Below, one piece after another: positions 1-33,460 of a DNA stretch of 33,460 nt. The position numbers were made by a program, and so were the translations under genes. Position 1 is the stretch's first letter; every line of letters starts with the position of its first letter. Under the pieces are notes generated by a model, which worked only from the letters and a program-made list of their open reading frames with translations, made no database searches and had not been told where the DNA came from. Source of the stretch: a bacterium (GTDB lineage Bacteria > Patescibacteriota > Minisyncoccia > UBA6257 > GWB1-50-10); contig NZBZ01000021.1 of assembly GCA_002686365.1 (NCBI GenBank), positions 1 to 33,460 of the forward strand. The letters run 5' to 3'.

Positions 1-2
1 AA

Positions 3-632
3 GAACTCCCCGCAGGTCTTACTCATATTGGTGGAAATTTAAGTCTTGAAGGTAGTCAGCTCAAAGAACTCCCCGCAGGTCTTACTTATATTGGTGGAAG
101 TTTGGATCTTTGGAAATCCCAGATCCAGGAATTTCCTGCAGGTCTTACTCATATTGGTGGTCATCTCTATCTTGAAGGTAGTCGGCTCAAAGAACTTCCC
201 GCAGGTCTTACTCATATTGGTCTAGATCTAAATCTTCAAGGTAGTCAGCTCAAGGAGTTGCCAGAAGGACTAGTACATATTGGCGGGAATCTAGATCTTA
301 GTGATAGTAAGGTAGAGAGGCTGCCAGCAGGTCTTACTCATATTAGTGGAGATCTAAGTCTTGAAGGTAGTCGGCTCAAAGAACTTCCCGCAGGTCTTAC
401 TCATATTAGTGAAGGTCTCTATCTTGAAGGTAGTCAGCTCAAAGAACTTCCCGCAGGTCTTACTCATATTGGTGGAAATTTAAGTCTTGAAGGTAGTCAG
501 CTCAAAGAACTCCCCGCAGGTCTTACTCATATTGGTGGAAGTTTGGATCTTCAGGATTCCCAGATCCAGGAACTCCCCGCAGGTCTTACTCATATTGGTG
601 GTCATCTCTATCTTGAAGGTAGTCAGCTTAAG
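3..632 (+). repeat. 63-bp tandem repeat array, about ten units
   Basis: Near-identical GAACTCCCCGCAGGTCTTACTCATATTGGTGG... recurs every 63 bp (3, 66, 129, 192 and onward). Confidence 0.88.
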
Positions 633-683
633 GAGCTACCAGACAACATTGAAGACATCGTGAAGGGTGGAATTGCAAGATGA
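3..683 (+). CDS. LRR-like tandem-repeat protein, 5'-truncated by the window edge
   Basis: Frame 3 is open from the window edge to TGA at 681-683. About ten 21-aa units of the type ELPAGLTHIGGxLxLEGSxLK. The listed start at 102 is an internal TTG. Confidence 0.8.
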   Translation, partial: ELPAGLTHIGGNLSLEGSQLKELPAGLTYIGGSLDLWKSQIQEFPAGLTHIGGHLYLEGSRLKELPAGLTHIGLDLNLQGSQLKELPEGLVHIGGNLDLSDSKVERLPAGLTHISGDLSLEGSRLKELPAGLTHISEGLYLEGSQLKELPAGLTHIGGNLSLEGSQLKELPAGLTHIGGSLDLQDSQIQELPAGLTHIGGHLYLEGSQLKELPDNIEDIVKGGIAR

Positions 684-744
684 GTATATTTAAAAAATAA
701 TTTGTCTTGCTGGTTTTTTTGTTGTTGGCAGAATAACTTTTATT

Positions 745-1755
745 ATGAATATATCAATTGGCATAGTGGGATTACCTAACGTCGGGAAGTCCACGCTGTT
801 TAATATACTCACAAAGCAGGCTGTGCTTGCGGCGAACTATCCGTTTGCGACAATTGACCCCAATGTGGGGATTGTTCCTGTACCGGATGAGCGAATTGAT
901 ACGCTCGCAGATATTTCGGAGAGCGTGGAGAAGATTCCTGCCGTTGTTGAGTTTTATGATATTGCGGGGCTTGTGAAGGGAGCGAGCACAGGAGAGGGAT
1001 TGGGCAATCAGTTTCTAACACACATTCGGGAGACGAGCGCGATCTGTATGGTGCTTCGTGTCTTCCCATCTTCGGACGTGGTTCATGTTGAGGGAGAGGT
1101 TGACGCTTTGCGGGATTTGGAGATTTTAGAGACGGAGCTTGTTTTGAAAGATTTTGAGACTATCAGTTCTCATTTGGACAAGGTGACAAAGCAGGCTAGG
1201 TCTGGCGACAAGAAAGAGGCGCTTCGGAAAGAGCGTGTGGAAGAGTTGTATGCCGCGCTTGATGGCGGCAAGCCGTTGTACGTCTCGGATACATTGTCGG
1301 AGGAGGCGCGGGAGATTGCGGGAGAGCTTGGGCTTTTGACAACCAAGCGGCAGATTTTTCTTTTGAATGGAAAGGAGGAAGATGTTTCGGCGGAGCTTCG
1401 TTCGGCAATTGAGGAACGTAGAGGGGCGTATGTTATTTCTGATTTGGGTACTGCGACGGACGTGTCGGGGCTTATTGGGAAGGCGTATGAGACGCTTGGG
1501 CTTATGAGTTTCTTTACGACAGGGGAAAAGGAGACGCGGGCATGGACTGTTCGGCGTGGAGCACTTGCTCCAGAGGCAGCAGGTGTAATTCATACGGATT
1601 TTGAGGAGAAGTTTATTCGTATGGATGTTGTTTCATATGATGATTTTATTTCGTGCGGCGGATGGAGTGGAGCGCGCTCAAAAGGGAAGGCACGAACGGA
1701 GGGGAGGGAGTATGAGGTGGCTGATGGGGATGTAGTACTTGTAAAACACGGATAA
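745..1755 (+). CDS. ychF: Redox-regulated ATPase / Obg-family GTPase YchF
   Basis: 336 aa with GLPNVGKSTLFN P-loop, DIAGLVKGASTGEGLGN and the typical YchF C-terminus (TGEKETRAWTVRRG...GWSGARSKGKARTEGREYEVADGDVVLVKHG). Confidence 0.97.
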   Translation: MNISIGIVGLPNVGKSTLFNILTKQAVLAANYPFATIDPNVGIVPVPDERIDTLADISESVEKIPAVVEFYDIAGLVKGASTGEGLGNQFLTHIRETSAICMVLRVFPSSDVVHVEGEVDALRDLEILETELVLKDFETISSHLDKVTKQARSGDKKEALRKERVEELYAALDGGKPLYVSDTLSEEAREIAGELGLLTTKRQIFLLNGKEEDVSAELRSAIEERRGAYVISDLGTATDVSGLIGKAYETLGLMSFFTTGEKETRAWTVRRGALAPEAAGVIHTDFEEKFIRMDVVSYDDFISCGGWSGARSKGKARTEGREYEVADGDVVLVKHG

Positions 1756-1782
1756 AAAAAAGTTCCCTCCGAGTGAGGGAAA
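1753..1782 (-). terminator. Rho-independent terminator for the minus-strand unit at 1801-2263
   Basis: Minus strand reads TTCCCTC-actcg-GAGGGAA followed by CTTTTTTTT. Confidence 0.7.
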
Positions 1783-1800
1783 TTGGGCGAGGTGTTCTTC

Positions 1801-2154
1801 TTACTTCCTTGTTCTTGCAAGTGAAGGAATTGGCTTGAGGGGGCCCTGAACTCCTTCTATGGCAATGACTATTCTCATGTTTTGCCCCAGGAGTTCCATG
1901 GCATTGATGGTGGTGGAGAATCGTATCGTTGCAGTAATTTTTCTCGTCCGCAGCCACCATCTTCTGGGCATTTCTTTCTCGAGTTTGAGAGTTGGGGTTT
2001 CTAGTTGGTAAGAATCCCAACGTTCAAAGCAGAACTCTGTTTTCCAGATTATTGATTTTGCTATTTGCCAAAGCCTATCTTTTTCTCCTTTTCTCTTCCA
2101 TGGCAACATGGGCCACTTTGCTGGGATTTTTAGAGTTCCTATTATAGGCACCAT
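1801..2154 (-). CDS. Hypothetical protein (117 aa)
   Basis: Open frame with protein-like composition in an otherwise empty gap, followed by a minus-strand terminator. Overlaps the next ORF. Confidence 0.45.
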   Translation of the reverse strand: MVPIIGTLKIPAKWPMLPWKRKGEKDRLWQIAKSIIWKTEFCFERWDSYQLETPTLKLEKEMPRRWWLRTRKITATIRFSTTINAMELLGQNMRIVIAIEGVQGPLKPIPSLARTRK

Positions 2155-2263
2155 GATCTTTCTCTAGTGTGAGTTCGCTGTTTGAGGGTAGGGATTCGAG
2201 GCGTTCTACTAGCGTTTGATCTGGCTCTAGAAGTCTTTCCAGTATTTGGTCGTCTGTTTCCAT
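2075..2263 (-). CDS. Hypothetical acidic small protein (62 aa)
   Basis: METDDQILERLLEPDQTLVERLESLPSNSELTLEKD...; plausible start, overlaps 1801-2154 in another frame. Confidence 0.4.
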   Translation of the reverse strand: METDDQILERLLEPDQTLVERLESLPSNSELTLEKDHGAYNRNSKNPSKVAHVAMEEKRRKR

Positions 2264-2324
2264 CTTTTATCCTCTTCTCGTCTACAGGCTTGTTGGTGGT
2301 TGGCGATACAGCACTATTCCTTTT

Positions 2325-2696
2325 TTATGACATGGAGTTAGGTTTGTCAATCTTTTTTCTATAAAGAAGCATTAAAGCATAGGAAGCTCCTAAGAGTCCA
2401 AAGTCGCGGAAGGTTACGTCGTCTATGCCGGAAAAGATTACAATTACTCCAATTGAGAGAAAGGCAAGGAGTGCGGCCAGCTTTTTATATATGCCTACTA
2501 GGAGTGCAATGGCTAGTATTATTTCAAACATTCCGTGGATAGTTAGGAATAGTTCGCGGGTAAGAAGGGGAATGCTATTTATCCACTGGGGGATGAATCC
2601 TATCCAGCTTGTTGGATTTAAAATAGAGTTTAGGCCTGCATAGAGGAAGGTTCCGGCGAGGCCGATCCGCAGTACTAATTCAGGTTTTATCTTCAT
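2325..2696 (-). CDS. DoxX-like small membrane protein
   Basis: 123 aa, about four hydrophobic helices; LRIGLAGTFLYAGLNSILNP...TIHGMFEIILAIALLVGIYKKLAALLAF resembles DoxX/DoxD. Confidence 0.65.
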   Translation of the reverse strand: MKIKPELVLRIGLAGTFLYAGLNSILNPTSWIGFIPQWINSIPLLTRELFLTIHGMFEIILAIALLVGIYKKLAALLAFLSIGVIVIFSGIDDVTFRDFGLLGASYALMLLYRKKIDKPNSMS

Positions 2697-2724
2697 GCGG
2701 TTTAGTATATCATTTGTATGTATT

Positions 2725-3444
2725 ATGGCGTACGCAGTAGATACTAGTGTTTATAAGGGTCCAATTGAGAAGCTTTTGGAGCTTGTTGAGGAAAAGAAAC
2801 TTGAGATTACAGAAGTAAATCTAGCAGAAGTTACTGGAGATTTTTTGGCGTATTTTGAGACCCTTCGACAGGCTCAGGGTAAAGAGCAGCAGGATTTTAA
2901 ATCCATTGTTGCAGATTTTTTGGTTGTTGCGTCCAGACTTCTTCTTATAAAATCGCGTGTGCTTTTGCCGAGCTTGGAGCTTGATGAGGAGGAAGAGGAG
3001 GATATTCGGGATTTAGAGTTTCGGCTAAAGCTTTATAAGGAGTTAAAGGGCACGAAGGCATATGTTCGGGAGAATTGGAGTGAGGTGCCGTTCATGGCAG
3101 GCAGAGAGTTTTTAATGTCAAAGGAGCCAATGTTCCTTCCTCCAAAGAAGATCCGGCCAGTGCATTTGCAAAAAGCTATGGTGAGAGTTTTTGATGAGCT
3201 TCAGCAGTTTTTGATGCCGGAGGAGAAGATAGAACGTGTTGTTATGAAGCTTGGAGATAAGATTCAGGAGCTTTTGAACAGGCTTACAGAGGAGCCGACA
3301 GATGTTGGGCATCTTGACGGGAAGAAGACTCGAGAGGAGGTTGTGACGCTTTTTATTGCAGTACTTCATCTTGTGCGGGATCATTTTGTTGATGTGAATC
3401 AGGAGGATGAATATGGCAAGATTTTTATTGCGAAGAGGCCGTAG
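2725..3444 (+). CDS. scpA: Segregation and condensation protein A
   Basis: YKGPIEKLLELVEEKKLEITEVNLAEVTGDFLAYFE...FLVVASRLLLIKSRVLLP; start MAYAVDTS at 2725 is more likely than 2695. Followed by scpB. Confidence 0.92.
   Translation: MAYAVDTSVYKGPIEKLLELVEEKKLEITEVNLAEVTGDFLAYFETLRQAQGKEQQDFKSIVADFLVVASRLLLIKSRVLLPSLELDEEEEEDIRDLEFRLKLYKELKGTKAYVRENWSEVPFMAGREFLMSKEPMFLPPKKIRPVHLQKAMVRVFDELQQFLMPEEKIERVVMKLGDKIQELLNRLTEEPTDVGHLDGKKTREEVVTLFIAVLHLVRDHFVDVNQEDEYGKIFIAKRP
2861..2879 (+). repeat. Short palindromic-type element in frame within scpA
   Basis: CCCTTCGACAGGCTCAGGG encodes the LRQAQGK insert between FET and EQQDFKSIV. Confidence 0.6.
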
Positions 3445-3468
3445 GTGGGGTAGAATTGGAATGATTTA

Positions 3469-4023
3469 ATGTCTGATAATCGACTGGCACAACTTGAGGC
3501 GCTTCTTTTTTATCATGGCGAAGCAGTTACTCTTAAAAGGATTTCTTCGATTTTGAAGACTACGGAGAAGCGTGTAGAGAAGCTTGTTTTGGAGTATAAA
3601 AAGGAACTTGAGGCGCGGGAACAGGGAGGTTTTACGCTTTTGCAGGATAAGGGAAAGGTTCAGCTTGTGACAAAGCCGGAGTTTCGTTCTATTTTTGAAA
3701 AACTGGTTTCAGATGAGCTAAAAGAGGATCTTACTCCTGCATCACTTGAGACGCTTGCGATTATTGCCTATCTTGGGCCTTTGTCGCGCGCAGAGATTGA
3801 TTATATTCGGGGCGTGAACTCTTCTTTCATGGTTCGAAATCTTGTGCTTCGTGGACTTATTGATAGACAGAAGGGATTAAAGAAGCGGGGAGCATATGCT
3901 TACACTGCGAGTTTTGATTTTTTGAAGCATATTGGGCTGGGCAAGACAGAAGATTTGCCTGAGTATGAGAAGTATCATGATGTGCTTCAGAAGCTGGAAG
4001 AACAGGAGCAGGAAAGTTCTTAA
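3469..4023 (+). CDS. scpB: Segregation and condensation protein B
   Basis: LEALLFYHGEAVTLKRISSIL...PASLETLAIIAYLGPLSRAEIDYIRGVNSSFMVRNLVLRGLIDR winged-helix signature; downstream of scpA. Confidence 0.93.
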   Translation: MSDNRLAQLEALLFYHGEAVTLKRISSILKTTEKRVEKLVLEYKKELEAREQGGFTLLQDKGKVQLVTKPEFRSIFEKLVSDELKEDLTPASLETLAIIAYLGPLSRAEIDYIRGVNSSFMVRNLVLRGLIDRQKGLKKRGAYAYTASFDFLKHIGLGKTEDLPEYEKYHDVLQKLEEQEQESS

Positions 4024-4040
4024 GGTATAAGTTTAAAGTT

Positions 4041-4068
4041 TCCGCCAAAGGCGGATCCGCCTCGGGCG
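4041..4068. repeat. GC-rich palindromic intergenic element
   Basis: CCGCC-AAA-GGCGG overlapping the perfect palindrome GGCGGATCCGCC (4050-4061). Confidence 0.5.
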
Positions 4069-4080
4069 AAAAAAGTTTTT

Positions 4081-5049
4081 ATGAATACTATAAAGTGGCA
4101 AGCATTGGCATTGGCAGGAGTGGTACTTGTTTCTGCTTTTCTTACTCGCGTAGGAGTGGAGGCAGATCGCACAGTTGATTCAGAAGCTGGTTCAGAAGAG
4201 TTAGCTTCTTTAGAGGAGAGTCTTCCTCAGGAAGATTCTTCTGATTTTTTTGAGGATTCTTTATCTTTTGCCCAAGTTAGAGATGCGCGACGCGCGCCTA
4301 CCAGAGATTGGGATGTTCTTGATCCTCAAGTTTCTGCAGAGGCAGTGCTTATTCAGTCTCTTGACGGTGCGTTTCCTTTTTATCACAGTCGGACGTACGC
4401 GGTTTGGCCTACTGCTTCTCTTACAAAGCTTCTTACAGCTGTTGTTGTTCTTGAAGAGATTGGGGAGAACAGGAAAATTACAATTACAGAGCGGGCAGTT
4501 GCCACAGAAGGTATTGCAGGAAATCTTCGGGACGGGGAGATTTACTCGGCTCAGGATCTTTTGAAGATTATGCTTCTTACATCAAGTAATGATGCGGCTG
4601 TTGCATTTGAAGATCACGCAGGTGGACAGGATGAGTTTGTGCGTCTTATGACGAGGAAGGCGCGAGAGCTGGGGATGTCAAATACACTTTTTTATGACGG
4701 GACAGGCCTTTCAGATCTGAATTCTTCTACTGCAAGCGATCTGCTTCGTCTTCTGCGATATATTGTAGAGACCTATCCTCAGATTTTGCAGTGGACGAGG
4801 ATTCCAGGCTTTCTTGTTCAGCCAATAAATGATATTGATAGCCGGGAGGTTCGGAATATTAATCCATTGGTTAATAATTTAGAGTTTTTGGGAGGAAAGA
4901 CAGGGACCTCGCCTCGCGCTCGGGAGAATCTTATTTCTCTTTTCTCCCTAGGTCAGCATAGAATTGTTATGATTATTCTAGGCAGTAGAGATAGGGCAGC
5001 AGAGAGTGAGAAGCTGCTTTCGTGGGCGAGGAAGGCGTACGGTTTGTAA
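4081..5049 (+). CDS. D-alanyl-D-alanine carboxypeptidase (peptidase S11 family)
   Basis: N-terminal hydrophobic segment; SxxK (ASLTKL), SxN (SSNDAA) and KTG (GGKTGTS) motifs. Confidence 0.9.
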   Translation: MNTIKWQALALAGVVLVSAFLTRVGVEADRTVDSEAGSEELASLEESLPQEDSSDFFEDSLSFAQVRDARRAPTRDWDVLDPQVSAEAVLIQSLDGAFPFYHSRTYAVWPTASLTKLLTAVVVLEEIGENRKITITERAVATEGIAGNLRDGEIYSAQDLLKIMLLTSSNDAAVAFEDHAGGQDEFVRLMTRKARELGMSNTLFYDGTGLSDLNSSTASDLLRLLRYIVETYPQILQWTRIPGFLVQPINDIDSREVRNINPLVNNLEFLGGKTGTSPRARENLISLFSLGQHRIVMIILGSRDRAAESEKLLSWARKAYGL

Positions 5050-5052
5050 TTT

Positions 5053-6099
5053 ATGGAAATATTTGAAGCAGTACGGATTTTGATAATGTTTGCGCTTTCG
5101 TTTATTGTGGCGCTTCTTTTCACGCCTCTTGTTTTGCATTTTTTGGAGAAGTATGACATTCGTAAAAAGAATATTCGGGGAGGGGATAGCGCTCCGGTGT
5201 TTCATGGGCTTCATAGAGAAAAGTCCGGAACGGTGACGATGGCAGGAATTATTGTGTGGCTTACTGTGCTTTTGTTAGCTCTTGTTTTTTTTCTTCTTCA
5301 GGGGTTTTTGAATGGATTTGTAAACTATTTTAATTTTGTTGACAGGGCAGAGACCTATTTGCCTCTTGCAGCGCTTTTTCTTTCTGCTGTTGTGGGACTT
5401 ATTGATGATTTGTTTGGAGTGCGCGGTAAGGGAGCAAAGAGCGGAGGGCTTAGTGTGAAGCAGAGGCTTCTTATTTTTACAGGCGTTGCAATTCTGGGAG
5501 CTCTTTGGTTTTACTTCCGGCTTGATTGGGATGTGCTGTACATTCCGTTTGTTGGCACAGTTTCCATTGGTCCGTGGTACATTCTTCTTTTTGTGTTTGT
5601 ACTTGTTGCCACAGCGTTTTCTACAAATGAAACTGATGGGCTTGATGGGCTTGCTGCCGGAGTTCTTTTCTTTGCGTTTGGCGCAATGATTATTGTTTCT
5701 TTCGTTCTTCAGAGATACGATCTTGCTGTTATGAATGCGGCTATACTTGGCGCGCTTCTTGCTTTTATTTGGTTTAATATTTATCCTGCTCGATTTTTTA
5801 TGGGGGACACAGGGTCTATGTCTTTGGGGATTACATTGGGAGTTATGGTTATGTTGACGAATACCGTATTCTTTTTGCCATTTTTTGCATTTGTTCTTGT
5901 TTTAGAGTCTGGGTCTGTGATTTTGCAGGTTTTGAGTAAGAAGTTAAAGGGAAGGAAGATTTTTCATTCTACTCCGATTCATCATCATTTTGAGGCGCTT
6001 GGGTGGCCAGAGAGTCAGATAACCATGCGTTTCTGGATTATTGCTGTTGTTGCTTCCCTTTTTGGTTTAGTGCTTTTCTTTTTATCGCAGTTTGCGTAA
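5053..6099 (+). CDS. mraY: Phospho-N-acetylmuramoyl-pentapeptide-transferase
   Basis: Polytopic; GLIDDLFGVR, NETDGLDGLAAG, FMGDTGSMSLG and TPIHHHFEALGW. Confidence 0.95.
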   Translation: MEIFEAVRILIMFALSFIVALLFTPLVLHFLEKYDIRKKNIRGGDSAPVFHGLHREKSGTVTMAGIIVWLTVLLLALVFFLLQGFLNGFVNYFNFVDRAETYLPLAALFLSAVVGLIDDLFGVRGKGAKSGGLSVKQRLLIFTGVAILGALWFYFRLDWDVLYIPFVGTVSIGPWYILLFVFVLVATAFSTNETDGLDGLAAGVLFFAFGAMIIVSFVLQRYDLAVMNAAILGALLAFIWFNIYPARFFMGDTGSMSLGITLGVMVMLTNTVFFLPFFAFVLVLESGSVILQVLSKKLKGRKIFHSTPIHHHFEALGWPESQITMRFWIIAVVASLFGLVLFFLSQFA

Positions 6100-6116
6100 C
6101 AATTTGGGGGTTTTGG

Positions 6117-6122
6117 TATAAT
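6117..6122 (+). promoter_or_regulatory. Candidate -10 box for the micro-ORF transcript
   Basis: TATAAT in TTTTGGTATAATAGATG just after mraY; the -35 is not clear. Confidence 0.4.
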
Positions 6123-6179
6123 AGATGTAGTGTTGGTGAGAATTGCATAAGGAACTACGTTGGATGGAGGAGAGAGGCG

Positions 6180-6407
6180 ATGGGAGCTCTCATGGAGAAA
6201 CTCCAGGAGCTAAGTACAGAGGTTGGTAACTTTAGGGCACTAGTTCTTAGAAAAGAAGCGAGTCTTAGGGCCGCATCCGCGGTGGAGCGGGCACTAATAC
6301 AGTTGGATATTCAATGCATCGTTTCCAGGGAGCCCGCATTAACAGCGGGAATTAGTTCCCTGATCGATTCTATAGAACAGGCAGCTTCTGAAAACAGAGT
6401 TGCATGA
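6180..6407 (+). CDS. Hypothetical small protein (75 aa)
   Basis: ATG preceded by GGAGGAGAG; MGALMEKLQELSTEVGNFRALVLRKEASLRAASAVERALIQLD..., likely helical. Confidence 0.55.
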   Translation: MGALMEKLQELSTEVGNFRALVLRKEASLRAASAVERALIQLDIQCIVSREPALTAGISSLIDSIEQAASENRVA

Positions 6408-6419
6408 GAGGAGGTAACA

Positions 6420-6464
6420 ATGGCCAATGTCAATGGCTTGGACGTTTCAGTCGCAAACCTCTGA
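6420..6464 (+). CDS. Candidate micro-ORF (14 aa, MANVNGLDVSVANL)
   Basis: GAGAGGAGGTAACA-ATG, near-perfect Shine-Dalgarno, then TGA. Confidence 0.35.
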   Translation: MANVNGLDVSVANL

Positions 6465-6483
6465 TGTAGAGAGGAGGAGGTCG

Positions 6484-6516
6484 GTGTGGTCTGATTATGA
6501 GCCCATAATGCTGTGA
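6484..6516 (+). CDS. Candidate micro-ORF (10 aa, GTG start, MWSDYEPIML)
   Basis: GAGGAGGAGGTCG-GTG then a short open frame; very weak on its own. Confidence 0.2.
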   Translation: MWSDYEPIML

Positions 6517-6528
6517 GAGGAGCGTCAG

Positions 6529-6633
6529 ATGAGGGGCTTTGTGAGAGCGTTTGCCAGGCTTCTGCCCGGCACTCTCTTGGGATTGTACTTCTACTTGGTA
6601 GAGAGCATCCCTGGTGGTGTGGGTTCTTGGTGA
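6529..6633 (+). CDS. Candidate small hydrophobic peptide (34 aa)
   Basis: MRGFVRAFARLLPGTLLGLYFYLVESIPGGVGSW; SD-like GAGAGGAG upstream and a terminator right after the stop. Confidence 0.4.
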   Translation: MRGFVRAFARLLPGTLLGLYFYLVESIPGGVGSW

Positions 6634-6642
6634 GGGTCGGTC

Positions 6643-6673
6643 GCCGCTAGTTACGTGCTAGCGGCATTTTTTT
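6643..6673 (+). terminator. Rho-independent terminator
   Basis: GCCGCTAG-ttacgtg-CTAGCGGC-ATTTTTTT; perfect 8-bp stem. Confidence 0.88.
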
Positions 6674-6730
6674 ATATTTCACGAATATCTAATCTAGCAC
6701 GAATATACGAATCTTATATAATAAGATGTA

Positions 6731-8203
6731 ATGACTACGCTTATTCGTAGAGGGCTTGTATATGATGGGGTGGAGCAGGATCCGCAGGAGAAGGATATTT
6801 TAATTCGAGGAGATAAGATTGTTCGTATTGGAAGTTTTCCAAAAAGTACAGCACAGAATGTTGTTGATGCGTCAGGCGCAGTTGTTGCTCCGGGGTTTTT
6901 AGATGTGAGCTCTGATATTGATCACTACTTGGGCGTGTTTTCAGAGGATATTCAGAGAAGTTTTATTCGTCGGGGCATTACAACCGTGATTGGAGGAAAT
7001 TTTGGGCTTTCACTTGCTCCTCTTGCCCGAGACTTTCTTGATGAGCTTTACAAGCCGGCTGACAGTTCTTTGGGGAATGTTCATTGGCATTCTGTAAAGG
7101 AGTATTTGAAGGTTTTGCAGAAACAGAAGCTGCTTTTGAATTTTGGGACTATGGTAGGGTCTTTAAATCTTTCTCATCCGTTTTCTAGGAATATTCGGGG
7201 CAGAAAGGGTTCGGGTCTGGAAGAATATGGGCGGGCTTGTCTTGGTGACGGAGCATTTGGTATATCAGTAGATTTTCGCGACATGCTGCACAAGGAAGTT
7301 TCCCCCCGCGCTTTTGGCGAACTTGCGCGTGCTGTTTCTTTCCATGGCGGAGTGCTTTCTGTGCGGCTTCACGAAGATCAGGATTTTTCCCGGACAGTGC
7401 GGAAGCTTGTTCGGTTTTCTGGAGAGAAGGGGGTTCGAATACAGATTTCTCATGTGAAGCCTACTTCTAAATTTGCGGAAGAGTGGGATAAGCTTAATAA
7501 ACTTTTGGAAGCTTCGGGGTCTCGAACAGAGATTCATTTTGATTTTTCTCCAAATGAGTATTCGGAGATGCCGGTATATGGCTTTCTCCCCGAATCTTTT
7601 CACTTTAGGGGATTTAAAGAAATTGCGGAGAAGATTATGCTGGAAGATTTTGAGAAGGATATGCTTGAGCACTTTCAGAGCTTTTCTTTAGATGATGTTT
7701 TTGTTGGATATGTGCCGGAACATCTTGCGTCCTTGCGCGGGAAGTCTTTGAGTGAGCTTGCAGAAATTTTCGGCATGTCAAAAGATCGGGCTCTTTTGCA
7801 TCTTATGCGTATTTCAAGATTAAAGGCAGTGTGTTTGTATAAAGATGTTTGCGCAAAGGACTTTCAGGCTCTTTTTGGGAGCCAACTCTTCTTTATTTCT
7901 CCGGATGGAGTTGTGCCGCTTGAAGAGATGCTGCCGTCTTCTCTGGGGCTTTCTATAGGGAAGATTCAGAAGCTGGGTGAGAATGCTCGTGCGGCATTTG
8001 GAGATGTAATTTCTAAAATGACTTCATATCCTGCGCGGGCTTATGGTATTTCCAAGAGGGGAGCTATCCGAGAGTCTTTTTATGCTGATATTGTTGTTTT
8101 AAAGGAAGGAGGGGTTTCTAAGGTGTTTGTTGGAGGCAGGCTTGTATATGATGCGGGTAAGTTTTTGGATGAGACGCCTGGAAATGTTTTACGAAAGTCT
8201 TAA
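6731..8203 (+). CDS. Amidohydrolase superfamily, N-acyl-D-amino-acid deacylase (D-aminoacylase)-like
   Basis: IRRGLVYDGVEQDPQEKDILIRGDKIVRIG...VVAPGFLDVSS...GGNFGLSLAP...ISHVKPTS...TSYPARAYGISKRGAIRESFYADIVVL. Confidence 0.8.
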   Translation: MTTLIRRGLVYDGVEQDPQEKDILIRGDKIVRIGSFPKSTAQNVVDASGAVVAPGFLDVSSDIDHYLGVFSEDIQRSFIRRGITTVIGGNFGLSLAPLARDFLDELYKPADSSLGNVHWHSVKEYLKVLQKQKLLLNFGTMVGSLNLSHPFSRNIRGRKGSGLEEYGRACLGDGAFGISVDFRDMLHKEVSPRAFGELARAVSFHGGVLSVRLHEDQDFSRTVRKLVRFSGEKGVRIQISHVKPTSKFAEEWDKLNKLLEASGSRTEIHFDFSPNEYSEMPVYGFLPESFHFRGFKEIAEKIMLEDFEKDMLEHFQSFSLDDVFVGYVPEHLASLRGKSLSELAEIFGMSKDRALLHLMRISRLKAVCLYKDVCAKDFQALFGSQLFFISPDGVVPLEEMLPSSLGLSIGKIQKLGENARAAFGDVISKMTSYPARAYGISKRGAIRESFYADIVVLKEGGVSKVFVGGRLVYDAGKFLDETPGNVLRKS

Positions 8204-8215
8204 TTCTAAATTGAT

Positions 8216-9340
8216 ATGATGATGGCAAGGAAGTTGCGAAAAGTTCGGCCCACCTCACCTCCGGACTATTTATTTATTGGGGCGCTGATTTTGCTCGTGC
8301 TTTTTGGTTTTGTGATGCTTGCAAGCGCTTCTTCGGATATTGCAAAGTTCCGGTTTGACGATAGTTACCACTATTTGAAACAGCAGGCTGTGAATGGTAT
8401 TGGATTTGGGCTTGCCGGACTTTTTTTGGGCGCGTTTCTTTTTTATCGCCGGTGGGAGCGTGTTGCGCTTCCTCTTCTAGGCCTTACGATTATTTTGCTG
8501 ATTTTGGTTTTTACTCCTTTGGGTTTTAGCACTAAGGGGTCTGCAAGATGGGTTGATTTTGGTTTTATCGCGTTCCAGCCGGGCGAGCTTTTGAAGATTA
8601 CATTTCTTGTCTATCTTGCTGCGTGGATTAGTAAGAATACGAAGCGTGGATCGAGCTTAAGCGAGGGTTTTTTGCCTTTGCTTGTTCTTATGGGCGGGGT
8701 TGGATTTTTGCTTTTGATGCAGCCTTCTACAACTACTGCAGTTGTTATTCTTATTTCTTCTATTGTTGTGTATTTTATGGCAGGTGCCCGGTTTCGCTTT
8801 CTCGCGCTTTTGGGTTTTATAGGGGTAATGGGCCTTTCTTTTGTAATTTATTCCACGCCTTACCGGCTTCAGCGCGTGCTTACGTTTTTACAGCCTGAGA
8901 CTGTTGATGTTCTGGAGGAAGGATATCATATTGATCAGGCTCTTACTGCGATTGGGTCTGGCGGACTTTTTGGTGTGGGATATGGGAAGTCAACTACAAA
9001 GCTTCACTACTTGCCGGAGCCAATAGGGGATTCTATTTTCGCTGTTATCGCGGAGGAGCTTGGATTTGTTGGTGCGAGCGTAATGCTTTTTCTTTTCTTT
9101 GTTTTGGTGCTTCGTGGTTTTATGATTGCGAGGCGTGTGTCAGATGTGTTTGGGAGACTTCTTGTTTTGGGATTTAGTTCTCTTATTGCTATTCAGGTTT
9201 TTATAAATGTTGGGGCAGTATCCGGTGTATTGCCTTTAACCGGCGTGCCATTGCCGTTTGTGAGCTTTGGAGGAACAGCACTCGCTGTATTTTTGACCAT
9301 GGGAGGTATAATAATAAATGTGTCACGATATAGACGTTAG
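8216..9340 (+). CDS. ftsW: FtsW/RodA/SpoVE-family peptidoglycan polymerase
   Basis: 374 aa polytopic SEDS protein: STKGSARWVDFGFIAFQPGELLKI, IGSGGLFGVGYGKS, LPEPIGDSIFAVIAEELGF, LPFVSFGGTAL. The ftsW label is preferred by context next to murG. Confidence 0.9.
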   Translation: MMMARKLRKVRPTSPPDYLFIGALILLVLFGFVMLASASSDIAKFRFDDSYHYLKQQAVNGIGFGLAGLFLGAFLFYRRWERVALPLLGLTIILLILVFTPLGFSTKGSARWVDFGFIAFQPGELLKITFLVYLAAWISKNTKRGSSLSEGFLPLLVLMGGVGFLLLMQPSTTTAVVILISSIVVYFMAGARFRFLALLGFIGVMGLSFVIYSTPYRLQRVLTFLQPETVDVLEEGYHIDQALTAIGSGGLFGVGYGKSTTKLHYLPEPIGDSIFAVIAEELGFVGASVMLFLFFVLVLRGFMIARRVSDVFGRLLVLGFSSLIAIQVFINVGAVSGVLPLTGVPLPFVSFGGTALAVFLTMGGIIINVSRYRR

Positions 9341-9346
9341 ATTTGT

Positions 9347-10495
9347 ATGCCGATAAAAGTTAGAAAAAAAGTAAAAGTTCTTTTAACTGCCGGTGGAACT
9401 GGTGGACATATGTATCCTGTGCTTGCTGTTGGAGATTGGCTTCGAGAAATTGGGGCTGGGGAGATTACGGTATTTTATGCCGGACAGAGAAGGGGATTTG
9501 AGGATGAGTTTGAGGATAGGTATATGTCCACGTATTATATTTTTCCGAGTAAGCTTCGGCGGTACTTTTCCTTGAAGAATCTTTTGGATATTCCAATGTT
9601 TCTTATTAGTATGCTTCAGGCGCTTTTTTGGGTGTTTCATGTTATGCCGGATGTGGTGTTTTCAAAGGGTGGGCCGGGTACACTTGCGGTTGTGCTTGCT
9701 GCGAAGTTTTATCGGATTCCAATTGTAATTCATGAGTCGGATGCGATTCCTTCTGTGACTAATAAGATATCTTCGAAGTTTGCTCTTCGAATTGGTGTGT
9801 CGTTTCAGAGCACACTTCAGGAGTTTCCAAAAGAGAAGTCATTTTTTTCCGGCAATCCTCTTCGGGAGAGCATGATGAAGAACTGGGTGGATCAGTTTTC
9901 AGCAAAGATGTATTTCAAGCTTCGCGCAGAGGATCCCTTAGTGCTTGTTTTGGGCGGTTCGCAGGGATCTTTGCGGATTAATAATTTTATTCTTGATAGT
10001 TTGCTGCCATTGCTTGAGAGGGCGCAGATTATGCATCAGGTAGGTAAGCAGAATTTTAAGGACGCAGTGAATCTTTCAGAAATTACTTTGCGGGAGTCTT
10101 CGGATGAATTTCGAAAGAGATATCTTTTGCGTGATTATTTGAGCGCGAAGGATATGAGGATAGCTTTGAATGCAGCTGATGTTGTGATTGCCCGCGCTGG
10201 TTCCGGCATTCATGAGCTTGCTTTGTTTGGGAAACCTACGATTTTGATTCCTCTTGCAGAGTCAGCGAATGATCATCAAAAGGCGAATGCATATGAGTAT
10301 GCACAGACAGGAGCAGCTATTGTGATTGAGGAAGATAATTTAAAGCCGCATGTTGTATTGAGTGAAATTGAAAAGATTTTGAGCAAAGAGGAGAAATCTA
10401 ATCAGATGACTAAGGCAGCATTTTCGTTTGCAAAAAAGGATGCTTCGGAGATTGTAGGGAAAGAGGTGTTGGGGGTAGTAGGAATTGAGTTGTAG
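9347..10495 (+). CDS. murG: UDP-N-acetylglucosamine--N-acetylmuramyl-(pentapeptide) pyrophosphoryl-undecaprenol GlcNAc transferase
   Basis: LTAGGTGGHMYPVLAV, VVFSKGGPGTLAV, LVLGGSQGSLRIN, VIARAGSGIHELALFGKPTILIPL. Confidence 0.95.
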   Translation: MPIKVRKKVKVLLTAGGTGGHMYPVLAVGDWLREIGAGEITVFYAGQRRGFEDEFEDRYMSTYYIFPSKLRRYFSLKNLLDIPMFLISMLQALFWVFHVMPDVVFSKGGPGTLAVVLAAKFYRIPIVIHESDAIPSVTNKISSKFALRIGVSFQSTLQEFPKEKSFFSGNPLRESMMKNWVDQFSAKMYFKLRAEDPLVLVLGGSQGSLRINNFILDSLLPLLERAQIMHQVGKQNFKDAVNLSEITLRESSDEFRKRYLLRDYLSAKDMRIALNAADVVIARAGSGIHELALFGKPTILIPLAESANDHQKANAYEYAQTGAAIVIEEDNLKPHVVLSEIEKILSKEEKSNQMTKAAFSFAKKDASEIVGKEVLGVVGIEL

Positions 10496-10498
10496 GGC

Positions 10499-10676
10499 GA
10501 AGAATCCTACAAGATATTCTCGTTCGCTAAGTCTCCGCGTGTGGAAAATGTTTACTAGTTCGTAACGCCAATTCACCACCCTGCTTCGCGGGCGCCCGGT
10601 GAATTGTCTACTTGCTCGTACATTTTCGGACACGCTTCGACAACCGCTCACTGGAGAACATCTTGTAGAATTCTTC
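10499..10676. repeat. ~178-nt three-armed imperfect long hairpin element
   Basis: Outer arms 10499-10521/10654-10676 (21 of 23 complementary), middle 10539-10551/10620-10633 (GTGTGGAAAATGT / ACATTTTCGGACAC), inner 10569-10577/10598-10606 (CAATTCACC / GGTGAATTG). Confidence 0.85.
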
Positions 10677-10756
10677 TATGGGGATGTAGTTTAATTCTTG
10701 GGTATATGGTTGGAGGTCTGGAGGTAGTCCTGATAAGGCGGGACTGATGAAGGCGC

Positions 10757-10778
10757 GGGCTCATTGCCCAGTTTTTTT
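10757..10778 (+). terminator. Possible terminator upstream of gltX
   Basis: GGGC-tcatt-GCCC-AG-TTTTTTT; only a 4-bp stem. Confidence 0.45.
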
Positions 10779-10799
10779 ATGTGTTGTAGCATAGAGGTA

Positions 10800-12212
10800 A
10801 TGGCAGATAAGAAAAAAGTAAGAGTTCGGATTGCGCCGTCGCCTACAGGCCTGCTTCATGTTGGTACTGCGCGTACTGCGCTTTTTAACTATTTGTTTGC
10901 AAAGAAGAATAATGGGGATTTTATTCTTCGTATTGAGGATACAGATAAGGAGCGTTCAGAGAAGAAGTATGAGGAGGATATAGTTGAAAGTCTGAAATGG
11001 TTGGGTCTTGCGTGGGATGAGGGGCCTGTGAGGCAGTCTGAACGGACAGAGGTTTATAAAAAATATTTGGAGAAGCTTTTGGAGGGTGGTCATGCATATT
11101 GGTGTTTTTGTACAAAGGATGATTTGGAGGCTCAGAGGGAGTCTCAAATGACAAATGGCCATGCGCCAAAGTATAGCGGACACTGCAGGGAAGTTTCTTT
11201 GGATGAGGCAGAAAAAAGATTAGGCTCTGGAAAGGACGCGGTTTTACGATTTAAAGTTCAGGAAAAGGAGATTTTGGTAAAAGACGTTGTTCGCGGGAAA
11301 GTTCAGTTTGATACTTCGCTTTTGGGAGACTTTGTAATTGCAAAGTCGTTTGATGAGCCGCTTTATAATTTTGCAGCTGTGATTGATGATCATGAGATGA
11401 ATATTACTCATGTGATTCGCGGAGAGGATCATTTAGCGAATACTCCTAAGCAGATTTTGATTCAAGAGGCATTGGGATTTGATAGGTCGGAGTATGCGCA
11501 CCTTCCTCTTATTTTAGCTCCAGACAAGTCAAAGCTTTCAAAGAGAGTAGGGGACTTGGATGCTACAATTCAGTCTTTGAAAAAACATGGGTATATGCCG
11601 GAGGCAGTATTGAATTTCCTTTTGCTTTTGGGCTGGAATCCCGGAGATGAAAAGGAGGCGTTTTCATTAGAAGAGTCAGTGAAAAAATTTGATTTTAAGA
11701 AGGTGCAGAAGGGGGGAGCGATTTTTAACGAAGAGAAACTAAATTGGTTTAATAGCCATTATATTCGGGAGGCAGATATTGGGCGGCTTGCGAACATGGC
11801 TAAAGAGTTTGTGCCAAAAGAGTTTGCTGATTCTTCAATGTTTGAAAAGGCGCTTGAGATTGAGAGAGAGCGAATGAAGTGGCTTACTGATTTTGAGGAG
11901 CTTGCCGGATTATTTTTCAAGCTTCCTGATTATCCTGCAAGTAAACTAAAATGGAAGACTTCTGATGTGAAGACAGCAGGGAAGCACTTGGAGAAGGTTT
12001 TGGGTATTATGGAGGAATCTCTTGGAAACGGATTGGAGGGTCGAGTTATGGAGTATGCGGATGCAGAAGGCAGGGGAGACGTACTTTGGCCTTTGCGCGT
12101 TGCGCTTTCCGGGCAGGAGAAGTCTCCTGGTCCATTTGAGATTATTGAGGTTATAGGACGAGAGGAGGCAATTGGAAGAGTGAAGGAGGCGATAAAGAAA
12201 ATTTCTAAATAG
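10800..12212 (+). CDS. gltX: Glutamyl-tRNA synthetase
   Basis: RVRIAPSPTGLLHVGTARTALFNYLFA, LRIEDTDKERS, HVIRGEDHLANTPKQ, KLSKRVGDLDA. ATG at 10800 with GAGGTA upstream is the likely start. Confidence 0.96.
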   Translation: MADKKKVRVRIAPSPTGLLHVGTARTALFNYLFAKKNNGDFILRIEDTDKERSEKKYEEDIVESLKWLGLAWDEGPVRQSERTEVYKKYLEKLLEGGHAYWCFCTKDDLEAQRESQMTNGHAPKYSGHCREVSLDEAEKRLGSGKDAVLRFKVQEKEILVKDVVRGKVQFDTSLLGDFVIAKSFDEPLYNFAAVIDDHEMNITHVIRGEDHLANTPKQILIQEALGFDRSEYAHLPLILAPDKSKLSKRVGDLDATIQSLKKHGYMPEAVLNFLLLLGWNPGDEKEAFSLEESVKKFDFKKVQKGGAIFNEEKLNWFNSHYIREADIGRLANMAKEFVPKEFADSSMFEKALEIERERMKWLTDFEELAGLFFKLPDYPASKLKWKTSDVKTAGKHLEKVLGIMEESLGNGLEGRVMEYADAEGRGDVLWPLRVALSGQEKSPGPFEIIEVIGREEAIGRVKEAIKKISK

Positions 12213-13502
12213 ATGAATCGTTTTTTTGGGATAATTATTTTTTTAGTGTTTTTTTCTTTTGGGGCTTTTTTTGTATTTGCTGAAAGTGAGCCGAGAGATA
12301 TTACCAGTGATGATGTAAAAGATGCGAGCGGACTTGAGTTGAAAAAACTTATTGAGGAGAAAACCGCGGAGCTTCAGGAGATTCATGATGAGCGGGCAGA
12401 TCTTGAAGAGAATATTGAGGAGTCGAAAGCTGCGCAGAGGACTCTAAATCGGGAGATTGGTTCTATTAATTATAATATTCGGCAGCTCGATCTTTCTATG
12501 AAGTCTAATAGGATTATTCTTGAGAAGCTTGATCTTGAGATTGAGGAGCTTCAGAGAGAGACTAGGAATATTGAGCGGAGCGTGGATACAAAGAAGGGCG
12601 CTATCAGTAAACTCTTTTTTGAGCTTTATCAGCGTGACAGGGAGGATTTTCTGGTTGTGTTTTTGCGAAGTTCGTCGCTCGCAGAGGGAGTTTCTGAAGT
12701 CCAGTCTATTGTTACTTTGAATAGTGATCTTACAGTGAGTGTGGATGAGCTTCGTGAGTTTCAGAAGGAGCTTGTGCGTAAGTCTGCCTCTGTTCGGGGT
12801 AAGCAGTCAGATACTGAAGTTGAGAAAAAGACTTTAAATTATCGGCAGCAGATTGTTACGGATGAAAAGTCTCAGAAGCAGAATCTTTTATCAGAGACGA
12901 AAAATCAGGAAAAGACCTACCAGCAGAGGATTGAGGAGCTGGATGAGGAGCAGCTGGAAATCAGCAGTGTGATAGAGGAGATTGAGGATAAATTGCGAGA
13001 GACATTTGACCCAACTCTTTTGCCTATTAGGAGGTCTGGAGTTTTGGCCTATCCAGTCAAGGATCCATATGTTACCCAGAAGTATGGAAAGACAAAGGAT
13101 GCAATGAGATTATATAAGTCTAAGACTCATACAGGAGTTGATTTCCGGGCGAGGGTTGGTACTCCGATTTTTGCAGCAGAGGATGGGGTTGTGCGTTCTG
13201 TTGATAACAATGATAGAGGAGCGCTTCGGTGGCAGAAGTATCAGTATGGGAAGTATGTTCTTATTGATCATCTGAATAGTTTGTCGACAATGTACGCGCA
13301 TCTTTCCAGACAGGTTGTGGATGTTGGGGAAGAGGTTAAGAGGGGAGATCTTATCGGGTACTCTGGGAACACTGGATACTCAACAGCTCCTCATTTACAT
13401 TTTGGAGTGTACTGGATGCCGAGCCTGCAGTTTAAGAGAATTGCTCCAGCAGCAGGACTGGTCCCAATTGGAATTACAATTGATGCAGAGGATTACCTTT
13501 AA
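12213..13502 (+). CDS. Coiled-coil murein hydrolase activator / M23 family metallopeptidase
   Basis: Signal-like N-terminus, long coiled coil, then HTGVDFRARVGTPIFAAEDGVV...YGKYVLIDH...TMYAHLS...GYSGNTGYSTAPHLHFGVYW. Confidence 0.93.
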   Translation: MNRFFGIIIFLVFFSFGAFFVFAESEPRDITSDDVKDASGLELKKLIEEKTAELQEIHDERADLEENIEESKAAQRTLNREIGSINYNIRQLDLSMKSNRIILEKLDLEIEELQRETRNIERSVDTKKGAISKLFFELYQRDREDFLVVFLRSSSLAEGVSEVQSIVTLNSDLTVSVDELREFQKELVRKSASVRGKQSDTEVEKKTLNYRQQIVTDEKSQKQNLLSETKNQEKTYQQRIEELDEEQLEISSVIEEIEDKLRETFDPTLLPIRRSGVLAYPVKDPYVTQKYGKTKDAMRLYKSKTHTGVDFRARVGTPIFAAEDGVVRSVDNNDRGALRWQKYQYGKYVLIDHLNSLSTMYAHLSRQVVDVGEEVKRGDLIGYSGNTGYSTAPHLHFGVYWMPSLQFKRIAPAAGLVPIGITIDAEDYL

Positions 13503-13674
13503 AAAATCTATCTGTCGCACAATATTTCGAGGGCAGAGGATAGGTCGGTCGGGGAGAGAGGTTAGAGGTGTTAGCTATAAGTTATGAGTCAGAAGTTGTG
13601 GGCTGAAGGACTAGCATCGCGACTTCTTTTTTCTAGGTCTTGTAGTTAGTAGTTAGGCACTATTACATATACGT

Positions 13675-13710
13675 AAAAATTTTTTCAAAAAAAATTTTCA
13701 AAAAAATTTC
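13675..13710. promoter_or_regulatory. Phased A/T-tract region in the gap upstream of murC
   Basis: AAAAATTTTTTCAAAAAAAATTTTCAAAAAAATTTC; function unknown. Confidence 0.4.
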
Positions 13711-13815
13711 GCGTGAGAGTTTGTTTAGAGGAATTTTAATTAGAACTTGTTTTTTATTAGCTAATCATGGGTGTTTGGAGGTATTATATGTATCAAGGGT
13801 CAGAAAAAGGTCTTC

Positions 13816-13824
13816 TGTGGATAA
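13816..13824 (-). promoter_or_regulatory. Perfect DnaA-box-like 9-mer
   Basis: TGTGGATAA on plus, TTATCCACA on minus. Confidence 0.4.
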
Positions 13825-13831
13825 GTATATA

Positions 13832-13859
13832 ATGACGCAAAAGCTATATTGTGCGTCAT
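13832..13859. promoter_or_regulatory. 8-bp inverted repeat upstream of murC
   Basis: ATGACGCA-aaagctatattg-TGCGTCAT, near a TATAAT-like sequence. Confidence 0.5.
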
Positions 13860-13933
13860 GTAAGGTTTTGAAAATATAAGGGGTTTTCTACTTCCCCCTT
13901 AGTATTGTCTAGGATATAGGGCTGGGATATAAG

Positions 13934-15292
13934 ATGAAGAAAATAGTAAAAAAACGAGTACATTTTGTGGGCATTGGAGGTATTGGTATGAGCGCTCTCG
14001 CCCGCTATTATTTGGCTCAAAATTGGGCTGTTTCAGGCTCTGATCTTGTCTCGAGTCCAATTATTCGTGATTTAGCTAAAGTCGGCATAAGGGCTAAAAT
14101 AGGCCATAAAATGGGTAATTTGCCTAAAAACGCCCATTTTATCGTGTTTTCTGGCGCTGTGCTTCGTTCTAACCCTGAAATTTGCGCTGCAAGGAGGCGA
14201 GGAATACCTAGGAAGTCATATGCTGAGGCTTTGGGTGAGATTACTCAGGAACATGAGACTATCGCAGTAACCGGTGCTCATGGAAAGAGTACAACGACTT
14301 CCCTTCTTGCGCTTTCAATGATTGGCGCTGGACTTGATCCTACTGTAATTGTTGGGACAAAGCTTTGGGAGTTTGGTGATTCGAATTTTTATTTTGGGAA
14401 GAGTTCGCGTCTTGTTATTGAGGCTGATGAGTATGGCGGGACATTTCTTCATACATCTCCAACACACGCTATTGTTTTGAATATTGATCGGGAGCATTTG
14501 GATTATTATAAAAGTCTTGCTCGGGTGAAGCAGGCTTTTTTAGAGTTTATTGCAAACATTCGTCCTCACGGAGTTTTGGCAATTAATAAGGACGATGAGA
14601 TAATTTGGAGTTTACGGAGAAGGATTCTCGCGATTTCAAAGAGGCATGATCTTATTTTGTGCTGGTATTCTTTGCGTGATTCAAATGCTGGCCGGGTTCG
14701 CAATGTTCTTAGGATTTCAGGAGAGCATAATGTTTCGAATGCTTTGGCAGTGTATACGTTTTTGCGGGAGCTTGGAGTGCGGGCAAAAGATATTCTTTCT
14801 CCCCTTTCGAAATTTCAGGGATCATGGAGAAGGATGGAGTACAAAGGAAAGCTAAAAGCTATAAGCTCAAAGCTAAACGCTGAAGTTTATGATGATTATG
14901 CTCATCATCCTACGGAGATTAAAGCAACTCTTCAGGCATTTCAGGAGAAGTTTCCGAAGAAGAAACTTGTTTGTGTATATCAGCCTCATCAGGCAAAGCG
15001 GCTTCGGCTTTTGTTTCAGGATTTTGCAGATGCATTTGTAGGCGCGGACGTAACAGTGCTTCTCCCCGTATATCGGGTTGCTGGGCGTGATAAGGTTCTC
15101 CCTAAGTATTCTTCAAGGGCACTTACAGAGGAGATTGTGAATAGGCATTCGAAGTCGAGGGTTGTGTACTTGGGAAGTATGAAGGATTTTCGAAAAACAA
15201 TTGAGGAGGTTATTTCTGAAATAGGCTCCCCTACTGTTTTAATTATGATGGGAGCTGGAAGTATTTTTGAGTATACTAAGAAATTATTATGA
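13934..15292 (+). CDS. murC: UDP-N-acetylmuramate--L-alanine ligase
   Basis: VHFVGIGGIGMSALARYY, VTGAHGKSTTTSLLAL, IEADEYGGTFL, YDDYAHHPTEIKATLQAF. Confidence 0.96.
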   Translation: MKKIVKKRVHFVGIGGIGMSALARYYLAQNWAVSGSDLVSSPIIRDLAKVGIRAKIGHKMGNLPKNAHFIVFSGAVLRSNPEICAARRRGIPRKSYAEALGEITQEHETIAVTGAHGKSTTTSLLALSMIGAGLDPTVIVGTKLWEFGDSNFYFGKSSRLVIEADEYGGTFLHTSPTHAIVLNIDREHLDYYKSLARVKQAFLEFIANIRPHGVLAINKDDEIIWSLRRRILAISKRHDLILCWYSLRDSNAGRVRNVLRISGEHNVSNALAVYTFLRELGVRAKDILSPLSKFQGSWRRMEYKGKLKAISSKLNAEVYDDYAHHPTEIKATLQAFQEKFPKKKLVCVYQPHQAKRLRLLFQDFADAFVGADVTVLLPVYRVAGRDKVLPKYSSRALTEEIVNRHSKSRVVYLGSMKDFRKTIEEVISEIGSPTVLIMMGAGSIFEYTKKLL

Positions 15293-16059
15293 TGGACTTT
15301 AGAGATGTTGAGCATTTTAAAACAGAGTGCGGATATGATTTTGATGATGGGTGGTATCCTCGGGTCACAAAGATTGTTGGAATAAAGGCAAAGCCCGCTT
15401 TGTATTATTTTTACGCAAAGATGCCTAGTTTTGGCGCCGCAGAGCAGATGAAGAATCAATCTGCTGTTGAGGGAACTCTCGTGCATGATACGATTGAGGG
15501 GCTTTTGACTGGTAAGACTCCTGTTATTTCTCCTTCGATTCAGGCTTCTGTGGATTCTTTTGTGCGATTTTTAGATGAGAAGCAGATTCAGGTTGATCCA
15601 AATTATGTTGAGTATCGTTTGCATCATCCAGAGCATAGGTATGCAGGCACTTTGGATGCAATTGCAACAATTGGAGGCAAGAAAGGAATTATGGATATAA
15701 AAACATCGCAGGCAATTTATCGTGATTATGGATTGCAGACGTCAGCTTATATGGCTGCGATGAAGCCTTTGATTCCAGAACTTCAGATGCGGTGGATTTT
15801 GCGGATTGATCAGGATCAGGCATGTCAGTGGTGTGGTGCGCGGCTTCGTAAGAAGGGCGGGCGTGATGTGATTCGTTCTAATCGGAGTAATTATAATGAT
15901 GTTCGAAACTGCTCTGCACATATTTGGGGGCCAATGGAGGGACATGTAGAGATTCAGGAGTTTCCTAATTGGGAAAAAGATTTTGAGGCGTTTTTGGGCG
16001 CGAAACGTTTATGGGAATGGGAGCATGAGGAGTGGTTGAATAAGGTTGGGTATGTTTAG
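15289..16059 (+). CDS. PD-(D/E)XK (RecB/Cas4-like) nuclease superfamily protein
   Basis: GTLVHDTIEGLL, YAGTLDAIA, GIMDIKTSQ and QTSAYMAAM match the H-D-DxK-QxxxY layout; overlaps the murC stop. Confidence 0.7.
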   Translation: MMDFRDVEHFKTECGYDFDDGWYPRVTKIVGIKAKPALYYFYAKMPSFGAAEQMKNQSAVEGTLVHDTIEGLLTGKTPVISPSIQASVDSFVRFLDEKQIQVDPNYVEYRLHHPEHRYAGTLDAIATIGGKKGIMDIKTSQAIYRDYGLQTSAYMAAMKPLIPELQMRWILRIDQDQACQWCGARLRKKGGRDVIRSNRSNYNDVRNCSAHIWGPMEGHVEIQEFPNWEKDFEAFLGAKRLWEWEHEEWLNKVGYV

Positions 16060-16066
16060 GTTTGAG

Positions 16067-16257
16067 AGAGAAAAAAATGCTGGTTTCTCTCGTCTCCTTC
16101 GCATGCCACCATATAAACTCGCTCGTTCATCAGGAGTTTCACAAAAATTGCCGAACTCGCTTCGCTCAAACAACGGCAATTTTCTACTTCTGACTTCTCG
16201 CTCGTGTATGGTGTCGGCATGCTTCGGCATGCTCGTTCATCTAGCATTTTTTTCTCT
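16067..16257. repeat. ~191-nt three-armed imperfect long hairpin element
   Basis: Outer arms 16067-16083/16241-16257 (16 of 17), middle 16102-16113/16207-16221, inner 16144-16153/16174-16183 (AAAATTGCCG / CGGCAATTTT). Confidence 0.85.
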
Positions 16258-16306
16258 GTGGAAATATTTAGCCTTCTTTGTGGGAGGTGTAGGAGGTCTG
16301 TTGGTA

Positions 16307-16333
16307 GTTCCCGCTTCAGCGGGAACTTTTATT
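16307..16333 (+). terminator. Rho-independent terminator (plus)
   Basis: GTTCCCGC-TTCA-GCGGGAAC-TTTTATT; perfect 8-bp stem. Confidence 0.8.
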
Positions 16334-16334
16334 A

Positions 16335-16362
16335 TAAAAAATCCCGCTCTTGGATGAGCGGG
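16335..16362 (-). terminator. Rho-independent terminator (minus)
   Basis: Minus strand CCCGCTC-atccaa-GAGCGGG-ATTTTTT, downstream of 16411-16782. Confidence 0.8.
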
Positions 16363-16410
16363 TTTACGGTTCTGGACGTTCAATGTCCAGGGATTACTGC
16401 GGGCGGTGTG

Positions 16411-16782
16411 CTATCTGCGGCGTGCCCATTTCATCTTGCCCCAAGTTGCGGCGAGGTGGTACCTGGGCGTGTTCAGCGTGGGCGTGAAGCGCGTGTATCT
16501 TGATAGGTATATTTCTACCCATCTTTCGTCGAAGTCGCACAGCTTTAGCCTGAGTTCGTCCTTCATCTCACCCCATGTTGCGGCTAAGCTGTTTCTTGCG
16601 ACAAAGGCGGTAGACGTGCACATGATCTTGATCGTTGCTTTGTCTACAGCGTTGTTCGGGACTATCCCGTCGCACGCCGTTTCCACGGTCACTGTGACTG
16701 GCGCGTTTTCTGCGATCGCAGCGCTCGAGAGCGTGGAGACTAGAAGAACGGCGATCGTTGCAATTAGATTTCTGAGGGACAT
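16411..16782 (-). CDS. Small secreted protein of unknown function
   Basis: MSLRNLIATIAVLLVSTLSSAAIAENAPVTVTVETACDG... has a signal peptide; ATG at 16782 preceded by GGAG; terminator downstream. Confidence 0.7.
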   Translation of the reverse strand: MSLRNLIATIAVLLVSTLSSAAIAENAPVTVTVETACDGIVPNNAVDKATIKIMCTSTAFVARNSLAATWGEMKDELRLKLCDFDERWVEIYLSRYTRFTPTLNTPRYHLAATWGKMKWARRR

Positions 16783-16881
16783 GATGGTCTCCAGTTTTGG
16801 GCCTTTACTCAAGCCATCTTGTTTGACGGAGGCGTGTGCTGCTGCATCTATATTTCTCTAAAAAGGCCTTATTTGTCAAGA

Positions 16882-16908
16882 AGAGCCCCGTGAAGGCGGG
16901 GCTCTTTA
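16882..16908. terminator. Hairpin terminator downstream of the cohesin-like gene
   Basis: AGAGCCCCG-tgaagg-CGGGGCTCT-TT; 9-bp stem. Confidence 0.7.
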
Positions 16909-16918
16909 GTCTACTTCA

Positions 16919-17767
16919 CTATTTCTTTTTTGGAGTAGGCTTGCGTGGTTTGGTCTTTGGTTTTGGAGGGTCTTCTTCAGGGAGGGGTGTTGTTATTTCT
17001 TCTTTTTTTACTGTGTTTCCTCCTATTGCTTTTCGGATGATTTGAGCTATAACAGCAAGAAGTACAAGTCCAACAAAGATGCCAATCCAGATATTGTTTG
17101 TTCCTATTGTGAGGACGTTTCCGAGTGATTCTATAATCGTTGCCTGTCCTTCGGGCCCTGGGGTTGTAATTGGGATTGGTGTTGTTTCTTCTATTGGAAT
17201 TTCTTCAGGTTCTTCACCTGGTTCTGGAGCGATTATTTCTTCAGGCTCTTCAACTGGAGTTGGTGTTGGCGTTGGAGGCGGGGCTGCTGCGTCTTGAATT
17301 GAGAGAATTGCGCTCGGAAGAGTTGCGCTTAGTGTATTTACGTTAGAGCCGTCTAAAGAGAAGGAGTCTATGCTTGCGTTTATTGCTCCTGCTCCCGACT
17401 CTAGGCTTGTGAAAGATGCAGTTCCGAATAACTGGAATGAGGATATTCCTCCTGGGAATCCTCCTGTCTTAATCATCTTGCCGTTTGTGTTGTCTATTAA
17501 GTCATACTCGTTTTGCGCAAGCGGCATCCATCCATTTGCGAATGTAAAGGAGTTAAGTCTTACAAGATTTGCAGGATAATCTATCACAGCTTTTGTTGTG
17601 TAATTTGGAGACCCTGCAGGATTTAAACTAAGTGATACAGTAAATGTTTGTCCTTTTGTTATGTTTATTGCTGTGGGAGATATGGAAAGAGAGCTTATAG
17701 TTAGGGCTTGTGCTTGCGGGGCAATAAGCAGTGCTATTAGTGATGTTATAAGAAGTATTTTTTTCAT
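16919..17767 (-). CDS. Membrane-anchored cohesin-domain-like protein
   Basis: Signal peptide, LSISPTAINITKGQTFTVSLSLNPAGSPNYTTKAVIDYPANLVRLNSFTFANGW cohesin-like fold, Pro/Glu linker, C-terminal TM helix and basic PKPKTKPRKPTPKKK tail. Confidence 0.75.
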   Translation of the reverse strand: MKKILLITSLIALLIAPQAQALTISSLSISPTAINITKGQTFTVSLSLNPAGSPNYTTKAVIDYPANLVRLNSFTFANGWMPLAQNEYDLIDNTNGKMIKTGGFPGGISSFQLFGTASFTSLESGAGAINASIDSFSLDGSNVNTLSATLPSAILSIQDAAAPPPTPTPTPVEEPEEIIAPEPGEEPEEIPIEETTPIPITTPGPEGQATIIESLGNVLTIGTNNIWIGIFVGLVLLAVIAQIIRKAIGGNTVKKEEITTPLPEEDPPKPKTKPRKPTPKKK

Positions 17768-17771
17768 ATGT

Positions 17772-18809
17772 TTATTGTGACCAGTTTACCATTAAGATGT
17801 TGAAGTCGAATATGTTTACTGTTCCATTTCTGTCTAGGTCAGCAGAGGTTGCGCCTCCTCCACTGCCCCAGTTTACCATAAGCGTGTTGAAGTCAAAGAT
17901 GTTTACTTGGTTATCGCCTGTGGCATCTCCTGCTGTAGATGGTGTTGGTCTTGGGCCGACTCCTCCGCCCCCGCCTCCACCTCCCCCACCCCCTCCTGGG
18001 CCAGCAACGATAACAACGACTTCGCTTGTGCTAGGAATTGGTTCTCCAAATAGGGCATATGGAGTTTCAGCAGAGTTTATTTCGAATGTTACGGTGTTTG
18101 TGTTTGTGTTGATTGTAAATGGTGAGATTTCAACCCAGGAGGAACCGTTGTACATATATGGTTTTATTGTTCCTTCTTCGATGCCTGTGTCGTTATGGGT
18201 CATGGCTACAGAAATTGTAATGTCAGTGCCTGTGATGTTTATTTCGTATCCTGCTAATTTGATTGTTCCGGCAGGAGGGCTTTGGTTGTCTGTAAGTTTT
18301 GAGACTTCTGTAATGGTTGCGCTTGTTGTGGATGTTGCGGATATTGTAATGTCGATGTTTTCTCCAAGTTCGATGATGGCGGATTGATCTTCAGAAACTG
18401 CGATGCTTGAGCTTGTGATTCCTTCATCTTCGTCTGATTCAGAGAGAGTTCCAAATGTTCCGTGGATTGTAAGGTTTAGTTCTGTCCAGCCTCCGTTTTC
18501 GAAGACTTCACCTTCTTCAGCCTCAATCCCTCCTACGGAGAATTCGATTGTTTCGTCAGCGTTTGTTCCGTCAGGGTCAGTTGCAAAGAATATATTTGGA
18601 TTATATCCGTATGTGCCGTCTGATGTTGTTCCGGAGCCTATTTCTTCTCCGTCTATATTTGCTTTAACTGTGAATCCGTCAGGAGCATCACCATTTGTGA
18701 AGGTGATTGTGCCGTAGAACTGGTGCGGGATGCCGGGTGCGGCAGAGGTTATGCTCGGGATGGCAAAGATTAGTCCCACGATGAGTGGTATGATATATGA
18801 CTTCTTCAT
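17772..18809 (-). CDS. Secreted protein with C-terminal type I dockerin-like domain
   Basis: Signal peptide; Gly-rich linker; GDATGDNQVNIFDFNTLMVNWGS...ADLDRNGTVNIFDFNILMVNWSQ, two Ca-binding dockerin repeats. Confidence 0.85.
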   Translation of the reverse strand: MKKSYIIPLIVGLIFAIPSITSAAPGIPHQFYGTITFTNGDAPDGFTVKANIDGEEIGSGTTSDGTYGYNPNIFFATDPDGTNADETIEFSVGGIEAEEGEVFENGGWTELNLTIHGTFGTLSESDEDEGITSSSIAVSEDQSAIIELGENIDITISATSTTSATITEVSKLTDNQSPPAGTIKLAGYEINITGTDITISVAMTHNDTGIEEGTIKPYMYNGSSWVEISPFTINTNTNTVTFEINSAETPYALFGEPIPSTSEVVVIVAGPGGGGGGGGGGGGVGPRPTPSTAGDATGDNQVNIFDFNTLMVNWGSGGGATSADLDRNGTVNIFDFNILMVNWSQ

Positions 18810-18905
18810 CCCTCACATAAACCCTACGCACTTAAAAACTGTGCGTGCGGTATTATAACGCTTTAGACGATACGCGTTTGGTCTCCATTGTGTTTTATGT
18901 GAGGG
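18810..18905. promoter_or_regulatory. Intergenic region bounded by a 12-bp inverted repeat, with internal hairpin and TATAAT
   Basis: CCCTCACATAAA at 18810-18821 and TTTATGTGAGGG at 18894-18905; ACGCAC...GTGCGT between; TATAAT on minus near 18852-18857. Confidence 0.5.
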
Positions 18906-18916
18906 ATTCATATTTT

Positions 18917-21900
18917 CTATTCGTCGTCACTGCCGTTACCCGGACCGTAGGCATAGTCAATTGATGGTGAGAATGATTTTAGGAAGATCCAGTATCCTGC
19001 TCCTGGATCAATGTCGTCTTCGAAGTCTACTGTATCGAATGTTTTTGATTCATTATCGTATGATCGTATTGAGCTCCAGTATGCGCTCGTTTCATCCCAT
19101 GTGTCTGTAAGGAGTGTTGCGAGGGCAAAGTTTGCTGGTTCTGATGTTGTGCCTTCGATTTGGTAGTACCCGAGCATGTTCCATCCTTCGTAGAGAGTTC
19201 TTTCTGGAGGTGTTATTTCCCCGCCCTGGAATGTATTTCCATACCCTTCAATTGTTCCTTCGTCCTCAGATGAGTAGTTGATCCAGTATGCATACCCAGC
19301 AGTTAGTTCGTCAAGATTGCTTGTTTCAGGGCTTCCTGGGCGGTAGACAGACCACGTATTTGTTCCTTTGTCATAGGTGTAGACGGAACTAATTGTTGAG
19401 GATGAGTTGAGCTCTCCTAAGACATCCCCTACGTCTGAGCTTTGGGGTACGATTGGAATGGAGATAAGATTCCAGCCCTGAGTTAGATCTATTGAGTATG
19501 TTACTGCTGTGGTGAAGTCCCAATCATACTCGTCAATTTCATTTTCAGAGTCGTCTACGATGTTATATAGATATACTGTATATGTTGAGTCGCCATCTAG
19601 TGTGTCGCCTGGTGTGATGGTTGCGGTTCTTGTCTCACTATCATATGAGACAGTTACATCCTGCTCGTCCCATTCTGATTCGAGGTCAACGTTTTCTTCG
19701 GATATAGTTACGTCTTCATCGAATGTTACTGTGATGCCGGGGTTATTTGGATCAAGGCCTGTTGTGTTTGGAGTTGGGGTAACTCCAGAGATTCCCGGAG
19801 GCGTAGCATCTGCTGGATTTACAGTACGCTCAACATTTGGATTTCCATTTATGTCTTCTAATACTCCGGCTGTAATAGTTACATCTGGTGTGGCATCCGC
19901 GTTTATTGAGGTTCCGAGGGTGAGTGTTACTTCTCCATCATCTGTTTCTTCTGCGTTTGTTACAGTGTTGTCTTCTACAGTAAAGTCAGAGGCGTCTATT
20001 GTTTCTTCGTCAAGGTCTTCGCTGAAAATTGCTGTTATTGTAGTCGCAGATGTTGTTTCTGCTTCCATAAGTACTGGTCCTGCGTTATCGTCTGCTGTGA
20101 TGAAGTCATCATCTATTTCGTTTCCTGCAAGGTCTTCAACGTTATATATGTATAAGTCTAGTTCTTCGTCTGTATTAGCCCCTTCGTTGTCTTCAATAAT
20201 AATTATTGTGAGTACTCCGGCTGTTTCTGTTGTGCTTGTTGCGTCGTATCCGTCTACATCAAAGTTTTCAATATCTATACTTTCATCGGCCAGGTCTTCG
20301 TTAAATGTTATTGTGACCTGGTCTATTTGTCCGTTTTCATCTGTATCTGCTGTTACTGCTTCTAGCATTTCAGGGGCAACAGTATCTACTGTAAATGTTC
20401 CGGATGAGTCAGGGCTCATAATATTCCCAAGTTCGTCTTGAGCTGTAGATATTGTGATTGTTCCAGTTGCTGCGTCGCAGTCATCATATACTTCGAGCTC
20501 ATAGGAGTATGTATTGGAATCTTCAAAGTCCATTTCTTCTGCCTCTATATTGTCGCAGACTCCAGTTGAGCTTGAGTATGTGATTGAGATTTCCGGCACT
20601 GTATTTTCATCAATGTCTTCTGTAAATGTCGCAGTAAGTGTGTAGAAGTCTTCTATGTAGATCGCTGTGCCGAGGTCTAGAGAGTCTATTGTAGGACCTA
20701 CAGTATCAATAAGGACGTTTCCGTCAGTATTTTCGGTTTCATTATTTGCAAGGTCGTTTCCTGTGATTGTGATTGTGTTCGTGCCCTGCGCGTCGTTTTC
20801 AGTTACCGCATATGTGTAGGTGTAGTTTAGGTCGCTGGAGGTTGTAAATGTTGCGTCGTTTGTTCCCACTTGTACAATTGGATTTGCGATAAGGAGTTCG
20901 TCGGATGTGAAGGTGATTGAGATTTCTCCTGCTTTAGTTTCAGCTGGAGTTGATGTTACGTTCGAGAAGGTTGGCGGGGTGTTGTCTATGGTTAGCTCAT
21001 TTGAGACATCTATTGTTGACGAGGCATTTGCAGGGCGTTCTACGTATACTAGTACCTGCCCTTCTGTGTTTGCTCCGCCTGATGCAACTACAAAGGTGCC
21101 CTCTAGGGCTGTTTCTGACCCATCTTTCGGGCTTAGCGTGGTGTCATCTTCTGTCCCAAAGTCAGAGGCATCTCCTATTCCAGTGTTTTCTGTGTTTGAG
21201 TCAGTTTCTACTGTGATGGTTACTGTATCTCCATCTTTTACATTTGTCTGGCTGTTTGGCGGTGTGAGTGTGATGCTTGAGATTTGCGGTGTGGTGTTAT
21301 CCACAGTCACAGAATCAGAAAGAATTATTGCAGTATTCCCTGCCTCATCAAGGAGCTCTAATTCGAGACGGACTGTAACTGCGTTTGTTTCAAGCGTGCC
21401 TATATTTATTGTGCCGGAGATGTTTGTTCCATCTTGGGTTACAAGTTCTGTTGTGTCAGTTCCTTCTCCGATTTCTGTACTGCTTGCGTCGTATACTCTA
21501 AATGTTGATGCTGTGAGTGTTGGCGTGGATCCGGTTCCATCTATTGTTCCTCCGATTGTAATGTCATCCAGATTTTTTACTGCAGTCTGCTCGTTTGGTT
21601 CATCTAATGTAGGGCTTGCAGTTGGGTCTTCATTGTCAAAGAGTGTTGAGACAGAAGTGTCTTGTGTAGAGTTTGTCGCAATATCGGTTGCGGTTATAAC
21701 AAGTGTTTTTGTTCCATTTTCTATGTTCGTACTTGTGGCAATAGTGAATGTATTTGAATAAGTGCTTGATCCTGTGAGATTTAGAGAATATTCCGCGTCT
21801 CCCTCAAGCGGAGTGAGATCAATTGTTACGGTTTCTACTCCGGATGGAGTATCAGTTACTTCTGCGGAGATCTCGATAGTGTCTCCTTCTTTTACAGCAT

Positions 21901-22720
21901 TTTGTCCTTCAGGCAGTGTGATTGAGGTTGTGGATATTGTTGGCGCTATCTTGTCAATTCTTACCTGGTTTTCTGCTGTTTTTACATCTTCAGTGTTTCC
22001 AACGTTATCTATGGAGAAGTATTTAATGGTGTAGGTTCCGGTGTTTGTAAGAGAGATACTTGTTCCTTCTGATGATGATTCTGTCGGGTCATTTCCATCT
22101 GAGGTGTAAAAAGTATTGGCAATTCCAGAACCGTCTACGTGTTCTACAAAATTATCTATTGGAGTGAGAGTGATAGTTACGTCTTCGTTGGTCCACGTAC
22201 TTGTTGCATTGTCAGTTGTAAGCGGGGCCGTGACATCAACAACTGATTCTAATGATGTTGTTATGTTATAGCTCTGCTCGTCCCATGTAGTCGTGTCCCA
22301 GTGATAGTCAGTGTCTTCTTCGAGCGCATCAGGTGATGTTGCTGAAAATGTAACACTTGCGCTTTCTCCGGGAGCAAGATGGTCGTGTTGAACTCCTTTT
22401 ATGCATTGGATTTCATTGCTTTCGGGCGGAGATGCTTTTCCCCAAGATAGTGGGCATGTAATTGTTTCTACGCCGCTGAACGTGAATCCGTCTGGGATTG
22501 CAATATCAATTTCCGCAATGCTGTCTGTGGAGCTTGCATTATTTGTGAGCGTGACTGTGTATTCATTTTCTGTATTCCCTGCCGTTACCTCAGGAGTGAT
22601 TCCGTCCGCGTCTGTTACGTGGGCTGCTTGGATGACCTTTATTGCAACAAAAATACCGCTGAAGATTAGCGATACTGCGAGAAGACCAATGATGGTCTTC
22701 GATGTATTAAGTGTGAACAC
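18917..22720 (-). CDS. Large acidic surface protein with bacterial Ig-like repeats
   Basis: 1267 aa, N-terminal hydrophobic segment; chitobiase-C-like segment (YTSDGNDPTESS...YTIKYFSIDNVGN), several Ig-like repeats, SbsA-like PPGISGVTPTPNTTGLDPNNPGITVTFDEDV, terminal WNLISIP/GWNMLGYY repeats. Confidence 0.85.
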   Translation of the reverse strand: MFTLNTSKTIIGLLAVSLIFSGIFVAIKVIQAAHVTDADGITPEVTAGNTENEYTVTLTNNASSTDSIAEIDIAIPDGFTFSGVETITCPLSWGKASPPESNEIQCIKGVQHDHLAPGESASVTFSATSPDALEEDTDYHWDTTTWDEQSYNITTSLESVVDVTAPLTTDNATSTWTNEDVTITLTPIDNFVEHVDGSGIANTFYTSDGNDPTESSSEGTSISLTNTGTYTIKYFSIDNVGNTEDVKTAENQVRIDKIAPTISTTSITLPEGQNAVKEGDTIEISAEVTDTPSGVETVTIDLTPLEGDAEYSLNLTGSSTYSNTFTIATSTNIENGTKTLVITATDIATNSTQDTSVSTLFDNEDPTASPTLDEPNEQTAVKNLDDITIGGTIDGTGSTPTLTASTFRVYDASSTEIGEGTDTTELVTQDGTNISGTINIGTLETNAVTVRLELELLDEAGNTAIILSDSVTVDNTTPQISSITLTPPNSQTNVKDGDTVTITVETDSNTENTGIGDASDFGTEDDTTLSPKDGSETALEGTFVVASGGANTEGQVLVYVERPANASSTIDVSNELTIDNTPPTFSNVTSTPAETKAGEISITFTSDELLIANPIVQVGTNDATFTTSSDLNYTYTYAVTENDAQGTNTITITGNDLANNETENTDGNVLIDTVGPTIDSLDLGTAIYIEDFYTLTATFTEDIDENTVPEISITYSSSTGVCDNIEAEEMDFEDSNTYSYELEVYDDCDAATGTITISTAQDELGNIMSPDSSGTFTVDTVAPEMLEAVTADTDENGQIDQVTITFNEDLADESIDIENFDVDGYDATSTTETAGVLTIIIIEDNEGANTDEELDLYIYNVEDLAGNEIDDDFITADDNAGPVLMEAETTSATTITAIFSEDLDEETIDASDFTVEDNTVTNAEETDDGEVTLTLGTSINADATPDVTITAGVLEDINGNPNVERTVNPADATPPGISGVTPTPNTTGLDPNNPGITVTFDEDVTISEENVDLESEWDEQDVTVSYDSETRTATITPGDTLDGDSTYTVYLYNIVDDSENEIDEYDWDFTTAVTYSIDLTQGWNLISIPIVPQSSDVGDVLGELNSSSTISSVYTYDKGTNTWSVYRPGSPETSNLDELTAGYAYWINYSSEDEGTIEGYGNTFQGGEITPPERTLYEGWNMLGYYQIEGTTSEPANFALATLLTDTWDETSAYWSSIRSYDNESKTFDTVDFEDDIDPGAGYWIFLKSFSPSIDYAYGPGNGSDDE

Positions 22721-22806
22721 AGTACTTTGAACCTTTCGCCTTTTTAGACCTTGCTTTTATGATAGCGTGTTTATGATATTGGTCAATCTTTTTGTGTTGC
22801 TTAATA

Positions 22807-22830
22807 AAAATCCGCCTTATGGCGGATTTT
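22807..22830. terminator. Bidirectional-type terminator after the CYTH gene
   Basis: AAAATCCGCC-TTAT-GGCGGATTTT; perfect 10-bp stem. Confidence 0.85.
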
Positions 22831-22851
22831 ATTTGTAGTGAGATTTTTTTA

Positions 22852-23451
22852 TTAGCCTCTTGTTTTTTTCCATGTTTCAATGATTGATTTGTAGTTTTGG
22901 GGGTCGTGGGCTTTGATATACTCAACTATTTTTCCATGGACGTCTCCTACTTTTAATCCTCGTTTTTTTGCGAATTCTATGACTTCTTTTGCTGCCTTCG
23001 TAGCATCTTTTCTATCATCTACGATGCGTTCTATTTCTACTATATTGTATCCAAAGCTCGCCTCATCAATGTCAATGTTGAATTTTCCGCTTTTAAACTT
23101 TTTTCGTTTTGTTGTGAATGTGGCAATTGATTTGTATCCTTCTCCTTCAAGGTCTTCTGCAAGAGATGCATAGTGTTCAACTCCCAGAATTTTTCTTATT
23201 CCGCTTTCTGTTTTTATTTCTTCATAGTGGTCTACATAGTCGTCTTTTTCGCATCCACTGTCTTCTTCTCCAATTTTTAGCTGCCACTTATCGTCTCTTG
23301 ATCGCAGCCAGATATCTTTTTTCGCAAGAGGGTAGCTTCCTTTGTCATAATAGGTGTCTGAAAATGCAAATTCACCAAGAGATTGCGCTCCTTTTACGAG
23401 TTTTTCCCCGTCTCCTTTTTTTAGGATGAATTTTTTTTCTACTTCAAACAT
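22852..23451 (-). CDS. CYTH domain protein (thiamine-triphosphatase/adenylate cyclase IV-like)
   Basis: N-terminal ExExK (FEVEKKF), alternating charged beta-barrel motifs (WLRSRDDKWQLKIG, NIDIDEASFGYNIVEIERIV). Confidence 0.85.
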   Translation of the reverse strand: MFEVEKKFILKKGDGEKLVKGAQSLGEFAFSDTYYDKGSYPLAKKDIWLRSRDDKWQLKIGEEDSGCEKDDYVDHYEEIKTESGIRKILGVEHYASLAEDLEGEGYKSIATFTTKRKKFKSGKFNIDIDEASFGYNIVEIERIVDDRKDATKAAKEVIEFAKKRGLKVGDVHGKIVEYIKAHDPQNYKSIIETWKKTRG

Positions 23452-23494
23452 TGAATCACTAATGGCACGAATTGTGCACTAATTACACGAATGA

Positions 23495-24319
23495 TTATTT
23501 TTCTAAGATTTCTTTTAAAAGAGGAATGATTTCTTTACGCATTATTATTTTCTCTTTTCTTGCAATCTTATCTTTAAATTGTACTCCAAGTGTGTTTGTG
23601 AGTAAATCTGCTGTGGATTTTTCCGGGGCAAGAAATGTATTGAATCCTTTTTCAATCTGTGCAATGCTTAGTTGTTTTTCGCCAAATGTAAATGATTTAA
23701 AGTCAGCGATAAGCGTATCTTTTAAGGATTCTGTAAGTGTTGATTTGTACGCGAACATCTCGTGTGCGTAGTTTTCTGGGAGGTCAAACTTTGTTTTTAG
23801 CCATTCTGATATGATTTTGTCGCGTTCTGTAGTGACTTTTGCTTTGAAGTTTATGGTGTTTGAGATTATTGCGGAGTATAGGAGGGCAGCTGACTCTTTT
23901 GTGATTTTAATGTTTTGCTTTTGGAACTTCTCTGCAATTAAGGTTGCGCAGGAGCCAACAAGTTCTATTTGGACTTTTGCGTTTGAGAAGTTGCTCGCCT
24001 TGTTCTCTCTTCTATGGTCAATTACTTCGATTACGTTTTGCGGGTTGATGTTAGGGGCATCATCTGGATCACTTGTGTCAACGAGAACTACTTTTTCGCA
24101 GTTTTTTAAAATCTCTTCAGCGTTTTTTGGTGCTGAGATGTTGAATGTTTTTAATACGAACCCTGCTTCTTCGTGTGGTTTACCAAATAGGCCGGCAATC
24201 GCATCTCTTCCGTTCTTTTGTAAAAATTCCGCATACGCATATGCGCATGCAGTGACATCAATGTCGGGGTTTTCGTAGCCTGTGACGAGTATGCTTTCGT
24301 TATTTCGCGATGTACTCAT
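23495..24319 (-). CDS. DHH-family phosphoesterase, family II pyrophosphatase-like
   Basis: VTGYENPDIDVTACAYAYAEFL, KVVLVDTSDPDDAP, VIEVIDHRRENKASNF, GSCATLIAEKF. Likely start MSTSRNNE at 24319. Confidence 0.78.
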   Translation of the reverse strand: MSTSRNNESILVTGYENPDIDVTACAYAYAEFLQKNGRDAIAGLFGKPHEEAGFVLKTFNISAPKNAEEILKNCEKVVLVDTSDPDDAPNINPQNVIEVIDHRRENKASNFSNAKVQIELVGSCATLIAEKFQKQNIKITKESAALLYSAIISNTINFKAKVTTERDKIISEWLKTKFDLPENYAHEMFAYKSTLTESLKDTLIADFKSFTFGEKQLSIAQIEKGFNTFLAPEKSTADLLTNTLGVQFKDKIARKEKIIMRKEIIPLLKEILEK

Positions 24320-24893
24320 CGAGTTTTTTGGAGAAGTCGTCAAAGCCCTTGAATTCTTCTGCTTGGAAGCCGAAGGTGTGTGCTGCATCGATGTTGGTCC
24401 CTTTATCGTCCCAGAATAATATTTCTTCTTTTTTGATTCCCTCAAGATGTTCTGTGATGTATTCAAAAAATTCTACAAGAGGTTTTTTGTGTCCAACGTG
24501 AGCGGATGAGAAGATTTTGTCGAACTCTTTTCCGAGTCCCATCTGATTTGTGATGTATTCTGTGCGGAGTTTTTCCTGGTTTGTGGCAAGACAGCATTTG
24601 ATTCCTTTTTGTCTAAGTTCTCGGATTTTTTGTATCATCTGTTCATCCGGCTTTGCGCCCTCGAACCATATTTTGATAAGGTCGTCTACTGATCCGTTCC
24701 ATCCCCATCTGCCAATGTATGGGATTAGGACTTCTTTGAGGTTTGCGCGGCCGATTTGCGCCATTTGGAACTCACTTGAAAAAAAGGGCTCTGTCTTGTC
24801 GCGCGCTATATTGTACTGTTTTTCGAGCACTTCGCTAAAACGGGGACCTTTTAAGACCATACCGTCAGCGTCAAATAGTATTGCTTTTATCAT
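24300..24893 (-). CDS. HAD superfamily hydrolase
   Basis: IKAILFDADGMVLKG, CCLATNQE, SAHVGHKKPLVEFFEYI, ILFWDDKGTNIDAAHTFGFQAEEF. Confidence 0.88.
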   Translation of the reverse strand: MIKAILFDADGMVLKGPRFSEVLEKQYNIARDKTEPFFSSEFQMAQIGRANLKEVLIPYIGRWGWNGSVDDLIKIWFEGAKPDEQMIQKIRELRQKGIKCCLATNQEKLRTEYITNQMGLGKEFDKIFSSAHVGHKKPLVEFFEYITEHLEGIKKEEILFWDDKGTNIDAAHTFGFQAEEFKGFDDFSKKLDEYIAK

Positions 24894-24919
24894 AAGTGTA
24901 TTTTATCACGTTTTTATTT

Positions 24920-26695
24920 TTATACCACCTCGGCTTGGTAGCAAGCCTCGCAATAGATGATTTCCTTGCGGTCTGGGGCAAATGCTGTTTGGAATTTGTT
25001 TTCACAGTGTTCTTTGCTGTGATGCATGTGGTTTGCAATGTTTTTGTAGATATTTGAATCGTCTTTTTCTCCTGCACACGTGCAGGCACGGTCGTAGAGT
25101 TTCATAGTATTGCGTTTTTTTATGCGTTCGTAATGTCTGCAGGAGACGCAGAGGTGTGGGATGGGCAAATTGAATCGTTTTAGGAATTGTAGTTCTTGTG
25201 GAATGATTTTGAAGGCTCCGGCGCACTCGTGGCTGCAGTTTTGTTTGTGTTCGCACTCGAGTATTTCTTTTAGGATGCTTTCATCTACGTCTTTTATATT
25301 GTCCGGAATGTTTTCGGCTTGGATTGTTGCTGGGTGCTGTGGTTTTTTTGTGTCTTTCCAATTAAATCCTTGGGCAAGCGCTTCTTCTTTTTTCAATGGG
25401 AAGTGTTCCTGATTTATGGTTTCGTTATATCCAAATATAGAGAATTCTGCTGGAAAGAATTCTCCATACTTATAAACTCTCCCCCCTTGTCTTTAAAGGG
25501 CATTTTGTCCATGTGTCGTTTTATTTTTTGAACAAGTTCTTTATATTCTTCCTTCGAGTACTGTTTGTTTAGGATGCAGTACTGGTCATTTCTTAATGAG
25601 ACACAGCCAAAGCAGTCTGATGAGGATTTGCAGTATTCAGCGTATTCAAGGTTTTGGCAGTTTATGTATGTTTGTATGCAGAATTTGCAGTTATATGTTT
25701 GTCCTCCTAATACTATGCCCTCATAGCAGAGCGTTAAATTGTCTCCATATATGGTTACGTCGTAAGAATCTTTTTGGGGTCCGAAGGCAAGGTATTGGCA
25801 GTAGCGGAGATCTTCTCCTCCGACATTCCAGTAAGAATCTTTTACGTTTTTTGAATTGTATATGTATTCTCCGCTCACATTTACTGATTTTGTTCCGTCA
25901 GACCTATATTTGTTTGGAAATTGGAGATGAAGTTTTTCTGTTTTTTCTTTGATCTCCTGTATGTTTTTATGCGAGCCGTTTAGGAGTTCCTGTATCTTTT
26001 CTTCATACTCTTTTTTTTTCATATGGCTTGTTAAATATGTAGTAGTGTTTTTTTCGTAGATTTGTGCATCCAAAGCAGTTTGTGCATCCCCATACGTTTT
26101 TGGAGAAATAAATGTCTGTTGACTGAACAGCATATTCAGAAAAGAATACCCTGCTTGATTCTGCTGAGTTTATTGTTTCGTATGCAAGCTCGCAGTCTTC
26201 TATGTGGGAGTTATCAAATGATGTTTTGTATCTAACTATTCCATTCCCATACGCGCAATCTTCTGAGTATGATGTGTTGAATAATAGGTAGCAGTTTTTT
26301 GTCTCTGATGCATTGTTGCAGTAGTCACTGTTCTCTAAGAGAAATGCGGATTTTGCCGGCTTTGGAGTTTTGTTTGAGAGTTCTAGGAACTGTTCAAAGA
26401 ATGGGCGATTCCAATCATAGTCTTGTGCATAATCTTTTGCATCCCAGTCATCGGAGAGCCATTCTTTTAGTGTATATACAGGAAACGGCACGCTTTCAGG
26501 AAATGTTGAGAAGATGGTTTTTTTGGAGAGGTCGCTTTTTCGTTTGTGGAGTGGGCGGTCGTCTCTAAACGCCATCCTGCGTTGTGCGCGGCATAGGTAG
26601 CAAAAGGTTGGATGCGGCACACCTACCTTCTTGTAGAAGTTTTGGTCGTCAGAGTCGATTTCGAAATCTTTTTTACAGTTTTGGCAGTTGGGCAT
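24920..26695 (-). pseudogene. Cys-rich paralog A, disrupted by two compensating homopolymer indels
   Basis: ORFs 26003-26695, 25414-26133 and 24920-25396 align consecutively with paralogs B and C. Breaks lie at A9 and G6 runs; first and third ORFs share a frame; total 1776 nt matches intact paralogs. Confidence 0.8.
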
Positions 26696-26700
26696 GGTTT

Positions 26701-28467
26701 TTATGATGTTTCAGCTTGGTAACATTTCTCACAGTATATTATTTCTTTCCTGTCCGGAGAATATGCAGTTTCGAATTCCTTTGGGCAGTGGTCTACGCCG
26801 TGGTGCGAGTGAGTAGATGTATTTTGGTATACTTCGTTTTCGGATTTTTCTCCAGCACATTGACATTTGCGGTGCCAGAGATTTATCGGGTTTTTAAGGC
26901 GGACTCGTTCCATGTGGCGGCACTGCGGGCAGAGTCGCGGGAGTGGTACTCCGAGGCGACGATAGAAAGTAAGCTCTTGTGGGAGAATTTTGAAGGCGGT
27001 GGCGCACGGTTCGGTGCATGTCCCGCCGTGTGCGCATCCTATAATTTGTTCCGTGATGGAATCTTTGGCGTCCTCTATGTCATCTGTAATGGAATCAATG
27101 GGCAGTGTGATGGTGTACTTTTTTGTTTCGGGTTCTTGCCATGCGCATCCGAATGATTTTGCTGCTTCTTTTGTTTTCGGATAGTAATCCTGCGCAAGGG
27201 TTTCGTTGTAGGCGAACGGAGAAAGGTCTGTTGGGAAAAATTCTCCGTACGAATATACCCTTCCTTTTTTGTCCGTGTATGTTTTTTCTTTCATCTGTTT
27301 GATGATTTTTGGAACAAGTTCCTCGTACTCTTCTTTGGAATACTGCTTGTTGAATATACAGTATTCTTTGCTTCGCAAGCCAACGCAACCGAAAATATGA
27401 TTCGAGTCAAAACAGTTGTAGGAATATTGTACGTCGAACCCTCCCCATATGAACGCCGAGTACTTCACGTTTTGCGCCGTTACGCTTACTGCTTCGTAGA
27501 ATAATTCTGCGCCGTTCCATACTATGAAAGCGTCCGCACCGTCTTTTACTCCTTGGTGGAGACGGAATCCGTATCTACAGTTTTCTATATCATTTCGTGC
27601 ATTGAAGCACCAGTATAGATTTCGACTGTTGGTAATGTCGTCGCCCAGCACATTTTCTGATTTTAGGATTGCGGCGAATTTGCGGGGAGTTTTTGTTTTC
27701 AGCTTTTTAAACGTTTGTTGAGCATTTTGTACTCCTGAGAATGTTCCGAGTCGGAGTTTTGAAAGGCGTTTTTTGTATTCTTCTTTTGAAAGTTTTTCGT
27801 TGAAGATGTAGTGGCTTTTGTTCCGCAGGCCAACACATCCAACGCAGTCTGAGCAGTTTATGCAGTCATAGAGTAACCATGAGTCGGTGCAGTTTGTGCA
27901 AGCTTCGGAAAATCGGAGTTTTGATGAGTTTGTGCAGTCAAGGATTTCGTAGCACAACTCGACTTTATGGGACTGATGGACATCGAGGCATTCTCTTGCG
28001 CCCAGTACGGCCCCGAATGAGTACATGCAGTCTTCGGCGGTGTCCGTGCTCGCTACGAAATAGCAGTTTTTTGTATTTAGCGTATAGTTTGCGTATTCGC
28101 TATTTATGAGATTTTTTTGAATAAGGTTCGGATGGGGAGTTTTTTGGAAGAGTTTTTTAAACTGCTCGAAGAAGGATTTTGAGAAGTCATATTCTTTTCC
28201 GTATTCGAGCGGGTCCCATTTATCGCTTTTCCAGTATTCGTTGTTGTAGACGGTAAACGGCGAGTCCTCGCGAAACATGGAAAGCATAGATCCTCCTGTG
28301 GCGTCGCATGTCCTTCGGTGCCATGTTCGTTCGTTTCGAAAGAGGAGGCGTCGGATCATTCGGCACTCTGGGCACCAGGTTGGTTCTGGGACCTCTAGTT
28401 TTTGGTAGAAGGCCTTGTCATCTTCTGTGATTTCGAAGTTTTGTTTACAGTTTTGGCAGTTTGGCAT
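26701..28467 (-). CDS. Cys-rich protein with N- and C-terminal zinc-finger-like domains, paralog B
   Basis: 588 aa; CQNCKQNFEI...FYQKLEVPEPTWCPECRMIRRLLFRNER and CTEPCATAFKI...FYRRLGVPLPRLCPQCRHMERVRLKNP...CQCAGE. Confidence 0.88.
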   Translation of the reverse strand: MPNCQNCKQNFEITEDDKAFYQKLEVPEPTWCPECRMIRRLLFRNERTWHRRTCDATGGSMLSMFREDSPFTVYNNEYWKSDKWDPLEYGKEYDFSKSFFEQFKKLFQKTPHPNLIQKNLINSEYANYTLNTKNCYFVASTDTAEDCMYSFGAVLGARECLDVHQSHKVELCYEILDCTNSSKLRFSEACTNCTDSWLLYDCINCSDCVGCVGLRNKSHYIFNEKLSKEEYKKRLSKLRLGTFSGVQNAQQTFKKLKTKTPRKFAAILKSENVLGDDITNSRNLYWCFNARNDIENCRYGFRLHQGVKDGADAFIVWNGAELFYEAVSVTAQNVKYSAFIWGGFDVQYSYNCFDSNHIFGCVGLRSKEYCIFNKQYSKEEYEELVPKIIKQMKEKTYTDKKGRVYSYGEFFPTDLSPFAYNETLAQDYYPKTKEAAKSFGCAWQEPETKKYTITLPIDSITDDIEDAKDSITEQIIGCAHGGTCTEPCATAFKILPQELTFYRRLGVPLPRLCPQCRHMERVRLKNPINLWHRKCQCAGEKSENEVYQNTSTHSHHGVDHCPKEFETAYSPDRKEIIYCEKCYQAETS

Positions 28468-28473
28468 GGTTTT

Positions 28474-30243
28474 TTATGATACCTCCCCTTGGTAGCATTT
28501 CTCACAATACACTATCTCTTCTCTATCTGGCGAGTATGCAGTCTCAAACTCGTTTGGACAGTGCTCTTTTTCGTGGTCTATGTGAGATGTAGTGTTTTGG
28601 TACACGTTGTTGTCGGATTTCTCGCCCGCGCATTGGCATTTGCGTTTGTGCAGCTTCTGTTTATTTACGCGCGTCATTCGTTCGTCATGCCTGCAGTCAG
28701 GGCACTTGCGTGGGAGCGGGAAGCCGAACCTTCGTAGGAGTTCCAGCTCTGGCTTGATTATTTTGAATGCTTTATTACATTCCTCACACTCAATTATCTC
28801 TTTTAACATGTTATCGCTTACGTATTTTATGCTGTCTGGAATATCTTTTGCTTTTATTGTTGGCTTGTGTTTACTCGGCTCTTGGTCATGCCACTGCCAA
28901 CCCTTTTCAAGGGCCTCTTCTTTTGTCATTGGGAAGTACTGCTTGGCAGTGGATTCGTTGTACTTGAAAGTTGAGATGTCATATGGGAGGAATTCTCCAT
29001 ACTTCCATACTCGTCCTTTTGAGTCAGTGTAGGGGCTTTCATTCATGTCTTTTATAATCTGCTCTCGGAGTTTTTTGTATTCTTCTTCCGAATACTTCTT
29101 GTTTAGGATGCAGAACTCCTTGTTTCGGAGGCTTGTGCACCCAAATATATTTTTTGAGGTGATTATATGCATGGAGTATTCAACGTTTTGCGCGACGTTC
29201 CACGCGGCAAAGCAGAATTTGATATTGCTTGTTCCTTCTCCTGATGTAATTGTGTCATAGATGAGTTCTGCGCCATTTCCCCACTCTGTTAAGTCGTAAG
29301 AGTCTTTTGTTGATGGAATGGTAAGCATTTGGCAGTATCTTGTGTCTTCAGCGTATCTTGATCTATATGTGTTCTTGGAATTTTTTGAAAAGAAAACATA
29401 TTCCCCTGAAGAATTTTTATTTTGTCGTCCATGCATGAACTTGTTTGGGTATTTCAGCCAGTGCTCTCTGGCTTTCTTTTTTAATTCTTCGATTGATTTG
29501 TAGGAGTCGAGCTTGAATTCTTTTATCTTTTCCTCGTACTCCTCTTTTGTGTATGGTTCATTCCATATGTGGTACTTCTGCTTGCGTAGATTTGAGCAGC
29601 CAAAGCAGTTGTCGCACCCTATGAGGTCTTTTGAGAAGTAGACGTCTTGGCACCCTTGGCAGTCTTCAGAAAAGAAGACGCGGGAGCTTTTTCCAGTGTT
29701 TACAATTTGATAGCAGAGCTGGGATTCTCCGCACATTATGACATCCATAGAGTCTTTTACAGTTATCACCATTTCGGAGTATAGGACGTTTTCACAGAAG
29801 TCAGCATTACATATTAGATAGCAGTTTTTGCAGCTGCCAGCGTGAGTTAGGTATTCGCTGTTTACAAGGTTTGGGGTGTCTACAATAAGTGACATGAATG
29901 GCGTTTTGAGTGTCAGTTCTTTTAGCTGGTCAAAGAATTTTTTGTTTGGGTCATAGTCCTGTCCAAATTCCAGCTGGTCCCACTTGTCAGAATACCAGCA
30001 TGGATTGCAGTAGACTGTATAGGGCTTGTCTGGAGAGAAGGAGCTTACCATGTCTTTTTCGCATAGATCGCATTTGCGTTTGTAAAGGGCGCGTTCATTG
30101 CGAAACATGAGGCGGCGTTGGTATCTGCAGTCTGGACAGAAGGTTGGGGGCGGAACCTGTACTTTTTCATAGAACGCAAAGTCATCTGACTCTATTACAA
30201 AGTCAGCTTTGCAGTTTTGACAGGTTTTGGTTTCGGTTTGCAT
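28474..30243 (-). CDS. Cys-rich zinc-finger-like protein, paralog C
   Basis: 589 aa, same architecture as B. Confidence 0.88.
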   Translation of the reverse strand: MQTETKTCQNCKADFVIESDDFAFYEKVQVPPPTFCPDCRYQRRLMFRNERALYKRKCDLCEKDMVSSFSPDKPYTVYCNPCWYSDKWDQLEFGQDYDPNKKFFDQLKELTLKTPFMSLIVDTPNLVNSEYLTHAGSCKNCYLICNADFCENVLYSEMVITVKDSMDVIMCGESQLCYQIVNTGKSSRVFFSEDCQGCQDVYFSKDLIGCDNCFGCSNLRKQKYHIWNEPYTKEEYEEKIKEFKLDSYKSIEELKKKAREHWLKYPNKFMHGRQNKNSSGEYVFFSKNSKNTYRSRYAEDTRYCQMLTIPSTKDSYDLTEWGNGAELIYDTITSGEGTSNIKFCFAAWNVAQNVEYSMHIITSKNIFGCTSLRNKEFCILNKKYSEEEYKKLREQIIKDMNESPYTDSKGRVWKYGEFLPYDISTFKYNESTAKQYFPMTKEEALEKGWQWHDQEPSKHKPTIKAKDIPDSIKYVSDNMLKEIIECEECNKAFKIIKPELELLRRFGFPLPRKCPDCRHDERMTRVNKQKLHKRKCQCAGEKSDNNVYQNTTSHIDHEKEHCPNEFETAYSPDREEIVYCEKCYQGEVS

Positions 30244-30244
30244 G

Positions 30245-30311
30245 TTAGTTTATCTCTTTAAGGTAGCACTCCTCGCCCTTCGATTCGCTCAGGACTTCGG
30301 CTTGCTTTCAT
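30245..30311. repeat. Palindromic insert plus duplicated gene tail in the D/C spacer
   Basis: 30245-30274 matches the 3' end of D (30313-30342) at 25 of 30 positions and encodes EECYLKEIN*; 30276-30311 carries CCCTTCGATTCGCTCAGGACTTCGGCTTGCTTTCAT. Confidence 0.65.
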
Positions 30312-30312
30312 A

Positions 30313-32037
30313 TTAATTAATTTCTTTAAGGTAGCAAGCCTCGCATAGTATGTTCAACTTTTTCTGTTTCTCTGGCGGATAGACGCTCCATGTTTTTTTA
30401 CTGCATTTTGGGCAGGCAAATGGGAATAGCCAGAGATTGTGGTCTTGCGCTGCTCTTTTTAGTATTCGTTTGAATGGATGAATGGTTGGTATTGGAATGT
30501 TCATTTTGCGGTAGAAGGCAAGTTCGTTTTTTGTGATTCGGAATGGTTTCTTTGTTATTTCACAGATTATTGCTTTTTCTAATATGGAGTTGTCTATGTC
30601 TTGTATGTTTTCTGGAATTTCATTTGGCGCTTGGAGCTGCTGCATTTTTTCCGGGATTTCAGATTCGGGCTCTTCATACCATGGAATTTCTTTTTCCATC
30701 GCTTCTTTTTTGGTTATTGGGAAGTAGAGTTGGGAGCTGCTGCCCTGGTGTGGCATGAGTCCGAGTTTTGTTGGAAAGAATTCTCCGTACTCTTCCCTTT
30801 CGAGCATTTTTGTTTTTATGCTGTCTACTTTTTTATAGTATTCGCTTTCCTCATATGGTTTGTTGAAAATATGAAATTGTTTGTTTTTTAGTCCTATACA
30901 TCCAAAGCAGTTGTGACAGTTGTAGCATTCTATGCAGTACTCTAGAAATGTTCCTTCTCTCACCTGAAGACAGAATTTTGTATTGTGCGCTGTTCCTGAT
31001 GTTATTTCGTAAGTGTATTCGCTGATGGTGCCTACTACGTCCATTACATTTTTTGCTCTTGCAAATATTGTAGAAAAGCGCGCGTTTTCAGAGTTTTCTG
31101 AACGAAATGTAAAGTAACAGTTTTTGCAGTTTGTGAGATAGTCTCCAACACAGTTTTCCACATTGATATTTTTTGTCGCCCGATGAGTTGATTCTTGTAT
31201 AAGTTTTTGGAATTTTTGTATGTACTCGTTACGAATAGATCTTTTCCCGAGACCTATATTTTTTATCTTTTTTTCGTATTCTTTTTTTGAGAGCTGTTTA
31301 TTTTCAAAAATGTAAGATTTATTTCTAAGATTGGCAGATAGGAAGCAGTTTTGACAGTTTTTACAGTCGAATAGAAATAATGATTCGAGACAGTTTGAGC
31401 ATTCTGTTATGTGTTGGCACTTACTGCAGTGGTCTGAACCAATTGATTCGTAGCATAGTTCGGAATCTCTTGTATTGTGGCAGTCAATGAGATTGCGGGA
31501 GTATCGTATTTCGTAGCAGTAGGTAAGATCTTCTGACTCAACTGCTCCCCCGCTAAAATAGACGCTTGATGTTTTTAGTCCTCCTAGGCTGTAGTCGGTA
31601 TTTGTTCCTTTTGGGTCCCGTTCCATTGGTAGGTGGGGTATGCTGAAGAAGAGGTTTTTAAATTCTTCGAAAAATGGTTTTGATTCATCGTATTCTCGCG
31701 CGTATTCTATTGCATCCCAGTTGTCTCCATGCCAGTAGTGAAAGTCGTATATTTTGTGTTTTGTTTCAGGCGGGAAGATTGTCAGGATTTTTTTCTTGTC
31801 TTTCATTGCAGACTCTTTTTTGAAAAATCTTGGCATTCTGATGTGGTGGCTAAGGCGGCGTTTTAATCTGCAGAGTGGGCAGTGAGTTGGAGGCGGGACT
31901 CTGACCATTTTATAGAAATCAATATCTCCCTGCTCTATGCGAAATTTTTCTTTACATTCTTTGCAGATTTTTTCTAGGGGCCTTAGGTCTTTTAGGATTT
32001 TATTGAGAGCTTTGTCGAAGTTTGGAGTATTAGTCAT
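30313..32037 (-). CDS. Divergent Cys-rich paralog D
   Basis: 574 aa; CKECKEKFRIEQGDIDFYKMVRVPPPTHCPLCRLKRRL and beta-rung core retained; C-terminal cap diverged. Confidence 0.85.
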   Translation of the reverse strand: MTNTPNFDKALNKILKDLRPLEKICKECKEKFRIEQGDIDFYKMVRVPPPTHCPLCRLKRRLSHHIRMPRFFKKESAMKDKKKILTIFPPETKHKIYDFHYWHGDNWDAIEYAREYDESKPFFEEFKNLFFSIPHLPMERDPKGTNTDYSLGGLKTSSVYFSGGAVESEDLTYCYEIRYSRNLIDCHNTRDSELCYESIGSDHCSKCQHITECSNCLESLFLFDCKNCQNCFLSANLRNKSYIFENKQLSKKEYEKKIKNIGLGKRSIRNEYIQKFQKLIQESTHRATKNINVENCVGDYLTNCKNCYFTFRSENSENARFSTIFARAKNVMDVVGTISEYTYEITSGTAHNTKFCLQVREGTFLEYCIECYNCHNCFGCIGLKNKQFHIFNKPYEESEYYKKVDSIKTKMLEREEYGEFFPTKLGLMPHQGSSSQLYFPITKKEAMEKEIPWYEEPESEIPEKMQQLQAPNEIPENIQDIDNSILEKAIICEITKKPFRITKNELAFYRKMNIPIPTIHPFKRILKRAAQDHNLWLFPFACPKCSKKTWSVYPPEKQKKLNILCEACYLKEIN

Positions 32038-32052
32038 ATTTTAGTTGTGTCT

Positions 32053-32119
32053 CTAGGCTACCTCATTGTTGTAGTACTGCTCGCACTTCGATTCGCTCAG
32101 TACTTCGGCTTGCTTTCAT
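32053..32119. repeat. Palindromic insert plus degenerate gene tail in the E/D spacer
   Basis: GCACTTCGATTCGCTCAGTACTTCGGCTTGCTTTCAT (32083-32119) closely matches the D/C insert; 32053-32082 encodes EQYYNNEVA*, resembling E's EACYQQEVN*. Confidence 0.55.
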
Positions 32120-33460
32120 TTAATTAACCTCTTGTTGGTAGCAAGCCTCGCAATAGATGGTTTCCGGCCTATCTGGGGCGTATGTTGTTTCAAATTCATT
32201 CGGACAGTGTTCTTTGTCGTGGTGAGAATGGTTGGTGGTGTTTTTGTATACGTTGTTTTCTGATGATTCGCCTGCGCAATGGCATTTACGATGGTGAAGT
32301 TTTGGAAGGCCTACAAGGCGTACTCGGGCAAAGTGTCTGCAGTTTGAACAGAGGCGCGGAAGAGGGATTCCTAGTTTTTTGTACAGTTGAAGTTCTTCCT
32401 TTGTTATCTTGAAGGCGGTTGTGCATTTTTCTTTACACTCACCTTTGTGTTCGCATTCGATAACTTCGCCGAGGATGTCTTCTTTTATTTCGTTTATGTT
32501 GTCTGGGAGGTCTTTGGTATGTTTTGTGATGCCGTAGTTTTTCTTTTCTTCTTCTTTCCAGGTGTATCCTTTCTTTTCTGCTTCATTTTTTGTCAAAGGT
32601 TCGTACTCTTGGGCTACGGTTTCGTTATAGGCAAATGGTGAGATTTCGATTGGAAAGAATTCTCCATACTTATATTCTTTTTTGTTATTTCCTTTGTATG
32701 GCATTTTGTTCATGTGCGTGATGATTTTTGGAACAAGTTCTTCATATTCTTCTTTGGAGTACTGCTTATTTAGGATGCAGTATTCTTTGCTCCGAATGGA
32801 AACGCAGCCAAAGCAGTTTTTTGAGCCGTGACATCCATAGGTATATGTAGTGTTTGTGCTTCCCCAAGTAAATACGGCAAAAAGGTTTTTTGTTCCCTGG
32901 TCTCCGGAGTCAGTAACTTCATAGAGCAGTTCTGCGGTTGCTCCTACTCCATATCCATCATATAGGTCTTTTATAGGACCTACGCCGTTTACAATAAATT
33001 TGCTGTCTTCGGTTTCTTTTTTTACGTCAAAGCAGAATTTGGAGTTATTAACATAGAATAAGTTGTCTTCTGTTGAGTCTTGGGAGTTAGACATTCTTGC
33101 AAACTTGTGCGGGAACTGGAGTTTTGTTTTTTCGAATTCTTTTTTTGCCTGCTCGAGGTTTTTGTAGCTTCCAATGCCTAGCTCTTCAAGTTTTTTTGTG
33201 TAGTTTTCTTTTGAATATGGCTTGTTAAAGATGTGGTATTGCTTATTGCGGAGCCCTACACAGCCAAAGCAGTAGGAGCACCCCTTGCAGTTAAATAATA
33301 GCGTGGAATTGTTACAGGCTTCGGAGTTTTGTATGAATTTGCATTCGTATAATTTGTCAGAAGATATTGCCTGATAGGTGAGCTCGGATTCGCTTACTCC
33401 CAGAACGTCCATTGTGTCTTTGTTGTTGATTGTTCTGGCGGAATATAAGATGTTTTCTCC
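32120..33460 (-). CDS. Cys-rich zinc-finger-like paralog E, N-terminus outside the window
   Basis: Open frame continues past 33412 to the window edge (GENILYSARTINNKDTMDVLG); same core and C-terminal cap as B and C. Confidence 0.85.
   Translation of the reverse strand, partial: GENILYSARTINNKDTMDVLGVSESELTYQAISSDKLYECKFIQNSEACNNSTLLFNCKGCSYCFGCVGLRNKQYHIFNKPYSKENYTKKLEELGIGSYKNLEQAKKEFEKTKLQFPHKFARMSNSQDSTEDNLFYVNNSKFCFDVKKETEDSKFIVNGVGPIKDLYDGYGVGATAELLYEVTDSGDQGTKNLFAVFTWGSTNTTYTYGCHGSKNCFGCVSIRSKEYCILNKQYSKEEYEELVPKIITHMNKMPYKGNNKKEYKYGEFFPIEISPFAYNETVAQEYEPLTKNEAEKKGYTWKEEEKKNYGITKHTKDLPDNINEIKEDILGEVIECEHKGECKEKCTTAFKITKEELQLYKKLGIPLPRLCSNCRHFARVRLVGLPKLHHRKCHCAGESSENNVYKNTTNHSHHDKEHCPNEFETTYAPDRPETIYCEACYQQEVN

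What the first reader, a model, noticed from the sequence alone, without database searches (positions are those of the whole stretch)
24920..33460. Five tandem paralogs of a ~590-aa cysteine-rich protein with zinc-finger caps at both ends
Seen: five consecutive minus-strand genes (A-E) share one architecture. The N-terminal cap is CxxCxxxFxIxxxDxxFYxKxxVPxPTxCPxCRxxRRLxFRNER. The C-terminal cap repeats the same pattern (AFKIxxxELxFYRRxxxPLPRLCPxCRHxERxRxxNPxxLxHRKCxCAGE). Two copies of FGCxxLRNKxYxIFNKxYSKEEYEE lie between. I count about 30 Cys in paralog B. Inference: short NC/DC/GC-punctuated rungs suggest a metal-binding right-handed beta-helix capped by zinc fingers. I recall related proteins in CPR genomes with uninformative annotations and know of no established function. 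Five adjacent copies next to surface genes suggest a diversifying family.
Basis: partly seen in the sequence, partly recalled or inferred. Interest (0 to 1): 0.85.

Follow-up and report, generated by a model that had tools for sequence, protein, structure and literature searches.

The report
Zinc-capped beta-solenoid partners of VirD4-like ATPase
Ultrasmall, probably host-dependent bacteria (Patescibacteria) carry up to about 25 copies of an undescribed cysteine-rich protein that almost always travels with one orphan secretion-type ATPase, whose last residues form a conserved tag in every such genome examined, which points to an unrecognised molecular machine.

Summary
B and C are intact. A has two compensating frameshifts, D has a degenerate C-cap, and E is cut by the contig end (its N-terminus is on contig C1). 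No known family covers them. AlphaFold models (pLDDT 90-92) show two beta-solenoids of 12 residues per coil between homologous double treble-clef-like caps. Cysteines fall every third residue in the first solenoid.

The new finding is the partner. In two 390-genome samples the family co-occurs with one orphan VirD4/TrwB-type ATPase, 'n0a' (45 of 58/52 and 29 of 31/30; Fisher p about 1e-39). It lies within 3 kb of n0a in 25 of 29 loci, including the window's own array continued on contig C1. All 42 n0a proteins from family-positive genomes end in [P][LIM][ILV]-COOH, mostly EPLI, on a variable acidic tail. Only 2 of 16 from family-negative genomes do.

Best reading: these soluble proteins dock on the ATPase's tail tip, as cargo or adaptors of a membrane-anchored translocase. 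The partnership is well supported; docking and export are inference. 'Diversifying family beside surface genes' is not supported: subfamilies are ancient, and each own copy tested has its closest relative in another genome.

The parts
24920..26695 (-). Paralogue A, frame broken twice (A9 run 26011-26019, G6 run 25481-25486); remnants of all domains
26701..28467 (-). Paralogue B, intact, 588 aa, 32 Cys
28474..30243 (-). Paralogue C, intact, 589 aa, 32 Cys; AlphaFold2 model pLDDT 90.2, pTM 0.92
29974..30243 (-). N-cap of C: two treble-clef-like CxxC...CxxC units (aa 1-90; the second has the CxxC-x17-CxxC spacing)
29554..29889 (-). First 12-residue-coil beta-solenoid of C (aa about 119-230), Cys every third residue, ends in FGCxNLRxKxYxIFN
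29089..29448 (-). Second, homologous solenoid of C (aa about 266-385), fewer Cys
28477..28806 (-). C-cap of C (aa 480-589), homologous to the N-cap with a Cys/His-containing insert
30313..32037 (-). Paralogue D, 574 aa, divergent, first finger of C-cap degenerate
32120..33460 (-). Paralogue E, N-terminus cut by contig end; continues on contig C1 (L135:1-489), followed there by two more copies, then n0a, m2, n8, m1, secF, secD

Best explanation
The family (called F here) is the dedicated soluble partner set of one orphan VirD4/TrwB-type coupling ATPase (n0a), anchored to the membrane by a partner protein (n8) whose domain is fused to it in other lineages. F proteins are rigid double beta-solenoids of 12 residues per coil with LIM-like double treble-clef caps. 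I propose that an F protein, probably through its C-cap, binds the conserved C-terminal tag (EPLI-like) at the end of the ATPase's flexible acidic tail, so a hexameric ring could hold up to six F proteins. The many old F subfamilies would then be alternative clients: cargo handed to the ring for export (first choice) or adaptors that bring other cargo. Shown by computation: architecture, absence of evident signal peptides and membrane helices, co-occurrence, adjacency, the tail motif and its loss, the n8-n0a fusion. Inferred: hexamer, docking, which cap binds, translocation, destination.
For: Co-occurrence: class sample of 392 genomes, n0a 58, F 52, both 45, p 1e-39; phylum sample of 389, n0a 31, F 30, both 29, p 3e-40. 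Of eight F-positive genomes without n0a at first look, three (G025, G599, G329) hold n0a fragments, mostly at contig edges. Adjacency: F within 3 kb of n0a in 25 of 29 loci, same strand in 26 of 27, against about 8% of the own genome lying that near an F gene; F is downstream in one n0a clade and upstream in the other. Tail: [P][LIM][ILV]-COOH in 42 of 42 F-positive n0a and 2 of 16 F-negative ones; in an aligned set of 13 the EP is invariant while the preceding tail varies. In 15 F-positive genomes searched, an EPLI-stop pattern has few hits besides n0a. n0a evolves faster where F is missing: end branches 0.50 vs 0.15, p 0.003. Even solenoid-only or split relatives in distant families (G250, G368, G264, G400) sit beside VirD4-type ATPases. 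The n8 domain is fused to n0a in other lineages (hhalign 99.8%). No membrane or signal stretch in 140 F proteins.
Against: No direct evidence of binding or export. Independent losses are few: 6 well-supported pairs, of which about 4.7 agree and none oppose (sign test p about 0.06), so the tail correlation is suggestive on the tree although strong in counts. Exceptions: F without a detected n0a in G032, G039, G467, G619, G655; n0a with tail but no F in G191 and G670 (the latter 81% complete). T4SS cargo is often unfolded for passage, which suits zinc-capped solenoids poorly.
Confidence: 0.6

Rival explanations
1. F proteins are adaptors that stay in the cytosol: each subfamily binds its own cargo class through the solenoid surface and brings it to the n0a ring through the tail, as IcmSW/DotN do on the DotL tail of Legionella. 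(This shares the docking step with the best explanation and differs in what is exported.)
For: Caps and junction motifs are more conserved than the solenoids: mean identity 0.63 (N-cap first unit) and 0.55-0.56 (C-cap second unit, GEFFP region) vs 0.37 in the solenoids. F appears soluble. DotL, a VirD4 ATPase, recruits IcmSW-bound effectors by its extreme C-terminus (PMC7280309).
Against: No cargo family was found beside F: apart from the n0a-n8-m2 genes, neighbours are mostly housekeeping genes.
Confidence: 0.3
2. F proteins are structural or surface-assembly subunits (an appendage or coat) exported by the n0a-n8 machine, with caps joining end to end.
For: Homologous caps at the two ends, many co-linear copies with ATGA overlaps (15 of 51 gaps are -4), high cysteine content.
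Against: No signal peptide or anchor; no sign of polymer contacts was testable.
Confidence: 0.15
3. F is an intracellular nucleic-acid protein (zinc fingers on DNA or RNA) and n0a a HerA/FtsK-like DNA pump; the pair acts in DNA processing or defence.
For: n0a matches both TrwB/VirD4 and HerA DUF87 Pfam models; caps carry mild positive charge.
Against: Whole protein is mildly acidic (median pI 6.3); no nuclease partner beside it; the n8 subunit has hydrophobic, membrane-like N-terminal segments; F absent from the phage, plasmid and viral-contig collections.
Confidence: 0.15
4. The association is only inherited gene order: F arrays happen to sit beside n0a and both are vertically kept or lost together.
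For: Most F-positive families form a few large clades on the n0a tree; few independent losses.
Against: Gene order differs between the two n0a clades (F downstream vs upstream), F also lies at many other sites in each genome, and the tail motif tracks F.
Confidence: 0.1

Closest known systems
VirD4/TrwB/TraD type IV coupling proteins, in particular the orphan T4CP homologues of Patescibacteria (PMC12102498)
   Same: n0a matches PF10412, PF02534 and PF12696; that paper counts 5,713 VirD4 homologues in 2,918 Patescibacteria genomes, only 148 near virB4, role open
   Different: The F family and the C-terminal EPLI-type tail did not appear in the passages of that paper read here; n0a is soluble and its membrane part is a separate n8 protein or a fused n8-like domain
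Legionella DotL C-terminal tail with DotN and IcmSW (T4 coupling complex)
   Same: A VirD4-type ATPase with a long C-terminal tail that holds partner proteins and whose extreme C-terminus recruits effector-bound adaptors (PMC7280309)
   Different: No sequence relation of F to DotN or IcmSW was found or specifically tested; F is multi-copy, larger and a beta-solenoid; analogy only
Pfam PF13451 zf_Tbcl, PF23477 zf_Tbcl_2, NCBIfam TIGR04272 (CxxC-x17-CxxC), LIM domain
   Same: Caps have the same cysteine pattern and weak hits; the related ATPase n0b carries a full-score PF23477/TIGR04272 finger in its C-terminal part
   Different: Caps of the window proteins score below the curated cut-offs, and the families say nothing about function
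Tenebrio-type insect antifreeze protein (12-residue coil, Cys-rich beta-solenoid; recalled, not retrieved)
   Same: 12 residues per coil, small or Cys residues every third position
   Different: Not among the listed Foldseek matches; F is intracellular by prediction, with two solenoids and finger caps; handedness unknown
Left-handed beta-helix proteins (GlmU, LpxA/LpxD, gamma carbonic anhydrase)
   Same: Best Foldseek matches in PDB (E 6e-4 at best), so the centre is beta-helix-like
   Different: TM-scores nearly all below 0.25, different coil length (12 rather than the 18 recalled for that fold)
Cysteine-rich cluster proteins of Peribacteria (PMC4736985)
   Same: Clustered Cys-rich proteins in the same phylum
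   Different: Those average 1,655 aa and mostly have predicted signal peptides; F has none

Membership tests
PF13451 zf_Tbcl / PF23477 zf_Tbcl_2 / TIGR04272 | Whole-protein score above the curated cut-off | tested here: not met
   All seven window ORFs scanned fall below cut-off (best 19.5 vs 24 and 18.5 vs 27 bits); 7 and 6 of 26 members match at E<=0.01
PF13451 zf_Tbcl / PF23477 zf_Tbcl_2 / TIGR04272 | Cysteine spacing of the finger (CxxC-x17-CxxC in the second unit) | tested here: met
   Alignment columns C58, C61, C79, C82 of paralogue C
Zinc (metal) binding protein | Bound zinc in the purified protein | not testable with these tools
   Only conserved CxxC pairs; needs ICP-MS
Beta-helix / beta-solenoid fold | Regular coil repeat with stacked strands | tested here: met
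   Strands 12 residues apart with bridges every third residue in a model of pLDDT 92.2; Cys phase 998:55:55 in solenoid 1
   No coordinates returned; Foldseek neighbours are left-handed but very weak
VirD4/TrwB coupling ATPase (the partner n0a) | TrwB/TraG P-loop and TraM-recognition domains | tested here: met
   PF10412 33-51 bits vs cut-off 20.5; PF12696 about 24 vs 22
VirD4/TrwB coupling ATPase (the partner n0a) | N-terminal membrane helices in the same chain | tested here: not met
   Read from the sequence: n0a starts soluble; hydrophobic segments are in the separate n8 protein, whose domain is fused to n0a in other lineages
Type IV secretion substrate (cargo) | Translocation or binding to the coupling ATPase | not testable with these tools
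   Only co-occurrence, adjacency and the tail motif
Secreted surface/adhesion protein | Signal peptide, anchor or transmembrane segment | tested here: not met
   None in 140 full-length members by a simple hydrophobicity scan
Recently diversifying tandem family | Array members closer to each other than to copies in other genomes | tested here: not met
   All eight own-genome copies tested have a closer relative outside the genome

The most novel reading that the evidence does not exclude
Patescibacteria possess an undescribed translocation machine: an orphan VirD4-type ring with a membrane subunit that uses a C-terminal EPLI-type tag to load a repertoire of up to about 25 zinc-capped double-solenoid proteins, which are its exported clients, plausibly toward the host cell or the cell surface. 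The machine and its clients may occupy up to about 5% of a minimal genome and have been lost repeatedly.
Probability: 0.35. Interest if true: 0.92.

Novelty: categorically new. Interest (0 to 1): 0.8.

Why it matters
Patescibacteria are mostly uncultured epibionts with tiny genomes, and how they act on hosts is a main open question. Here a family that takes 2.6% of this genome (13 copies), and perhaps 5% in relatives, is tied to one of the orphan VirD4-type ATPases whose role was recently listed as open. That gives the ATPase a partner, the family a testable function, and a four-residue handle that makes the link easy to test at the bench.

Tried and rejected
Known families: Pfam, NCBIfam, PHROGs and PDB by sequence gave no classification. 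phrog_15341 matches only the Cys-periodic solenoid weakly, has no function, and I took it as compositional. Viral origin: no F relative in viral contigs, phage records or plasmids. Solved fold: Foldseek to PDB and viral models gave only weak left-handed beta-helix or zinc-ribbon matches. Generic housekeeping synteny as explanation: disfavoured because F sits on either side of n0a in different clades. Recent tandem amplification or gene conversion: rejected. A second protein carrying the EPLI tag in the own genome: the other pattern hits are short frames or frames that do not look like genes, including a 14-residue frame ending KAEEPLI. Literature for a name or function of the family: nothing found in the papers searched.

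Full report
What is there. The window is the whole of contig C21 of an 888-kb, 21-contig genome, 91.5% complete. Its right end holds five minus-strand members of one family, called F here. B and C are intact. A is broken by two frameshifts at or near homopolymer runs. D is divergent. E is cut by the contig end. The first 420 bases of contig C1 encode the N-terminus of an F gene, in the same orientation, and stop about six codons from where the window's E begins. Two more F genes follow there. I therefore infer one array of seven; the genome has about 13 copies, 2.6% of its length.

Architecture. Each F protein is N-cap, solenoid 1, solenoid 2, C-cap. Profile comparison shows the two caps are homologous (99.5%, E 7e-23) and the two middle parts are homologous (99.9%, E 5e-35). 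Each cap has two finger units; the second has the CxxC-x17-CxxC spacing. Pfam zf_Tbcl, zf_Tbcl_2 and LIM appear only as weak or below-cut-off hits. In solenoid 1 cysteines and small residues fall on every third residue: 998 of 1108 cysteines in 121 proteins are in one phase, while the other two phases have 55 each. Hydrophobic residues repeat at about 12. Two AlphaFold2 models on own alignments have mean pLDDT 90.2 and 92.2 and pTM 0.92 and 0.90. In the second, strands start every 12 residues or so and bridges recur every three. So this is a pair of solenoids with 12 residues per coil. PDB holds no clear match: only left-handed beta-helices, E down to 6e-4, with TM-scores nearly all below 0.25. 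No hydrophobic signal or membrane stretch was seen in 140 members.

Distribution. More than 520 loci in public genomes encode relatives; the named ones are almost all Patescibacteria. Presence is nearly all or none: 22 of 60 relatives, 52 of 392 in the class sample, about 30 of 389 full-length in the phylum sample, usually several copies and up to about 23-27. Neighbouring copies are always on one strand (73 of 73 pairs), often with ATGA overlaps. Each of eight own copies tested has a closer relative in another genome (42-63%) than in its own (32-48%), so the subfamilies are old. The family was not found in viral contigs, phages or plasmids.

The partner. Clustering neighbours of 77 public loci gave one outstanding recurrent neighbour, VirD4/TrwB-type ATPases, in 17 of them. 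There are paralogues: n0b (about 600-700 aa, with a full-score zf_Tbcl_2 finger in its C-terminal part) and a roughly 790-aa form are near universal, whereas n0a (about 490 aa) is not. n0a and F co-occur: class sample both 45, n0a only 13, F only 7, neither 327, Fisher p 1e-39; phylum sample 29 both, 2 and 1 single, p 3e-40. In the phylum sample n0a was counted as matches of at least 452 bits with an ORF of about 450-510 or 690-790 aa, a cut chosen after seeing the list. Three of eight apparent F-only genomes hold n0a fragments, mostly at contig edges. In 25 of 29 F-positive n0a neighbourhoods an F gene lies within 3 kb, in 26 of 27 on the same strand, downstream in one n0a clade and upstream in the other. 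In the window's own genome the order on C1 is secD, secF, m1 (Sigma70 region 4 plus HARE-HTH), n8, m2, n0a, then 90 bases, then the F array that runs into the window. In distant lineages n0a is about 750 aa because an n8-like domain is fused to its front (hhalign 99.8%), which ties n8 to n0a.

The tail. All 42 n0a proteins checked from F-positive genomes end in P-[LIM]-[ILV], mostly EPLI, after an acidic tail of variable sequence and length. Of 16 from F-negative genomes only two do: G191, whose genus mates have many F genes, and G670, 81% complete. Part of this set was fetched after the pattern was seen and served as a test: 13 of 13 new F-positive ones had it. In an alignment of 13 n0a proteins the terminal EP is invariant although the preceding 40-50 residues are not. 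An EPLI-stop pattern hits n0a and little else in 15 F-positive genomes. On the n0a tree F needs nine changes and the tail seven. Six well-supported independent pairs give 4.7 in agreement and none opposed, sign test about 0.06, so shared ancestry limits the statistics. n0a end branches are longer without F (0.50 vs 0.15, p 0.003), as expected if a constraint is lost.

Simpler relatives. G250 and G368 have one-solenoid proteins of about 235 aa without caps; G264 and G400 have double solenoids with the cap as a separate small frame. All four sit beside, or one gene from, a VirD4-type ATPase without the EPLI tail. This suggests the solenoid is the old ATPase-associated unit, and that caps joined to the solenoid go with the tail. 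The last step is inference from four cases.

Mechanism. Best reading: F proteins dock by a cap on the tail tip of the n0a ring and are its clients, as cargo (my first choice) or as adaptors. The analogy is the Legionella coupling complex, where the extreme C-terminus of the VirD4 ATPase DotL recruits effector-bound IcmSW (PMC7280309). A survey of Patescibacteria T4SS found about two VirD4-type T4CP homologues per genome, rarely near virB4, and left their role open (PMC12102498). Binding, stoichiometry, which cap binds, and export are not shown.

Verdict. I rate novelty 'categorically new' because no known family or system I could find describes F or its link to a tail-tagged ATPase; if docking proves to be ordinary T4CP-adaptor biology, 'new variant of a known kind' would be the better label.

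Noticed in passing
25481-26019: Paralogue A has two compensating frameshifts at homopolymers (A9, G6); could be decay, assembly error or phase variation. Reads would decide.
   Followed up: partly
33460 / contig C1:1 (L135): The window's contig end and the start of contig C1 each break inside an F gene at nearly adjoining codons, so the contigs probably join there.
   Followed up: yes
18917-22720: 1267-aa protein with Big_5 Ig-like domains, probably a surface protein; a weakly dockerin-like neighbour lies at 17772-18809.
   Followed up: no
L091:9994-11940, L070:3920-5920: The near-universal second VirD4-type ATPase (n0b) bears a full-score zf_Tbcl_2 / TIGR04272 finger, the same finger type as the second unit of the F caps.
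   Followed up: partly
L135:7698-8711: A Sigma70 region 4 plus HARE-HTH regulator heads the n8-m2-n0a-F gene run; possible regulator of the system.
   Followed up: no
L143:9252-10610 (G021): F-negative genome whose n0a is 72% identical to the query but ends at a stop just before the tail; looks like recent tail loss after F loss. The sequence beyond the stop no longer reads as a tail.
   Followed up: yes
L113: An F gene in a bin labelled Aenigmatarchaeota, on a 2.6-kb contig; probably misbinned Patescibacteria DNA.
   Followed up: no
L139, L140, L141, L148, L152 (next to n0a): A small protein of about 101-117 aa that looks like CutA (divalent-cation tolerance type, judged by eye) recurs beside n0a and F in several genomes.
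   Followed up: no

Follow-up and report, generated by a model that had tools for sequence, protein, structure and literature searches.

Why does one gene of a tandem array, gene A, change its reading frame twice, once at an A9 run and once at a G6 run, and should it be regarded as switched, recoded, decaying or misread? The window, by which we mean the whole stretch of DNA analysed (33,460 nucleotides), is contig C21 of a genome of 888 kb in 21 contigs which, to judge by its relatives, is metagenome-assembled. Five tandem members of one protein family, A to E, lie on the minus strand between 24920 and 33460, and for the split of A an initial annotation had offered four explanations: phase variation, slippage at A9, early pseudogenisation, and sequencing or assembly error. 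Most likely the split is ordinary gene decay in which a redundant copy has just been inactivated, and we put the probability that A is a very recently inactivated copy of an amplified cysteine-rich, zinc-finger-like family, broken via slipped-strand indels, at roughly 0.6. The features concerned are:

24920-26695, minus strand: gene A, 1.77 kb, in three ORFs
26003-26695, minus strand: ORF1 of A, N-terminal cysteine-rich domain and first repeat, with a TGA just past A9 (profile columns 13-239)
26011-26019, minus strand: A9 run, one base in excess for the frame
25414-26133, minus strand: ORF2 of A, second repeat, with family homology from about A9 to G6 (profile columns 234-413)
25481-25486, minus strand: G6 run, one base short for the frame
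24920-25492, minus strand: ORF3 of A (stop to stop), C-terminal cysteine-rich domain in the frame of ORF1 (profile columns 411-585)
26701-28467, minus strand: paralog B, intact, 588 aa
28474-30243, minus strand: paralog C, intact, 589 aa
30313-32037, minus strand: paralog D, intact but divergent, 574 aa
32120-33460, minus strand: paralog E, truncated at the contig end, with its N-terminus at the left end of contig C1

Since the missing N-terminus of E is found at the left end of C1, the array has seven genes or more (A to G), of which A is the last (24920-33460 of the window and positions 1-4060 of C1). The two contigs are thus very probably neighbours, the assembly having broken the array inside E. 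Altogether the genome holds about 13 copies of the family, namely 11 intact ones, E, which is cut by the contig ends, and A. The proteins are about 590 aa long, with a cysteine-rich N-terminus, two internal repeats that end in a CFGC..LR....IxNKxYxKEEY motif, and a cysteine-rich C-terminus.

Against a profile containing 132 intact paralogs, the three ORFs of A tile the family exactly over both runs and no intervening sequence is lost. Their matches to columns 13-239, 234-413 and 411-585 place the frame changes exactly at A9 and G6, which bears out the initial annotation in its central claim that A is cut by an excess of one base at the first run and a shortage of one base at the second. That observation was correct in every detail that could be checked: the runs are present on the plus strand as T9 and C6, ORF1 ends in FNKPYEKKRV and a stop right behind A9, and ORF1 and ORF3 share one frame. 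That the two indels cancel each other, however, would happen by chance about half the time and calls for no explanation. As befits a pseudogene, a full-length product of A is impossible by standard decoding, despite its homology to intact genes.

How exceptional such a break is can be read from the rest of the genome. A/T runs of at least nine occur five times in the 888 kb where a first-order Markov model predicts about 72, which makes them about 14-fold rarer than predicted across the genome as a whole. Because they are so strongly avoided, an A9 inside a gene is exceptional here, and the one in A is the longest A/T tract in any verified chromosomal gene of this genome. G/C runs of at least six, in contrast, number 143 against 167 expected, so that G6 is ordinary. 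The two runs are the longest A run and the longest G run of gene A. Among 189 intact family copies, an A/T run of eight is present in 17 and a G/C run of seven in four. Long runs were also seen on two other contigs, C12, with an unusual cluster of C8, G9, T10 and C9, and C6, with an A9 at an ORF boundary; C12 and positions 2807-3942 of C6 carry phage-like genes. That second A9, at a frame change at position 3383 of C6, was set aside, as the contig looks phage-like and a broken gene was not confirmed there.

To find split genes, the genome was aligned to 620 kb from a relative (G035). The comparison covers 277 ORFs and 282 kb of aligned coding sequence, being confined to conserved genes and requiring homology on both sides of a break. 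Gene A was the sole real frameshift split among these 277 conserved genes, and the 26 A/T8, 29 G/C6 and five G/C7 runs in the conserved aligned parts were all in frame. The other apparent splits were discarded: the one on C18 looks like an antisense shadow ORF, those on C15, C19 and C4 are short pieces in the same frame parted by a stop codon rather than by a frameshift, and those appearing in the reverse comparison were likewise not retained. The absence of any other split gene, together with runs that are all in frame, shows the break to be specific to the A locus, and two frameshifts within a gene of 1.77 kb are far above the genome background.

This result bears directly on sequencing or assembly error. 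With no other split among the 277 conserved genes, generic homopolymer miscalling is unlikely, and the genome-wide form of the error that the initial annotation had listed is improbable in so clean an assembly. With a 95% bound of at most about three errors per 282 kb, two of them in 1.77 kb would have p < about 2e-4, provided that errors are evenly spread. A local error is a different matter and constitutes the main rival to pseudogenisation, although we consider it on the unlikely side: the cells would carry an intact gene, and the consensus would be wrong at A9 and G6 through low coverage or a strain mixture near the repeat array. Both indels do fall in homopolymers of a gene that is otherwise undamaged, the array is a repeat region that breaks the assembly (the ends of C21 and C1 both fall within paralog E), and a hairpin beside G6, described below, could disturb sequencing. 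Moreover, among the bacterial pseudogenes that have been reported, many are artefacts of assembly (PMC11017572). Like those, A is frameshifted in an assembly and read from the consensus alone; unlike those, it sits in an assembly whose remainder, judged by the same 277 genes, has no excess of split genes.

What is the condition of the broken gene itself? When A is read across its breaks, 13 of the 13 highly conserved cysteines and 84 of the 86 conserved positions (those conserved in at least 85% of the 189 intact copies) are kept, and 88% of the intact paralogs keep no more conserved positions than A does. Its profile score of 777 bits falls between the 25th and the 50th percentile of the intact copies (749 and 801). 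Beyond the two indels, none of the further stops, indels or losses of conserved residues that mark an old pseudogene were found in A, though a fresh pseudogene need not show them. As A is otherwise undamaged, the break must be very recent unless it is an artefact or does no fatal harm.

Broken copies of the family are not confined to this locus. In a survey of about 200 copies, 189 were intact and about seven, A included, were broken by a small indel or a stop codon. The copies other than A are:

G025:C12 (L161, 8515-10226): shortage of one base at an A5G5 run, homologous to the G6 site of A
G025:C11: broken at a C5 run
G021:C2: broken near column 375
G001:C13: broken at an A run near column 143
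G030: broken near column 505
G018:C1: broken by a stop codon

Another apparent break, at columns 534-543 of G021:C2, turned out to be a stretch of N and was discarded. All other frameshifts, together with the G6 of A, amount to the loss of one base, and A9 alone amounts to a gain. The broken copies in G025, G021, G001, G018 and G030, most of them with a one-base loss, indicate that single copies of this family decay regularly. A broken share of about 3-4% would be expected if redundant genes decay, and errors in metagenome-assembled genomes may contribute to the count.

Early pseudogenisation is, of the four explanations in the initial annotation, the one that fits best, even if signs of decay beyond the indels are missing. 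Under this reading, two slipped-strand replication errors, a gain in the A run and a loss in the G run, would have struck the gene where it is most mutable, at these two runs, and would have been tolerated since about a dozen intact paralogs remain, several of them in the same tandem array. Three points here are inferred: the reality of the indels in the cells, their origin by replication slippage, and the absence of a full-length protein from A. Two frameshifts free of other decay do require either a very recent event or very mutable tracts, and both the intact conserved positions and the unusual hairpin after G6 count against the pseudogene reading. The closest likeness is to the frameshifted genes at A/T tracts of Blochmannia and Buchnera, in which, as in A, an otherwise intact gene is broken by a homopolymer indel, and for which recent erosion and rescue by slippage are indistinguishable from sequence alone (PMC3017870). 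Those genomes, however, are AT-rich and hold more than 100 coding A tracts of at least nine (PMC3017870), whereas the present genome strongly avoids such tracts, and A differs further in being one of about 13 copies and in having a G run as one of its two tracts.

Phase variation, in which slipped-strand mispairing at the A and G tracts would turn gene A on and off, is very unlikely. Homopolymer tracts are known contingency sites (PMC2831843), the frame of A is likewise broken at homopolymers, and the A9 does exceed every other A/T tract in the verified chromosomal genes. Yet a long tract conserved at the same place in relatives was not found among the 189 intact copies: at the homologous positions there the A run measures 2-7 bases and the G run 1-6, and none of these copies holds an A/T run above eight or a G/C run above seven. 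Moreover, unlike contingency loci, A has short tracts, two at once, both in the off state, and as both would have to revert, the switch would be an inefficient one. They are also placed about 40% and 70% of the way through the gene, whereas such tracts are enriched near the 5' end (PMC2831843). This leaves the corresponding suggestion of the initial annotation unsupported.

One feature of the locus, which the initial annotation had not seen, may keep a -1 ribosomal frameshift at G6 alive:

25432-25472, minus strand: hairpin with a 17-bp stem and a 7-nt loop, 7 nt downstream of the heptamer formed at G6, z = -3.4 against dinucleotide shuffles

Together with the next base, G6 forms the heptamer G_GGG_GGA in the frame of ORF2. 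Heptamer, 7-nt spacer and 17-bp stem thus have the layout of a -1 frameshift signal, and the shift needed at this site is indeed -1. A slippery heptamer in the zero frame with a structure 5-8 nt downstream, the spacing described for such signals (PMC4066793), is found at the G6 site only. In 149 intact copies, the longest stem at the homologous place is 11 bp, and of the 10,614 comparable heptamer positions genome-wide just 8 are followed by a stem of at least 14 bp at the same spacing. The stem is in part forced by the encoded peptide GEFFPAEFSIF, since synonymous resampling of the peptide of A reached 17 bp in 54 of 4000 cases (1.35%, p = 0.013). It should also be noted that the hairpin could equally explain the loss of a G at this site, in replication or in sequencing.

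Could A then still be decoded? Recoding at one or both sites would join ORF2 to ORF3 by a -1 frameshift at G_GGG_GGA, and the first junction would be bridged by slippage at A9 or replaced by a new start at the ATG abutting that run. We regard this as improbable, and the specific version in which A is still expressed through a hairpin-stimulated shift at G6 plus slippage or a new start at A9, homopolymer indels in an amplified family of small-genome bacteria being tolerated or even used, as very improbable. For recoding speak the heptamer in the right frame with its spacer, stem and direction, a stem that is longer than in any of the 149 intact copies and rare in the genome, and the lack of decay past the indels. 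In addition, the broken copy G025:C12, from another genus, needs a -1 shift at the position homologous to G6, where it has the in-frame heptamer A_AAG_GGG, a motif with high frameshifting in E. coli (PMC4066793). But that copy lacks such a hairpin, and given seven frameshifts over 585 columns, sharing a site with A is unremarkable (by a rough estimate, a chance of about one half); the recurring break at columns 404-411 was accordingly rejected as a programmed site. The layout of heptamer and stem is unique to A and not a conserved signal, with intact paralogs showing stems of at most 11 bp and G runs of 1-6, and the folding energies of three intact paralogs from the same genome equal that of A. 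Furthermore, the related heptamer G_GG.G_GG.U gave the lowest frameshifting reported in E. coli, 0.018% without a stimulator (PMC4066793), and a single protein would need two recoding events. Compared with the -1 signals of IS911 and the IS3 family (PMC4066793), A shares an X_XXZ_ZZN heptamer in frame, a stem 7 nt downstream and the -1 direction, but has a motif of a weak class that is not conserved and forms no more than a putative signal.

Slippage at A9, as the initial annotation had it, is weakened in its transcriptional form. A9 is an A/T run of the length, about nine or more, at which such slippage is looked for, but the change needed there is the loss of a base from the transcript, while slippage measured in bacterial transcription mostly adds bases at A/T runs and leaves G/C runs alone (PMC5574713); G6, for its part, is not an A/T run and needs a gain. 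In that study, no case was seen in which slippage restored a reading frame (PMC5574713). Rescue at A9 taken alone is not impossible, since an oligoA insertion in chloroplast atpB is partly correctable (PMC8254509).

The ends of the ORFs also bear on gene fission, by which the three ORFs would be separate working proteins with the breaks in interdomain linkers. In the fold predicted for paralog B there are linkers around residues 229-233 and 397-403, and the breaks do lie close to them; an ATG in the frame of ORF2 directly abuts A9 (26020-26022). ORF3, however, has no start before the conserved YGEFFP motif, and its sole TTG, at 25396, is inside the conserved part, which makes fission highly implausible.

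If recent pseudogenisation is correct, A adds one example to the freshly broken copies of multicopy genes, and its use is mainly as a caution against reading homopolymer indels in metagenome-assembled genomes as phase variation. If, on the other hand, the hairpin at G6 does drive frameshifting, a broken frame in such a family would not necessarily mean a dead gene. Of greater interest than the break is the family to which A belongs, which is uncharacterised, cysteine-rich and amplified to copy numbers above 20 in genomes of about 0.7-0.8 Mb. Members occur in 26 of the 42 genomes of the taxonomic family, with up to about 24 matches per genome, and a search of named genomes gave four relatives at 32-43%. 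At the DNA level, no ortholog of A was found in the 42 genomes of the family or the 244 of the order; the best match, 72% over 380 bp, lies within its own genome.

The cysteines suggest that both ends of the family proteins bind metal. The Pfam matches in the family are treble-clef zinc fingers, all under the gathering cut-off (19.5 and 18.7 bits against 24, and 18.5 against 27, for zf_Tbcl, PF13451, and zf_Tbcl_2, PF23477), among them a weak zf_Tbcl match in ORF1 of A, and NCBIfam gave no credible match. The structure predicted for paralog B from 12 sequences (pTM 0.81, mean pLDDT 78) has better predicted ends and two long, strand-poor middle regions with helices between; neither solved structures nor Foldseek gave a meaningful match. 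Weak matches of B to phage 'zinc-ribbon' proteins extend over about 50-60 residues, and searching phages with A found nothing. Viral contigs yielded one family fragment; contig L224 of IMG/VR, labelled viral, ends within a family member and is probably host DNA. Finally, a Gracilibacteria genome (L034) shows in-frame stops in every family copy under table 11; these apparent breaks were not counted as decay, as stops in all copies fit code 25, in which TGA encodes glycine.
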